Shown here: positions 1-64,000 of the stretch, piece by piece
Position numbering within the stretch: position 1 is the stretch's first letter
How the letters are laid out: each line of letters begins with the position of its first letter
Assembly (NCBI RefSeq): GCF_000013345.1
Contig: NC_007777.1
Span: forward strand, 1 to 64,000
Direction: 5' to 3'
From: Frankia casuarinae
GTDB lineage: Bacteria > Actinomycetota > Actinomycetes > Frankiales > Frankiaceae
Length of the DNA: 64,000 nucleotides
Notes under the pieces: generated by a model
Database searches by the model: none
Seen by the model: only the letters and a program-made list of their open reading frames with translations
Told to the model about the DNA's origin: nothing
Translations under genes and position numbers: made by a program

Positions 1-34
1 CCGCAAACCGTACCGAACTGCCCGAGGAGCCCCC

Positions 35-1723
35 GTGTCCAACCTCCGCGCCGACTCCGTCGCCGGTCTGCCGTTCGGGGACGAGCCTTCGGGTGACCCG
101 GACCTGGCCGCGGTGTGGAGCCAGGCCGTCGCCGGGGTCGCCGACGGCACGCTGTCCGCCCAGCAGCGTGCCTGGCTGCGGCTGACCCGCCCCCTCGGGC
201 TCGTCCAGGACACGGCTCTGCTGGCCGCGCCGAACGAGTTCACCAAGGATCTCCTCGACTCGCGCCTGCGCCCCTTCTTGTCCACAGCGTTGTCCACAGC
301 CTATGGGCGGGAGATCAGGGTCGCGGTCACCGTCGAACACCTGCCCGATCCGGAACCAATGAGCGGACCGATCCGGATCGTACGGCCGGTGGATGCCAGG
401 GGCGACACCACACCCGGCCAGGGCTCGGGCCCCGCCTCCGGTTCGGCGTTGAACGCGGGTACCGGATCAGGATCGACCGGCGCCGCCGCAGCCCCGGTGC
501 CGCCGACGAGCCCGGGCTCGTCGGCGGTGCCGGTGCCGGCGCCGGCACCGGCACCAGTGCCGCCGGCGCCGGCGGCACTGGTGAACGGCGAACTGCCCTT
601 CCCCGACGCCACCGAGGGAACACCACCGGTACGGGTCAGCGCGGGTCTCGGACGCGATGCGGCGCCGCACGAGACCGAACCGGCCCAGGCCCGGCTGAAC
701 CCCCGCTACATTTTCGAGACGTTCGTCATCGGCGACAGCAACCGGTTCCCCCACGCGGCAGCGGTGGCCGTCGCCGAGGCACCCGCGAAGGCCTACAACC
801 CGCTTTTCATCTACGGGGACTCCGGGCTCGGCAAGACTCACCTTCTGCACGCGATCGGTCACTACGCACTCAAGCTCTACCCGAACATGCGGGTGAAGTA
901 CGTGAGCTCCGAGGAGTTCACCAACGACTTCATCAACTCGATCCGGGACGACCGCCAGCAGGCGTTCCAGCGGCGCTACCGTGACATCGATGTCCTGCTC
1001 GTTGACGACATCCAGTTCCTGGAGAACAAGGAACGGACGCAGGAGGAGTTCTTCCACACCTTCAACGTCCTGCACGACGGCGAGAAGCAGATCGTGATCA
1101 GCTCCGACCGCTCGCCCAAGCAACTCTCGGCCCTGGAGGACCGGCTGCGCAGCCGCTTCGAGTGGGGGCTGATGACCGACATCACCCCGCCCGACCTCGA
1201 GACGCGCATCGCCATCCTGTCGAAGAAGGCGGCTACGGAGCGCCTGCCGGTACCCCCGGATGTCCTCGAGTACATCGCCACGCACATCGAGCGCAACATC
1301 CGTGAGCTGGAGGGGGCGCTGATCCGGGTCGCGGCCTTCGCGAGCTTGAACAAGTCCCACGTCGACCGCACGCTCGCCGAGATCGTGCTGCGTGATCTCA
1401 TCCCCGATGCCGGCAATCCCGACATCACGGCCGCCGCCATCATGAACGCGACGGCGGCGTACTTCGGCGTCTCGATGGAGGACCTGTGCGGCACCTCACG
1501 TAGCCGCGTGCTGGTCACCGCCCGTCAGATCGCGATGTACCTGTGCCGGGAGCTGACCGACCTGTCGCTACCGAAGATCGGCCAGCACTTCGGGGGTCGG
1601 GATCATACGACGGTCATGCATGCCGATCGCAAGATCCGCGGTCTGATGGCGGAACGGCGCGCGATCTACAACCAGGTCACCGAACTGACAAACCGCATCC
1701 GTCTGCAGGCCCGGCAGGCCTAG
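35..1723 (+). CDS. dnaA: Chromosomal replication initiator protein DnaA
   Basis: DnaA is the AAA+ initiator that binds origin boxes and opens the duplex. The GTG start at 35 follows GAGGAG at 24-29. Domain I is residues 1 to about 100. A long low-complexity Pro/Ala/Gly domain II follows, as in actinobacteria. The AAA+ core has Walker [12 protein letters not shown] near residue 262, Walker [10 protein letters not shown] near 320 and the motif SSDRSPKQL. The C-terminal helix-turn-helix carries the DnaA signature [12 protein letters not shown] near 523. At 562 residues it is full length for a high-GC actinobacterium, where domain II is expanded. It leads the dnaA-oriC-dnaN-recF block. Autoregulation is plausible because two DnaA boxes lie inside its own coding sequence. 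Confidence 0.98.
278..298 (+). promoter_or_regulatory. Two tandem DnaA boxes inside dnaA
   Basis: TTGTCCACA occurs at 278-286 and again at 290-298. Both are perfect actinobacterial DnaA boxes in the same orientation, 12 bp apart, inside the domain I coding region. They encode part of an L-S-T-A / L-S-T-A repeat. Box identity is seen directly; a role in autoregulation or DnaA titration is inference. Confidence 0.6.
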
Positions 1724-1763
1724 CGCCACTGCCCACTGTCCACCGCCGCCCACCACCGCCGCC

Positions 1764-1811
1764 CACCACCGCCGGGCAGCACCACCGCCGGGCAGCACCA
1801 CCGCCGGGCAG
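1764..1811 (+). repeat. Three perfect 16-bp tandem repeats after dnaA
   Basis: The 16-bp unit CACCACCGCCGGGCAG is repeated perfectly at 1764-1779, 1780-1795 and 1796-1811, preceded by related CACCGCCGCC units from about 1741. It sits about 40 bp after the dnaA stop, on the gene side of the origin. No function is evident. Confidence 0.85.
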
Positions 1812-1970
1812 CACGGTTCCTCCTACCTCCCCCCGGCCGGAACGTCCCGCGGACCGGTGGCTGCCGCCCGAAGGTGGGGTGTGACGCCTCGCCGGGTGTC
1901 ACACGTGGCGCAGGAACCGGACGCCGCGGGGCAGGACTTCCCCAAACGACCCCGGACAACCACGGACGGC

Positions 1971-2320
1971 TGGGGACAACCGGGGACGACCTCACCGAGC
2001 CCACGGGGTGGTTCCGCCCACAGCTTGTGGAAAACGTTGTGGACAGCCTGCGGTCGGAACGGTGGAGTGGCAGTGGACAGCCTGTGGACAACTCGGGGAT
2101 GGCCTGTGGAGGGACAACGTGGTCCTTGTGGACGCAGATCGGGCCTGGGGATAACCACTGCGCGCATGCACAGATCCACCCACAAGATTTGCACCGGCCA
2201 ACAACCCCTCTGACCTGCAGAAACAGAGGTTATCCCCAGTATCCACACCCCCTACTACTACGACCAACTAGATCTTTCTAAGAATGATCAAAAGCTCTTA
2301 GTACTAGGGGGTGTGGACAA
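1971..2320. other. oriC: Chromosomal replication origin oriC
   Basis: The dnaA-dnaN intergenic region (1724-2487) holds a dense DnaA-box cluster. TGTGGACAA occurs at 2083-2091 and 2312-2320. Near matches are TGGGGACAA at 1971, TGTGGAAAA at 2027, TGTGGACAG at 2038, TGTGGACGC at 2127, TGGGGATAA at 2146, TTATCCCCA at 2230 and GTATCCACA at 2239. A locally AT-rich stretch at about 2253-2305, rich in CTA/TAG and TTTCT, is the best candidate unwinding element. It lies between the last two box groups. Position next to dnaA and dnaN and box density identify it as oriC. The exact limits are inferred, and no coding gene is seen in this gap. Confidence 0.9.
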
Positions 2321-2487
2321 CGGCTCGAGCGCGGCTCCGAGAGCCCTACGTGCCGCGACTCGGCCCCGGGCAAGCGCCCGGGGCACGGCCGACCGCTCGT
2401 CGGCGCCTGCTGGCACTCTGAGATGCTGGTCGGTGTTCCCTGCGGGGTGACTCCGAACAACCGGAGGGAACGACAGGAGGCCTAACC

Positions 2488-3696
2488 ATGAAGTTCCGGG
2501 TGGAACGGGACGAATTCACCGAAGCGGTCGCCTGGACCGCACGCACGTTGCCGAGCCGGCCGACCACCCAGTTGCAGGTGCTCTCGGGCCTGCTCCTCGA
2601 CGCGACCGGACCGATACTCAAGATCGCCGCGTACGACTACGAGGTGGCCGCCCAGTGCACGGTGCACGCGACCGTGTCGGAGGAGGGGCGCGGGCTCGTC
2701 AACGGCAAACTGCTCGCGGAGATCACCCGGGCGCTGCCCGCGGCACCGGTCGATCTGGGCATCGACGGCACCCGCCTGGTGATCACTTGTGGCAATGCTC
2801 GGTTCGCGTTGCCGATGCTGCCGGTGGACGACTATCCCGCCCTTCCGGCCATGCCCCCGATCACGGGGCACATCGAGGGATCCGCGTTCGCCGCGGCGGT
2901 CTCACAGGTGGCGATCGCGGCCGGTCGTGACGACACGCTGCCGGTCCTCACCGGGGTCCGTATCGAGATCGAGGGGGACACTCTCACCCTCGCCGCGACC
3001 GACCGTTACCGGCTCGCCGTGCGGACGTTGAAGTGGCGGCCGTCGGAGACAGCCGCCGGGCCCGATGAGGACGGCGTGACCGGTGTGGACGGCCCCCCGC
3101 CCACACCGGTCACTGTCGCTCTCGTGCCGGCCCGCACCCTGCTCGACACCGCGAAGTCGTTGTCGGGTTCGGGGGTGGAGGTATCCATCGCGCTCGGGAC
3201 CGGCCCCTCCGGCGAGACGCTGGCCGGTTTCGCCGGCTCGACCCGGCAGACGACGACCCGGTTGCTCGACGGAAGCTTCCCGCCCTACCGCAAGCTGTTG
3301 CCTGACAGTTCGCCGTTGATCGCGCAGCTGGAGATCGCCCCGTTGCAGGAGGCCGTCAAACGGGTGGCGCTGGTCGCCGCGAAGACCGCACCGGTGCAGC
3401 TGACGTTCTCCCCGGACCACCTCGTGCTGGAGGCCGGGACGGGCGGTGAGGCGCAGGCGACGGAGACCCTCCCGGTGACCTACGACGGACCGGAGCTGTC
3501 CGTGGCGTTCAACCCGTCGTACCTGCTCGACGCACTCGGGGCGCTGGAGTCGGACGTCGTACGGATCGGTTTCGCCAGCGCGGAGGACCCGGCGGTGGCG
3601 GCGAACAAGCCGGCGATCCTGACCGGGAAGGCCGACGACGACGGCGAGGTCCCCGACTACCGGTACCTGCTGATGCCGATCCGCCTGCACGGGTGA
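2488..3696 (+). CDS. dnaN: DNA polymerase III sliding clamp, beta subunit
   Basis: DnaN forms the ring-shaped processivity clamp that tethers the replicative polymerase and many repair factors to DNA. The ATG at 2488 follows a strong ACAGGAGG site at 2473-2480. The product is 402 residues, slightly above the usual 370-400 because of a Gly/Pro-rich insert in the middle. The protein starts [10 protein letters not shown] and ends [10 protein letters not shown]; the PIRL tail is characteristic of the bacterial clamp. The stop codon is 1 bp from the recF start, so dnaN and recF are very likely co-transcribed and translationally coupled. Confidence 0.98.
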
Positions 3697-3697
3697 C

Positions 3698-4897
3698 GTG
3701 CACCTCACGCACCTGTCCCTCGTCGACTTCCGTTCCTACCCGGCCCTTGACCTGACTCTGGGTCCGGGAGTGGCCACCTTCGTGGGTGGTAACGGCCAGG
3801 GGAAGACCAACGTGATCGAGGCGATCAGCTATGTCGCCACGTTGGCCAGCCACCGGGTCGCCGGGGACGCCCCGCTGGTCCGTGACGGCGCGTCTCGGGC
3901 GGTCATCCGCGCCAGGATCGTCCGGGGTGACCGGGCCGCGCTGGTGGAGATCGAGATCGTTCCGGGAAAGGCGAACCGGGCCCGGTTGAACCGGGCTCCC
4001 GTCGCCCGGCCGCGTGACATCGTCGGTCTGCTGTGCACCGTGCTGTTCGCCCCGGAGGACCTGGCCCTGGTGAAGGGGGATCCGGCGCAGCGTCGTCAGT
4101 TCCTCGACGAGCTGCTGATCGCCCGGACCCCAAGGATGGCCGCGGTCCTCGCCGACTACGACCGGGTCCTCAAACAACGATCGACCCTGCTACGCACCGC
4201 CGGGACGGCCCGGCGAGCTGGGGGGCAGGGAGATCTGCGCACCCTCGATGTCTGGGACGGGTATCTGGCCGCGCATGGCGCCGAGGTGCTGGCCGCGCGG
4301 TTGGCACTCGTCGACGCGTTGCGGCCGGCCGTGGCCGCGGCGTACGAGGCCGTCGCCGGCGCCGAGTCCGCTACCGCGCTGGACTACCGTTCCAGCGTCA
4401 CCCTCCCGGACATCTTGCATGCGTCCGGTCCACCCGGTCCACCGGGCCAGCCAGAGCAGCCGGGCGCGGGTCGGCCGGATCCGGCGGCACCGGATCGGAC
4501 CATGCTGGCGGAGGCGATCCGCGCCGATCTGGAGGCCGCCCGGCCACGGGAGGTCGAACGGGGGATGACGCTGGTCGGTCCGCACCGCGACGATCTGCTC
4601 TTGTCGATCAACGGGCTCCCGGCCCGTGGCTACGCGAGTCACGGCGAGTCCTGGTCCCTCGCCCTCGCGCTCAAGCTGGCCTCGTTCGACCTGCTGCGTG
4701 CCGATGACCGCGAGCCGGTCCTGCTCCTGGACGACGTCTTCGCCGAATTGGACACGCGCCGCCGCGGTCGGCTCGCGGAACTCGTCGCCTCCGCGGAGCA
4801 GGTGCTGGTCACAGCCGCGGTCGAAACCGACGTTCCCACAGAGCTGACCGGGGTGCGGTACGCCGTCGCCGGAGGAGAGGTCCAGCATGCCCACTGA
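3698..4897 (+). CDS. recF: DNA replication and repair protein RecF
   Basis: RecF is an SMC-like ABC ATPase that helps load RecA at gaps left by replication. The N-terminal Walker [14 protein letters not shown] is at about residues 29-41. The C-terminal signature and Walker B region ends [11 protein letters not shown] near 345. The GTG start at 3698 is 1 bp after the dnaN stop and gives the typical start [15 protein letters not shown] Pro/Gly-rich insert near residues 245-265 interrupts the lobe in a way that looks lineage-specific. At 399 residues it is full length. Its last 11 bp overlap the next gene. Confidence 0.97.
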
Positions 4898-5708
4898 GCG
4901 CCCGGACCCCCGGGACCATCCCACCGTGCCCGGATCCACCGTGCCCGGATCCACCGCATCCGGGCGGTCCCGGGGAGGGGCCGGGCGCCGCGGGAAGACC
5001 GAGGGGCCGGACGGCACCGCAGCCCACGGAGCGGACCTGGCTCGGGAGATTCTCGCCCAGGTCAAACGGGACGCGCGGGAGCGTGGGCGGGGACGGTGGG
5101 GCGCCGGCCACACCGCCCGCCACCCGACCGGGCCCGGTCCGGCCGGGCCCGGCACTGGTCGCGGTGGCGGGATGCCGGGTGCCGACGGCGGCACGTGGGC
5201 CGATGAGGACGCCTCCACCGGCGCCACCGGGACGGGCGGCCCGTGGGGCCCGGGCTCTCGGACCCGCCTCGGTGCCCGGCGGGCCGACCCGTCGGACGAC
5301 CAGGTGCCCCGCCGACCGCGGATGCCGGGCATCGCCCCGCCCGGCCGGGAATGGCGCGAACCGGTCGGTTTCGGGACGGCGATCAACCGGCTGCTGGCGG
5401 CCCGTGGCTGGAAGGCTCAGGCGAGCGACGCGAACGTCCTGGCCCGATGGGATGCCATCGTCGGGCCGGACATCGCCGACCACTGCACCCCGGTGTCCCT
5501 GCGCGACGGAGACCTGGAACTTGTCGCGGAGTCGACGGCCTGGGCGACCCAGCTGCGCATGCTGTCCCGGCAGCTCCTCGGCATCCTGCACCGGGAGCTC
5601 GGTCCACACGTGGTCCGCCGGATCGTCGTGCGTGGCCCGACGGCGCCGTCCTGGCGGCACGGGTCCATCCGAACCGGCGGTCGAGGGCCCCGCGACACCT
5701 ATGGCTGA
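4887..5708 (+). CDS. DUF721 protein, DciA-like helicase loader
   Basis: The C-terminal third (residues about 150-250) is a DUF721 domain, seen in [16 protein letters not shown] and [18 protein letters not shown]721 proteins between recF and gyrB in actinobacteria belong to the DciA family, which assists replicative helicase loading; that role is family knowledge, not visible here. The N-terminal half is long and low-complexity, including two tandem 15-bp units at 4926-4955 that encode a VPGST repeat. The ATG at 4887 overlaps recF by 11 bp, which implies coupling. The protein is 273 residues, long for the family because of the linker. Confidence 0.88.
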
Positions 5709-5897
5709 GGCCGGCCGTTCGGCTGCTGCCCGCCTGACACCCCGGTGCTCCCGGTGCTCTCGGTGCCCCTTGGCGCCTGGATTGTGCCTGTGGTATCCGT
5801 CGGTGCGGCTGGGGCGATCATGATGGCTCCGCGGGATCGCGGTGTCGGTGACAGTCGTGGAGGCGCGCCAAGGCGGTCGGGGGAGTCGGTCCGGTAG

Positions 5898-7955
<2,058 letters not shown>

Positions 7956-8154
7956 CCCGGCCGTGTCGCGTGCCTCGGACCGGTCGTCGGGTGACCCCTC
8001 AGGTCGGTCCGGGCGCGGCGATCCCGACGGTCCGGCCCGGCGAACGGAGGGCTCCGGATCCCGCCCGCCGTCGGGTCCACCCGGCCCCGTTGCCCGGGGC
8101 GCCCGTCCCGCCCTGACGCCCTGACGACTGCTCCCACTGCCCTGGAAGGACCCC

Positions 8155-10659
<2,505 letters not shown>

Positions 10660-10783
10660 GAGCGAGCCCCCGAGAGGTTGACGATCTCGTGGTCGTGGCC
10701 ACCCACGCCGAGAACGACGCCGCCCGAGGGGACGGGTGTGCGCGGGACCCGTGCACACCGTCAGGACTGAACCGGGAGAGTCC

Positions 10784-12496
10784 GTGAGTGACAGTCAGGA
10801 AGACCGGCCAGCCCGGTCGGCGGTCTACCGCGGCCCCTCCTCGGCCGCCGGGGCGGAGGGATCGCGTGCCACCGAGCAGTCCCGCCGGCCGAGCGGGGGG
10901 GACGGGGCCGGCCCACGGTCCACGGTGAGACCCGCTTCCGTTGGTTCCTCCGGTGCTGGCGGCGCGGCCAGAGGCGCGAGCTCCTCCGGCCCGGATTCCG
11001 CGGGCCCGGATTCCGCGGGTTCCGCTGGTGTTTCCGATTCCGCCGGGCGTGATTCGGAAGCCGGCCGCCGGGCCGGCGCCGGCCCGGCGTCGGGACGCGC
11101 GGCGGACGCCGCGGGCCGCTCGTTGTCGCTGCGGGACGGCCGTGGGGAGGACGCCGGCAGCGAGACGGTGAAGGTGCCCGCGGCCGGCGATGGGCCCGAG
11201 TCCGGTAATCCGTTCTTCCAGCGGCCCGGGCGGTCCGGTCGGCCCGTGGATGAGCGGGAGGGCGGCCGCGGCCCGGCCGGAGGCGCGGCGGACCCGCCGC
11301 AGTCCTCCGCCGGGGGGCCGACGGGTTCGACTGGGTCGTCGAAGGCCGGGTCGTCAAAAGCCCATTCGGCTGAACCCGGCTCGTCGGCGTCGGGTTCGGC
11401 GGGTTCGGGTTCGGGTGCGGCGGGTTCGGCGGCGTCCCGCTCCGGATCGGTCCCCGACGGGGCGAAGTCCCCCTTGTCCTCGCGGTCCTTGTCCACCTCT
11501 TCCGCGGGCGCGTCGGGTGTGTCGGGCGCAGGGTCCTCGGCTGGCACCTCCACGGGACGTGCCAGCGGAACGTCGTCGGTGTCCCCATCCGGGTCGGCTC
11601 GTACCGGGGCCGCTGGAACCCACTCCGACGAGGCGGGCTCGGCTACCCGGAAACTCGGCCCGGCCGCCGTATCGTCGCCGGCGAAGTCCCTCGGCCTGGC
11701 GCCACCCGGACCCGGTCGAGCCACGCCAGGGGGGCCGGCAGTTCGCGTGGAGCCCCCGGCCGAGCGGCCACGGGAGACCGACACGATCTCCCTGGTCCGC
11801 CCGCCCAGCATGACGAGGAGCCGTACCACGAAGCCCGACAGGAACCGTGCCGCGCCCGAGCGCATGCCCGCCCCCGATCCGGTACGCCCCGCCCCGCCGG
11901 GTCCGGCGGGGGGGAGGTCCGGCGGTGCCGGCCCCACGGCGGCCTACGACCGGCCGCTCGCGGCGCCGGAGTCCGCGGGTACCACCACGACGACGGGTGC
12001 TCTGAACAGCGTGACCACGACCTCCCCCGGTGCGCTCGACGACCAGTTCGAGCCGGTCTCCGCTGAGCGGGCGGGTGCCGGTCACTCCCCTGGCCGGTCC
12101 GGTCCCGGCTCGTCCGGTTCCGCCCGCCCGCCCGGTCAGGGCCGGCGGGCCAAGCTCAAGCTGTCCAAGGTCAATCCCCTCACGGTGACCCGGGTCAGCT
12201 TCGCGTTCTCCCTCTGCGTCTTTGTGGTTCTGCTCGTCGCGATCGCCGTGCTGTGGTTCGTCCTGAACTCGATCGGCGTGTTCGACAGCGTCTCCGACGC
12301 GGCCGATACCCTGACCGACAGCAGCAGCACCGACATCCGAGGATGGCTGTCGTTCGGCCGGGCAATGCAGATCAGCTTGCTCATCGGGGCGATCAACGTC
12401 ATCCTCATGACCGCGCTGTCCACGCTCGGTGCCCTGCTCTACAACCTCTGCGCCGAGATGATCGGCGGCGTCGAGCTGACTCTGAGTGATCAGTAG
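10784..12496 (+). CDS. DUF3566 membrane protein with very long disordered N-terminus
   Basis: The C-terminal 110 residues are a DUF3566 domain with two hydrophobic helices, VSFAFSLCVFVVLLVAIAVL near 474 and MQISLLIGAINVILMTAL near 528. The gene after gyrA and before tRNA-Ile is conserved in actinobacteria and has no established biochemical function. GTG 10784 (VSDSQEDRPARS) follows GGGAGAG and is preferred; the frame is open from 10736. About 460 residues ahead of the membrane part are Gly/Ser/Ala/Pro-rich and look disordered, with repeats such as GPDSAGPDSAGSAG. This is much longer than in most relatives. Confidence 0.85.
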   Translation: MSDSQEDRPARSAVYRGPSSAAGAEGSRATEQSRRPSGGDGAGPRSTVRPASVGSSGAGGAARGASSSGPDSAGPDSAGSAGVSDSAGRDSEAGRRAGAGPASGRAADAAGRSLSLRDGRGEDAGSETVKVPAAGDGPESGNPFFQRPGRSGRPVDEREGGRGPAGGAADPPQSSAGGPTGSTGSSKAGSSKAHSAEPGSSASGSAGSGSGAAGSAASRSGSVPDGAKSPLSSRSLSTSSAGASGVSGAGSSAGTSTGRASGTSSVSPSGSARTGAAGTHSDEAGSATRKLGPAAVSSPAKSLGLAPPGPGRATPGGPAVRVEPPAERPRETDTISLVRPPSMTRSRTTKPDRNRAAPERMPAPDPVRPAPPGPAGGRSGGAGPTAAYDRPLAAPESAGTTTTTGALNSVTTTSPGALDDQFEPVSAERAGAGHSPGRSGPGSSGSARPPGQGRRAKLKLSKVNPLTVTRVSFAFSLCVFVVLLVAIAVLWFVLNSIGVFDSVSDAADTLTDSSSTDIRGWLSFGRAMQISLLIGAINVILMTALSTLGALLYNLCAEMIGGVELTLSDQ

Positions 12497-12503
12497 CTTG
12501 GAG

Positions 12504-12537
12504 GGACGGCGGCGGTCCCGCTCCTGCGCCGCCGTCC
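12504..12537 (+). terminator. Probable terminator hairpin after the DUF3566 gene
   Basis: An 11-bp perfect stem (GGACGGCGGCG pairing with CGCCGCCGTCC) with a 12-nt loop begins 8 bp after the stop codon and is followed by TGTATTCTT. The U-run is weak. A terminator between the gyrA-side transcript and the tRNA gene is a reasonable inference. Confidence 0.5.
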
Positions 12538-12559
12538 TGTATTCTTGGACTCGCAGCAC

Positions 12560-12633
12560 GGACCTATAGCTCAGTCGGTTAGAGCGCTTCCCTGATAAGG
12601 AAGAGGTCGGTGGTTCAAGTCCACCTAGGTCCA
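12560..12633 (+). tRNA. tRNA-Ile (anticodon GAT)
   Basis: A 74-nt cloverleaf can be drawn. The acceptor stem GGACCTA (12560-12566) pairs with TAGGTCC (12626-12632). The D-arm is around TAGCTCAGTCGGTTAGAG. The anticodon stem CTTCC/GGAAG has loop CTGATAA with anticodon GAT at 12594-12596, and the T-arm contains GGTTCAAGTCC. The 3' CCA is not encoded. Location after gyrA and the DUF3566 gene is the usual actinobacterial place. No adjacent tRNA-Ala was seen. Confidence 0.96.
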
Positions 12634-13121
12634 CGCGCTAGCCAATCATGATCGCCGCCCTCTGGGCGGCTTCGCCGTGCCCGTTATGCTGGCCGAGGGG
12701 CCAAGCCCCCTGACCCCCCGTGTTGCGCCTTCGGCGCTCGCCGTGCCCGGTGGGATGGTCGGGCCGTCGGTGGCGGCGAGGTCTGAGAGCGGGCCCGGGC
12801 CGACGTGCTGCGCGAGGTCGCGGGCAACGCCACAGGGACGACTCCCGGCTGCATAAACCGTCCACCGGTGATCCGGGAAGATCCCCGCGCCTGCGGGATA
12901 AAGCGGACACAAAACCCTCTGGATGGGCAAGTCTCCCTCGTTGCCGCAGATCTTGGACTCACGACGAAGAGTCCTAATGTGACGCAGGGCACACGGCCAG
13001 GACACAGTGTCGGCCCATTTCAGTGAAGATCGGCACTCAATATCCTAATGTGCCAGGAAGCGGCGCCACCCTCGACGTCGAGGAACCAGGACATGGCCCG
13101 AGACGGACGGAGGGCGCACAG
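12634..13121. other. Intergenic region after tRNA-Ile with hairpins and an upstream direct repeat
   Basis: No convincing gene is seen. A hairpin GCCGCCC-TCT-GGGCGGC at 12654-12670 may end the tRNA transcript. The 10-mer TCCTAATGTG appears at 12972 and 13043, 71 bp apart, in front of the glycosyltransferase gene, and may be promoter or operator sequence. A CRISPR-like single repeat at 12876-12903 is listed separately. Confidence 0.5.
12876..12903 (-). repeat. Degenerate isolated CRISPR-like repeat
   Basis: Read on the plus strand, the first 15 bases (GGAAGATCCCCGCGC) match the reverse complement of the repeat in the array at 32161-34505 exactly, and 22 of 28 positions match overall. The plus strand also resembles the general type I-E form, with CCCCGC, a short loop, GCGGG and then ATAAA. 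No spacer-like neighbour copy is seen. Because these repeats are near-palindromic, orientation is uncertain. It may be a relic repeat or chance. Confidence 0.4.
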
Positions 13122-14525
13122 TTGCGGATTGCGTTGTTGTCGTACCGGAGTCTGCCCACCTGCGGTGGCCAGGGTGTGTACGTCCGACATCTGTCCCGCG
13201 AACTGGTCGCCCTGGGGCACCGCGTCCAGGTGGTGAGCGGGCCGCCGTACCCGGTGCTTGAGGAGGGTGTCGGCCTCACCGAACTGCCCAGCCTTGATCT
13301 CTACCGGGACTCCGACCCGTTCCGGTGGCCCGGACTGGCCGAGTTCCACGGCCTGCCGGACGTCGTCGAGTTCGCCATGATGCGGACCGGCCAGTTCTCC
13401 GAGCCGCTCGCCTTCAGCCTGCGTGCCTGCCAAGCCCTGCGCCCCAGGGCATCCGGGGGTCGGCCGCCGTTCGACATCGTCCATGACAACCAGGGGCTGG
13501 GATACGGCCTGCTGGCGCTGCGGGCAGCCCTGCGCCCGTACCGGATCCCGGTCGTGGGCACCGTGCATCATCCGATCACGGTCGATCGCCGCCTGCACCT
13601 CGCCGCGGCGACCACCTTCACCTCCCGGCTGGGCCTGCGCCGGTGGTACTCGTTCCTCCCGATGCAGGCCCGGGTCGCGCGGGGGCTGGATGGCATCGTC
13701 ATCCCGTCGGAGAGCTCCCGGCGAGAGATCATCGCGGACATGAACCTCCCCCCGACGGTCATGCGCACGGTTCCCTTGGGAGTCGACGCCGACGTCTTCA
13801 CGCCGGCGCCCGCGGGCAATCCGGCGGTTCCGGGCCGTGTCGTCGTCGTGACCAGCGCCGATGTTCCGCTTAAGGGCCTGCTTGTCCTGCTCGAGGCGCT
13901 CGCGAAGCTGCGGGTGGATCGCTCGGCGCACCTGGTCTGCGTCGGCAAGGTCCGCGAAGGGGGAACGGCCCAGCGCCAGGTTGCCGAGCTGGGCCTGGCC
14001 GACGCCGTGACGTTCCGTTCCAACATGCCGGAACCGGAGCTGGTGGACCTGTTGCGCTCCGCCGAGGTCGCGGTCGTTCCCTCGCTTTACGAGGGGTTCA
14101 GCCTGCCCGCCGTCGAGGAGATGGCCTGCGGGATCCCGCTGGTCGCCACCACCGCCGGGGCGTTGCCCGAGGTCGCCGGTCCGGACGGGGAGGCCGCGTT
14201 GCTGGTCCCACCGGGGGATGCGGGAGCCCTGGCGGACGCCATCGGTTCCCTGCTCGATGATCCCGAACGACGGGCCCGAATGGGTGCCGCCGGGCGCCGC
14301 CGGGTGGAGGCGCGGTTCTCCTGGCGGGCGGCCGCCGCGGCCACCGCGGACTGGTACGCCGAGCGGATCGCGGCGGTCGGCGGGACGCCCACCTCCCCGG
14401 TCCCGGCCCCGGGACCGGGACCGGGACCGGCGGCCCAGTGGACGCCGGCACCGCTGTCCACACCCGGCGCCGTCACACCCGGCGCCGCGGCGTCCGCACC
14501 GGCGTCGTCGACGCTGACCGGCTGA
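13122..14525 (+). CDS. GT4-family glycosyltransferase
   Basis: This is a GT-B fold, GT4-type enzyme that transfers sugar from a nucleotide-sugar donor to an unknown acceptor. I chose the TTG at 13122 (LRIALLSYRSLPTCGGQGVY) because ACGGAGGGCG precedes it and GT4 proteins begin there; the frame is open from a GTG at 13023. The glycine-rich GGQGVYVRHL is at the N-terminus. The C-terminal donor site reads VVPSLYEGFSLPAVEEMACG, with the E-x7-E pattern of GT4 enzymes. A Pro/Ala-rich tail of about 45 residues has no clear role. The gene lies 10 bp from a methyltransferase and then a barrel protein, suggesting one operon for a glycan or glycolipid. Confidence 0.88.
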   Translation: MRIALLSYRSLPTCGGQGVYVRHLSRELVALGHRVQVVSGPPYPVLEEGVGLTELPSLDLYRDSDPFRWPGLAEFHGLPDVVEFAMMRTGQFSEPLAFSLRACQALRPRASGGRPPFDIVHDNQGLGYGLLALRAALRPYRIPVVGTVHHPITVDRRLHLAAATTFTSRLGLRRWYSFLPMQARVARGLDGIVIPSESSRREIIADMNLPPTVMRTVPLGVDADVFTPAPAGNPAVPGRVVVVTSADVPLKGLLVLLEALAKLRVDRSAHLVCVGKVREGGTAQRQVAELGLADAVTFRSNMPEPELVDLLRSAEVAVVPSLYEGFSLPAVEEMACGIPLVATTAGALPEVAGPDGEAALLVPPGDAGALADAIGSLLDDPERRARMGAAGRRRVEARFSWRAAAAATADWYAERIAAVGGTPTSPVPAPGPGPGPAAQWTPAPLSTPGAVTPGAAASAPASSTLTG

Positions 14526-14535
14526 CGGCCGACGC

Positions 14536-15267
14536 ATGCTGACCGTCGACTTCGACCAGTTTCCCGTCTCCGCGGGCTGCCGGCTGCTCGACCTGGGCTG
14601 CGGCGCCGGACGGCACACGTTCGAGGCGTTCCGACGGGGCGCCGAGGTCATCGCGCTGGACCACTCCGCCGGCGAGGTCGCCGGCGTCAACGCGATGCTC
14701 GCCGCGATGGCCCTGGAGGGACAGGCTCCGCCCAAGGCGAAGGCCGCCGGAGTGCGCGGTGACGCGCTGGCGCTGCCGTTCGCCGACGGCACCTTCGACC
14801 GGATCATCGCCGCCGAGGTGCTCGAACACCTGCCCGCCGACACGGCGGCGATGACGGAGATCGCCCGGGTGCTACGGCCCGGGGGGTGGGTGGCGGTCAC
14901 CGTCCCGAACCGGTTCCCCGAGCAGGTGTGCTGGAGCCTGTCGACGGCTTATCACAGCGTCGAGGGGGGCCATGTCCGCATCTACCGCCGGGACGAGCTT
15001 CGTGACCGGTTGATCGCGGTGGGACTGGAACCGGCCGGCACCCATTTCGCACACGCCCTGCACGCCCCGTACTGGTGGCTGCGGTGTCTCGTCGGTGTCC
15101 ACGACGACGACCATCCGGCGACGCGGCTTTACCACCGGCTGCTGGTGTGGGACATGATGCGCCGTCCCCGCATCACCCGGCTCGCCGAGCGGGCCCTCAA
15201 TCCGATCATCGGCAAGAGCATCGTGCTGTATTTGAGGAAACCGGAGGTAACGCGTGCGGCCGGTTGA
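14536..15267 (+). CDS. Class I SAM-dependent methyltransferase
   Basis: This is a Rossmann-fold methyltransferase. Motif I LDLGCGAGRHTF binds SAM near residues 20-31, the acidic residue ending strand 2 is in VIALDHS, and the post-motif DALALPFADGTFDRI is typical of UbiE/Methyltransf_11 proteins. The substrate is unknown. It starts 10 bp after the glycosyltransferase stop and its last 14 bp overlap the next gene start, so the three genes are probably one transcript. A sugar, lipid or quinone acceptor is possible. It is 243 residues. Confidence 0.88.
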   Translation: MLTVDFDQFPVSAGCRLLDLGCGAGRHTFEAFRRGAEVIALDHSAGEVAGVNAMLAAMALEGQAPPKAKAAGVRGDALALPFADGTFDRIIAAEVLEHLPADTAAMTEIARVLRPGGWVAVTVPNRFPEQVCWSLSTAYHSVEGGHVRIYRRDELRDRLIAVGLEPAGTHFAHALHAPYWWLRCLVGVHDDDHPATRLYHRLLVWDMMRRPRITRLAERALNPIIGKSIVLYLRKPEVTRAAG

Positions 15268-16435
15268 GTCTGCTCCGGTCCTGACCCCCGAGGCGCTCAC
15301 CGCGACCGCGACCGCGATCGCCGTCGTCCAGGAGCCGGACGGCGCCATCCCCTGGTATCCCGGTGGCCACACCGACCCGTGGGATCACCTCGAATGCGCC
15401 ATGGCCCTCGACCTCGGCGGCCTGGTCGACGCCGCCGACGCCGCGTGGGCCTGGCTGTGTCGCAACCAGCGGCCGGATGGATCCTGGGCGACGAGCTACG
15501 TCGGCGGCGCGGTCAAGGAGGACTTCGCCGACAGCAACCAGTGCGCCTATGTCGCCACCGCAGCCTGGCACCGCTGGTTGGCCACCGGTGACCGCGCCTT
15601 CCTCACGAGGATCTGGCCGGTCGTCGAGGCAGCCCTGGGCTTCGTCGTCGACATGCAGAGCCCGACCGGACAGATCTGGTGGGCCCGGTCGTCGGACGGT
15701 GTCGACTACCCCGAGGCCCTGCTGACGGGATGCTCCAGCACGTTGCACAGCCTGCGCTGCGGGATGGCGCTCGCAGCCCTGGTCGGGGAGGTGCCACCGG
15801 CCTGGGAACGGGCGACCGGCGCGCTGCGGCACACCCTCGTCGCTCACCCAGAGTACTTCGCCCCCCGCGACCGGTGGTCGATGGACTGGTACTACCCGGT
15901 GATCGGCGGAGCGCTGCGCCGGTCCGCGGGTCGGTCCCGGCTCACCAGCCGGTGGAACGACTTCGTCGTCGACGGTCTGGGCATCCGCTGCGTGGCCGAC
16001 GAGCCCTGGGTCACGGGGGCCGAGACCTGCGAACTAGCCATCGCCCTGCATCTCGTGGGCGAGACCGCCGCGGCGACCAAGCTGGTTACGGACATGCAGC
16101 ACCTGCGGCACGCCGACGGGAGCTACTGGACGGGCTGGCAGTTCGAGACCGCGACGTTCTGGCCGGCCGAACAGTCGACCTGGACCGCGGCGGCGGTGAT
16201 CCTCGCGGTCGACACGTTGGCCGGCGGGGTCACCGAGACCCTCTTCCGCGGCGACGGCCTCCCCGAGGGGATCTGTGTCCTCGACAAGGAGTCCGACGAG
16301 CCTCGGCAGGGCGGCAGGCGGCTTCCGGAGTCGCGGACGGAGCCGCGGACGGGGACGGAGGTGGTGACGCCCGCCGAACGCCGGCTTCCTCGGCAGCGGC
16401 CGGCATGCGGATGCCGCTCAGTCGACGCGGCGTAG
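15254..16435 (+). CDS. Prenyltransferase/squalene-cyclase-like alpha-barrel protein
   Basis: The protein has repeated alpha-helical signatures like the alpha/alpha barrel of squalene cyclases and prenyltransferase beta subunits, for example CRNQRPDGSWATSYVGG and LRHADGSYWTGWQFE. Actinobacterial relatives are usually labelled prenyltransferase without biochemical proof; a glycan-processing role is an alternative. The GTG at 15254 overlaps the methyltransferase by 14 bp. The C-terminal 60 residues are Arg/Pro-rich and look disordered. The last 18 bp overlap the end of the convergent minus-strand gene. It is 393 residues. Confidence 0.7.
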   Translation: MRPVESAPVLTPEALTATATAIAVVQEPDGAIPWYPGGHTDPWDHLECAMALDLGGLVDAADAAWAWLCRNQRPDGSWATSYVGGAVKEDFADSNQCAYVATAAWHRWLATGDRAFLTRIWPVVEAALGFVVDMQSPTGQIWWARSSDGVDYPEALLTGCSSTLHSLRCGMALAALVGEVPPAWERATGALRHTLVAHPEYFAPRDRWSMDWYYPVIGGALRRSAGRSRLTSRWNDFVVDGLGIRCVADEPWVTGAETCELAIALHLVGETAAATKLVTDMQHLRHADGSYWTGWQFETATFWPAEQSTWTAAAVILAVDTLAGGVTETLFRGDGLPEGICVLDKESDEPRQGGRRLPESRTEPRTGTEVVTPAERRLPRQRPACGCRSVDAA

Positions 16436-17035
16436 GACGCGCAGCGAACCCGCGCACGACAGCTCGCGGAAGCCCTCCGTCAGCGCCCGCACCAGGACGT
16501 GGTAGGGCGCCTGGCCCCCGTCCGCCGGGTCCGGAAAGACGTCGTGGATGGCCAGGAGACCGCCGGGCCGCACGTGGCAGGCCCAGGCCTCGTAGTCCGC
16601 CTGGGCCTGCTCCTCGGTGTGCCCGCCGTCGAGGAAGAGCAGGTCGGCCGGGGTCGACCACCATCGCCCCACCCGTTCGGAGCGGCCGACGACCGCCGTC
16701 ACGACGTCCTCGACGCCCGCGTCCTCCAGCGTCCGCCGCAGGAAGGGCAGCGTGTCCAGCCGGCCGCTACGCGGGTCGACGAGATCGGCGTCGTGGTACT
16801 CCCACCCGGGTTGGTTCTCCTCCGACCCGCGATGATGATCCACGGTGATCACCGTCGCTCCCACCGTCCGGGCGGCCGCGGCCAGGTACAGGGTCGACTT
16901 ACCGCAGTAGGTGCCGACCTCGCAGATCAGGCCGCCGGCCGATACCCGTGTTGCCGCCGCGTAGAGCGCCAGGCCCTCCTCCGTGGGCATGAAGCCCGTC
17001 GCCGCCTCGGCCGCCCGCCGCAACACCACATCCAC
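16418..17035 (-). CDS. Class I SAM-dependent methyltransferase (Methyltransf_24 type)
   Basis: SAM-binding features are ICEVGTYCGKSTLYLA and VITVDHH, then DLLFLDGGHTEEQAQADYEAW and LLAIHDVF, a pattern of the Methyltransf_24 and cephalosporin hydroxylase-like group. The substrate is unknown. The start is taken at the GTG at 17035 (VDVVLRRAAEAATGF), with a purine-rich GAAAGAGAGAG upstream. The frame stays open to 17587 only as antisense to the deformylase gene. It is 205 residues. The gene ends inside the convergent barrel-protein gene by 18 bp and starts just downstream of three 21-bp tandem repeats. Confidence 0.82.
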   Translation of the reverse strand: MDVVLRRAAEAATGFMPTEEGLALYAAATRVSAGGLICEVGTYCGKSTLYLAAAARTVGATVITVDHHRGSEENQPGWEYHDADLVDPRSGRLDTLPFLRRTLEDAGVEDVVTAVVGRSERVGRWWSTPADLLFLDGGHTEEQAQADYEAWACHVRPGGLLAIHDVFPDPADGGQAPYHVLVRALTEGFRELSCAGSLRVLRRVD

Positions 17036-17048
17036 CGCCGACTCTCTC

Positions 17049-17111
17049 TTTCTCGCAGGACGGATAGCCTTTCTTGCAGGACAGGTAGCCTTCCTCGCAG
17101 GACAGGTAGCG
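17049..17111 (-). repeat. Three 21-bp tandem repeats between deformylase and methyltransferase genes
   Basis: Units at 17049-17069, 17070-17090 and 17091-17111 share the core GCAGGACAGGTAGCC with two or three substitutions each. They lie in the 90-bp gap between the deformylase stop and the methyltransferase start. A leader or regulatory role is possible but unsupported. Confidence 0.8.
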
Positions 17112-17126
17112 CGCGCCGGTGGCTCG

Positions 17127-17810
17127 CTACCTGCCGAGCCGCGCGGCCACCTCGACCCGGCGGGCGAAGATCTCCTCGGTCCGCTCCTCCATCTCGCGGA
17201 GGGCCTTCTTGCGTCCGCGGCTCGACAGCCGGTCCAGGTAGAGGCTGCCGTACAGGTGATCGGTCTCATGCTGCAGGCAACGGGCGAAATAGCCGGTTCC
17301 CTCCAGGCGGAGCGGGGCACCGTGCTGGTCCTGACCGCGGACAGCAGCATGCTCCAGCCGGGCGACCTCCATGTAGGCCCCCGGAACAGACAGGCACCCC
17401 TCATCCCCCTTGACGAGCCGGCGCTCCGCCGGCGGCGCCTCCTCCAGGACGGGGTTGACCAGATGGCCCACGTGCCGCACACCGTCCTCGTCGGTGCAGT
17501 CATAGACGAAGACCGCGGCGTCGACGTCGATCTGGTTCGCGGCGAGTCCGACACCTTCGGCGCCGTACATGGTGGTGAACATGTCATCGATCAGCGCAGC
17601 GAGCTCCGCGGTCCCGAACTCGGTGATTTTCTTACAGGGCCGGTGCAGAACAGGCTCGCCGACAACGGTGATCCTGCGGATGGAACCGCGGCCGACCTCC
17701 GGCGGCAGCTGGGGGTAGGAGTCCACCGGCTCCCCCAGCACCCGGACCCGCCGATCGATCTTCTCGTCCTTCTCGTCCTTCTCGTCAGATCGCGTCAAGC
17801 GCGAGGCCAT
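17127..17810 (-). CDS. def: Peptide deformylase
   Basis: Peptide deformylase removes the formyl group from the N-terminal Met of nascent proteins using a bound metal ion. All three motifs are present: motif 1 [10 protein letters not shown], motif 2 EGCLSVPG with the metal-binding Cys, and motif 3 QHETDHLYG with the HExxH pair. Motif 1 has AAN where E. coli has AAP, a common actinobacterial variant. The ATG at 17810 is preceded by AAGGAG at 9 bp. An acidic/basic DEKDEKDEK run from a short tandem repeat lies near the N-terminus. It is 227 residues. A 44-bp palindrome lies about 50 bp upstream of the start. Confidence 0.95.
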
Positions 17811-17857
17811 GGCGAGCATCTCCTTCCATCCGACCGGGGCGCGCCTGCGCGTGAGTC

Positions 17858-17901
17858 GGCGCGGGGCCGATCCTGCCGATCGGCAGGATCGGCCCCGCGC
17901 C
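17858..17901. repeat. 44-bp perfect palindrome upstream of def
   Basis: Two 22-bp arms are perfectly complementary with no loop. The left arm begins GGCGCGGGGCCGATCC and the centre is GCCGATCGGC. It lies 48-91 bp upstream of the deformylase ATG, in its likely 5' leader or promoter. It could form a strong RNA hairpin or cruciform, or bind a dimeric regulator. There is no U-run on either side, so a simple terminator is unlikely. Confidence 0.9.
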
Positions 17902-17982
17902 ACCGCCGATCCTCGACGTGCTTCGTTCGCTACGAGCTTGACAGATCGCACCCCCTGTCCGCTCGGCGGACTGGTCACTCCC

Positions 17983-18096
17983 GTGATCAACAGTGTCACC
18001 AGGTGCGGCGCCATCATGGCCGCTACCTGCGGGAAGAGCGCGGACCTCAGACTGTTCATTGCATGGCGCAACTTCACCAACACCATACGCACATAA
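17983..18096 (+). CDS. Possible small protein ending at a terminator
   Basis: An open frame ends at TAA 18094-18096, at the first base of a strong intrinsic terminator on the same strand. A GTG at 17983 would give 37 residues ([15 protein letters not shown] at the start, ending [14 protein letters not shown]). An ATG at 18016 would give 26. No strong ribosome site is seen and the family is not recognised. Position against the terminator is the main support. A non-coding RNA is an equal alternative. Confidence 0.3.
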
Positions 18097-18122
18097 GGCT
18101 CCCCGGAAACGGGGAGCCTTTT
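18095..18122 (+). terminator. Strong intrinsic terminator
   Basis: A 10-bp perfect stem AAGGCTCCCC / GGGGAGCCTT with loop GGAAAC ends in four T residues on the plus strand. No annotated plus-strand gene lies directly upstream, so it marks the end of an unannotated short transcript in 17811-18095. The following 18123-18507 is relatively AT-rich and presumably holds the promoter for the gene at 18508. Confidence 0.8.
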
Positions 18123-18507
18123 CCGTGCCCGGTCGCACGCGGTCATGCCCGACCGTGTCCAGCCGTGTCCAGCCGCGTCCTATCGCCGTTCCCGCAGAGA
18201 TCGCGGACGCTGAATCGTCCGCGATCCGCGTGGGTAAGAATGATTACCGCAAAGGATGAACAGAACGTTAAATCTAACTCGCATGCCGCTAACGCAACGT
18301 ATCGTCTCCCCCTGGCGCACGGCCCACCAACAGACACCCGAACCCCGACTGGTATGGTGTCGGCCACGATAAAGCTGAACCAGTAGAGAATCACGCTCCC
18401 AGGTATTTACCTTCCGGCCAGGAGAGAGGAGTGCTGCCCCGACTCCCACGACTCCCTACACCAAAAAGACTTAGAATTATCCGGCGAATCTAGCGAGAGT
18501 TCAGTTC

Positions 18508-20655
18508 ATGGCTGCGAATTTCGCTGAAACGGTCGCTGAAAGGCCGACGCCGGGGGGGATCAACACACCGAACATGGCAGTTCCGCCGCCGGAGTACGTG
18601 GTGGTGGATCTGGATCCGGGAACGAGTGACCTCGCCGTCCCGGATGGATCCGGATGGCGGCGGGTCATGCGGGTGCCAGGACGACGGCATTACCATCACG
18701 AGCACCACGATCGCGCCATCGCGACCGTCCAGCAGGCCCGGAGCCGTACTCGATCGACGGGCCGGAGTTGCGTCGTCGGCCTTCTGTACATCGCCGAGTT
18801 CGGCCGGCTGCGCGAGCGCCTCGCTCCGGGCGCCTGCCTGTCTCTACTCGATCAGGTCGCCGCCCTGGCAGGTGATCTGCATCGGTGGCGTGGCTCCGCC
18901 ATCGGCCAGGGCCGCCCCGGCGAGGTGGTCGTCGTCCTGCCGACGCGGCCGGGCCGCTCCGCCGAAGCGGCGTTCGGCGAGATCGTGCGTACGGTCGCAA
19001 GCTGTGACTTCGCCGTCAACGGCGAGCGTCTGCGGGTCACCCCCGTTCCGGGGTTCGTCCAGGTGGACGACACCATCGATGATGCCACCGCCCTGCGGCG
19101 GGCCCGGCTGGCCATGGGGCTCGCCGCAGGGCAGCTCGACATGGTCCCCGTCTGTTACGACCCGAAGATGGAACCAGCGGAGAACCAGCCGCGACGTTCC
19201 GGGCGCCCGTTGCACACACGGTTGCGGCCGTCCGACGCCGTCCAGATCGTCGTCTCGACCGCGATCTGCCTCGGACTCCCGTTCGGGATCTACAGCACAC
19301 TGTTCACACTGGGCCTCGACCCGACCCACGTCGTCTTCGCACTCCTGGCCATCGCGCTGGCCGGCACTACCCTCACCACCTACCTGGAGCAGTTGTCGGC
19401 GCTCGAACCGGAGAAGTGCCCGGACGCGCCCGCCGCGCCGTTCCCGGCGGCGAGCGCCATCATCGCCGCGTATCTGCCGAACGAGTCGGCCACGATCGTC
19501 GACACGGTCAAGGCGTTCCTCCGGCTGGACTACCCGGGTCCACTACAGATCATCCTCGCCTATAACACTCCCCGATACCTGCCCGTGGAGGAGACGCTCG
19601 CGCGGATCGCCGATTCCGATCCCCGTTTCATCCCGATGCACGTGCCGACCAGCACCTCCAAGGCGCAGAACGTGAACGCGGCGATGCCAATGATCACCGG
19701 TGAGTTCGTCGGTGTCTTCGACGCGGATCATCATCCGGCACCGGACGCCTTCCGGCGGGCCTGGCGGTGGCTGTCGCACGGGGCCGCGGTCGTCCAGGGG
19801 CACTGCGTGATCCGGAACGGAGAGGCATCGCGGATCAGCCGCACCGTCGCCGTGGAATTCGAGTCGATCTATGCGGTGAGTCATCCCGGCCGGGCGAGGA
19901 TGCATGGTTTCGGGATCTTCGGCGGGTCGAACGGCTACTGGCGGACCGACCTGCTGCACCAGACCCGTATGCGCGGGTCGATGCTGACCGAGGACATCGA
20001 CGCGAGTCTGCGCACCATCATGAGCGGTGAGCGGATCGTCGCAGACCCGGAACTGGTCTCCTACGAGCTGGCGCCGACGACGATGTCGGCGTTGTGGCGG
20101 CAGCGGTTGCGCTGGGCGCAGGGTTGGTACCAGGTCTCCCAGCGGCATCTGTGGAAAGCCGTCGGCTCACCCGACCTCACCGCCCGCCAGAAACTCGGCC
20201 TGCTCTGGCTGCTGGGCTGGCGCGAGATATATCCGTGGCTTTCGCTGCAGATGTATCCGCTGATCGTCTTCGGTCTGCTGCACCCGCAGTCCGGGCACGG
20301 TTTCCGGTTGAACGTCTCCCTGTACGTGGTCGCCACACTCTTCTCGGCGATGGCGGGCCCGATCCAGGCGTTGTTCGCGTACGCCCTCGCCGACCCCACG
20401 ATCCGCCGCCATCGGAGTTGGTTCGTCCAGTTCTGCCTGATGAACATCGTCTACAGCGAGTTCAAGAACGTCATCGCCCGGCTGGCACCGGTGAAGGAGC
20501 TGCTGCGGGAACGCGAGTGGCACGTGACCCCACGCGCCGTGCCGCAGCCCGACCCGGTCACGCCGGACGGCGCGACCGCACCTCCAGCTGGCTCCGCACC
20601 TCCAGCTGGCTCCGCGGCGGGCGGTGTGGTCCCTTACCCCGAAGCCAGGTCATGA
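18508..20655 (+). CDS. Membrane GT2 glycosyltransferase with degenerate GGDEF-like N-terminus
   Basis: Residues about 85-215 look like a degenerate GGDEF domain: a beta-strand VVGLLYIAEF, then GRPGEVVVVLP where GGDEF would stand, then a region ending ALRRARLAMGLAAGQ. Two membrane helices follow near 250-290. The GT2 domain (about 310-570) has FDADHHP with its DxD-type acid, LTEDIDAS and the QRLRWAQGW motif of processive synthases such as cellulose or hyaluronan synthase. Further membrane helices follow. The product polymer is unknown. The enzyme overlaps the next reading frame by ATGA. Replacement of the GGDEF residues argues against cyclase activity; a c-di-GMP sensing role is inference. Confidence 0.82.
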   Translation: MAANFAETVAERPTPGGINTPNMAVPPPEYVVVDLDPGTSDLAVPDGSGWRRVMRVPGRRHYHHEHHDRAIATVQQARSRTRSTGRSCVVGLLYIAEFGRLRERLAPGACLSLLDQVAALAGDLHRWRGSAIGQGRPGEVVVVLPTRPGRSAEAAFGEIVRTVASCDFAVNGERLRVTPVPGFVQVDDTIDDATALRRARLAMGLAAGQLDMVPVCYDPKMEPAENQPRRSGRPLHTRLRPSDAVQIVVSTAICLGLPFGIYSTLFTLGLDPTHVVFALLAIALAGTTLTTYLEQLSALEPEKCPDAPAAPFPAASAIIAAYLPNESATIVDTVKAFLRLDYPGPLQIILAYNTPRYLPVEETLARIADSDPRFIPMHVPTSTSKAQNVNAAMPMITGEFVGVFDADHHPAPDAFRRAWRWLSHGAAVVQGHCVIRNGEASRISRTVAVEFESIYAVSHPGRARMHGFGIFGGSNGYWRTDLLHQTRMRGSMLTEDIDASLRTIMSGERIVADPELVSYELAPTTMSALWRQRLRWAQGWYQVSQRHLWKAVGSPDLTARQKLGLLWLLGWREIYPWLSLQMYPLIVFGLLHPQSGHGFRLNVSLYVVATLFSAMAGPIQALFAYALADPTIRRHRSWFVQFCLMNIVYSEFKNVIARLAPVKELLREREWHVTPRAVPQPDPVTPDGATAPPAGSAPPAGSAAGGVVPYPEARS

Positions 20656-20725
20656 CCACACCAGGCGGACCTCGAAACATCGTGCCGAGGTCCCGGGTTC
20701 TGCCCGCGCCGGCTCTCCCGTCCTG

Positions 20726-22171
20726 GTGGGCGCAGCCCCCGCCGCCGCCGCCGCCGGTGCCGCCGCCGCCGGTGCCGCCGCCGCCGGTGCCGCCGCCGCC
20801 AGTGCCGCCGCCGCCAGTGCCGCCGCCGAGAGAGCGGCCGACCGTGCCGGTCCGGACCTCGGCCCGGCCGCGGGCCGGGGGGTGGGTATCACCGGAGAGA
20901 GCGGAGGGAACCGCCGCGGTCGCCGACGGACGACGGTGGGCGATCCCAGGCTCGAGCTGGTCGACCTGGGCGGGTTCCGCGGCGTGGCGGCGATCTCAGT
21001 GATCATTTTTCACGCCTATCAGTTCTGCCGCGGGGATGGCAACACGCCGTACGCGGGTACGTTCCTCGGCCAGGTCCTCGGCGCCTTCGACGGGATGATC
21101 AGTTGGTTCTTCCTGGTCTCCGGGTTCCTGCTGTATATGCCGATGGCGAACCGGGTCAGGGCCGGCCGGACCCAACGGTCACCCAAGAACACGCTCATAC
21201 GTCGTGGACTGCGGATTCTTCCGCTGTACTACACGGCGCTCATCGTCGTGTGGGCGGCGCGTAATCCCACTCTGCCCGGCGACTGGATCGACCTGGTCGA
21301 ACACCTGACCTTCACCCAGGTCTTCGACAGCAAGCGGGTGTTCTACACGATCGGCCCGGCCTGGTCGCTGGCCGTCGAGGTCTACTTCTATCTATACCTC
21401 GCCCTGGTCGCCGGCTGGCTGCGGCGGCAGACTCATCGACTACCCGAGGCGCATCGCTGGCGGCGGCTCTGCCTGCCGCCGGTCCTGCTGATCGTGGTGT
21501 CCGCCGTCTGGATCGTCTATGCGGTCTACATCGTGCGGGCTCAGCACGACCAGTGGGCGTACTGGTTCTCGCCGCAGAACTATGCCGGCAACTTCGGCCT
21601 CGGAATGATCACTGCGGTTCTCTATGTCCGATGGGGTCGGGAGCGGCCGTTGCCCGCCCTGCTCGCGTGTGCGTTGCGGTTTGTCGCCGCCGGGCTCATC
21701 ATCGCCGGCGCGCTGGTCCGGGGGCACACCGCGGCATCGTTCGAGGCGTTCTCCACGCTGAATTCAATCGGTTTCGGTGTGCTGTTCGCCGCATCCGTGC
21801 TGGCACCCCGCGACACGCTGTGGCGCCGGTTCTTCGCCACCCCGGCATTCGTCTGGCTCGGCATGATCAGCTACAGCGTGTATCTGTGGCATGAGCCGAT
21901 TCTGCTGCTGGTGCTGGACCGGCACGGGCTGGTCAGTCATGCGCCGTCGGCGTTTCCGTGGGTGGCCGCCATGCTGGTCACGGTCGGCGTCCTCGGTGGA
22001 TGGATCAGCTACGTCGTCCTGGAGAAACCGGGCCGCCGGCTGTCCATCCTGGTGGAGAAGCTCCGCCGCACCCCGGTGTCCGCCTCGGTGTCCCCCGCCT
22101 TGGTGTCCCCCGCCCCGGTGTCCCCCGCCCCGGTGTCCACCCCGGTGCGACCGGCACGGCCAGTTCCCTGA
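20726..22171 (+). CDS. Acyltransferase 3 family membrane protein
   Basis: From about 20940 on, this is an integral-membrane acyltransferase of the Acyl_transf_3/OafA family. It begins LELVDLGGFRGVAAISVIIF, with the conserved His in IFHAYQF, and has about ten hydrophobic helices and a final segment SYSVYLWHEPILL. Such proteins O-acylate cell-surface sugars. The start is uncertain: GTG 20726 is used here, GTG 20882 and 20936 are alternatives. An ATG at 20652, overlapping the upstream stop as ATGA, opens a different frame through a Pro-rich repeat, so a frameshift is possible. The C-terminus has 12-bp repeats encoding Val-Ser-Pro-Ala. It probably acts with the GT2 gene upstream. Confidence 0.8.
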   Translation: MGAAPAAAAAGAAAAGAAAAGAAAASAAAASAAAERAADRAGPDLGPAAGRGVGITGESGGNRRGRRRTTVGDPRLELVDLGGFRGVAAISVIIFHAYQFCRGDGNTPYAGTFLGQVLGAFDGMISWFFLVSGFLLYMPMANRVRAGRTQRSPKNTLIRRGLRILPLYYTALIVVWAARNPTLPGDWIDLVEHLTFTQVFDSKRVFYTIGPAWSLAVEVYFYLYLALVAGWLRRQTHRLPEAHRWRRLCLPPVLLIVVSAVWIVYAVYIVRAQHDQWAYWFSPQNYAGNFGLGMITAVLYVRWGRERPLPALLACALRFVAAGLIIAGALVRGHTAASFEAFSTLNSIGFGVLFAASVLAPRDTLWRRFFATPAFVWLGMISYSVYLWHEPILLLVLDRHGLVSHAPSAFPWVAAMLVTVGVLGGWISYVVLEKPGRRLSILVEKLRRTPVSASVSPALVSPAPVSPAPVSTPVRPARPVP

Positions 22172-22255
22172 CGTGGCGTGGCGCAGGCTTCCCGGTCTGC
22201 GCCGGCTGCGCTACGTGCGCCGGCCGCGCGCGGATCGTCTCCCGTTGGAGGCCCC

Positions 22256-22284
22256 GTCGTCCCCGCAGGCGCGGGGATCTTTCC
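22256..22284 (+). repeat. Isolated CRISPR repeat upstream of cas3
   Basis: This single copy matches the 28-nt array repeat with one substitution (C to G in the loop) and one extra T near the end. It begins GTCGTCCCCGCAGGCG and ends ATCTTTCC. It lies 85 bp after the acyltransferase stop and about 145 bp before cas3, in the same orientation as the main array about 9.9 kb away. No second copy was found nearby. It may be a remnant array end or a regulatory crRNA-like element. Confidence 0.8.
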
Positions 22285-22427
22285 AGTGATTTCCTGTCTT
22301 CAGGGCTGGGAGAACGCACAGCTCAATAATCAGTAAAACGAATCAGGCAAGCCGTCAACAGCATTTCTACGACGGCCGATGTCACGTCCAAGCCCCCATG
22401 AACGGGCTCATTTCGCAAGGTGCTTGA

Positions 22428-25316
22428 ATGGGGCTGTCCATTATATCTGGGATGGGAGTCTTCATGGATGATGAGTTCTTCGGTATGATATGGGGGAAGT
22501 CGGCGGAGAAGGCGGGGGGATCGATGCACCTGCTCCTCGGCCATCTTCTGGATACGGCGGCGGTGGGCGAACTTGTCTGGGATCGTTTCCTCGCATCCAC
22601 CATTCGGGATCGTCTGGATGATTGCAGCGATGGTCGCGGGCGGTCTCTGTTCGCGCTGTTGTGCGGCCTGCATGATGTCGGTAAGGCCACGCCGGCCTTT
22701 CAGATGAAGGACGAGGGTTTGGCGCAGCGCGTTCGGGCTGCCGGGCTTGGCTGGCGAGGGGTGACTCCTCAGCAGGGCCGGCAGTGGCATCACGCGCGGG
22801 CGGGGGCTGTCATCGTCCGCAAGTATCTCCCGCAGGTCGGTTGGAGTCGGCCGGGGTGTGACTGGGTGTGGCCGCTGGTCGCGGGCCATCACGGCCTGAT
22901 ACCGGACCGTGGCCGTCTTGTGCACAAGCCCGCCGTCCACGGCGCCGGACCGTGGCTCGACGTCCAACGTGCGTTCGTCGACCGGGTGGCCGGCGACCTC
23001 AACGTTGACCTGGCTTCCTTTTCGGAGCTGCGAACACCATCCCGCGGAGGTCAGCTTGCCCTATCCGGGATGATCATCATGGCAGACTGGGTCGCGAGCG
23101 ACAAAGAGCATTTCGGTGGGCTGTCGGATCTGGCGGAGATCTCGATGAAGGGCTCGCGGGAGCGTGCACAGCGAGCCTGGGCACAGTTGGGTCTGCGTGG
23201 CGGGTGGCGCTCCGACCGGCCCGCACCCGGCAACCAGTCTGACCTGGTGCACCACAGATTCGGTAAGCCAGCCCGGCCGGCGCAGCGCGCCGCGGTCCAG
23301 GCCGTGCGGGAAATGCCCGGCCCCGGGCTACTGATCCTGGAAGCGCCGATGGGTGAGGGGAAGACGGAGGCGGCGCTCGCCGCCGCGGAGGTACTGGCCG
23401 GCAAGGTCGGTGCGGATGGGGTGTTCGTCGGAATGCCGACGCAGGCGACGAGCGATCCGATGTTCAGCCGGGTCCGCGGCTGGCTCACCGCGGTGGATCC
23501 CGAGGTTCCGATCGGCCTACTGCACGGCCGGGCTCGTTTCAACAAGGAGTGGGCGGCACTTCGGTCGCAGGTCCGGTTCGTCGACGTGCATGACGATCTC
23601 GACGAGTATGGGATGGCCGACGATTTCGGTACGGGTACGAGCGGCCCGGGTCGTCGCGACGCACCGCTGGCGGGCGCCGCGGCGGCCGCGGAGTGGTTCT
23701 TCGGATCGAAACGGGGGTTGCTCGCTGCGGTGACGGTCGGCACGGTGGATCACCTGCTGCAGGCGGCGACCCGGACGAAGCATGTGATGCTACGGCACGC
23801 CGGCCTGGCCGGCCGGGTCGTCATCCTTGACGAGGTACACGCCTACGACGTCTACATGGCGCAGTTCCTGTTCGAGGCGTTGCGCTGGCTCGCCGACACC
23901 GGCGTGCCGGTCATCGTTCTGTCCGCGACGCTGCCGCCGGTACTGCGTGCACAGCTCGCCGGCGCCTATCTGCAGGGCGCCCTGCAGCGCCCCGATGTCG
24001 ACCTCGCCGATCTGCCGCGGCCCACCGGCTACCCGAGCACCACCGCGGTGTATATGGCCGACGGGAAGCCCCGGTTTTCCGTGACGTCCCAGTCACCCTG
24101 GCGTGAGTCCGTGCCCGTTGCGGTAGAGATCCTGGCAGAGCCCACCGACTTCGCCCCGGTGAGCATCGCCGCCGCTGTCTCGGCGGAGGTGAGCGAGGGC
24201 GGCTGCGCTCTCGTCGTGTGTAACACCGTCCAGCGGGCCCAGGTCGTCTACGCCGAGCTGCGGACGACGTTCGGTGATGACGTGGTGCTGCTGCACTCCC
24301 GGTTCACCGCAGCCGAACGCGCGAGCCGTACGGAAGACGTCGTGGACAAGCTCGGCCCCCCCGGACGGGAGAACGCCCAGGACCGGCCCGCGCGGCTCGT
24401 CGTCGTGGCCACCCAGGTGGCCGAACAGTCGTTCGACGTCGATGTGGACATCCTCGTCACCGATCTCGCCCCCATCGACCTTCTGCTGCAACGGGTCGGC
24501 CGGCTGCATCGGCATGACCGGCCGACCGGGCAGCGACCGGCCCGGCTTCGCGACCCGAAAGTGATCGTCAGCGGTCTGCGGCTGCCCGACGGGGCTGTGC
24601 CACTCTGGCCCGCCGGTAGCCGGGCCGTGTACGGGGATCATCTACTGCTGCGCTCCGCCGCTCTCGTCGCCGAAGCCGCCACGGGTGGTGGATGGTCGAT
24701 TCCCGCCGACGTGCCCGGCCTCGTCGCTCTCGGCTACGGTGATGAGCCTCTCGGTCCGGCGCGCTGGGCTGATGCCGCGGCCGAGGCCAGGCAGGAATGG
24801 GAGGCCAAGGAGCGTCGTCGCCGGGTGAACGCCACCGGATTTCTGCTTTCCGGCGAGGACGGTCTGGGCCTGACCACGCTCGAGGGTCTGCACGACAAGG
24901 CGACCGCGCCGCTGGAAACCGAGGAACGCCTCACCGCGGTCGTCCGTGACAGCGACGAGTCCGTGGAGGTCGTCCTCGTCCGCCGCGGACCGGCCGGGTA
25001 TCTCACGCTCGCGGGCCGATCGCTCGGGCACATCGGCGAAGTTGCCGTGTCTGACGACGCGGTCCTCGAAGAGGTCGTCGGAGCCACCATCCGCCTGCCC
25101 GCGAACAAGGAGATCACCGCCGCGGCGCATGCCGAACTGACTCCCCTGGCCGGCTGGGACGGCGACTCCTGGCTCCGCCGCACCCGCGCCCTGATTCTCG
25201 ACGATCGCATGTCGGCGATCCTCGGGGGGCGACACCTGACCTATGACAACAAGCTCGGGCTGAGCCTCGCGCCTCGACCGGCTGCTGATACTCGACCGGC
25301 TGCTGGTAAAGGGTGA
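22428..25316 (+). CDS. cas3: CRISPR-associated helicase-nuclease Cas3 (type I-E)
   Basis: Cas3 is the HD nuclease and DExH helicase recruited by Cascade to degrade target DNA. The HD domain includes LLGHLLDTAA, the HD pair in CGLHDVGKA at residues 82-83, HHARAG and VAGHHG. The helicase has Walker A APMGEGKTEAA near 305, DEVH in LDEVHAYD near 468, SAT in LSATLPP and motif VI QRVGRLHRH. At 962 residues it is full length. ATG 22428 (AAGG upstream) and ATG 22464 (GGGAG, 5 bp) are both possible starts; the second better fits relatives. It opens the cas locus but is separated from cas8e by a 362-bp gap. Confidence 0.96.
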   Translation: MGLSIISGMGVFMDDEFFGMIWGKSAEKAGGSMHLLLGHLLDTAAVGELVWDRFLASTIRDRLDDCSDGRGRSLFALLCGLHDVGKATPAFQMKDEGLAQRVRAAGLGWRGVTPQQGRQWHHARAGAVIVRKYLPQVGWSRPGCDWVWPLVAGHHGLIPDRGRLVHKPAVHGAGPWLDVQRAFVDRVAGDLNVDLASFSELRTPSRGGQLALSGMIIMADWVASDKEHFGGLSDLAEISMKGSRERAQRAWAQLGLRGGWRSDRPAPGNQSDLVHHRFGKPARPAQRAAVQAVREMPGPGLLILEAPMGEGKTEAALAAAEVLAGKVGADGVFVGMPTQATSDPMFSRVRGWLTAVDPEVPIGLLHGRARFNKEWAALRSQVRFVDVHDDLDEYGMADDFGTGTSGPGRRDAPLAGAAAAAEWFFGSKRGLLAAVTVGTVDHLLQAATRTKHVMLRHAGLAGRVVILDEVHAYDVYMAQFLFEALRWLADTGVPVIVLSATLPPVLRAQLAGAYLQGALQRPDVDLADLPRPTGYPSTTAVYMADGKPRFSVTSQSPWRESVPVAVEILAEPTDFAPVSIAAAVSAEVSEGGCALVVCNTVQRAQVVYAELRTTFGDDVVLLHSRFTAAERASRTEDVVDKLGPPGRENAQDRPARLVVVATQVAEQSFDVDVDILVTDLAPIDLLLQRVGRLHRHDRPTGQRPARLRDPKVIVSGLRLPDGAVPLWPAGSRAVYGDHLLLRSAALVAEAATGGGWSIPADVPGLVALGYGDEPLGPARWADAAAEARQEWEAKERRRRVNATGFLLSGEDGLGLTTLEGLHDKATAPLETEERLTAVVRDSDESVEVVLVRRGPAGYLTLAGRSLGHIGEVAVSDDAVLEEVVGATIRLPANKEITAAAHAELTPLAGWDGDSWLRRTRALILDDRMSAILGGRHLTYDNKLGLSLAPRPAADTRPAAGKG

Positions 25317-25678
25317 ACTGCCGGACCGGGGCAAGGTGTTGATCTTCTCGGCGCTCAAGATGGGACGGCTGACTCCCATGCTCCGAGACAAGGCGAATCC
25401 GTGCAGATATACCGGTTCACCCCATACGTCACTGTATGTGCTACTTTCGGTGCGAGGCGGGAGCATGGGCACCGTTCGGCCAGTTATCTGGTCGCCATGG
25501 GTTAGGAGATCCTTGATGTGGCGACGCCAGATGTCCATCTCCTAGCAGGAGCCGCACGATCGGTAGCAGCCGACGTGCCGCGCCGTCGCGGTCGACCAAA
25601 ACTGTCGGTGGCCCTTGGTACATCTCGGCTGAGCCACCGACGGTCGGCGCAGGCCGGGGCCTACGAACGGGGGAATGA
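25317..25678. other. Gap between cas3 and cas8e, probable Cascade promoter region
   Basis: In an otherwise tight locus this 362-bp gap has no convincing gene; small frames on both strands lack ribosome sites and recognisable sequence. It contains an 8-bp inverted repeat TAGGAGAT / ATCTCCTA at 25503-25510 and 25537-25544. A separate promoter for the Cascade-cas1-cas2 genes here is inference. Confidence 0.4.
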
Positions 25679-27331
25679 GTGAACGGTTTCAACCTGATCG
25701 ATGGGCAATGGATCCCAGTGATCAAGCGGGGGCGGCGCCTGGAGGTGGGGATCAGGAAGGCGCTCGTCGACGCTCACACGATCGACGGGCTGGCCCTTGA
25801 TGATCCGCTCGAAGCCGTGGCGGTGCTGCGTCAGGTCCTGCTGCCCGTCGTCCTGGACGTGTTCGGCGCCCCCCGTACCGACGAGGAGTGGTCACAGCGG
25901 TGGGAGGCTGGCTGTTTCGACCGGATTATCAGGAAAGATCGGGCTGAGGATGAGGAGGGCATCGAGTCGTATCTGATCCGACAGGCGGCACGATTTCATC
26001 TGTTTCATCCGACGGCTCCGTTTGCGCAGGTCGCCGGGTTGCGGACCGCGAAGGACGAGACGAAGCCGGTGTCGCTGCTGGTTCCGCGGCTGGCCTCGGG
26101 GAACAATGTTCCGCTGTTCAGTTCCCGGACCGAGAACGACCCGCCGAGCCTGACGCCCGCTGCGGCGGCACGGGCGTTGCTCGCAGCCCATTGCTGGGAC
26201 ACCGCCGCGATCAAGACCGGAGCGGCGGATGACCCGAAGGTCAAGACGGGGAAGACGATGGGGAACCCGACCGGGCCGCTCGGGCAGTTCGGGATCGTCC
26301 TGCCGCTGGGTGAGACGCTCTTCCATACGCTGATGCTCAGCATCCCCGTCCTGCGGCACGGTCTGCGGCAGAAGGACCGGCCGCAATGGAGATCCGAAAG
26401 CAGCGCCACCTCCCGCTGGGAGACTCGCGCCCCGGAAGGGCTACTGGATCTGCTGACCTGGCAGTCGCGGCGGATCCGGCTCGTGCCCGAGGCAGACCCG
26501 ACGGCTGTCGAGGATGTCTCGGTCCGACGGGTGGTGCTCACCGCCGGTGACCGGCTCACCGGATCGGTGCACGCACTCGAACCGCACACGGCGTGGCGGC
26601 AGGTTGACAAGCCCAAAGCCGACGAGCCGCCGGTCCGTCCGGTGCGGCATCAGCCGGGCCGGTCGGCCTGGCGCGGGCTGGAGGCTCTGCTGACCACAAC
26701 GCCCTTGTCGAGTGACAAAGTGTTCGCGCCGACGGCGCTGTCGCAGCTCGCCCGGCTGCGTGACGACGGCTATGTCCCCGATGATCTGCCACTGCAGGTA
26801 CTGACCGTCGGGGTGAAGTACGGCACGCAGTCGGCGGTGATCGACGAGGTAATGGCCGATGAGATTCCCCTCCCGGTCACCGCGCTGGCACGGGACTCCG
26901 CGGTCCGTGAGACCGTGCTGGCGGTGGCGGCCCAGGCCGAGAGCCTGCGGATCGCCGCCAACCGTCTCGGCGACGATCTTCGTGAGGCTGCCGGTGCGAC
27001 GGACAAGCTGCCGTGGGACAAGGGCCAGCGGCTCGGAGAAATACTGATCCACAGCTTCAATCCGACGGTGCACCGGCTGCTAGCCGGGTTGCAGCAGCAT
27101 CCGGAGGACGCCAAGCGGGCCGAACTTGCGTGGCGGATCCTCGCTCGGCGGTTGGCGTGGGAGGTCGTCGACCCGGTGTTGTCCGCTGCCGGTCCTGAGA
27201 CGTTCCTGGGCCGCGATCCCGGTGAGCCGTTCGGCGCCCGCCTCGCCGGCGCCGAGATGTCATTCCGGCGCACGCTCAACGACGTGCTCGGCAAGGACGA
27301 GGACAACCGGCTTGCTCTGGCCGCCGCCTGA
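25679..27331 (+). CDS. casA: Cascade large subunit Cas8e (Cse1/CasA)
   Basis: Cas8e is the large Cascade subunit that reads the PAM and recruits Cas3. The N-terminus (FNLIDGQWIPVI) and the segment FHPTAPFAQVAGL are typical of Cse1, as are a Zn-free middle and a C-terminal four-helix bundle. The GTG at 25679 follows GGGGGAA; an overlapping ATG at 25675 is in another frame. The protein is 550 residues, within family range. cse2 begins 26 bp downstream. Assignment rests on the conserved N-terminal motif and order in the locus. Confidence 0.94.
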   Translation: MNGFNLIDGQWIPVIKRGRRLEVGIRKALVDAHTIDGLALDDPLEAVAVLRQVLLPVVLDVFGAPRTDEEWSQRWEAGCFDRIIRKDRAEDEEGIESYLIRQAARFHLFHPTAPFAQVAGLRTAKDETKPVSLLVPRLASGNNVPLFSSRTENDPPSLTPAAAARALLAAHCWDTAAIKTGAADDPKVKTGKTMGNPTGPLGQFGIVLPLGETLFHTLMLSIPVLRHGLRQKDRPQWRSESSATSRWETRAPEGLLDLLTWQSRRIRLVPEADPTAVEDVSVRRVVLTAGDRLTGSVHALEPHTAWRQVDKPKADEPPVRPVRHQPGRSAWRGLEALLTTTPLSSDKVFAPTALSQLARLRDDGYVPDDLPLQVLTVGVKYGTQSAVIDEVMADEIPLPVTALARDSAVRETVLAVAAQAESLRIAANRLGDDLREAAGATDKLPWDKGQRLGEILIHSFNPTVHRLLAGLQQHPEDAKRAELAWRILARRLAWEVVDPVLSAAGPETFLGRDPGEPFGARLAGAEMSFRRTLNDVLGKDEDNRLALAAA

Positions 27332-27357
27332 TTCCCACGACCCGTCAGGAAGGTCTG

Positions 27358-27978
27358 ATGACCGAGGTAACCGCGGCGCCGTCCGCATCGTCCACATCAT
27401 CCGAGACGACATCGCCACGCGAGACGACATCGCCACGGCACTTCTGGGAACGGGACCATAAGGGCGACCGGCCCGACGGGGCGGATTTGGCCGTGTTGCG
27501 CCGCGGTGTTGGCCGCGAGCCTGGCAGCGTCCCGGAGATGTGGCGCTACTACTCCACGCTCACCGTCGATGGCCGCAGAACCTGGTCCCTGACCGCGGAG
27601 CACGTCGCGCTCACCTTGTTCGCGGTGCACCAGCAGTCCCTGCCCACTGCGGCGTATCAGCCTGGCATCGGGCTCGGCGAGGCTGCTCTACGCCTGCGTA
27701 GCAGCGACAAGTTCAGTCCTGAGGCGGTCGACCGGCGGTTCAACGCCGTGGCCACCGCCACCACCCTGGACGAGGCCGCCTACCACCTGCGTGGTCTGGT
27801 CCGCCAGTTCCGCCAGGTCCCCGTCGGTCTCGACTACACCCAACTCTGGCGGGACCTCATCGCCTGGCAGACCCCCGAGCGGATCGGCGACGTACGCCGC
27901 CGGTGGGGAGCCCAGTACTTCTACCGGCCCCCGAAAGACAAAGCCGCTACCCCGGCCGCCGCGTCCGGCACTTCCTGA
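27358..27978 (+). CDS. casB: Cascade small subunit Cse2 (CasB)
   Basis: Cse2 is the small alpha-helical Cascade subunit that stabilises the R-loop. The ATG at 27358 follows AGGAAGG. Residues 1-28 are a Ser/Thr-rich extension containing a near-perfect ETTSPR repeat. The Cse2 core follows: LAVLRRGVGREPGSVPEMW near 45-63 and the C-terminal LLR-type segment LRGLVRQFRQVPVGLDYTQL. It is 206 residues. It lies between cas8e and cas7e, as in canonical I-E loci. Confidence 0.93.
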   Translation: MTEVTAAPSASSTSSETTSPRETTSPRHFWERDHKGDRPDGADLAVLRRGVGREPGSVPEMWRYYSTLTVDGRRTWSLTAEHVALTLFAVHQQSLPTAAYQPGIGLGEAALRLRSSDKFSPEAVDRRFNAVATATTLDEAAYHLRGLVRQFRQVPVGLDYTQLWRDLIAWQTPERIGDVRRRWGAQYFYRPPKDKAATPAAASGTS

Positions 27979-28056
27979 TCTTCCGTCTAACCTCCGGCGT
28001 TGCCTCCGCGCACCGGGGCTTTCCCGTCCTGACCCAGCAGAAAGAGGCATCTACCA

Positions 28057-29211
28057 ATGCGCTGCTACATCGACGTCCACATCCTGCAGACCGTCCCTCC
28101 GTCCAACCTCAACCGAGATGACGCCGGTACCCCGAAACAAGCCGTCTATGGCGGGGTGAAGCGGGCCCGGGTGTCGTCCCAGGCCTGGAAGCGGGCGACG
28201 CGAACCGCCTTCGCCGACCACATCGATCAGGCCCAGCTCGGAACACGCACCAAGCGGATCTCCGCGCTGCTCGCGGAACGGCTCGCAACCCGCTGCGCGC
28301 TCGACGCGGAAACCAGCACCCGGATCGCCACCAGCCTTCTGACCGCTCTGAAGATCAGTGCGGGGAAGAAGGCGGCGGAGACCGCCTATCTGCTGTTCTT
28401 TGGCCGTCCCCAGCTCGAACGGCTCATCGACCTCATTGTCGAGGATGTGCCGCGCCTCGCCGATCTCAGCGACGGCGATCTGCTCGCCGCGGTCAAGGAT
28501 GTGCCTGTCCTGGCTACTCTCGGCAGCGACCATCCGATCGACGTCGCGCTGTTCGGGCGGATGGTCGCCGACCTGGCGTCGTTGAACGTCGACGCGGCCA
28601 CCCAGGTCGCGCATGCCCTGTCCACCCATGCCGTCGACGTCGAGTTCGACTACTACACCGCCGTTGACGACCAGAACGCCAAGGACGAGACCGGCGCCGG
28701 GATGATCGGCACGGTCGAGTTCCAGTCCGCGACGCTGTACCGGTTCGCCACCGTCGGCCTGCACCAGCTCGCCGAGAACCTCGGCGGTGACATCGAGGCG
28801 ACCGTCGAGGCGCTACGGGTGTTCCTCACCGCGTTCACCACCTCCATGCCGACCGGCCATCAGAACTCCTTCGCCCACCGCACCGTGCCGAACCTGCTCA
28901 CCATCGCGATCCGCCCCGACCAGCCGGTCAACCTTGTCTCCGCGTTCGAGAAGCCGGTACTGCCCCGTGGCCGGGGCGTCCTCACCGGATCCCTCGAGCA
29001 GTTCGCCATCGAACTCAACAGCGCGTCGACGCTGTGGGGCCTCCAGCCCGACATCCTCGCCTCCACCTACCGCGCCCCCGACGACACCAACACCAACACC
29101 GACACCACGGCGATGATCGTCAAGGCGCTCGGCGAGCCGAAGCCGTTCGACGAGGTTCTCGACACAGTGGTGGCTGCCGCCCGCGACCGGCTCATGAGCA
29201 GCGTCCGATGA
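28057..29211 (+). CDS. casC: Cascade backbone subunit Cas7e (Cse4/CasC)
   Basis: Cas7e is the RAMP-fold subunit that assembles as a hexamer along the crRNA. It starts MRCYIDVHILQTVPPSNLNR, the hallmark Cas7e N-terminus. The conserved GVKRARVSSQAWKRATR follows near residue 34, and GHQNSFAHRTVPN near 270 is also typical. The C-terminal part has an Asn/Thr-rich DDTNTNTDTT run. It is 384 residues. The stop overlaps the cas5e start as ATGA, so the two are translationally coupled. Confidence 0.96.
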   Translation: MRCYIDVHILQTVPPSNLNRDDAGTPKQAVYGGVKRARVSSQAWKRATRTAFADHIDQAQLGTRTKRISALLAERLATRCALDAETSTRIATSLLTALKISAGKKAAETAYLLFFGRPQLERLIDLIVEDVPRLADLSDGDLLAAVKDVPVLATLGSDHPIDVALFGRMVADLASLNVDAATQVAHALSTHAVDVEFDYYTAVDDQNAKDETGAGMIGTVEFQSATLYRFATVGLHQLAENLGGDIEATVEALRVFLTAFTTSMPTGHQNSFAHRTVPNLLTIAIRPDQPVNLVSAFEKPVLPRGRGVLTGSLEQFAIELNSASTLWGLQPDILASTYRAPDDTNTNTDTTAMIVKALGEPKPFDEVLDTVVAAARDRLMSSVR

Positions 29212-30038
29212 GCCAGGACCCGCCCCGCCACTGCCTGGTGCTGCGCCTCGCCGGCCCCCTGCAGTCCTGGGGTTCCCGCAGCATGTTCAACCGCCGCGAC
29301 ACCCTCACCGAACCGACGAAGAGCGGGATCATCGGGCTGCTCGCCGCCGCCCAGGGCCGCCGGCGCACCGACCCGATCGAGGACCTCCTCAGCCTCACCC
29401 TCGGGATCCGCACCGACCAGCCCGGCACCCTGCTGCGCGACTACCACACCGTCAGCGACTACCGCGGCCGGCCGCTACCCTCCGCCGCGGTCAGCGCGAA
29501 AGGCCTCCAGAAACCGACGTCCCCGGCGAAGCACACCCACGTCACCGAGCGGTTCTACCTGCAGGACGCCGTGTTCGTCGCCGCCCTCGCCGCACCCGAA
29601 CCGGTGCTCACCACCCTCGCCGACGCGCTGCGCACCCCCGCCTTTCCCCTCGCGCTCGGCCGCCGCGCCTGCCCGCCGACCCACCCCCTCCTCCTCGTTC
29701 CCGACAGCGAGCCGGACGCCGCTTTGTGGTCGGGCAGCGCCCTGGAGGTCCTGCGGCAGGTGCCGTGGCAGGCCCGCCCCGACCACCGCGACGCCCTCGC
29801 CCGGCGCAGGCCACCCCGCCTCCGCCGCATCGACCTACCCGTCACCGTTGACGACCCAGACGGGGACGACGTCCGGATCGACCTGCCGACCACCTTCGAT
29901 CCCCACCAGCGAGGGTTCACCAGCCGCCGGGTCCACCAGAGCTGGGTCCACCTCCCACCCCCCTACGAGCTCACCGACGCCGACAACGTCGAGGGCACCA
30001 CCCCGCACCACGATCCTTTCGCGATTCTCGGATGGTGA
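29208..30038 (+). CDS. casD: Cascade subunit Cas5e (CasD)
   Basis: Cas5e caps the 5' handle of the crRNA in Cascade. The N-terminus HCLVLRLAGPLQSWGSRSMF followed by RDTLTEPTKSGIIGLLAAA is the Cas5e signature. The ATG at 29208 overlaps the cas7e stop by 4 bp and is preferred although the frame is open further upstream. It is 276 residues, somewhat longer than E. coli CasD because of C-terminal extension. It ends 7 bp before cas6e. Confidence 0.95.
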   Translation: MSQDPPRHCLVLRLAGPLQSWGSRSMFNRRDTLTEPTKSGIIGLLAAAQGRRRTDPIEDLLSLTLGIRTDQPGTLLRDYHTVSDYRGRPLPSAAVSAKGLQKPTSPAKHTHVTERFYLQDAVFVAALAAPEPVLTTLADALRTPAFPLALGRRACPPTHPLLLVPDSEPDAALWSGSALEVLRQVPWQARPDHRDALARRRPPRLRRIDLPVTVDDPDGDDVRIDLPTTFDPHQRGFTSRRVHQSWVHLPPPYELTDADNVEGTTPHHDPFAILGW

Positions 30039-30045
30039 CCGGACC

Positions 30046-30873
30046 ATGACCTACCTGTCCCGGATCTGGCTGAACCCGCTGCGCACCGGCGCCCAGGCGC
30101 TACTGAAGAACCCCCAGCGCATGCACGCCGCCGTCCTCGGCGGGCTCAGCCGCCAACCCGTCACCGAACGGGTCCTGTGGCGACTGGAAACCGGTGAAGG
30201 CCTCCGTGGAGCAGACCGACCGCACCGCGCCGAAGTCCTCGTTCTCACCGAATCCACGCCGTCCTGGGAGCACCTCATCGAACAGGCCGGCTGGATCCAC
30301 ACCGACGAACCCCAGGTCCTCGTCCGCGACTACCAGCCCCTGCTCGACCGCCTCCACACCGGCCGCGAATTCCGCTTCCGGCTGCGCGCGAACACTGTCA
30401 GCGCCACCCGCACCCCCGACAATCCCTCCCCTGCCCAGAAGGAACACCTCGCCGCCCCCCGCCCCCGCGGTGTCCGCGTCGGCCACCGCACCGCCGCCCA
30501 CCAGACGACCTGGCTCACTGACCGCATCGACCGCTGGGGATTCACCCTGCTCACCACCGCCGACCTCGATGGCCCCCGCAACCAGCCCGATGGCCCCCGC
30601 AACCAGCCCGACGGCCCCGGCGACACCGACGAGCCGGCCCCCGCGCTACGGCTCACCGCCCGCGAACGCCTCACCTTCCCCAAGAAAGCCAAGAACACCG
30701 AGAAGACTGGCCGCCGCGTCGTCCTCAACACCGCCACCTTCGAAGGCGCCCTGCGCGTCACCGATCCCGCCCGCGCCCGCGCCACTCTCCTGCACGGCGT
30801 CGGCCCTGCCAAGGCCTACGGCTGCGGGCTGATCACCCTCGCGCCCCTGCACACCGAACAGGCCGGCCGCTGA
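30046..30873 (+). CDS. casE: CRISPR endoribonuclease Cas6e (CasE)
   Basis: Cas6e cuts pre-crRNA at the repeat hairpin and stays bound to the 3' end. The start MTYLSRIWLNP is typical. His27 in QRMHAAVLGGL fits the catalytic histidine of Cas6e. The C-terminal glycine-rich loop GVGPAKAYGCGLITLAP is present. The frame is open upstream, but ATG 30046 lies 7 bp after cas5e and matches homologues. A duplicated 18-bp unit at about 30567-30602 encodes a GPRNQPD repeat in a linker. It is 275 residues. Confidence 0.95.
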   Translation: MTYLSRIWLNPLRTGAQALLKNPQRMHAAVLGGLSRQPVTERVLWRLETGEGLRGADRPHRAEVLVLTESTPSWEHLIEQAGWIHTDEPQVLVRDYQPLLDRLHTGREFRFRLRANTVSATRTPDNPSPAQKEHLAAPRPRGVRVGHRTAAHQTTWLTDRIDRWGFTLLTTADLDGPRNQPDGPRNQPDGPGDTDEPAPALRLTARERLTFPKKAKNTEKTGRRVVLNTATFEGALRVTDPARARATLLHGVGPAKAYGCGLITLAPLHTEQAGR

Positions 30874-30874
30874 C

Positions 30875-31867
30875 ATGTGGTGGCTGTCCAATCCGCAGGA
30901 CCTGCACCGCGTCGAGGACCGCGTCTCCACGCTCTACGTCGAGAAATGCCACGTTGACCGCGACGACAACGCCGTCGTCCTGGTCAACAAGGAACGCACC
31001 GTCCGTGTCCCCGCCGCGTTCGTCGCCACCGTCCTGCTCGGTCCCGGAACCCGCATCACCAGCGCCGCCGTGCGCCTGCTCGCCGACTCCGGCACCGCCC
31101 TGTGCTGGGTCGGCGACCGCGGCGTACGCATGTATGCCGCAGGACTCGGACCCAGCCGCGGCGCCGGCCTGCTCATGCGCCAGGCTTACCTCGTCACCCG
31201 CACCAGCGAACGCCTTGACGTCGCCCGCCGCATGTACGCCAAACGCTTCCCCGACGACGACGTCACCACCGCCACCATGCAACAACTCCGCGGCCGGGAA
31301 GGCGCCCGCATCAAAAAGATCTACCGCGATCACGCCACCCGCACCGGCGTCACCTGGAACAAACGCGTCTACACCCACGGCGACCCCTTTGCCGACAGCG
31401 ACGACATCAACCGGCTCCTGTCCGCCGGACACAGCTGCCTCTACGGCATCTGCCACGCCGCCATCGTCGGCATCGGCGCCAGCCCCGCCCTCGGATTCGT
31501 CCACACCGGAGCCGCCACCTCCTTCGTCCTCGACATCGCCGACCTGTACAAAGCCGACTACACCATTCCCCTCGCCTTCGACCTCGCCGCCGCCGGCCTC
31601 ACCGACGAGCGCGACATCCGCACCGCCTTCCGCGACAAAGTCGCTGACGGGCACCTCATGGCCCGCATCATCCACGACATCAAAGACCTCCTCATCGAGG
31701 AAGGAACCCGAGATAACGACGAGGACGCACTCCACTTGTGGGACGAGCTCGACGGCCACGTCCCCGGCGGCGTCAACTGGGCCGCCGACCTCGCCGACCA
31801 GACCGACGACACCACCATCCTCGGTGTCACCGGACCCGACACCGACCAGCCACCCCCACCCTGGTGA
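30875..31867 (+). CDS. cas1: CRISPR integrase Cas1 (type I-E)
   Basis: Cas1 is the catalytic integrase that inserts new spacers with Cas2. The metal-binding residues are Glu142 in RGREGARIKKIY, His210 in GFVHTG and Asp220/Asp223 in VLDIADLYK. The spacing matches Cas1e. It starts 1 bp after the cas6e stop. It is 330 residues, longer than E. coli Cas1 because of a Pro-rich tail ending DQPPPPW. The stop overlaps the cas2 GTG by 4 bp. Confidence 0.96.
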   Translation: MWWLSNPQDLHRVEDRVSTLYVEKCHVDRDDNAVVLVNKERTVRVPAAFVATVLLGPGTRITSAAVRLLADSGTALCWVGDRGVRMYAAGLGPSRGAGLLMRQAYLVTRTSERLDVARRMYAKRFPDDDVTTATMQQLRGREGARIKKIYRDHATRTGVTWNKRVYTHGDPFADSDDINRLLSAGHSCLYGICHAAIVGIGASPALGFVHTGAATSFVLDIADLYKADYTIPLAFDLAAAGLTDERDIRTAFRDKVADGHLMARIIHDIKDLLIEEGTRDNDEDALHLWDELDGHVPGGVNWAADLADQTDDTTILGVTGPDTDQPPPPW

Positions 31868-32142
31868 CCGTCATCGTCCTCATCGCCACCGCCGACGGCC
31901 TCCGCGGCCACCTCACCCGCTGGATGATCGAAATCTCGGCGGGCGTCTTCGTCGGCAACCCCAGCGCCCGCGTCCGCGACCGGCTCTGGACCCTGCTCTC
32001 CCAACGCGTCGGTGACGGCCAAGCCATCATGATCGAACCAGCCACGAACGAACAAGGCTGGGCCGCCCGCACCGCCGGCCGCAACCGCACCCAGCCCGTC
32101 GACTACGACGGACTGATACTGTTTGCCCGATCTCGCCGATAA
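31864..32142 (+). CDS. cas2: CRISPR-associated protein Cas2 (type I-E)
   Basis: Cas2e is the structural partner of Cas1 in spacer integration. It has the core LRGHLTRWMIEISAGVFVG followed by NPSARVRDRLW, and it ends with the typical PVDYDGLILF. The GTG at 31864 overlaps the cas1 stop. The frame is open from 31738, but Cas2 homology begins at VTVIVLIATADG. At 92 residues it is full length. The first CRISPR repeat begins only 18 bp after its stop, so the expected non-coding leader is absent. Confidence 0.95.
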   Translation: MTVIVLIATADGLRGHLTRWMIEISAGVFVGNPSARVRDRLWTLLSQRVGDGQAIMIEPATNEQGWAARTAGRNRTQPVDYDGLILFARSRR

Positions 32143-32160
32143 ACCCGCAGGTCAGCAAGT

Positions 32161-34505
32161 GTCGTCCCCGCACGCGCGGGGATCTTCCTGTCAGCCCGAA
32201 AGATCTCCGGTGGCCGTCGGCGTCGTCCCCGCACGCGCGGGGATCTTCCCCGCAGCAGTGTTCACCCGCGCATGTCTGTTACGTCGTCCCCGCACGCGCG
32301 GGGATCTTCCCGAGATGAAACACAGCAGCTCGACAGGGGTGCCGTCGTCCCCGCACGCGCGGGGATCTTCCCTCGGCCCAGCCCATCCGCTCGATGGCGC
32401 AGCGGTCGTCCCCGCACGCGCGGGGATCTTCCCTCCCTCGCCGAGATGTGGGTGCTCACCCGCTGGTCGTCCCCGCACGCGCGGGGATCTTCCCGGCTCT
32501 ACGCCCTGCACCACGTCGACATCGCCGTCGTCCCCGCACGCGCGGGGATCTTCCCCAGAACATGACCACGGTCGGCTGTCGCGCGCTGTCGTCCCCGCAC
32601 GCGCGGGGATCTTCCCCGTCTCCGCGGACTCGACCAGTCACCCATGCCGTCGTCCCCGCACGCGCGGGGATCTTCCGGTTCCCGAGCATCGACCGGGCGG
32701 CCTGCGACCGTCGTCCCCGCACGCGCGGGGATCTTCCGGTCTCGTGCATTCCGATCGCGGCCGCGGCGGCGTCGTCCCCGCACGCGCGGGGATCTTCCTA
32801 TTTTCCGGAGCTTTGAAACCCATTGCTTAGTCGTCCCCGCACGCGCGGGGATCTTCCCATTGCGGTCCTGCACAGTCATCCAGACCAGGGGTCGTCCCCG
32901 CACGCGCGGGGATCTTCCTCCCAGAGGGCAGTCCTGGAGTGGTGGCGCCCGGTCGTCCCCGCACGCGCGGGGATCTTCCCCTCGACGTACACCACAAGCG
33001 GCTACACGCCGAGTCGTCCCCGCACGCGCGGGGATCTTCCGAGCATCCGTCGGCTCCAGCTCGGCTGAGGCCGGTCGTCCCCGCACGCGCGGGGATCTTC
33101 CTTCGGGTGAAGAAAGCCGCGCGCAATCGCATTCGTCGTCCCCGCACGCGCGGGGATCTTCCGCGGGGGATGAGGTCGGCGGGCACGTGCCAGTGGTCGT
33201 CCCCGCACGCGCGGGGATCTTCCTTGAGATGGACGCCGACCACACGGCGCGGATCGGTCGTCCCCGCACGCGCGGGGATCTTCCTCTGCTGTCATATCTG
33301 GTGGGTGGAAACCGCCCGTCGTCCCCGCACGCGCGGGGATCTTCCCAGATCGGACCGGCCGGCTGGGGCTCCCACCGCGTCGTCCCCGCACGCGCGGGGA
33401 TCTTCCGCGCATGGGGTTGCAACTCCGCACCGCCCGGCAGTCGTCCCCGCACGCGCGGGGATCTTCCGGACGAGATTGCGGCGATCGGAAACGAGATCGT
33501 GTCGTCCCCGCACGCGCGGGGATCTTCCGCCTGGCCCGGCCCGGCCGCGGGGTCGGGATGAGTCGTCCCCGCACGCGCGGGGATCTTCCCTTCCCATCGA
33601 CCCACAGCTAGGCATCCTGGACGTCGTCCCCGCACGCGCGGGGATCTTCCTGGCCCAGACGTGGGCCGACGACCAGCGCAATCGTCGTCCCCGCACGCGC
33701 GGGGATCTTCCTTCCAGCCTCATCCCGCCACCAACGTCCCGCAGGTCGTCCCCGCACGCGCGGGGATCTTCCCCCGAGGTCTTCGAGAAGGTAGAGGCTT
33801 CCCGGGTCGTCCCCGCACGCGCGGGGATCTTCCTAGCGGGACCGTCCGGGGCTGCAACCCCCGGACGGTCGTCCCCGCACGCGCGGGGATCTTCCCCCGT
33901 CGTCGCTGACCGCGCCCAACTTCGCGGCGTCGTCCCCGCACGCGCGGGGATCTTCCCCGTGCCCGTTCCCGGGCGATCCGCGCGCGCATGTCGTCCCCGC
34001 ACGCGCGGGGATCTTCCTCTCGCCATCCAGAAAGTTGCCGGTTCCAGAGGGTCGTCCCCGCACGCGCGGGGATCTTCCTGCGCCGCGATGCGGCATGAGC
34101 GGCTTGTCGTCGTCGTCCCCGCACGCGCGGGGATCTTCCCCTACACCATGGACGACGTCAACGCTATGGCTGGTCGTCCCCGCACGCGCGGGGATCTTCC
34201 TTCGGGTGAAGAAAGCCGCGCGCAATCGCATTCGTCGTCCCCGCACGCGCGGGGATCTTCCCCTCAGATGAGGTGGGAAAGCTTGCCTTCGCGGGTCGTC
34301 CCCGCACGCGCGGGGATCTTCCTTGAGATGGACGCCGACCACACGGCGCGGATCGGTCGTCCCCGCACGCGCGGGGATCTTCCCCCCCACCCCTGTTTTC
34401 GAGGAGACCCCACGATGTCGTCCCCGCACGCGCGGGGATCTTCCCATCCAGGAAGGAGCAGACCGTGACCGTCGAGCGTCGTCCCCGCACGCGCGGGGAT
34501 CTTCC
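32161..34505 (+). CRISPR. Type I-E CRISPR array, 39 repeats and 38 spacers
   Basis: The 28-bp repeat starts GTCGT, has a CCCCGC / GCGGGG stem with loop ACGC, and ends ATCTTCC. The plus strand matches the E. coli I-E repeat layout (5 nt, stem, handle), so the crRNA is read on the plus strand. All 39 copies look identical, including both ends. Spacers are 33 bp, except spacer 11 (31 bp) and spacer 28 (34 bp). Spacers 16 and 34 are identical, as are 18 and 36, with different spacers between (17 and 35). The first repeat is 18 bp after cas2 and the last is 20 bp before the ohr stop. Open frames running through the array are artefacts of stop-free repeats. Confidence 0.98.
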
Positions 34506-34524
34506 GGTGAGCAGGGGAGCCGGG

Positions 34525-34953
34525 TCAGTCGCTCTCGACGAGGACCACCTCGGAGGGGATGTTGCCCCGGGTGGCCACGGAGTATGGGCACAGGGCGTGC
34601 GCGGCCTCCAGAATCTCCTGGGCGCTCGCCCGCTCGATGCCGGGGATCTGTGCCTCGATCCGCGTACTCAGCCCCAGGCTGCCGTTGTCGTTCCTGATCA
34701 GCCCGACGGTCACGGAGACCGCCGAGTCCTTGATATCGATCTTCTTCCCGCGCGCGATGGCCTTGAGCGCGCCATGGAAGCACGCCGCGTAACCGGTGGC
34801 GAACAACTGTTCCGGGTTCGTGCCCGGTCCGTCGTCACCACCGAGGCCCTTCGGGGCGGAGAGCTGGAGGTCGACCCGGTTGTCGCTGGACACCACCCGT
34901 CCGTCGCGTCCACCCCAGGCGGTCGAGGTGGCGGAGTAGATCGTGTTCGCCAT
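34525..34953 (-). CDS. ohr: Organic hydroperoxide resistance protein Ohr
   Basis: Ohr is a thiol peroxidase of the OsmC fold that reduces organic hydroperoxides. Both redox cysteines are present, Cys58 in GYAACFHGAL and Cys122 in ALCPYSVATRGN. The ATG at 34953 is preceded by GGAGG. It is 142 residues, standard for Ohr. The usual MarR-type regulator OhrR is not adjacent. A decayed TetR-like fragment is divergently placed upstream. Its 3' end abuts the CRISPR array by 20 bp. Confidence 0.96.
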   Translation of the reverse strand: MANTIYSATSTAWGGRDGRVVSSDNRVDLQLSAPKGLGGDDGPGTNPEQLFATGYAACFHGALKAIARGKKIDIKDSAVSVTVGLIRNDNGSLGLSTRIEAQIPGIERASAQEILEAAHALCPYSVATRGNIPSEVVLVESD

Positions 34954-35092
34954 GGTTGCCTCCGTGCATCAGGTGTTGCCGAAGCTCCGGAGAGCCTGTG
35001 ACATTTATGCAACCAAACTGGTGCCCTAAAAACTTCGCGGCCCACACCTTCGATTCCCGCCTAGCCTGAGCGGACGGCGGAGGAGAAGACCG

Positions 35093-35215
35093 GTGAGCTC
35101 GACCGACCGCGACGGGGACGGCCCCGGGATACGACGATCGACACTCGCGTGATCTCCGCCGCAGTCGCCGAGTTGGCCGAGCACGGCGTCGGCGGATTCC
35201 GCGGGTTCCACCGGT
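35093..35215 (+). pseudogene. Remnant of a TetR-family regulator N-terminus
   Basis: A GTG at 35093 has an excellent GGAGGAG site at 35079-35085. It encodes 19 residues ending RRSTLA before a stop at 35150-35152. A shift into the adjacent frame continues RVISAAVAELAEHGVGGF, which resembles the first helix of TetR repressors. The remaining helix-turn-helix and ligand domain are absent. A frameshifted, truncated relic divergent from ohr is the best reading, but it is short. Confidence 0.35.
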
Positions 35216-35263
35216 CCCGCACGCTGCCCTCCGATGGCTGCCCTCCCATGGGCAGCGTGCGGG
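35216..35263. other. 13-bp inverted repeat after the TetR remnant
   Basis: CCCGCACGCTGCC at 35216-35228 is perfectly complementary to 35251-35263, with a 22-nt loop. It lies at the point where TetR similarity ends and may mark a rearrangement end or a hairpin. There is no U-run. Confidence 0.6.
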
Positions 35264-35670
35264 CGATATCTCCAGGCGGTACGGGATCCCCAGGCGGTAC
35301 GGGGCCGTGCTCAGGTGACGATGCCCCACCCGGGCAAGAGCGATATGAGCTGACGATCAACCAGCTCGGGCAGGGTCCATCGGCTTTGGCCGCCCGTGCC
35401 CACGCTGCCCGTCTCCGGACGATGGTTGACGGTTCTGCCGGTCACCTGGCCTGGTGCTGGTGGCCGGATTGCCCCTTCGCCGTTGATGGGCACGGTGGGG
35501 ACGGTCAGTGGAAGGTCGAGGGACGGTCGGTCGACGGTGCTCCACACAGCCCGGGGTGGGAGAACGACGGCGGTTTCGTCGGTCACCGTCGTGGGTGCTG
35601 GTGAGCGGATTCATCGCTTATCGCCTCGGGGCAGTGCGACCCGAGGGGGCTCTGCACCGCGCCCGCGGAC

Positions 35671-35808
35671 TTATCCACAGGGTGGGTGTGTCGCCATGGG
35701 CAGCGGGCGGCGACGTTTTCCACATCAGCTACCCGATCAGCTACCGGATCAGCCACCTGACGGTCCCCATAGATGGGCAGGGTGTGCTCGGGCGCACGGT
35801 TGTCCACA
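35671..35808 (+). promoter_or_regulatory. DnaA-box cluster away from oriC
   Basis: TTATCCACA at 35671-35679 and TTGTCCACA at 35800-35808 are perfect DnaA boxes, with TTTTCCACA at 35716-35724 between them, all in one orientation. They lie in a stretch (35264-35870) without a convincing gene, upstream of nothing obvious on the plus strand and downstream of the lipase gene on the minus strand. A DnaA titration or regulatory site is inference. Confidence 0.55.
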
Positions 35809-35870
35809 GGCCCTGTCGTGAGCCGGGCCCTGCCGTGAGCCGGGGACGGGCCCGTTTAGCCGGGGACGGG

Positions 35871-37199
35871 TTATCCGAACCGAGCTGCGCGCATCTCGCA
35901 GATGTCGGTGACCGGCGGCGGGTGCGGGGCGAAGCGCTGCGCGACCCAGGCGGTGAGCTCGGCCATCGATGCGCCGAGGACGGTGCCGTGGTCCGCGTCG
36001 GGGTAACGCCGGTAGTCCACGGTCGTGCCCTTCCGGCACAGCCCGGTGACCACGCTGTCGGTCACCGGGCGTCGGATCACCAGGTCGAGGTCGCCCTGGA
36101 GAACGAGGGTCGGAGCCATCTTCCGCAGGGCCACCTCTCGCTGCCGGGCGAATCCGGCTGCGAATGGCTGATGATCCAGTGGATTGACGGTAAAGGCGGT
36201 GCTGACGGACGTACCGATGCTTGCCCTGATGAGGTCGGTGGCGCAGCGGTCGCGGGCGATCGACAGCAGTCGCCGGCCGGTCGGGGTGAGTACCCGGTCC
36301 AGGTTGATCGTCCGGTCCTCGACGGACAGCCCGATCATCGCCAGCAGGACATAGGCGACCCCGTCGGCATTGTGCTGCAAGGTGGCGAGGGACGCCGGCA
36401 GGTCGGCCAGGGGGGCGGTTGCGACGACTCCCCGGATCCGTAGCTCGGGTGCGTAGGCGGCGGCAATCGCTCCGGCGGCCAACACCGCCTGGCCGCCCTG
36501 CGAATAGCCCCAGAGGACGACGTCGCGACCGGCACCGGTCGCCTTGAGGGCGGCGGCGGCGCGCGCCGCGTCAAGCACGGCCCTGCCCTCCGGCTCGGCA
36601 ACATAGATCGCGTGTTCGCCGGGACTCCCCAGCCCCGGATAATCTGTGAGGGCCACGACATAACCGGCCCGGACGAGCGGAAAAGTCGAGGCGGCGGCGA
36701 TCAGCGCGGGTCGTGCCGCCGACGGTGCACAGGCATCCTTGAGGCCCGTGGTGCCATGCCCGAACGCGACGATTCTTCGGCCGCCCGGCGGAACCGGAAC
36801 GTTCTCCTCCGGGGCCAGGATTATCCCGGACACCGGAATGTCGACGCCCGACGTCGCGTGGGATCGGTACATCACCCGCCACGCCCGGATGCCGGTCGGG
36901 GCCGGCGCGACCACCTGACTGGACAGAATTTCCCCGCGGGTTCCCGGTGGTAACGATGCACCTCGCTCATCGGGTCCGCCGGCACTGATTGCGGGGGATG
37001 ATCCGTCGTTGCCATCCCGCTTTCCGCAGGCCGCAAGGGGCAGCAGTCCGAGCAGGAGCCCGAGCAGAAGCAGGACCATGAGCAGCGGGGTACGGACCGG
37101 GTGGGAAGGGCATCGGTGCGCCCCGACAGGGGTGGCCCCCGCAGCCGGTCGCGTCGGTCTCCCTGACCGCGCTGACCGCGCTGACCGCGCTGACCGCAT
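35871..37199 (-). CDS. Secretory-lipase-like alpha/beta hydrolase lipoprotein
   Basis: This is an alpha/beta hydrolase related to secretory lipases (LIP family). The nucleophile elbow is GYSQGG, with an oxyanion-side motif FGHGTTGLKDACAPS and the catalytic His near the end in DADHGTV. A signal segment LLMVLLLLGLLLGLLPLAAC ends in a lipobox Cys, so it is probably an exported lipoprotein. The start is uncertain: ATG 37199 is used, GTG 37319 and ATG 37079 are also open, and none has a clear ribosome site. A Ser-Ala-Arg repeat sits in the N-region. The substrate is unknown. Its promoter side (37200-37684) has only short repeats. Confidence 0.78.
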   Translation of the reverse strand: MRSARSARSARSGRPTRPAAGATPVGAHRCPSHPVRTPLLMVLLLLGLLLGLLPLAACGKRDGNDGSSPAISAGGPDERGASLPPGTRGEILSSQVVAPAPTGIRAWRVMYRSHATSGVDIPVSGIILAPEENVPVPPGGRRIVAFGHGTTGLKDACAPSAARPALIAAASTFPLVRAGYVVALTDYPGLGSPGEHAIYVAEPEGRAVLDAARAAAALKATGAGRDVVLWGYSQGGQAVLAAGAIAAAYAPELRIRGVVATAPLADLPASLATLQHNADGVAYVLLAMIGLSVEDRTINLDRVLTPTGRRLLSIARDRCATDLIRASIGTSVSTAFTVNPLDHQPFAAGFARQREVALRKMAPTLVLQGDLDLVIRRPVTDSVVTGLCRKGTTVDYRRYPDADHGTVLGASMAELTAWVAQRFAPHPPPVTDICEMRAARFG

Positions 37200-37420
37200 C
37201 GGCCGGGAGCGCGGGGTCCGTGGCGTTAACGCATCCGGCCAGGCCGGCGGATCACTCGGATCACTCGGATCACTCGGGACAACAGGCCGCTGATCCTGGC
37301 TTGGCCGCCGATAACGCACGAATTAAGCCTAATGAGGCACATCCGGCCATCGACGTCGGCGGTCCACCTGGGCCGGCCAGATCTTGACTGGCGGCGGATC
37401 GCTGCACTGGACAATTTGGG

Positions 37421-37447
37421 AACTCATGATCGGAAACTCATGATCGG
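37421..37447 (+). repeat. Direct repeat AACTCATGATCGG in the gap before the DedA gene
   Basis: AACTCATGATCGG occurs at 37421-37433 and 37435-37447, a 14-bp period. The surrounding gap has no recognisable gene. ATCAT/ATGAT-containing direct repeats here could be an operator for the divergent lipase or DedA genes. Confidence 0.5.
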
Positions 37448-37684
37448 GCACCTATGGTGGGGAACCTATGAGGGACGTACCGGGCGCACCCGGGCATGCC
37501 GCAACCTGCCGGGACGCGCCCGGGACGCCGGGGAGCCACTCTTGCGGGTGCCCGGTGGGAGACGGGAGAGCGCTCGATACCCTTACGGTGTCCTCGGGCG
37601 GGTGCGGTGGCGGTCCCTCGACGGTTGCCGCGGTCTCACGGACGTGTCCAACCCGTCGTCAAAGCCTGTCGGAGGCCCGCGATA

Positions 37685-38491
37685 GTGAATGCATTCGCGT
37701 CGAACACCCTCGCTCTCGGCCCTGGCGTCCTCAGCGCGGACAGCTTGGCCAAAGCGGGCCTGGCTGTCGTTCTGCTGATCGTCTTCGCGGAGTCCGGCCT
37801 ACTGGTCGGGTTCTTCCTCCCGGGTGACTCCGTGCTGTTCACCGTGGGTATGCTGATCGCCCGCGACGAGCTTTCCACCCCGCTGCCGGTGGCGGCTGTC
37901 CTGATCGGGCTCGCCGCGGTGACTGGCGACCAGGTCGGCTACCTAATTGGTCGAAGAGTCGGTCCGGCGTTGTTCCGACGCCCCGACTCGCGGCTGTTCA
38001 AACAGGAGTACGTCGAGCAGGCACACGAGTTCTTCGAGAAGTACGGGCCGCGGTCCATCATCCTGGCGCGGTTTGTTCCCGTGGTCCGCACCTTCACTCC
38101 GGTTATCGCCGGCGTGAGCCGGATGAACTACCGCCTCTTCATCACCTACAACATCGTGGGCGGGGTGGTCTGGGGTTGCGGCATCACGGTTCTGGGTTTC
38201 TACCTCGGCAAGATAGACTTTGTACGGAACAACATTGAGCCGATGTTGATTCTGATTGTCGTCGTCTCGGTGCTTCCCATTGCTTTCGAATTTCTCCGGG
38301 CCCGCCGTAGGAAGCGGGCCGGGAACGGTGCCGTGCGGGAGGGCTCCGCTGGATTCGGCGGGAGTGCCCCGGTCGCCGACGAGGCTGAGACCTTCGCGGT
38401 ACGGCCACGCCGCGGCGGCGGGCGTCACTCGGTCGCCCATCAACGTCAGACGCCGGGACTGACCGAGGCTGATCGAGAAGACCGAGGCTGA
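37685..38491 (+). CDS. DedA-family membrane protein
   Basis: DedA (SNARE-associated/VTT) proteins are polytopic membrane proteins implicated in lipid flipping and envelope homeostasis. The signature is present: FAESGLLVGFFLPGDSVLF, then the helix-loop RFVPVVRTFTPVIAG with the conserved Arg and Pro. The GTG at 37685 follows GGAGG with 9-bp spacing; the frame is open from 37496. It is 268 residues with a charged C-terminal tail. The stop codon falls inside a 19-bp tandem repeat. The true C-terminus may vary between strains. Confidence 0.92.
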   Translation: MNAFASNTLALGPGVLSADSLAKAGLAVVLLIVFAESGLLVGFFLPGDSVLFTVGMLIARDELSTPLPVAAVLIGLAAVTGDQVGYLIGRRVGPALFRRPDSRLFKQEYVEQAHEFFEKYGPRSIILARFVPVVRTFTPVIAGVSRMNYRLFITYNIVGGVVWGCGITVLGFYLGKIDFVRNNIEPMLILIVVVSVLPIAFEFLRARRRKRAGNGAVREGSAGFGGSAPVADEAETFAVRPRRGGGRHSVAHQRQTPGLTEADREDRG

Positions 38492-38535
38492 TCGAGAAGA
38501 CCGAGGCCGATCGAGAAGACCGAGGCCGATCGGGA
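38461..38535 (+). repeat. Four 19-bp tandem repeats containing the DedA stop
   Basis: Units begin at 38461, 38480, 38499 and 38518. They share GACCGAGG-[CT/CC]-GATCGAGAA with one or two changes, the last copy being partial. The DedA stop codon (38489-38491) lies in the second copy. The 19-bp period is not a multiple of 3, so copies read in different frames. Confidence 0.9.
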
Positions 38536-38910
38536 TACCCCGATGGTCATCGCGGCCGCGCGAACGGTTACCTGCGATGCGGGCCAAGTCGCGAGGACAG
38601 GTCCCGGCGGGCTCCGCACCGATACGGGGGGAGTCGGCGAGACGCCCGCCGGGACCCGTCAACCGTATCGGGTCAACGGGTCATTGTCGCCTCTCCTCGT
38701 CACCCAAAGGTGGGAACAGTCGCTGGTCGCACACCGAAAGCATCGTTTGTATGACGATCGTCTCACTATTGATGGGTGGTGCCGTGGCCTTGGGGACCAT
38801 CGAGCGATCGCGGCAATCGAGCTGGTCACGGTCGGTGCAGTCTGCTGGTCACCGTCACCGCAGCCGGGTGACCGCAGCCGGTCGCGTCCGGACTCACAAG
38901 GCGTCCGGAC
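38536..38910. other. Gap with inverted repeats and a 17-bp tandem repeat
   Basis: I see no convincing gene; a small frame from about 38750 lacks a ribosome site. The 17-bp unit GCGTCCGGACTCACAAG is perfect at 38884-38900 and 38901-38917 with a partial third copy to 38925. It contains the stop codon of the PII gene (38911-38913). A GGTCACC / GGTGACC inverted repeat lies near 38849-38876. Confidence 0.7.
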
Positions 38911-39249
38911 TCACAAGGCGTCCGGCCCGCGTTCCCCCGTGCGGACGCGGGCGATGGCGTCGACGGGAAGGACCCAGATCTTGCCGGCTCCGCTGGCCGC
39001 CGATCCGCCCGATCTCCGGATCACCTCGATGACGTCCTCGACGTCGCAGTCCGCGACGACGCACTCGACCCGCACGGCGCTCACCGACTCATCGTGGAAG
39101 GTCTGCCCGCGATACGTCTGGGTACGCCACAGTTCGATGCCGAATCCGGTCACCTGGCTGACCGTCATACCCTGAATACCGAAGGTCTCAAGGGCGGTGC
39201 GTACGTCATCGATGCGATGTGGACGCAGGATGGCGGTGACCAGTCTCAC
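38911..39249 (-). CDS. PII-family protein lacking the modifiable Tyr51
   Basis: This is a 112-residue PII (GlnB/GlnK) signal protein, the exact family length. The start is the GTG at 39249 (VRLVTAILRPHRIDDVRTAL), preceded by GGTGAGG. The fold motifs GIQGMTV and GAGKIWVLPV and residues Lys90, Arg101 and Arg103 align without gaps to E. coli GlnB. The T-loop reads GFGIELWRTQTYRGQTF: Tyr46 is kept but position 51, the uridylylation/adenylylation site, is Phe. No amtB or glnD lies nearby. It probably binds ATP/ADP or 2-oxoglutarate but is not covalently controlled at Tyr51. A PEBP gene is divergent. Confidence 0.9.
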   Translation of the reverse strand: MRLVTAILRPHRIDDVRTALETFGIQGMTVSQVTGFGIELWRTQTYRGQTFHDESVSAVRVECVVADCDVEDVIEVIRRSGGSAASGAGKIWVLPVDAIARVRTGERGPDAL

Positions 39250-39395
39250 CGGGACCTCACCAGGTTGTCTGGAACCGCATGCCGACGGCCCGGCGCACCT
39301 TCGGGATGAGGTTTCATCGCGGAGAAGCGTAGAGCCGGCAAGCGACGGTTCCGTCTCGGGAATGTCATCGAATGGCGTAACGGAAGGAATGGTAG

Positions 39396-39938
39396 ATGTC
39401 CCTGCTCGACCGCGGTACACCCCCCGACCCGTTCGACGTGCTGCCCGCCAAACCGCTGTTCACCGTGACCAGTACGGACCTCGTCGACGGTGGAGTCGTT
39501 CCGTCCGATCAGGTGCACACCAGCGCCGGGGGCGCCGACATCTCCCCACAGCTGGCCTGGTCCGGTCAGCCCGCCGAGACCAGGAGCTTCGTCGTCACCT
39601 GCTACGACCCGGACGCGCCCACCGGCAGCGGATTCTGGCACTGGGTCCTGGTGGACATCCCCGCGGCGGCGACCGAACTTCCCCGCGGCGCGGGCAGCGG
39701 CGACTTCACCGGCCTGCCCGCCGGCGCGTATCACGTGCGCAGCGACTGGGGCTCCAAGGCGTATGGCGGGGCCGCGCCGCCGCAGGGCGACGTACCGCAC
39801 CGGTACATCTTCACCGTCCACGCGGTCGACGTGCCGAAACTAGAGATCAACGACGAGGTCTCACCGGCCGTCGTCGGCTTCAACCTCACCTTCCACACTC
39901 TCGCCCGGGCCGTGCTGCGGGTGACCTTCCAACGCTGA
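39396..39938 (+). CDS. YbhB/YbcL (PEBP, Raf kinase inhibitor-like) protein
   Basis: This is a phosphatidylethanolamine-binding-protein family member of unknown ligand. The core motifs are GGADISPQLAW, CYDPDAPTGSGFWHWVLVDI and HRYIFTVHAVDV. The ATG at 39396 follows GAAGGAATGG. It is 180 residues, typical of the bacterial YbhB type. It is divergent from the PII gene across 146 bp, which presumably holds both promoters. The following 40 bp separate it from the end of the VirB4-like gene. Confidence 0.93.
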   Translation: MSLLDRGTPPDPFDVLPAKPLFTVTSTDLVDGGVVPSDQVHTSAGGADISPQLAWSGQPAETRSFVVTCYDPDAPTGSGFWHWVLVDIPAAATELPRGAGSGDFTGLPAGAYHVRSDWGSKAYGGAAPPQGDVPHRYIFTVHAVDVPKLEINDEVSPAVVGFNLTFHTLARAVLRVTFQR

Positions 39939-39978
39939 CGGGGCCGCCCTGCCGGCGCGGCGAGATCCCCGGGGATCG

Positions 39979-42114
39979 TCAGCCGGTGGAGCTGGGACTG
40001 GGCTCCACAGGCGGGTAACCGAACCCGCCCGTGAGGTCGGCGGCCCGTGGGACGGCCGGGCCGCCGGCGAGCTCCCGGCCGGCGAGCTCCCGGTCGCCGA
40101 GGAGTTCGTCGGCCATCCGGCGCAGCCGGCCGGGACCGAGATCCGGCGGGTCCAGCTCGGCCGGATCCAGATCGTCGGGGGTCAGGTTAGTGTCGTCGAC
40201 CTCGCCGTGCATCTTCGAGCCGTTGAGCACCACGGGGATCTCCAGGTCGCCGACGACGTGCTCGACGTAGAAGGCGCGGGCGCCGATCAGCCACAGGGCG
40301 TAGCCCGGGTCGAGCCTGGGGAGCAGGTCGGCGGCGACGTCGGTGAGCCCGAGCGCGGCCTGCGTGTCGGCGATCTGATCGGACGCCTGCTTGTAGAGGA
40401 TCCGGATCGCGGTTTCGGCGAGCAGGCCTTTGGCGATCTCCACCGAGTCCGGCGAGGCGGACAGCAGGTCGGAGATGCGGTGGGCGACGATCGCGTTCGC
40501 GCATCCCCACTGTCGGGCGAGCTTCTGCTGGGCGGACAGCCGGCGGACGAGGCCGGCGAACCGCATCAGCCGCCAGCACTCGTCGTAGACGACGTAGCGC
40601 TGCACGCCGTCCTGGCGCATGAGTGCCGCTTCCATCCACGCCTGCGCGCAGGTCATGATCAGGGCGATCATCTCATCGCTGCCCTGGACCCGCTCCAGGT
40701 TCAGCACGGCGATCGGACGGTCGAAGTCCAGGGGAGAGGTGGTCGGCCCGTCGAACAGACCGCCCAGCGCGCCGTGTGTGAGCCGGCGCAGGGTCAGCGT
40801 GGCATCCCGGGAGGCGTCGCGCAGCTCGGTCGCGGTCATCGGGAGGTTGACACAGTCCTCCTCGGTTGGATCCGTCATCGCCTCCAGCACGTGCGGCAGG
40901 ATCGGGGTTGCCCACCGGTCCGGGGACGCCCCGGTGATCTGCCGGGTCACGACGTCGAGAGCCAGGTCGACCGCGGTGTGCTCGGCCGGGGTGAGCGGCA
41001 CCCCCTTCGCCGTCTCGATCAGGGACGACAGCAGCGCCGAACGAGCCCGCTTCACCTCACGGGCCCAGTCCTCGTCGGCGATGCCCATCGGACGGGGTGG
41101 GGCGTCGAGCGGGTTCAGCCGGGTGGCCATGCCGGGCCCGATGTAGGTGGGCTCACAGCCGAGGCGCCGAGCCAGCCGCGTGTACTCGCCCTTCGGGTCA
41201 CAGGGTACGGCGGCCTGGTAGCCGAACGCCGCCCCTCGCGAGATCAGCGTCTTCAGCAGCGCCGACTTGCGGGAGCCGACCGCGCCGAACACGGCGAAGT
41301 TCGGATTCTCGATGACCTGCTGGCGGTACAGCTCGAAGACGTCGAAGTCGAACGAGTTCCCGGACCAGACGTGCCGACCGATGTACATGCCGGGCGCGGC
41401 CAGGCCGGAGTCGACGACGAACGGGTAGATGCCGGCGATCTGCGCCGTCGTCTCCATGTGCGCGGGAAGCCGCAGCTTGTGGAACGTTCGCCCGCCGAAC
41501 GGCCCGAACAGCCGTGGCGGCTGTGCGCCCCGGCGCAGGGCTATCTGGGCCCGGCGCATCGCAGCCTTCTCGGTGGCCGCCGCGGCCCGTTCCGCGCGCC
41601 GGCTGCGCCGGGGGGGCTCCGCGGATAGGCGTCCCTCGCGCCGCCGCCGCGGACCGCCGCCGAGGTCCACATAGCCCTCGGCATCGCGTCCCGGGTCGTG
41701 GGAGGTGGCCTCGTAGTCCGCCGCCTCGTAGCCGTCGGGGTCGTAACCGGTCTCGTCGTAGCTGGGCGGGTCGTCGAAGTCGCTGTCGTCGAAGTCGCTG
41801 TCGTCGAAGTCGCCGTCGCCGAAGTCGCCGTCGGGGCCCTCGTCGTCGGGGCCGCCGGGGCTGCTGTCGGCGCGCTCGGGGTGACCGGCCACGGCTTCAC
41901 CGGCTGGATAGCCGGCCGGCACGTAACCGCCCACCGCATGGCCGTTGCCCGCATAGCCGTTGCCCGCATAGCCGTTACTCAGCTGGCCATTGCCTGGCTG
42001 GCCATGGCTCGTGTTGCTGTTACCCGGATAGTTGTTACCCGGATAGCCGCCGGTCGGGTAGCCGGTCGGGACCGGGTACCCGCGCGCCGAGGCGTCGTCG
42101 TGTGCTGAGCTCAC
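39979..42114 (-). CDS. VirB4/TraC-like type IV secretion ATPase
   Basis: This is a motor ATPase of the VirB4 type. Walker A is FGAVGSRKSALLKTL near residue 280 and Walker B YVVYDECWRLM near 510; later the motif AHRISDLLSASPDS follows. The N-terminal 180 residues are disordered, with NGYAGN repeats and acidic FDDSD repeats, then a basic stretch. The start is a GTG at 42114, overlapping the upstream stop as GTGA. It is 711 residues. It is the last gene of a six-gene operon and is likely membrane-associated. No relaxase or TraD/VirD4 coupling protein is in the window. Confidence 0.85.
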   Translation of the reverse strand: MSSAHDDASARGYPVPTGYPTGGYPGNNYPGNSNTSHGQPGNGQLSNGYAGNGYAGNGHAVGGYVPAGYPAGEAVAGHPERADSSPGGPDDEGPDGDFGDGDFDDSDFDDSDFDDPPSYDETGYDPDGYEAADYEATSHDPGRDAEGYVDLGGGPRRRREGRLSAEPPRRSRRAERAAAATEKAAMRRAQIALRRGAQPPRLFGPFGGRTFHKLRLPAHMETTAQIAGIYPFVVDSGLAAPGMYIGRHVWSGNSFDFDVFELYRQQVIENPNFAVFGAVGSRKSALLKTLISRGAAFGYQAAVPCDPKGEYTRLARRLGCEPTYIGPGMATRLNPLDAPPRPMGIADEDWAREVKRARSALLSSLIETAKGVPLTPAEHTAVDLALDVVTRQITGASPDRWATPILPHVLEAMTDPTEEDCVNLPMTATELRDASRDATLTLRRLTHGALGGLFDGPTTSPLDFDRPIAVLNLERVQGSDEMIALIMTCAQAWMEAALMRQDGVQRYVVYDECWRLMRFAGLVRRLSAQQKLARQWGCANAIVAHRISDLLSASPDSVEIAKGLLAETAIRILYKQASDQIADTQAALGLTDVAADLLPRLDPGYALWLIGARAFYVEHVVGDLEIPVVLNGSKMHGEVDDTNLTPDDLDPAELDPPDLGPGRLRRMADELLGDRELAGRELAGGPAVPRAADLTGGFGYPPVEPSPSSTG

Positions 42115-43613
42115 GAAACCCCCACCGCCAACGGTAGCGCTCCGACGCTGAAGCCCTGATCCTGCTCGCCGACGAGACGCACCATCTCCAACCGGCTGCG
42201 TGAGGCCAGCGTTTCGGCCTCACCGCAGGCGTCGGCGAGCCCGTCGAGGTCGTCGGCGGAGACCATGACGAAGCCGTGGAAGCGGAAGGCGCCGAATCCG
42301 GCGATCAGCTCCTGCTCGCGGCGTTCGACCTCGTCGGCCTCGGCCACGTCGCGCTGGGTGGTGACCTTCCCGACCTTGTCCCGCATCTGCTGTTCACCGA
42401 GGTGCGCCATCCGCCGTCGGTTCACCGCCTTCTCCGCCTTCCGGCCGGGCAGCGGCTCGACCATCAGTGAAACCGTCCGCCGACAGGTCGTCTCCATCAG
42501 CAGCGGAGCGAGGAACGCGGCGGGGGAGGGCACACGCGGCCAGCCATTGATCCAGTACGTCGTGTGGAAGCCAGAGTCGGTGCGGTAGTGGTCCCAGGCG
42601 GTGACGGCCCGGACCGGGCCGGCGACCGCCGGGTCGATGCCGGACGCCAACCCCTTCAGGCCCCCGGCGAGGTCCGTACTCGCACCACCCCGCGCGTCAA
42701 TCATCTCGATCGAGTACGGATCGTAGGTGGTGCGGATGACCGCGGCGAGCGCCCGTGGCGGCAGCCATCCGACCGTGTTGATGGACGCACGGGCGAGAGC
42801 CGCCTCCATCGTGCGCAGTTCGCCGAGCAGGACGGCGCAGGCCGCCTGGTCACCGCCCCCGGCCCGCTGGATCGCGCGCCGGGCGTCCCTGGTCCGAAGC
42901 TGGAACGAGAGGTAGGTCTCGTGTCGCTGCGCCACCGGACCCGCCGCGTCGATGACCTGTTGGTAAGCGTCGGCGGCCCAGGAGTCGTCGTGATGCCCGC
43001 GGACCCGCCAGTGCCGCTGAAGCTGGTCGCCGGAGTCGGGCAACGTGCGTTCCAACCACTGGATGCGCGACAGTTTGCCGCCCCCGGCGGTCAGTCCGGC
43101 CAGCAGTTCCCCCCAGGCGTCCACCCTGGCCTGCTGGTCACCGGACTCCAGCAGGGCGAACTGGCTACCCTGCACCTGCAGGACGGCGGTGTAGGTCTGC
43201 TGCTTGGCATCCTTTACCACCGCCACGTACCGGCCGCCGCCGACCGGTACGGACAACATCACCAGCGACGACAGCGGCCCCGGGAGGACCGTTCGGCTGA
43301 GCTGGTCCTCCCCGGCGCCCAGCCGGAAGAACGCGCCACGGAACACCGTTTCGCCCGTCACCTTCTGCATCGTGAAGCCGAAGAGGATCGGCACCCACTG
43401 GTCGAGATTACGATCCTCCACCCGGACGAACGCAACAAACAGGAGCGTTACTCCCACCAGTACCCAGAGTGGGATGAACAGGAGCGGAGAGCGAAGTGCC
43501 CCGAGCACACACAGCATCACGCCGATCATCAGGCCGAGCTGCGGCCAGCGCATGCCCAGCATGACTCCGCCGCGTTCCAGCGGTCCGAAGCGGTAACTGC
43601 GTTCCGCGATCAT
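42111..43613 (-). CDS. PrgI/SCO6880-family conjugation-associated protein
   Basis: This resembles the actinobacterial SCO6880 family, a two-helix PrgI-like N-terminus fused to a VirB4-N-like domain. Two membrane helices lie at about residues 27-60 (LGLMIGVMLCVLGAL and LLFIPLWVLVGVTLLFVAF). The body includes RRAIQRAGGGD and HTTYWINGWPRVPSPAAF. In related modules it pairs with the VirB4 ATPase encoded next. Its stop overlaps that GTG by 4 bp. It is 500 residues. No catalytic motif was found, so a structural role is inferred. Confidence 0.75.
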   Translation of the reverse strand: MIAERSYRFGPLERGGVMLGMRWPQLGLMIGVMLCVLGALRSPLLFIPLWVLVGVTLLFVAFVRVEDRNLDQWVPILFGFTMQKVTGETVFRGAFFRLGAGEDQLSRTVLPGPLSSLVMLSVPVGGGRYVAVVKDAKQQTYTAVLQVQGSQFALLESGDQQARVDAWGELLAGLTAGGGKLSRIQWLERTLPDSGDQLQRHWRVRGHHDDSWAADAYQQVIDAAGPVAQRHETYLSFQLRTRDARRAIQRAGGGDQAACAVLLGELRTMEAALARASINTVGWLPPRALAAVIRTTYDPYSIEMIDARGGASTDLAGGLKGLASGIDPAVAGPVRAVTAWDHYRTDSGFHTTYWINGWPRVPSPAAFLAPLLMETTCRRTVSLMVEPLPGRKAEKAVNRRRMAHLGEQQMRDKVGKVTTQRDVAEADEVERREQELIAGFGAFRFHGFVMVSADDLDGLADACGEAETLASRSRLEMVRLVGEQDQGFSVGALPLAVGVS

Positions 43614-43652
43614 CGACTACCTCGCTACCTCGCTACCTCGCCACTCAACTAC

Positions 43653-45035
43653 TCACGTGCCGCCGGTGCGGGACGGCGGCACCGCCGCCGTCATCTTCGG
43701 AGGCCGGGACGCCGGCGGGGGCACGGGTACCCGCCTCGTGGCCTGACCGGTCCCGCGTGCCCCGCCCGTGGCGGAACCCGGGCGCATCGTCCTCGTGGCG
43801 CCGACCGGCCTGGAATTGCTGCCGACCGTGACCGTCGCCCTGGTGGGGGTGGCGGCTCTTGCCGGTTGCCGGGTACTGCCACCGCCGGCCCGGGGCCGGC
43901 CGGCCGTCGAGCCGCGCACCGCGGCCGTGGCGGCACCCGTCCGGGATGACGTGCCCGCCGGAGCGCCGAGGCCGCTGCCACGACCGGTCCGTAGCCCGGC
44001 TGGCCGGGGCAGCGCGGGCTCGCTGCCGACGCCACCGACGCCACCGGCGTCGCCGAGCATGCCGCGGTTGCGGGTCTGCAGCCGTGCGCCGATTCCGCGG
44101 AAAGTCTCCCGCGACGTCGATCCCAGCAACGCACCCGCCCCTTGGCCGAACGACGCCGCACTGCGCCGACCTGCCGAACCGACGGCGCGCATCAGGTGGA
44201 TGTCGGCGAATCCCATCAGATGCAGCAGGACGAAGGGAGCGAACACCGCCGCAATCATCACCACGGCCCCGCCGAGGATCGTCAGTGTCTGATCGACTGT
44301 GGAGCCGCTCGAGTCGCTTGCCACACCGGCACCGAGTGTGAAAATCGCGTAAATAACCGGCTTCGCGAAAATCAGCGCCAAGAGGATCTCGGTCGCCCGC
44401 TTGATCCAGGCGCTCGTGGACATCGTCGGCTGCCCGGCCAGATACACCGGGATGAACACCGCCATCACGATGATCGCGACCTTGCGGATGTACAGCACCA
44501 CGAAGAGCGCAAACGAGAACAACGCCACCAGCAGCGACAGCACGATGTCGAGTGCGAAGTTCCCCTGCTCCGGTAGGGCCCGCAGTTGGGTTACCAGGGC
44601 CGAGCCGAGTGGCTTCCCGTCACCGAAGGCGTCGGCGATCCCATCCGAGGCGGTGAGCACCATCTGTAGCAGGGTGAGTGCGACGAACGAGCCGAGGATC
44701 GCGGTGCCGGTGGAGGCGAGCGCGCGTGCGAAGATGTGAGGATCACCGCGCACGGCGCCCATGATGCAGGCGCAGATGAACAGGCCGGTGACGATCAGGA
44801 CCGCCACCCCAAACGCGATGTTGTAGTTCTGGACGACGTAGTCGGCATTCAGGTTGATGGTCGTCTTCTGCGCCGCGAAGCTGAATACGGAGCTGGACAG
44901 GTCCGCCGCCATGCCGCAGAAGGCCTTGCCTGTCGAGTTGAAGTACGCATCCGCACTCCCCGCTATCGCATCCTTGATAGCACCGAGTGGGTGAAATGGG
45001 AGGGCTTGCAGTTGATTATCCACGGTCACGGTCAC
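43653..45035 (-). CDS. VirB6/TrbL-like polytopic membrane protein
   Basis: This is a polytopic protein with about six hydrophobic helices between residues 70 and 285, among them AFGVAVLIVTGLFICACIMG and DIVLSLLVALFSFALFVVLY. Its C-terminal 170 residues are Gly/Arg/Ala/Pro-rich and disordered. Topology and place in the operon fit a VirB6/TrbL-like channel component; sequence similarity was not testable. The start is a GTG at 45035, overlapping the upstream stop by 4 bp. It is 460 residues. Confidence 0.68.
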   Translation of the reverse strand: MTVTVDNQLQALPFHPLGAIKDAIAGSADAYFNSTGKAFCGMAADLSSSVFSFAAQKTTINLNADYVVQNYNIAFGVAVLIVTGLFICACIMGAVRGDPHIFARALASTGTAILGSFVALTLLQMVLTASDGIADAFGDGKPLGSALVTQLRALPEQGNFALDIVLSLLVALFSFALFVVLYIRKVAIIVMAVFIPVYLAGQPTMSTSAWIKRATEILLALIFAKPVIYAIFTLGAGVASDSSGSTVDQTLTILGGAVVMIAAVFAPFVLLHLMGFADIHLMRAVGSAGRRSAASFGQGAGALLGSTSRETFRGIGARLQTRNRGMLGDAGGVGGVGSEPALPRPAGLRTGRGSGLGAPAGTSSRTGAATAAVRGSTAGRPRAGGGSTRQPARAATPTRATVTVGSNSRPVGATRTMRPGSATGGARGTGQATRRVPVPPPASRPPKMTAAVPPSRTGGT

Positions 45036-45817
45036 TGTCCGGCTCCGACCAATAGAAAATCACGGAAACTCTCGGCTGCTCGTTCGGTGATGGCTGGCGT
45101 CCAAGGTCCATCGCTTGCATCTTTAAGCTTCCAGTCCCCTGAACTCCATACAACCTGACAGTTATCCGTTCCCCAGCCTTCATGTGGGGCAAGCCTTGGA
45201 TCGGGATTTCCGTAAAGCCCGATTCCAACTAGTCCCCAGAGTGTTATGTTAGCTTCATCGTTGCGATATGAGCGAACCGTGTAGCCCGTGACCCGTCCAA
45301 TCCAGTTTACCGCCGGAGATTGAAGAGAGTTCAATTTAAAATATTTTGCGTTTTCCTTGTCGATTGAAATAACGGTGTTAGCAAGTCTGTCGGCTTCTTC
45401 TGGAAGTGCCATCGATTTGAAGACATCTTTGACGCGGGAAGGTGTGCGATTCGCGGGATTTCCATAAGCTCTGTCGTAGTTGGCGCAGGCGCTGACGGCG
45501 CCGGCTTCGGTGTGGGGGTAGCCGACCGGGATACCGAACTCGTTGATCCGGGTGGGGACACCGGGGACTGAGGTGGTGGCGGCGGTGTTGGCCGGTTGGC
45601 TGGACGGTTTCGGCGAGGGGACCAGCGTCGGCGTCACTCCGGGCGGGGTAGCGCTCGGAGAGGTCTGCGGCGCGACGGACGCGGTATCCGGGCCATTCGA
45701 ACCATTGTCTGGGACCACGTAACGGCCGATGACCAATCCGCCGATCACACTCACCGTGCCAGTGGTCACGATGATGATGATCAGGCGTCTGGCCGCCCAC
45801 TCCACAAGGCTTACCAA
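45032..45817 (-). CDS. Membrane-anchored VirB8-like protein, compositionally mosaic
   Basis: One N-terminal helix (RRLIIIIVTTGTVSVIGGLV) is followed by a Pro/Thr linker and a soluble domain, the layout of VirB8-like proteins, though homology is not proven. The TTG start at 45817 follows GAGGGGAG. The soluble part encoded by about 45060-45440 is visibly AT-richer than any neighbour, with runs such as TTCAATTTAAAATATTTTGC, while the N-terminal third is GC-rich. This suggests exchange of the C-terminal domain. It is 261 residues. The stop overlaps the next GTG. Confidence 0.6.
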   Translation of the reverse strand: MVSLVEWAARRLIIIIVTTGTVSVIGGLVIGRYVVPDNGSNGPDTASVAPQTSPSATPPGVTPTLVPSPKPSSQPANTAATTSVPGVPTRINEFGIPVGYPHTEAGAVSACANYDRAYGNPANRTPSRVKDVFKSMALPEEADRLANTVISIDKENAKYFKLNSLQSPAVNWIGRVTGYTVRSYRNDEANITLWGLVGIGLYGNPDPRLAPHEGWGTDNCQVVWSSGDWKLKDASDGPWTPAITERAAESFRDFLLVGAGQ

Positions 45818-45886
45818 CGCCCACTCCCCTCACAAGACGGCACGGTCATCATCGCAATGTCCGCCCGCTGGTATCCGGGGAACAGG

Positions 45887-46303
45887 TCAGAAGAGCGTTG
45901 ACGATGGGTCATGGACCACGCCGGGGTCAACGGCAACGGTGAGCTCTACGGCGGGTTGACGCTGGCCAGCCGGGTTAGGGTCGGGTGCGGTGGCCGTTGC
46001 ACCGGTGGCAAGGAAGAAGTTGACGAAGGCTGCCGCGGCACCGACGAGGAATGCGAGACCGAAGCCTGCGATCACACCGCTCTTGCCGACCATCGACGCG
46101 CGTTCGAGGCCCATCCGTTCGCCGAGTGCCCATGCGATACCGCCCAGTAGCACAGCGGCGACCGCAGCGATCACCGCATAGGCCGCCAGGCCGTTGACCA
46201 GGTCTTTCAGAGCATTGATGCCAGGCGCCTTGGAGTCATCCGGTTTGACCTGTACCTCAGCGAGGACAACGGTCGCCTTGACGGCGGCGGCGTCCAGGAT
46301 CAT
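45887..46303 (-). CDS. Small two-helix membrane protein (VirB2- or DUF6112-like)
   Basis: The protein has an N-terminal amphipathic segment and two hydrophobic helices, LAAYAVIAAVAAVLLGGIAWAL near 39-60 and VIAGFGLAFLVGAAAAFVNFF near 77-97. Size and topology resemble prepilin VirB2 or the DUF6112 proteins found beside SCO6880-type genes. The ATG at 46303 overlaps the upstream stop as ATGA. It is 138 residues with a Pro-rich tail. A pilus or channel subunit role is inference. Confidence 0.6.
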   Translation of the reverse strand: MILDAAAVKATVVLAEVQVKPDDSKAPGINALKDLVNGLAAYAVIAAVAAVLLGGIAWALGERMGLERASMVGKSGVIAGFGLAFLVGAAAAFVNFFLATGATATAPDPNPAGQRQPAVELTVAVDPGVVHDPSSTLF

Positions 46304-48741
46304 CTCGGTTCCTTTCCCACAGGCGGGGGGCCGCCCGGCCGATCCGGTCCGGCGATCCTTGTGGGTGCCGTTGGTGACCGTAGGTCGCCAAATGATACGC
46401 CCTGCGCCGCAGGGTGATCCTCGGTAGTCGCTCGTGGGCCGCCGGAAGCGCCAGAATCTGCACGGGTGGTGACCGCTTCCACAGCGCCGCCGGCCGCAGC
46501 CCCCGGCTGATCGACAGCGCCCGCAGCAGCCGTGACCTCGGCTTTCGCGAGAGTGAACAGGGCTTCCACGGCGGCCGCGGCCAGCTGGAGGTAGGCGCGG
46601 CGAGTACGTCGGCGTAGTCGAGGAATCCGCACCGGAGTATGCCTGCTGGGGTCGAGCCGGGCGTCGTACGGGATTCGGATCAGCGTGTCGACCTGGCGCC
46701 CGAGCCGGGCCGCCGCCGCGCGGGTCCGGGGCGAGGGACGGCCCCGGCGCGGCGCAATCATGGCTGCCACGATCATCGGCCCGCCGTGTCTGGCTGAGCC
46801 ACCACCCGCCGCGTCCCGCAACGTACGCAGTCCGGTGAGTGTCGCCTCCAGATCGGCGGCGGTCGCGAGTGTGACGAGGATGATGAGGTCCGCGGCCTGG
46901 AGCGCCGCAGGCGTCAGCGGTGCCTTGGCCGGCGCGTCGACCAGCACCAGCGGATAGGAATGCGCGAGCAGGCCGAGCACGGACCGCAGTCCGGTCGGGG
47001 CGACGGTGTCGTCCGCGGGGACGACGGCGGCCGCCTCGTCGCCGGAACCGCCGCCGCCGTGCCGGTCGGATCCTCCGCCAACACCGCGTCGCACGGGAAG
47101 CACGTCGAGGTCCCTGGTGCTGCCTGCGGGACGACCGCTGATCATCAGAGGTAGATCGGTCACCGTACTGTCGGAGGCTTGCCGGCGGGCGACGTCGGCG
47201 ACCGTCGTCGTTCCGGCCGCGCCGACCCGGATCGCGAGCGGATCACCGCGTGGTTCGTCCTCGTCCTCGGTGCCGGCGCCCACAGGCGACGATGGCGCCC
47301 CCCCGGGAGACTCCCCCGGCCAGAGATCGACCGCGAGGACCGGCTGCGCCCGCACCCCGGCGAGGGTCAGCCCGACGACCCCGGCAAGGGTGGTGGTCCC
47401 GGAGTAGGGGAACAGCGAGGTCACCGCGATCCGCCACGAACCGGGCAACGGGATACGGGCCCGGTCGCGCAGAGAGAGCCGTACCGGGATCTCTTCCCAT
47501 GGCTCGAGATCGCGCACGCCGGCCCACGGCTCCTGCCACGGCCACAGCCGACCGTCCGACGACGGCCGGCGACGCGAGACGGTCTGGCCGCCTGCCGCCG
47601 CGGCCTCGGGGGTGGATCGAGACGCCGGGTCCGGCTGCGGTTGCGCGGGGGGGAGCACTGGAGCCGTCGGCTGCTTCGTGTCCGCGGCTGGCGCGGCCGG
47701 CGCGGCTGGCGCGGCCGGCGTGTAGCGGGCGACCGGCGGTGTGACCGGCACCGCGCAGACGTGGCCCGGGACGGACGATTCGGAGGGGACCGGATCGTCC
47801 GTGGGAGGGGCCTGCGCATCCCCGGGGCCGGTTACCTCGATCGGGCCGGCCGCGGCTGGCCGGCTGGCCGCGGCGGATGGAACGGTTGCCGTCGGCGGAT
47901 CGGTCGGGCCGCTGATCGGCGCCGCATCCGTCGGCGCGGCCGGTGTCGGCCGCGGAGGCTGCGGATGGCGGGGCGCGGAGGCGCGCGGCGGCCGGACGCG
48001 TGGCCCGTTCGGGGCAGGCAATGGCCCGTTCGGGTGTGGTGGTACCGCAGTTGGGTCGCCACCGGCACCAGGACTCGCGGCCGGGCTGACGCCTCGGCCT
48101 GACGCGCTGCCACCCGGCGCGCTGCCACCCGAGGCGGTGTCCGCCTTCCGCGAGGATTCCACCGCGCCCGGGGGGATCGGGGTCGAACCGCGGGGATCTG
48201 CCGGCCGGGTTGGACGGCGGGAGGGATCAGCCTGGTTACGGGGCGGAATCGCCGACGGGCGGCCGGCGCGCCGGGCAGCGGCGCCGCGGGTGCGCCGGGA
48301 GCTGGTGTCCGCGCCCGTGGTCGCCCGGCCCGGCCCGGCGCCGGGTGCCTCGGTCCTGGCGCCCGGCACCGATGGCGGTGTGTCGTCGGACGTGTTTGTA
48401 CGGTCCGCACCCGAACGGGCCGCCGATGTCGCATCATCGAGGTGGAATGCCTCGCTCTGCCACGCTTCGTCGAGTGGCTGCGGCGAGCCCGTCCCGCCCC
48501 GCCGTCGATGCCGTCGGCGCCCGGATCGTGAATGGGGAGGTGACTCTACGTCTTCGGTGCCTGCTGCTTCGTCCCGTACGTACTGATCGTTTCGTATGTA
48601 CTGATCGTCTCGTATGTACTGATCGTTCCGGATGGGCGGACCGTCGGGAGGGGAGACCGACGAGGGGATGCGGGCACCAATGAGCGAAACGGGCCGCGCG
48701 TCGCCTTCCTCACCGTACGGTGCCTGTGGCACATCGCTCAC
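46300..48741 (-). CDS. MinD/ParA-like protein with defective Walker A and long disordered N-terminus
   Basis: The C-terminal 400 residues have a ParA/MinD-like pattern: SLFPYSGTTTLAGVVGLTLA where KGGxGKTT would be, VLAVDLWPG, and LVLVDAP near the switch region. The P-loop lacks the catalytic Lys (Thr instead), so ATP hydrolysis is doubtful. The first 400 residues are Pro/Ala/Arg-rich and begin with a four-copy NDQYIRD-type repeat encoded near 48580-48640. ATG 48741 starts the operon. The stop overlaps the next gene. It is 813 residues. A scaffold for the secretion apparatus is plausible. Confidence 0.7.
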   Translation of the reverse strand: MSDVPQAPYGEEGDARPVSLIGARIPSSVSPPDGPPIRNDQYIRDDQYIRNDQYVRDEAAGTEDVESPPHSRSGRRRHRRRGGTGSPQPLDEAWQSEAFHLDDATSAARSGADRTNTSDDTPPSVPGARTEAPGAGPGRATTGADTSSRRTRGAAARRAGRPSAIPPRNQADPSRRPTRPADPRGSTPIPPGAVESSRKADTASGGSAPGGSASGRGVSPAASPGAGGDPTAVPPHPNGPLPAPNGPRVRPPRASAPRHPQPPRPTPAAPTDAAPISGPTDPPTATVPSAAASRPAAAGPIEVTGPGDAQAPPTDDPVPSESSVPGHVCAVPVTPPVARYTPAAPAAPAAPAADTKQPTAPVLPPAQPQPDPASRSTPEAAAAGGQTVSRRRPSSDGRLWPWQEPWAGVRDLEPWEEIPVRLSLRDRARIPLPGSWRIAVTSLFPYSGTTTLAGVVGLTLAGVRAQPVLAVDLWPGESPGGAPSSPVGAGTEDEDEPRGDPLAIRVGAAGTTTVADVARRQASDSTVTDLPLMISGRPAGSTRDLDVLPVRRGVGGGSDRHGGGGSGDEAAAVVPADDTVAPTGLRSVLGLLAHSYPLVLVDAPAKAPLTPAALQAADLIILVTLATAADLEATLTGLRTLRDAAGGGSARHGGPMIVAAMIAPRRGRPSPRTRAAAARLGRQVDTLIRIPYDARLDPSRHTPVRIPRLRRRTRRAYLQLAAAAVEALFTLAKAEVTAAAGAVDQPGAAAGGAVEAVTTRADSGASGGPRATTEDHPAAQGVSFGDLRSPTAPTRIAGPDRPGGPPPVGKEPR

Positions 48742-48764
48742 GCGCCGTCGACCTCCCGGCCTTC

Positions 48765-48792
48765 TAAGGTTAGCTAGTGCCAGTTAAGGTTA
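48765..48792. promoter_or_regulatory. Direct repeats TAAGGTTA, 20 bp apart, between divergent operons
   Basis: TAAGGTTA at 48765-48772 and 48785-48792 lie 20 bp apart, two helical turns, just upstream of the MinD-like ATG. The 48742-49045 region between the divergent secretion-like operons is AT-richer than its surroundings and holds no gene. An operator is inferred, possibly for the helix-turn-helix protein encoded divergently. Confidence 0.5.
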
Positions 48793-49045
48793 CTTACTGT
48801 TATCTGCGCTCGGCTGCGGTCGGATCGATGTAACACGAGTCATTCGAGTATGACAAGCTCTGGTCGAAGCTACCCATCATGGGTGGGTCGGTGTACCTTC
48901 CGGAACCGGAGATGTGCCGTCCGGATTGAGGGGACGAACCGGCGGACGGTTTGGCGGACGGTTGGCTGTGATCCGCGACGTGGCGGGCTGGGGGCGGCCT
49001 GGACGACACGGCACCGTGCGTGCGGCAGATGGGAAAGGAGCGTCG

Positions 49046-49489
49046 GTGGCGCAGGACGGCTTCTCGATGGCGACGCCTCGGCCATCCCAGCGCTCCGGCG
49101 CACCGCAGGGGGTGACGCCCGCGAAATCCCCGGTCGGCTCGGCCCCGGCCCGGTCTGCTCCGGCGGCATCCGGCCGGGTCCGCACGGCCTCGGCCCGCTC
49201 GACCGGCATGTCACCGACCGTCGCATCCCGCGGCACACCGGCGCCCGCCGCCGCGGCGCCTCCGCTCGCGCCCCCTCCGCTCGCGCCGACGTCGGCCGGT
49301 GGCGTGCCGTCCCGACCCTCCGACGACGACGAAGTGCTCACCGTTGACGAACTGGTCGCCTGGTTGCGGTTGTCGGAGAGCACCGTCCTCAAGCTGCTTT
49401 CGGAACGGGCCATCCCGGCTCGCAAGGTCGGTCACCAGTGGCGGGTGCGTCGGGGGCGGGTGCGGGACTGGCTGGACGGTCGGGAATGA
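49046..49489 (+). CDS. Helix-turn-helix (excisionase-family) DNA-binding protein
   Basis: The C-terminal 50 residues are an excisionase/MerR-like winged helix: VLTVDELVAWLRLSESTVLK and ARKVGHQWRVRRGRVRDWL. The N-terminal half is Ala/Pro-rich and unstructured. The GTG at 49046 follows AAAGGAG with good spacing and is preferred; the frame is open from 48914. It is 147 residues. It is divergent from the secretion-like operon and precedes the lipoprotein and hydrolase genes, so it may regulate both sides. No integrase is adjacent. Confidence 0.8.
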   Translation: MAQDGFSMATPRPSQRSGAPQGVTPAKSPVGSAPARSAPAASGRVRTASARSTGMSPTVASRGTPAPAAAAPPLAPPPLAPTSAGGVPSRPSDDDEVLTVDELVAWLRLSESTVLKLLSERAIPARKVGHQWRVRRGRVRDWLDGRE

Positions 49490-49529
49490 GCGCTCTCACC
49501 CCGGTGCCGCCTCGCTCCGGCCGGCCGCG

Positions 49530-50174
49530 GTGAAGCCCCGCCCCTGGCTGGCCGTCGGGCTGCTGCTCACCGTGGTCACCGTGGCCGGATGCGGCGTGTC
49601 GGGTAGTACTGCCGGTCCGTCTCCCGCCCCGTCCGCCACCACGGGGCCACCGCCCGGGGCGAGTCAGGCGCCGGGTCCGCCGCTGGCCACCGCGTCCGCG
49701 CCACCAACCGGCGAGGTGGACCGGAAGGACCCGTCGGCGGTAGCCGCCGACTGCTTCACACGCTGGCAGTCCTTCGACGCCCGGACGGACCCCGGCCCGG
49801 CAGCCGGTGTCGAGCGGGCCCGCGACTGCCTCACCGAGGACTTCGCGGCCAGCCTGGGCGCCGGGGGCGCGGGCGCCGGGGGGTCCGGAACCGCTGCCGG
49901 TGGGGACGGTCAGGCGTGGCAGGAGGTGCGCGCCGCGGGCACCCACTCGCGGGTGACCGTGCTGGCGACCACGCCCCTGGGCGGGATCGACACGACGGCC
50001 ACCGGTCGGGTGGTGCTTCAGCTGAACGTGCGCCGCGAGACGGCGGCGGGCGGCGCCGCCCCGGTGGTGACGCTGTCCACCCCCGCGCTCACCCTCCTGC
50101 GCCAGACCGACGGGACGTGGCGGGTCGCCGGTGCGGATCTGTCGAGCGTCGCCGGTGACGCACCGGGCCGGTGA
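49530..50174 (+). CDS. Putative lipoprotein of the secretion-like module
   Basis: A signal peptide with lipobox LLTVVTVAGCG is followed by a Pro/Ser/Gly linker and a domain of about 120 residues that starts VAADCFTRWQSFDA. The pattern is like exported conjugation lipoproteins, but no family is certain. The GTG at 49530 has no clear ribosome site; it is chosen because the signal peptide begins there (VKPRPWLAVGLLL). It is 214 residues. The hydrolase gene starts 7 bp downstream. Confidence 0.65.
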   Translation: MKPRPWLAVGLLLTVVTVAGCGVSGSTAGPSPAPSATTGPPPGASQAPGPPLATASAPPTGEVDRKDPSAVAADCFTRWQSFDARTDPGPAAGVERARDCLTEDFAASLGAGGAGAGGSGTAAGGDGQAWQEVRAAGTHSRVTVLATTPLGGIDTTATGRVVLQLNVRRETAAGGAAPVVTLSTPALTLLRQTDGTWRVAGADLSSVAGDAPGR

Positions 50175-50180
50175 GGCGTG

Positions 50181-51176
50181 ATGGCCCGCGGCTTCACCCG
50201 TAAGCGTTCCCGCTGGCTGGTCTGGACGGGGGCGGGCATGGCCCTCGCCGTCGGCGGCATCGTCATGCTGGTCGCCGTCCTCATTCTGATCATCACCGGT
50301 CCCTTCATCCAGGATCAGGGCGGGGGTAACCGGACCATCAGGAACTCCGACGGCATCCCGGCCGAGTACCTGCAGACGATCATTGATGCGGCGAACGCGG
50401 CCGGGTGCGCCGAGGTGACTCCCGCCCTGCTGGCCGCCCAGTTACATCAGGAGTCGGGTTTCAACCCGCGGGCCCGGTCACCCGTGGGCGCGATGGGGAT
50501 CGCCCAGTTCATGCCCGGGACGTGGGCGTCCCACGGGCAGGGCGACGTGTGGAACCCGGCCGACGCGATCCCCGCGGCGGCCCGGTACGACTGCGCGGTG
50601 GCGGCCTCGGTCGCCTCCGTGTCCGGCGCGGCCCAGGAGAAGATGCTGGCCGCGTACAACGCGGGAGCGGGCGCGGTGCTCGCCTTCGCCGGCATTCCGC
50701 CGTACACCGAGACGCGTAACTACGTCCGCACGATCCTCGCGCAGGCGCAGGTGTACGGTGACGCCTTGGAGCTCGGCGTCGACATCCCCGCTGGTTCGGT
50801 CGCCCCGATGGTCGCCTTCATGCGGTCGCAGATCGGCAAGCCCTACGTCTGGGGTGCGACCGGTCCCGACGCCTGGGACTGCTCGTCGCTGGTCCGGGAG
50901 GCGTATCGCCGCATCGGCATCGAGCTCCCCCGCGTGACGACCGACCAGCTGCGGTTCGGCCCGCAGGTCGCGGGCGTCGATCCGCAGCCGGGGGACCTAC
51001 TGTTCACCCCGGGCACCGACGGCACCGCCGAGGCGCCGGGTCATGTCGGGATGTACATCGGCGACGGCCGGGTCATCGCGGCCAAGGGAGCGCGGTGGGG
51101 GGTCGTCGAATCCGACATCTCGGACTGGAGTGGGACCGTGGCCGTGACCAGGCCGCTGGCCAGGCAGCGTTCCTGA
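50181..51176 (+). CDS. Bifunctional lytic transglycosylase and NlpC/P60 endopeptidase
   Basis: This is a membrane-anchored cell-wall hydrolase. One N-terminal helix (AGMALAVGGIVMLVAVLILI) is followed by an SLT domain with catalytic Glu91 in HQESGFNPRA and an NlpC/P60 domain with Cys234 in WDCSSLVREAYRR and His288 in GHVGMYIG. Such VirB1/TcpG-like enzymes open peptidoglycan for secretion or conjugation. The ATG at 50181 follows GGTGAGG; a GTG lies just ahead at 50178. It is 331 residues. It lies beside the T4SS-like operon, supporting an envelope-spanning machine. Confidence 0.93.
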   Translation: MARGFTRKRSRWLVWTGAGMALAVGGIVMLVAVLILIITGPFIQDQGGGNRTIRNSDGIPAEYLQTIIDAANAAGCAEVTPALLAAQLHQESGFNPRARSPVGAMGIAQFMPGTWASHGQGDVWNPADAIPAAARYDCAVAASVASVSGAAQEKMLAAYNAGAGAVLAFAGIPPYTETRNYVRTILAQAQVYGDALELGVDIPAGSVAPMVAFMRSQIGKPYVWGATGPDAWDCSSLVREAYRRIGIELPRVTTDQLRFGPQVAGVDPQPGDLLFTPGTDGTAEAPGHVGMYIGDGRVIAAKGARWGVVESDISDWSGTVAVTRPLARQRS

Positions 51177-51221
51177 TCCGGATTTCCTGCTCCGGACACT
51201 CCGGGTGTGCCGTTGCTCCGC

Positions 51222-51380
51222 TCAGGTAGCCGCCTGGGACACGAAGGTGGACAGCCCGTCGGCCACGCCACCGAGCGCACCGACGGCGCTGTGCACCACA
51301 TCGGCGGCGTTACCCGGTGCTGTCACCGCGAAGAACAGGGCGAACAGCCCGACGCCATACGGCCAGAAGATTTTTTTCAT
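51222..51380 (-). CDS. Small single-helix membrane protein
   Basis: The 52-residue product starts MKKIFWPYGVGLFALFFAVT, a basic N-terminus followed by a hydrophobic helix, then an Ala/Gly/Val tail HSAVGALGGVADG. GAGGTCC precedes the ATG at 51380. It is convergent with the hydrolase gene. No family is recognised. Real coding is supported by signal-like layout and ribosome site. Confidence 0.6.
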   Translation of the reverse strand: MKKIFWPYGVGLFALFFAVTAPGNAADVVHSAVGALGGVADGLSTFVSQAAT

Positions 51381-51705
51381 CGAGGACCTCACAGAAAACC
51401 CAGTCGACACGGCCAGACGGACACCAACGTCGGTGCGTTACCGACAGCATGTGTGTACTCACCTTGAGTAGTCACCGCAAGATGAATCGCCGGAGCGATG
51501 AGTGAACTGCGCGGTGGCGGGGCCGGGGGACAGCGGATGGACAGGGATCTGACCATAGGTGGGCAGTAGGCAACGGATGGGTGAACGGATCTAATAGTGC
51601 ATGCCACCCCGGGTCGGTTGACTTCGATTCCCGGCGCGGGGTGGCTGTCCGGGGCAATGGCCGGGGCCCGGCCGGGGAAGCTCCCGCCGGAGCCGCTCAG
51701 GACCG
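51381..51705. other. Intergenic gap without recognisable features
   Basis: I see no gene, hairpin with U-run or strong repeat in this stretch. Small minus-strand frames are Pro/Arg-rich and lack ribosome sites. It probably holds the promoter for the small minus-strand gene. Confidence 0.5.
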
Positions 51706-53304
51706 TCAGGACGGCGCGATGCTCTGCGCGAAGCGAAACAGGTTGTCCGGGTCGTAGGCGCGCTTGACTTGGCGCAACCGCGGAAGGTTCGCCCCGTAGT
51801 ACGCATCGGCCCAGGTGGTGAGGTCCGGGTCGATGTAGTTCTGGTACGCCGACGACGACATGAACGGCGCCGTCGCCGCCACCGTGGATCGCAACCAGCT
51901 CTGGTTAGCCTCCTTGTCCGCAGGGGATGCGTCGACGGAGTAGCCGGCGACGAACTGGGCGCTGGCGAGCGTGTTGCGGTGCACGAACGCCGTGTCACCC
52001 GGGCCGACCCGGTTGATCGCGCCGCCCCAGGAATCCAGGATCACGCCACCCGGACCGGCCCCGGGTGTGCGCTGGCGTCGCTCGAGCGCGGCGAGCATCG
52101 TCTCGATCCCGCCGGCAGGCATCGGTTCGGTGAGGAATGCCGAGGCAGCCCGTTGGGCCACCCGTGGCAGGGTGCCTCCGGGCGTCCGGTCGCGCAGGTG
52201 GCACGCGTCGACGCTTTTGCCCGCGCAGCCCGCCTCAAGCAACATCGTCTCGAGATGGCCACGCTGGGCGACGAAGGTGCTCGAGGGCCTCCGGCCGACG
52301 GCGGCGACGAGGTCGGCGAGTCGATCCCGCAGCCACGTGATCCGCGTGTCGTCGGCGCCGCCCGCGAGCACGCCGCTCACCCGCAGGGCTGGGCTGCCGG
52401 TGGCCCCGGTCGTCGGCATCGAGGTCACGACGCAGGTCGACCACAGGTCCTCCGGCGCGCCGCCGCTGTCGGCGATCCAGCCCTGCCACGCGGTGAGCAC
52501 GTCCGCCGCCACGTCCCAGGGCCAGCGGTAGGTGAACAGCGCCAACGGTGTCGCCCGATGGGTGGCGAAGGTGAACGACGTCACGATGCCGACGTTGCCC
52601 CCGCCCGCACCGCGTAGCGACCAGAAGAGGTCCGGCTCGGTGTCGGCGTCGGTGCGCACGGTCTCCCCGGAGGCCAGCACGACCTCGGCGGAGACCATCC
52701 GATCGCAGGTCAGACCGTAGCGCCGGCTCAACACTCCGATGCCGCCGCCGAGGGCGAGCCCGGCGATGCCGACGGTCGGGCATGATCCGGCTGGCAGCGC
52801 CAGCCCGTTCTCGGCGAGTGCGGAGTAGACGTCGATCAGCAGCGCTCCGGCCCCGATCAGCGCGGTGCCGTCGGGCCCCGGCCGGACCGACGCCATCGCA
52901 GTCACGTCCACGACCAGCCCGGTCGTCGTTGAGTAACCCCCGTAGCTGTGGCCACCGGCCCGCGCGACGAGATGTATCCCGGTGGAGCGGGCGAAGTCGA
53001 TGCAGGCCGTGACGTCCCCCGCGGACATGGCACGGACCACCGCCTGCGGACGTACCGCGTCGAAAGCCGGGTCGAACAGCATGCTGGCGACGGCGTAGTC
53101 CGGATCGGTCGGTCGCAGCAGCGGACCGGTCAGTCGTTCGTCGAGCGTGCGCCAGTCGATCTCCGTCGGTATTGGGTGGGGGGCGTCCTCCTGCTGACAG
53201 GCGCTCATCAGGCCGCCACCGAGCCCGAGCGCGGCGAGCCCGAGCCCGCCGGCTCCGGCTGCGGCGGTCCGTAACACCGATCGTCGGTCAGGCTCGTAAT
53301 CCAC
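51706..53304 (-). CDS. Tat-exported BBE-type FAD-linked oxidase
   Basis: This is a berberine-bridge-enzyme type flavin oxidoreductase. A twin-arginine signal RRSVLRTAAAGAGG lies at residues 7-20, so the folded protein is exported; MSACQQED at 33-40 could also be a lipobox. The FAD-binding region has His119 in ARAGGHSYGG and Cys175 in PAGSCPTVGIAGLALGGGIG, the two residues that can give bicovalent FAD. The C-terminal BBE segment includes YYGANLPRLRQVKRAYDPDN. The oxidised substrate, a sugar or alcohol, is unknown. It is 532 residues, full length. Confidence 0.92.
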   Translation of the reverse strand: MDYEPDRRSVLRTAAAGAGGLGLAALGLGGGLMSACQQEDAPHPIPTEIDWRTLDERLTGPLLRPTDPDYAVASMLFDPAFDAVRPQAVVRAMSAGDVTACIDFARSTGIHLVARAGGHSYGGYSTTTGLVVDVTAMASVRPGPDGTALIGAGALLIDVYSALAENGLALPAGSCPTVGIAGLALGGGIGVLSRRYGLTCDRMVSAEVVLASGETVRTDADTEPDLFWSLRGAGGGNVGIVTSFTFATHRATPLALFTYRWPWDVAADVLTAWQGWIADSGGAPEDLWSTCVVTSMPTTGATGSPALRVSGVLAGGADDTRITWLRDRLADLVAAVGRRPSSTFVAQRGHLETMLLEAGCAGKSVDACHLRDRTPGGTLPRVAQRAASAFLTEPMPAGGIETMLAALERRQRTPGAGPGGVILDSWGGAINRVGPGDTAFVHRNTLASAQFVAGYSVDASPADKEANQSWLRSTVAATAPFMSSSAYQNYIDPDLTTWADAYYGANLPRLRQVKRAYDPDNLFRFAQSIAPS

Positions 53305-53380
53305 GGTCAGTCCTCACGGCTGCTACGAGTCCGGGGAGTGGACGATGGTCGTCACGAATCGTCCGACCATCCGTGCCATC

Positions 53381-53436
53381 GGCGACAGCCTAGGTCACCG
53401 GCGACACCCTAGGTCACCGGCGACACCCTAGCCCGG
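53381..53436 (-). repeat. 19-bp tandem repeats containing the kinase stop codon
   Basis: Units GGCGACA-[GC]-CCTAGGTCACC occur at 53381-53399 and 53400-53418, with a third partial copy from 53419. The kinase-gene stop (53428-53430) sits in the third copy, where CCTAG continues into coding sequence. Confidence 0.85.
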
Positions 53437-56019
53437 TTGGGCGACGGTCGTGATGGTGCCGTTCGGATCGATGCGGCGCACCCGATCGTTGCCGTTGTCC
53501 GCGATGTAGAGCGCGCCGCTGCCGTCGACCGCGACCGAGCTCGGGTTCTTGAACTGGGCCGCGGTCGCCGGGCCGCCGTCGCCGCCGGAGCCTTCGCCGC
53601 CGGTGCCGGCGATCGTGGTGATCACGCCGTTCGGGTCGACCCGGCGGATCCGGTGGTTGCGGTAGTCAGCGAGGTAGAGCGTCCGGCCGTCCGGGCCGAC
53701 GGTGAGCGACGGCACGTTCAGCCTGGCCCGGGTGGCCGGGCCGCCGTCACCCGAGAAGCCCCCCTCACCGGTCCCGGCGACGGTGGTGATGATCCCGTCC
53801 GGGGTCACCTTCTGAATGGTGTCGCTGGCGAGGTCGGCGAAGTAGAGGGTGCCGTCGTCGGTCATCTGGAGATCGTTCGGGCCGTTGATCTTCGCTGCGG
53901 TGGCCGGGCCGCCGTCGCCGGTGTAACCCGCGACTCCGGTGCCCACGTACGTGGTAATGATCCCCTGTGGGCTGATCTTGCGGATCCGGTGGTTTTCGTA
54001 GTCGGAGAGGTAGACGCTGCCGTCCGGCCCGGTGGTCACCTTTTCCGCACTGTTGATCTTCGCCGCGGTGGCCGGGCCGCCGTCGCCGCCGTAACCGGCG
54101 TCACCGGTGCCGGCGATCGTGGTGATGATCCCGGCTGGGCTGATCTTGCGGATCCGATTGTTCTTCGCGTCCCCGATGTAGATGTTGCCGGCCTTGTCAC
54201 GGGCGGTCGATCCGGGCCCGTCAAGCTGCGCCGCGGTGGCCGGGCCGCCGTCGCCGCTGATCCCGCCGGCTCCGGTGCCCGCGAGGTCGCTGACCGCCCC
54301 GGCGGGGGTGATCTTCTGGATGCGGTCCGTCGCGAGGCTGGAGACGAGTAGCGAGCCGTCGGGATCGACATCGACGCTGTAGGGGCTCAGGCCCTGCACC
54401 GACAGCGCCGTTCCCCGGTAGGCGGTTGCGAGGCGTGCCGTGCCGCCGCCGCGGTCACCGCCGCGGCTGCCGCCGCCCGAGTTCGTCACCGCTGCCACGA
54501 TGCCGACGGTGATGGCGACGATGACGACGAACGCGACCGCTCCGATGATGAGCGGCGTCCGGTTACGGGCGTTCGGACTCGACTGGTGCCCGGCCTGGCG
54601 GGTGGCGGCCGGCGGTACCCCCGCCATCCCGTGCACCGGTCCCCCCGGACCGGGCCGGTACGTCTGGCCGCCGGGACCGCCGGGGGCACCCGGTCCGCCT
54701 GGGGCATCCGGTCCGCCATAACCGGGGCCGAGCGACCGCGGCGGTGGGGTCGACCGCGGCGGTGGGGTCGACCGCGGCGGTGGAGTGTTGCCCGGCGGGA
54801 ATCCACCCCAGCCCGGCCCACCCGGTGGTGGATATCCCCCCATCGGATGGCCGGCCGGACTACCGGGTGCTCCGGGGCTACCGGGGAAGCCCGGACTACC
54901 GGGTGCTCCGGGGCTACCGGGGAAGCCCGGACTACCGGGTGCTCCGGGGCTACCGGGGAAGCCCGGTCGACCGGCGGCCGGCGGGCGCGGGGTGGTCGAG
55001 GTGGCGAGCGCCGCCTCCCGGATCTCGTCGTCGATCCGCACCTTGACGTCGGACCGGGACAGCCAGGTCGGGCCGAACGCGCGGCTGCTCGCTCGGGCGA
55101 GTTCCAGGGCGAAGTCGGCGGCGTCGGCGAAGCGGATGCTCGGATCCTTCGCCAGCGCCCGCAGGATCACCGCGGAGACGGGTGGCGGAACCATGGTGAG
55201 CGGTTCCGGCATGATCGTCAGATGGTGGTGGGTCAGCGGTTGCACCGCCATCTGACGGCCGAACAGCGGCCGGTTGGCGATCATCTCGTAGAGCACACCC
55301 GCGAGGGCGTAAAGATCGGTGGACGGGAAGAGACGCGTCCCCATGATCTGCTCGGGAGCCATGTAACGCGGCGTTCCCAGGATCGCGCTGGCGGTGGTCT
55401 CCGCTCCGTCGAAAATCTTGGCGATGCCGAAGTCGGTCACCTTCAGCAGCCCGTCGCCGGCGAACATGATGTTGTCCGGCTTGATGTCCCGGTGCAGCAC
55501 TCCGTGGCCGTGCGCCGTGGCGAGGGCGGCCGCGGCCGCGAGCCCGATCGAGCAGGTGGTCTCGGCGGAGACCGGTCCCGAGCTCATCCGCTGTTTGAGC
55601 GTGCCGCCGGAGAGCAGCTCCATGACGAGCAAGCAGGTGCCCTCATGCTCCACGTAGTCGTGGATACGCACGATGTGCGGATGATCCAGTTCGGCCAGCA
55701 CCCGAGCCTCGGACAGGAAGCGGGTACGCAGATCGGGGTCGTCGGAGGTGTCCAGCAGGATCTTGATCGCGACCTTGCGGCCGATGAGCCGGTGCTGGCC
55801 GGCCAGCACGAGCCCGTAGCCACCCCGGCCCAAGTCGCCCTCGACGGAGTAACCGGGAAGCGCCGCCTCCACCCGAGATTTATCTATCAACAAGGTCCAG
55901 ATCCGTCCGCTACCACGCCGGGCATCCGCTGTACCGCCACCCGTGCGCCGAGAACCATCCTGGCCTGCAATGACGCCCTTCGTCGGATTCCTGGTGATCC
56001 TACGGCCCTGACCCCCCAT
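53428..56019 (-). CDS. Ser/Thr protein kinase with NHL-repeat extracellular domain (PknD-like)
   Basis: The kinase domain (about 55-320) has the glycine loop GRGGYGLVLAG, Lys in VAIKILLD, HRDIKPDN, DFG in VTDFGIAK and APEQ. A collagen-like G-x-y linker of about 110 residues follows, then the membrane helix LIIGAVAFVVIVAITVGIV near 500. The extracellular part has six NHL-type repeats, each with the phrase GDGGPATAA. Such PknD-type receptors sense envelope or osmotic cues. The start is uncertain: ATG 56019 is used, but homology begins near LIDKSRVEAALPGY, so a later TTG is possible. It is 863 residues. Confidence 0.93.
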   Translation of the reverse strand: MGGQGRRITRNPTKGVIAGQDGSRRTGGGTADARRGSGRIWTLLIDKSRVEAALPGYSVEGDLGRGGYGLVLAGQHRLIGRKVAIKILLDTSDDPDLRTRFLSEARVLAELDHPHIVRIHDYVEHEGTCLLVMELLSGGTLKQRMSSGPVSAETTCSIGLAAAAALATAHGHGVLHRDIKPDNIMFAGDGLLKVTDFGIAKIFDGAETTASAILGTPRYMAPEQIMGTRLFPSTDLYALAGVLYEMIANRPLFGRQMAVQPLTHHHLTIMPEPLTMVPPPVSAVILRALAKDPSIRFADAADFALELARASSRAFGPTWLSRSDVKVRIDDEIREAALATSTTPRPPAAGRPGFPGSPGAPGSPGFPGSPGAPGSPGFPGSPGAPGSPAGHPMGGYPPPGGPGWGGFPPGNTPPPRSTPPPRSTPPPRSLGPGYGGPDAPGGPGAPGGPGGQTYRPGPGGPVHGMAGVPPAATRQAGHQSSPNARNRTPLIIGAVAFVVIVAITVGIVAAVTNSGGGSRGGDRGGGTARLATAYRGTALSVQGLSPYSVDVDPDGSLLVSSLATDRIQKITPAGAVSDLAGTGAGGISGDGGPATAAQLDGPGSTARDKAGNIYIGDAKNNRIRKISPAGIITTIAGTGDAGYGGDGGPATAAKINSAEKVTTGPDGSVYLSDYENHRIRKISPQGIITTYVGTGVAGYTGDGGPATAAKINGPNDLQMTDDGTLYFADLASDTIQKVTPDGIITTVAGTGEGGFSGDGGPATRARLNVPSLTVGPDGRTLYLADYRNHRIRRVDPNGVITTIAGTGGEGSGGDGGPATAAQFKNPSSVAVDGSGALYIADNGNDRVRRIDPNGTITTVAQPG
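54857..54964 (-). repeat. Three perfect 36-bp repeats encoding the collagen-like linker
   Basis: Identical 36-bp units at 54857-54892, 54893-54928 and 54929-54964 encode alternating GFPGSPGAPGSP segments. The period is a multiple of 3, so copy-number change would keep frame and alter linker length. Confidence 0.92.
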
Positions 56020-56162
56020 TCCCTACCCCCGGCAGGCCGATCCGGCGTGCCGGATCGGCGACACGGGCATGCCGACGGGGCTGACGAGCGCCGCCGCCGC
56101 CGCAGTGCGGATGATGGGCACTGCGGCACACGTTGAACCTGCGAGGAAGGGCATCCCACGTC

Positions 56163-57833
56163 ATGTCGACAACCGAGCCCGCTGCCCCGGTGGCTCCGCT
56201 GGACATCACCGCGACCGAGGAATGGGCGGCGCTCACCACGCATCTGCGCGAGATCTCCGAGGTGTCCCTGCGGGATCTGTTCGCCGCCGATCCCCGGCGT
56301 GGCGAGACGTTCGCCGCCGAAGCGGACGGACTCTATCTTGACTACTCCAAGAACCGGCTGACCGCGCGCACCGTCGAGTTGCTGACCGCGCTGGCCCGGC
56401 GCGCCGGGCTGGCGGACCGGATCGAGGCGATGTTCCGGGGCGAGAGAATCAACGTCACCGAGAACCGACCGGTGTTGCACGTGGCGTTGCGCGCCCCGGC
56501 CGGAACCCGGATCGAGGTGGATGGCGTCGACGTCGTCCCCGACGTGCATCGGGTGCTCGACGCGATGTCCCAATTCGCCGACCGGGTGCGGTCGGGGGAC
56601 TGGCTGGGGGCCACCGGTGAGCGGATCCGGACGGTGGTCAACATCGGCATCGGCGGCTCCGACCTGGGACCCGCCATGGCCTACGACGCCCTGCGCGACT
56701 ATGCCGACCGGTCGATCGAAGTCCGGTTCGTCTCCAACGTCGACCCCACCGACATCTGGGAGGCTACCGCCGATCTCGATCCGGCCAGCACCCTGTTCAT
56801 CGTCTCGTCCAAGACGTTCACCACCCTGGAAACGATCTCCAACGCGCGGGCCGCACGGTCCTGGCTCACCGGCCTGCTCGGCGAGGACGCCGTTTCCCGG
56901 CACTTCGTCGCGGTCTCCACGAATGCCGAGAAGGTCGCCGAGTTCGGTATCGACACCGTGAACATGTTCGAGTTCTGGGACTGGGTGGGCGGCCGGTACT
57001 CGGTGGACTGCGCGATCGGCCTCTCGCTGATGATCGCGATCGGGCCGCCGAACTTCCGGGAGTTCCTCGCCGGTTTCGCCGCTATGGACACGCACTTCCG
57101 GACGGCTCCGTTCGAGCGGAACCTTCCGGTTCTGCTCGGTCTGATCGGCCTGTGGTACCGCGACTTCTTCGGTACAGCGACGCACGCGGTGCTGCCCTAC
57201 AGCCACTACCTGGGCCGATTCCCGGCTTATCTCCAGCAGCTGGACATGGAGAGCAATGGGAAGTCGGTCGATCTCACCGGGCGGCCCGTGTCGACGCCGA
57301 CCGGACCGATCGTCTGGGGGACTCCCGGCACGAACGGACAGCATGCGTACTACCAGCTCCTGCACCAGGGGACAACGATCGTTCCGGCCGATTTCATCGG
57401 CTTCGTCCGGCCGAACCATCCCGGGGTGGGCACGGCGGATGGCGCCGGGGTGGACCAGCACGCCCTGCTGCTGGCCAACTTCCTGGCGCAGACAGAGGCC
57501 CTCGCGTTCGGCCGGACAGCCGCGGAGGTGGCCGCCGAGGGTGTCACGCCGGACCTCGTTGCGCATCGGACCTTCCCGGGTAATCGACCCTCGAACACCC
57601 TGCTGGCCCAGAAGCTGACTCCGTTCGCCCTCGGTCAGCTGATCGCACTGTACGAGCACAAGGTGTTCACCCAGGGGGTCATCTGGGGGATCAACAGTTT
57701 CGACCAGTGGGGCGTGGAGCTCGGCAAGGTGCTGGCCGGTCGGATCATTCCGGAACTCGGGTCCGAGCAGGAACCGGAGCTGGGGCATGACAGCTCGACG
57801 AATGCTCTGATCAAGCGTCTGCGGGCCGGCTGA
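56163..57833 (+). CDS. pgi: Glucose-6-phosphate isomerase
   Basis: Pgi interconverts glucose-6-phosphate and fructose-6-phosphate in glycolysis and gluconeogenesis. Signatures are [51 protein letters not shown], and the C-terminal [12 protein letters not shown]. The ATG at 56163 ([13 protein letters not shown]) is preferred; the frame is open from 56133, and AGGAAGGG lies 14 bp upstream. At 556 residues it is full length. It is isolated, flanked by the kinase and STAS genes. Confidence 0.97.
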
Positions 57834-57917
57834 CGCCCGCCGGGGATCCAGCCAACCGAGGCATGTTACTCTGCGTAATCGATCGGGGGTGGCCCCGCGC
57901 GGTGACGACATCGGGGG

Positions 57918-58268
57918 GTGGAAGTCATGCGGGTGGATGCTGGAGCCTTGCGGATGTCCGTGCGGCGGACAGGCGAGGACGTGCTCATCGAACTCGCCGG
58001 GGAACTCGACACGGCCGGGCGGCTCCGGTTCCGTGAGCAGATCGGCGAGCATCTTGGCCGGGGCGGGGGGACGGTCACGGTGGATGTCGCGGGCCTGCGC
58101 TCGATCGACGTCCCGGGGCTCGCAGCTCTGCTCCGCGCCGATCTGCTGCTCCGCCGGGTGCACTCATGTCTGGAGATCCAGGCACCCACGCCGGCGTTCG
58201 CCGCGTTGTTGCGGGAGGCCGGTCTCGACGGTCGGCTGCGGGTCGGTGGGGGATCCCGCCGCCGCTGA
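57918..58268 (+). CDS. STAS-domain protein (anti-sigma antagonist fold)
   Basis: The STAS fold is clear: IELAGELDTAGRLRFREQI near 24-42 and VDVAGLRSIDVPGLAALL near 55-72. In SpoIIAA-type antagonists the loop DSSG carries the phosphorylated Ser; here it reads DVPG (Asp64-Gly67), so the Ser is missing. GTG 57918 follows a GGGGGG run. It is 116 residues. No anti-sigma kinase or sigma gene is adjacent, so partner and role are unknown. Confidence 0.82.
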   Translation: MEVMRVDAGALRMSVRRTGEDVLIELAGELDTAGRLRFREQIGEHLGRGGGTVTVDVAGLRSIDVPGLAALLRADLLLRRVHSCLEIQAPTPAFAALLREAGLDGRLRVGGGSRRR

Positions 58269-58310
58269 CCGCCCCCTCGACTGTCCGCATCCCGCGGGCT
58301 GGGAGACGGC

Positions 58311-58616
58311 TCAGCCGATGAGCGGTGACGTCCGATCGCCCGATGACGCGGGTGCGCTGGGGGTGGCGGGTGCGCTGGGGGTGGCGGGTGCGCTGAGGGC
58401 TGCGGGTGCGCTGAGGGCCGCGGGTGCGCTGGGTGACGGTCGTGCACCGGATGGTCCGGAGTCACCCACCGAGGCGGTGCCGTCCTCGGTGACCAGGGAG
58501 AGCAACCCGCGGGAGCCGATCAGACGTTTCTCGATTCCGCCCATCATGAGCATCCCCGCCATTACGAAGAGTGGAAAACCGAGCACCATCAGCAGGACGG
58601 GTGGTGTGAGACTCAC
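58311..58616 (-). CDS. Small hypothetical membrane protein
   Basis: A hydrophobic segment PPVLLMVLGFPLFVMAGMLM is followed by MGGIEKRLIGSRGLLSLVT and a Ser/Ala/Pro tail. The tail is encoded by five near-identical 18-bp units at about 58349-58437. The GTG at 58616 follows a GGGGG site. It is 101 residues. No family is recognised. Reading-frame support is the hydrophobic helix and the ribosome site. Confidence 0.55.
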   Translation of the reverse strand: MSLTPPVLLMVLGFPLFVMAGMLMMGGIEKRLIGSRGLLSLVTEDGTASVGDSGPSGARPSPSAPAALSAPAALSAPATPSAPATPSAPASSGDRTSPLIG

Positions 58617-58858
58617 CGAAAGACCCCCAGGCTGGCTTACGGATCTGATCGGCACCATGGACGCCGTACCGTAGGCGTTACCCTCGGACCTCCGTTGCTC
58701 ACGTCCCGACAGTCGTCTCACCCGACTCGGGTGTCCACCGGGTTCTCCCCGAGGGGGCCGCCGATTCCGGCCGGGTGGAAGAATGAACCGCAGCTCAGAG
58801 GTCTGTTTCGGGATGCGTGTTGTTCCCGGTGTCCGCGGGCTCGTACCCTTCCCCCAAC

Positions 58859-59182
58859 ATGTCTGCGCGGCCCGCTCCATTGCCCGCTTATAGCGGCCGT
58901 CCGTGGGTTCGTGACGCGGACCTGCTTGCGCGTCTCGACCTGCTCTCCGAGCAGATCGATTTCGCCCTCGCCGAGATAGCCCTGCGGCGGGCCGCCTACC
59001 AGCGAGCCTGCGAGGAGGAGGCCGCCTGGCCGTGGGCGCCCGTCGGCGTTGAGGTACTGAGCCGGCCGTCCGTGGCGCAGGCTCTGGCCGGCGAGCTCGC
59101 CGCCGTCGAGCGGCTGCGGTTGTGGGCGCAGGAGATGTACTGGTTGCAGGAACAGGCGCGGCTGCGCGGACTGCTGCGCTGA
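58859..59182 (+). CDS. Hypothetical protein, probably leaderless
   Basis: The 107-residue product starts MSARPAPLPAYSGRPWVRDA and is helical and Ala/Arg/Leu-rich, ending QEQARLRGLLR. A frame extends upstream to 58817, but ATG 58859 is preferred. No ribosome site precedes it, while TACCCT about 15 bp ahead fits a -10 element. This would suit leaderless translation, common in actinobacteria. No known family. Confidence 0.55.
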   Translation: MSARPAPLPAYSGRPWVRDADLLARLDLLSEQIDFALAEIALRRAAYQRACEEEAAWPWAPVGVEVLSRPSVAQALAGELAAVERLRLWAQEMYWLQEQARLRGLLR

Positions 59183-59203
59183 GCGCGCGGGCGCGGACCC
59201 CCG

Positions 59204-62200
59204 CTAGCCAGTTCCTGGCGAGGGGTCTCCCGTCCCTGCTGAGGGGTCTCCCGTCCCTGGTGGGGGGCCTCCGGTTCCCGGCGGGGGACCGTCGAGCGCG
59301 TCGAACAGCCGGCGGCCGAGGTTTGCCGCGGCGACGTTGCCCCGGTGCAGATACCGGGTGATGCCAGCCTCCAGGCTCTCGGCGGCGTCGTCCTTGCGGC
59401 CGGCCCGGTAGAGAACCTCGGCGCGGGACAGCAGCGCATGTCCCTGGCCGTCGACGTCGTCGGTGCGGCTGGCGAGATCGACGGCGGTGTCGGCGAACCG
59501 GAGGGCCTCGGCATCGCGGCCGCGCAGCGCCAGGAGCTTCGCGTGGACCCCGCACCATCCGGCCTGGGCCGGTAGCTGGTCGGCGGCGGCGGCGTCCCGA
59601 CACCGGGTGACATACTTGCCCGCGTCGTCAACCTTGCCGAGCCGGACGAGAACGTCGGCGAGTGCCGCGGCCCGGTTGGCCAGGAACGCGCGTTCCCCCA
59701 TCCGGGACAGCTGCCGGCAGCTTCGCCGCAGCTCCCGCTCGGCGACTGCCAGCTCGTCGGCGAGCAGCGCCACCCGGGCCACGACGAACCCGCCATGAAA
59801 GGGGTCGGTCCGCGGGGCGCGCAGGTCGTGAACGATCTCCTCGGTCGCCTTGAGATGGATCCGCGCGCCCTCCAGATCCCCCGACATGGCGGTGAGGACC
59901 GCGAGCTGGGCGAGCACGGCCCGACGCAGAGCCCGGTCGTCGCCGGCGGCGTCGAGGGCCTCGTTCGCCCGGGTGATCCCGACGGCGACCGGCCGGGGCC
60001 CCCAACTCATGAGCATGGTGAGCTCGCGGCGCAGCGACTGCGCGGCCCGGGGCACGCCGGACTCCTCCGCGTGCCGGACGGCGTTCTCCATCGCCCGCTC
60101 GGCCGCGGCGAACTGCCCGGCCGCCAGGTAGGCATTGGCCTGGCTGCGGCAGGCGAGCGCCGCGCCGACCTCGTCGCCGGCCTGCACGAAGTTGGTCAGG
60201 CACACCGCGGCTTCGGTCAGCGTCCTGGCGACCAGGCCCTCCGGATCGGTGGAGAACAGCACCCGCAGGTACGCGAGCCGGGCGTGGGCCCGCAGGCCCT
60301 CCTCCCCGGCGCGCCGGGCCCGCTCGGTCACCTGGCGCAGGATGCGCTCGGCGTCGGAGAGCCGGCCGAACGAGTACAGCGCCCAGCCGAGGTCGATCTC
60401 GGCCCGTAGCCGCAGTGGGTCCGTCTCGGGCAGCAGGGTGATGGCCCGCTTGAGCAGCTGGGCCGCGCCGGTCTCGTCGCCCTGGCGCACCCGGTCCGCC
60501 GCCTCGATCAGACAGGTCGCCGCGGATCGGCCCAGCTCGATCGTCTCGGTGTCGCGCTGCCCGATCTCCACCCGGTAACGAAACGCCTGCTCCAGATGGT
60601 AGCCGACCAGTTCGTCGTGCTCACCGGGGCCACCCTCCAGCCGGGTCTGCAGCCACTGGGCGAACCGCTGGTGCAGATCGGCGCGCTGCCGTTTGGCGGT
60701 GGACTGGTAGGCGCAGTCGCGCAGCAGCACGTGCAGGAACCGAAACGCCTCGACGCCGGGCAGGTCGGACCGGTCCGGATGCACCAGTTCCTTGCGGACC
60801 AGGCTCAGACAGTGGGCGGCGACCATCGGCTGTTCGCTCGGGTCCGACAGGTCGATGACAGCGTCGAGGTAGAAGCGTTCCCCCACGATGGCGGCGCGTT
60901 CAAGGACCCGCCGTTCGGGCGGGTCGAGCCGGTCGAGCCGGGCCGCGAGCAGGGACGAGATGGTCGGCGGCACCGTCACGTTGCGCAGGCTGCCGGTGGC
61001 GATCCACCGGCTGCCCTCCCGGCGCAGCAGGCCGTCGTCGACGAGGGCCGCCACCATCTGCTCGACGAACAGTGGGTTGCCGGCCGCGGAGGTAGTGATC
61101 CGGGAGACGAGGGCCGGGTCGAGGTCGTCGGAGCCCATCAGGGTGCGGATCAGGCGCTGGCAGCGCGCCTCGGTCAGCGGCGCCAGCAGCATCGAGGTGG
61201 CGTTGAGCTTGCCGCCTCCCCAGTCCCGCCGCTCCTCCAGCAGTTCCGGGCGGGCCAGGCACAGCAGCATGATGGGGGCGTCGCGGGACCAGTCGGCGAT
61301 GTTCTCCAGCAGGTCGAGCAGGGTCGGCTCGGCCCAGTGCACGTCGTCGAACCACAGGATCAGCGGGCGTCGGGCCGCCAGCGCCTGGAAGAAGGACCGG
61401 ACGGCCCAGAAGCTTTCCTGCGGACCGAGTTCCGCGCCGCCCAGCCCCACCAGGGGCGCGAGCGCCTCGACGATCTCCGCCGCCTGGGTGACACCGTCGA
61501 GCAGTTCCCGCAGCCGACGCCGCCCGTCCGGGGCGCTCTCGTCAGCGGACAGACCAGTGGCCTGGCGCACCATCTCCATCAGCGGCCAGTAGGCGATGCC
61601 CTCGCCGTAGGACAGGCAACGCCCGGTGAGCACGGTCGCCCGGTTCGCCATGGCCGCGCAGAACTCGCCGACCATCCGGGACTTGCCGATGCCCGCCGGG
61701 CCCAGCACGGTGAACAGGTGGCAGGTGCGTTCCTCGACCACGGCCTCGAAGGCGTCCTGCAGCCGGCGGCGTTCCCGGTTACGCCCGATGACCGGGGCGG
61801 TGAAGCCGTGGGTCGGGGCCCGGCTGCCGGGACCCGCGGTCGGGTCTACCAGCCCGATCAACCGGTGCACCCGCAGCGGGTCGCGCTTGCCCTGGACGAC
61901 CAGGGGGCCGAGCGGGCTTACCGTGACGCTGTGCCGGATGAAGCGGTAGGTGGTGTCCCCGATGAGGATCTCGTCGGGGGGAGCGGCGTGTTCCAGCCGG
62001 GAGGCGACGTTCACCGGATCGCCGGTGACGCCACCGCCTGCGACGGTCACCTCGCCGGTGTTGATCCCGATCCGCACCCGCAGTTTCAGGCCCCACTCGC
62101 GCTGCAGGTCGGCATTGAGCGCCTCCATCGCCGCCCGGATGTCGAGGGCGGCGCGAACCGCGCGCAGCGCGTCGTCCTCGTGCAGCACGGGAATGCCGAA

Positions 62201-62632
62201 GACGGCGAAGACGGCGTCGCCGATGAACTTCTCGACCGATCCGCCGTGGATGTAGATCACTTCACGGACGGTGGTGAAGAACCGCCACATGACCTGCTGC
62301 AGCGGTTCGGAGTCGATTCTCTCGCCGATGTCGGTGGACCCGGTGATGTCCACGAACATGATCGTCACGGTCTTCCGGGCGCCGCTCCCCGGGGTGGGAA
62401 GGGGGTTCCCACATCCGGAGCAGAAGCGGGCCCGCTCGTGGTTGTCCTCCGCGCATGTCGGGCACGGCACCATGTGCCGGATGGTAGGCCGATCGCGACC
62501 CGATGCGGTGGGGGATGCGCGTACCCGACGCGCCTGAGGTGACCCATCCCACGCCGGTGCCACCGCCGGGTCCCGGCCGGGACGGCGCGACCCGGACGGC
62601 TCATCCGCCGGCGGCCAGCCTGGCGCGGTCAT
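59204..62632 (-). CDS. Zinc-ribbon, class III cyclase, AAA ATPase and TPR regulator
   Basis: This is a large signalling protein. A zinc ribbon CPTCAEDNHERARFCSGCG is near residue 56. A class III nucleotide cyclase domain (VTIMFVDITGSTDIGERID, then GVTGDPVNVASRLEHAA) follows. An AAA/NACHT-like ATPase has Walker A GPAGIGKSRM near 313 and Walker B PLILWFDDVHWAE. TPR-like helices fill residues about 650-1100. Relatives fuse the cyclase to LuxR- or TPR-type sensors; the stimulus is unknown. ATG 62632 and ATG 62473 are both possible starts; the zinc ribbon begins just after the second. The C-terminus has a Pro/Gly/Thr repeat (PPGTG units). Confidence 0.88.
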   Translation of the reverse strand: MTAPGWPPADEPSGSRRPGRDPAVAPAWDGSPQARRVRASPTASGRDRPTIRHMVPCPTCAEDNHERARFCSGCGNPLPTPGSGARKTVTIMFVDITGSTDIGERIDSEPLQQVMWRFFTTVREVIYIHGGSVEKFIGDAVFAVFGIPVLHEDDALRAVRAALDIRAAMEALNADLQREWGLKLRVRIGINTGEVTVAGGGVTGDPVNVASRLEHAAPPDEILIGDTTYRFIRHSVTVSPLGPLVVQGKRDPLRVHRLIGLVDPTAGPGSRAPTHGFTAPVIGRNRERRRLQDAFEAVVEERTCHLFTVLGPAGIGKSRMVGEFCAAMANRATVLTGRCLSYGEGIAYWPLMEMVRQATGLSADESAPDGRRRLRELLDGVTQAAEIVEALAPLVGLGGAELGPQESFWAVRSFFQALAARRPLILWFDDVHWAEPTLLDLLENIADWSRDAPIMLLCLARPELLEERRDWGGGKLNATSMLLAPLTEARCQRLIRTLMGSDDLDPALVSRITTSAAGNPLFVEQMVAALVDDGLLRREGSRWIATGSLRNVTVPPTISSLLAARLDRLDPPERRVLERAAIVGERFYLDAVIDLSDPSEQPMVAAHCLSLVRKELVHPDRSDLPGVEAFRFLHVLLRDCAYQSTAKRQRADLHQRFAQWLQTRLEGGPGEHDELVGYHLEQAFRYRVEIGQRDTETIELGRSAATCLIEAADRVRQGDETGAAQLLKRAITLLPETDPLRLRAEIDLGWALYSFGRLSDAERILRQVTERARRAGEEGLRAHARLAYLRVLFSTDPEGLVARTLTEAAVCLTNFVQAGDEVGAALACRSQANAYLAAGQFAAAERAMENAVRHAEESGVPRAAQSLRRELTMLMSWGPRPVAVGITRANEALDAAGDDRALRRAVLAQLAVLTAMSGDLEGARIHLKATEEIVHDLRAPRTDPFHGGFVVARVALLADELAVAERELRRSCRQLSRMGERAFLANRAAALADVLVRLGKVDDAGKYVTRCRDAAAADQLPAQAGWCGVHAKLLALRGRDAEALRFADTAVDLASRTDDVDGQGHALLSRAEVLYRAGRKDDAAESLEAGITRYLHRGNVAAANLGRRLFDALDGPPPGTGGPPPGTGDPSAGTGDPSPGTG

Positions 62633-62964
62633 GACGGCAGCTCCCGCCGCACCGCGAGGAGCGCCGCCACCTGGGCCAACACTCCCCAGCCGACTACTCT
62701 CCAGCCGGCCGCGTTCACCTCGACCGCCCCGCAGCCACCGAAGACCAGCACACTGCCGGAACCAGGGGTGACCAGACTCAGCAGGATGCGCAGCGTCGTT
62801 GTCTTGCCGGAGCCGTTCGGCCGCAGAAAACCGGTGATGTTCCCTTCCCGCACCGTGAAACTCACGTCCCGGACGGCGCGCTGGGACCCGTATCGCTTGG
62901 CCAGATGGTCTATTTCAACGACGGCGGTGACGAGAGCCTCCCGGCGGAGGTCCGAGCGGGGCAA
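62629..62964 (-). pseudogene. Remnant of an ABC transporter: ATPase N-terminus fused to permease-like C-terminus
   Basis: Residues 13-70 are the start of an ABC ATPase (IDHLAKRYGSQRAVRDVSFT), with Walker A damaged to FLRPNGSGKTTT and no signature or Walker B. After about residue 75 the sequence switches to NAAGWRVVGWGVLAQVAALL, which looks like the last helix of an ABC-2 permease. The simplest reading is an internal deletion joining two adjacent genes. It is 111 residues and ends 4 bp into the cyclase gene. Non-functional by inference. Confidence 0.7.
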
Positions 62965-63094
62965 TATCTACGGTAACCTGTCACCGTTCCAGATCCACCG
63001 GCGGCTGTCACCGCTGGCTGGGTCGCGGTCGCCGGCCGGGAGATCGGTACTTCCCGCGGGGGCTCCCCGAACCGCGATCCCCCGAGGAGTTTTC

Positions 63095-63721
63095 ATGGAC
63101 GCTCTCGCCTGCCTGATGACGCGCCGCACAGCGACCCGGCTCGTCGAACCCGGTCCGACGGTGGAGCAGATTATGATCATGCTTGGCGCCGCCACCACGG
63201 CGCCGGATCACAAGATGCTGCGGCCCTGGCGCTTCGTGGTTGTGCGGAGCGATGCCCGCGCCACCCTGGCTGCGGCGATCAAGCGGGCCGCCGAGGCCCT
63301 CGGCGGGTTGCCCGAGCCGGTCATCCGCAAGACCGCGGGCAAGGCCACCCGTTCCCCGGCGCTCATCGCCGTCGTCGCATCCCGTGTCGGTTCGAAGGTT
63401 CCGGTCGCCGAGCAGGACGCCTCGGCCGCGGCAGCGGCGCAGAACATCTGCCTGGCCGCGCACGCGCTCGGCGTCGCCTCGGCCTGGAAGTCGGTGCCGA
63501 TGCAGGACAGCGCCGAGGTCCGGGGGGCGTTCGGGCTGACGTCGGACGAGGTGCTGGTCGGCTGGGTGGAGCTCGGGACCCAGGCGGACACCGCGCCGCT
63601 GCCGGCGCGGCCCGCCGTTCGGCTGGCCCAGGTCGCGACGGAGATGGAGGTCGACGGGACGCTGGTTCCCGTGGCGGCGGACGATCGGATCTCCCAGTTC
63701 GGGCAAGTGACCACGGTGTGA
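63095..63721 (+). CDS. Nitroreductase-family flavoprotein
   Basis: This is an FMN-dependent nitroreductase-fold protein. It starts MDALACLMTRRTATRLVEPG; RRT near 10 and APDHKMLRPWRFVVVRS near 36 are phosphate- and FMN-contact regions, and NICLAAHALGVASAWKS near 122 is the dimer-interface helix. GAGGAG lies 5 bp before the ATG at 63095. It is 208 residues. The frame is open further upstream only as antisense. Physiological substrate is unknown. Confidence 0.9.
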   Translation: MDALACLMTRRTATRLVEPGPTVEQIMIMLGAATTAPDHKMLRPWRFVVVRSDARATLAAAIKRAAEALGGLPEPVIRKTAGKATRSPALIAVVASRVGSKVPVAEQDASAAAAAQNICLAAHALGVASAWKSVPMQDSAEVRGAFGLTSDEVLVGWVELGTQADTAPLPARPAVRLAQVATEMEVDGTLVPVAADDRISQFGQVTTV

Positions 63722-63816
63722 GCGGCAGGTTACCTAAGCTGGAACACAGGTCTTGAGATCGGGCGGCCTGGACCGGGGTATGACTCCGGCTCCCGAGGTG
63801 CGACGGGAGGTACGCC

Positions 63817-64000
63817 GTGTATGGCGGTCTTCGAGGCCGTGGTGGTCTTCGAGGCCGTGGCCGTCTCGGCCTGACCGTGGCCGGAGGGCTGCTGCTCGCG
63901 CTGGTCGTCGGATGCTCGGAGCCGGGGTCGAGTGGGTCCGGCGGCTCGGTCGCCCGGCCGGGCTCGGTGGTCACGCCGAGTGCGTCGTCTCAGGACCCGG
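63817..64000 (+). CDS. Putative lipoprotein, 5' part only
   Basis: The GTG at 63817 follows CGGGAGG. A Gly/Arg/Leu-rich start with a repeated GGLRGRG is followed by the hydrophobic LTVAGGLLLALVVGC, with a lipobox Cys, and a Ser/Gly/Pro linker. The reading frame runs off the window at 64000, so length and function are unknown. Confidence 0.6.
   Translation, partial: MYGGLRGRGGLRGRGRLGLTVAGGLLLALVVGCSEPGSSGSGGSVARPGSVVTPSASSQDP

Follow-up and report, generated by a model that had tools for sequence, protein, structure and literature searches.

An isolated type I-E CRISPR repeat upstream of cas3 in Frankia casuarinae as the probable relic of a lost array

The type I-E locus and its isolated repeat

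The window analysed in this study is the first 64 kb (64,000 nucleotides) of the single-contig genome of Frankia casuarinae CcI3 (NC_007777.1; 5,433,628 bp). The genes of a type I-E system were assigned by protein family (cas3, cas8e, cse2, cas7, cas5, cas6 and cas1); the next ORF examined, at 30954-32015, had no family match. In the sections of the CcI3 transcriptome paper available to us, cas3, cas1 and cas2 are given as Francci3_0017, _0023 and _0024, the array nearest the origin is described with 38 spacers, as in the main array of the window, and few RNA-seq reads map to the arrays (PMC3188489). The features of the locus are as follows.

22195-22222, plus strand: possible badly decayed repeat, one array period (61 bp) upstream of the isolated (solo) repeat; 14/28 matches, weak
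22256-22284, plus strand: isolated copy of the type I-E CRISPR repeat (28-29 nt); intact stem, AGGC in the loop where the array repeat has ACGC, and ATCTTTCC in the handle where it has ATCTTCCN
22285-22316, plus strand: the 32 bases after the solo repeat, scored as a possible guide, for which no target was found; best interpreted as trailer DNA of an array
22428-25316, plus strand: cas3 ORF (cas3_core and cas3_HD above cut-off); likely start at ATG 22464
25317-25678: gap between cas3 and cas8e; site of a CreR-like mini-CRISPR in eight relative loci, none seen here
32161-34505, plus strand: main array of 39 identical repeats; leader-like motif GCAGGTCAGCAAGT at 32147

The solo repeat (GTCGTCCCCGCAGGCGCGGGGATCTTTCC) is identical to the main-array repeat (GTCGTCCCCGCACGCGCGGGGATCTTCC) at 26 of 28 bases. 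It differs by C13 to G in the loop and C27 to T in the handle, and the CCCCGC/GCGGGG stem is unchanged. Both substitutions lie outside the 12 stem bases, an outcome expected by chance about once in three (16/28 x 15/27), so that they give no sign of selection on the repeat. The distance to the main array is 9,905 bp and the orientation is the same, in agreement with the preliminary description of a near-perfect copy of the array repeat standing alone 9.9 kb away. The distance to cas3, given there as about 145 bp, holds for the ORF opening at 22428; a by-eye comparison with the Cas3 starts of relatives suggests that ATG 22464 is more probably the start codon, and from the end of the repeat to this ATG there are about 179 bp.

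When the whole genome was searched with an exact 26-base pattern (loop base C or G), 40 copies were found, the 39 of the array and the solo repeat, and none with the reversed pattern as a control. A 24-base pattern with up to three mismatches, which sets the limit of the genome-wide count, added one ectopic copy at 12876-12899 on the minus strand, again with a control of 0. Given these controls, the solo repeat is not a chance match. No repeat lies at +61 or +122 from it (7/28 each). The 14/28 match at -61 is a score reached by 2.9% of the positions in 20601-22250, and the 13/28 match at -121 by 6.2%; scores this common among nearby positions are at most a hint of decayed neighbours. The identity of the repeat and its isolation are established, as is the earlier observation that no second repeat flanks it: there are no two regularly spaced repeats bounding a spacer, as a functional array would have.

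Apart from the motif at 32147, no copy of the leader motif (at least 12/14) was found in the window, so the neighbourhood of 22 kb retains no leader. A scan of 22100-22500 gave no promoter- or terminator-like pattern, and the only Rfam hit near the solo repeat was sub-threshold and on the other strand (16.8 bits; gathering score 50). A phage origin of 22285-22420 was discarded, the comparison giving a single weak match (E 0.4).

The other ectopic copy belongs to a second relic, at 12836-12903 on the minus strand, adjoining a tRNA-Ile gene (12560-12634). It is a 22/28 copy. Over its final 22 bases the loop base is the one difference from the array repeat, giving the AGGC loop also seen in the solo repeat. 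After exactly 33 bases comes GTCGTCCC, which corresponds to the start of another repeat (8 bases); further on the match fades (11/28 overall, no better than neighbouring offsets). No partial target of its spacer was found within 1.5 kb (p 0.81). In the main array, two spacers are present twice in the same order, with one differing spacer between them (33102-33256 and 34201-34355), which is an internal duplication or array recombination.

Arrays and mini-CRISPRs in related genomes

A Cas3 protein search gave matches in 30 of 146 genomes, the CcI3 genome included. Twenty loci from 19 of the other 29 Cas3-positive genomes were extracted and oriented; the remaining 10 genomes, mostly more distant, were viewed as short loci only. 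A same-orientation array precedes cas3 in 7/20 loci from six genomes (G002, G011 twice, G006, G021, G118 and G003), with 123-256 bp between the start of its last repeat and the cas3 match; the corresponding distance from the start of the solo repeat to the cas3 ORF opening is 172 bp. These arrays have from 4 (at a contig edge) to 94 repeats, counted at 22/28 matches or more, and some of them end at contig edges. Their terminal repeats match the consensus of their own array at 25, 17, 24, 26, 26, 20 and 22 of 28 bases, and the solo repeat at 26/28 fits this series in both position and match. In four of the seven arrays (L039, L043, L044 and L055) the match clearly worsens towards cas3; the last four repeats all score 25-26 in L050 and 17-20 in L056, and L040 is irregular. 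Longer arrays, which the preliminary description had proposed looking for, are present at the homologous place in relatives. The set of related genomes does not extend to further strains of F. casuarinae, and the lost array was not observed directly.

The remaining 13 loci are arranged differently. Repeats face the opposite way in six (in one of these, a lone repeat at a contig edge) and are not detectable with this repeat in five. A mini-CRISPR and a single repeat facing the other way are all that was found in another, and in the last the contig begins inside cas3. A survey of named loci covered 60 of 80 and overlapped the set of 20; the 20 omitted comprised three ending near cas3 and, for the rest, mostly loci of other phyla or Coriobacteria. 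At least one unit of the locus's own array, in either orientation, lies within 700 bp upstream of cas3 in 22/60 (two being single copies), a lower bound in which short or decayed arrays (e.g. L106) are missed. Repeats before cas3 are therefore common.

No homologues of the window's upstream genes (16983-22171) were found in the 20 loci, 14 of which extend at least 3 kb upstream of cas3, and this fits a rearranged flank. The trailer (22285-22427) gave no convincing alignment with the trailers of relatives. The matches to 22172-22427 listed among the 12 other genomes of the genus comprised repeat copies, none extending past 22294, and a single upstream match in G004 (22186-22227, 45 bases, 82%); the rest of the flank is uncovered by any of the matches listed.

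Nine loci in eight related genomes (L039, L040, L043-L048 and L050) carry a mini-CRISPR of the CreR/CreA type beside the cas genes, together with a partial protospacer. L043 and L044 are near-identical, leaving eight independent modules; Frankia torreyi CpI1 carries two of the nine. Each consists of psiR1 (GCCCAGCC..GCTGGGGTCnTCC), a spacer of 20-21 or 32-33 nt, and psiR2 (GTCGTCCCCGC....GCGGGG, with the handle lost). Eight modules lie antisense in the cas3-cas8e gap and that of L046 before cas3. No module was seen in the stretches inspected of the CcI3 window and of the remaining loci of the 20. In L056 the cas3-cas8e gap (1,155 bp) holds a transposase-like ORF, by eye seemingly where other relatives have the module. 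Titles and abstract openings of the literature, a scope that leaves out the 2023 CreR paper, gave no report of such modules in Frankia.

Guides were scored over their first 18 bases except positions 6, 12 and 18, which are not read by Cascade (maximum 15), and an AAN PAM was required, chosen after the sites of the relatives had been viewed by eye. For every module the target is the best PAM-flanked match of the whole locus (9-17 kb), on the same strand and 45-129 nt upstream of psiR1. The PAM is AAC or AAT, and L048 has two such sites. The targets score 12-14/15; in 300 simulated regions eight of the nine scores were never reached and the ninth once, and guides swapped between loci reached 12 or more in 2/70 trials. 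When scored without a PAM, the same sites were the best of the whole locus in 9/9 cases, four of them tied with one other (L039, L040, L044 and L046). A TAnnnT box ends 6-7 nt before psiR1 in 9/9 modules; for comparison, about 0.1% of window positions begin a box of this form. It resembles a -10 element that would start an RNA at psiR1. A covariance model built from eight modules and run over the 146 genomes ranked exactly the nine modules first (62-80 bits). The next hits listed (58.6 bits or less), inspected in part, look like array units by their spacing, so that the search added no member.

In seven of the nine loci (L039, L040, L043, L044, L045, L047 and L050), the target precedes a small ORF that runs in the cas direction in the gap, ahead of cas8e; no such ORF was seen in the gap of L048, and the module of L046 lies before cas3. 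The first ATG, GTG or TTG past the target, taken as the candidate start, is 1-65 nt beyond its PAM-side edge, and the ORF ends 107-186 nt before cas8e. From this start the products are 88-136 aa long; by eye they contain one hydrophobic stretch and end in a basic tail. In four of six ORF pairs the differences at codon positions 1/2/3 (28/17/37, 32/23/43, 30/23/43 and 36/29/43) are fewest at position 2 and most at position 3, which supports coding; the L045-L047 pair (34/42/49) is without this pattern and the L043-L044 pair is too similar to tell. The small ORF is thus probably coding. Three of the seven proteins were scanned for families, with none above cut-off in Pfam and none in PADLOC; one Pfam hit was sub-threshold (DUF3017, 16.1 bits against 25).

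Origin of the isolated repeat

The solo repeat shares with CreA and CreR elements that it is one of one or two repeats standing outside an array near cas genes, and the preliminary description had proposed that it forms a crRNA-like guide of Cascade to a nearby promoter. Its flank was scored in three registers against the sequence within 1 kb and the cas3-cas8e gap. The best PAM-flanked matches reached 6-8/15 (p 0.65-0.98 against simulated sequence), and without a PAM 9-10 (p 0.5-1.0). As controls, the 38 real array spacers scored 7-11 in the same regions, 36 of them above the flank 22285-22308 (7/15). Over the whole window the best score of the flank was 10, and those of the array spacers were 9-12. 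A genome-wide search with three mismatches gave as many weak non-self matches (3) as its reversed control (3). The absence of detectable targets is established in these searches: no PAM-flanked, seed-matched partial target lies near a promoter, and the partial complementarity to be looked for near the cas3 and cas8e promoters does not rise above control, either locally or genome-wide. The proposal of a guide is not supported by this comparison. The handle and the first bases of the guide partly pair with later bases, to a degree that is not unusual (z -1.3).

These searches bear directly on the view that the repeat and about 32 bases after it act as a single-repeat CreA or CreR, a crRNA-like RNA that would repress the cas3 or cas8e promoter through Cascade. 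Such an action is known for ectopic repeats present once or twice (PMC9458426, in the part of the article available to us), the stem and most of the handle are intact, and true mini-CRISPRs of such a type are present in the loci of relatives. Beyond the lack of a target above controls, however, there is no psiR1 or psiR2 partner and no degenerate psiR1-spacer-psiR2 unit at the solo repeat: the covariance-model hit there (22219-22276) scores 25.5 bits, next to 24.8-25.4 for spurious array hits and 62-80 for the modules. Nor does a TAnnnT box stand just before it, as in 9/9 modules, or any match listed in the 12 genus genomes cover the flank beyond 22294. On the target searches and the covariance model, this reading was rejected as very improbable. 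Elements of this kind, anticipated in the preliminary description for such loci, do exist in the relatives, as nine modules mostly at another site, but not at the solo repeat. A slim chance, slightly better than the last, is given to the solo repeat being the psiR2 of a decayed CreR-like mini-CRISPR whose psiR1 has degenerated. L046 carries its module just before cas3 in the same orientation, and a handle-like ATCGTCTCC lies 13 bases ahead of the solo repeat. The psiR2 of all nine modules, however, is without the handle half that the solo repeat retains, the 13-base interval falls short of the 20-33 bases found in the modules, and neither a psiR1 hairpin nor, by eye, an AAC- or AAT-flanked target was seen upstream, on which grounds the candidate was set aside.

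It would also be conceivable, and is again very improbable, that the hairpin lies in the 5' leader of the cas3 mRNA as a Cas6e processing site that tunes this mRNA. The stem is intact, upstream of cas3 and on the same strand, and it folds well (z -3.0). Yet nothing indicates a cas3 transcription start upstream of the hairpin, 0/20 relative loci have a single intact repeat alone before cas3 (L045 has one opposite repeat, at a contig edge), and a relic would look identical.

We consider it highly probable that the solo repeat is the leader-distal end of a former same-orientation array upstream of cas3, the rest of which has been lost. It matches the repeat of the local array significantly and stands where 7/20 relative loci have an array in the same position and orientation, which gives substance to the earlier suggestion that it is left over from an array at the opposite end of the cas genes. 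The second relic-like copy with the same loop base, 9.4 kb away, also counts in favour of a relic. Against it count the state of the repeat, which is less decayed than an old relic might be, the unconvincing trailer alignment, and the different arrangement in 13/20 loci. By this account, an array oriented as in several relatives would have stood upstream of cas3, and its remainder and leader would have been removed by deletion or rearrangement between the acyltransferase-like gene that ends at 22171 and the repeat, leaving one terminal repeat and trailer DNA. With no spacer bounded by two repeats, no guide RNA would be made; if the region were transcribed through, the hairpin could be cut by Cas6e, and nothing points to a use. 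We infer the loss event, and likewise that the remnant is neither transcribed nor functional.

Significance and comparison with known systems

The finding at the solo repeat is in itself ordinary, and the modules of the relatives merit a study of their own. An isolated, well-kept repeat beside cas genes need not be regulatory, and relics can be told from CreR-type elements by a simple test, a target search with array spacers as controls. The modules of the relatives place mini-CRISPRs of the CreR/CreA type, with clear partial targets, in nitrogen-fixing actinobacteria; most of them are linked to a small gene without a recognised family (three proteins scanned).

The modules may be CreR elements acting on a cas promoter or a CrePA variant with the small gene as a candidate toxin; it is the linked small gene that may make them CrePA-like. 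Tentatively, and with the odds rather against it, a module of the Frankia family that is absent from CcI3 might work as follows: a mini-CRISPR RNA starting at psiR1, antisense in the cas3-cas8e gap, would guide Cascade to a site just upstream of a gene for a small membrane protein ahead of cas8e. Loss or inhibition of Cascade would then switch on either a toxin, small and membrane-bound, as a CrePA variant whose toxin class would be new, or the small gene together with the cas8e operon. The modules thereby make it testable whether Cascade guards the cells by way of a membrane toxin or only regulates its own genes. CreTA, with an RNA toxin between the target and creA, is a less likely reading, since psiR1 is directly preceded by the TAnnnT box and the small ORF lies on the opposite strand. 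This CRISPR-regulated module does not include the solo repeat at 22256.

With terminal repeats and orphan relics of type I-E arrays, the solo repeat shares its position, its orientation to cas3 and the few substitutions also found in the terminal repeats of relatives; it differs in that only one repeat is left and the array is gone. CreR, the cas-regulating RNA of Liu et al. 2023 (as cited in PMC13131331 and PMC12737573, in the parts available to us), is already in print for type I-E, autorepression of this type being described for types I-B, I-E and V-A (PMC13131331, same parts). It shares with the solo repeat an ectopic repeat beside the cas genes. The solo repeat, however, lacks a second repeat and partial complementarity to a cas promoter, whereas the nine relative loci have both repeats and a partial target. 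CreTA and its CreA likewise share an ectopic repeat, sometimes a single one (PMC9458426 and PMC8501985, in the sections available to us); the solo repeat is without a target, has no toxin gene in view and is not degenerated as psiR1 is. CrePA, in which a protein toxin is repressed by Cascade (PMC12737573, section 3.3), has nothing in common with the solo repeat. With seven of the nine modules of the relatives it shares a probable protein gene directly downstream of the target, but the product of this small gene has, by eye, a hydrophobic stretch and a tail of basic residues, whereas CreP typically has a KilA-N domain (PMC12737573).
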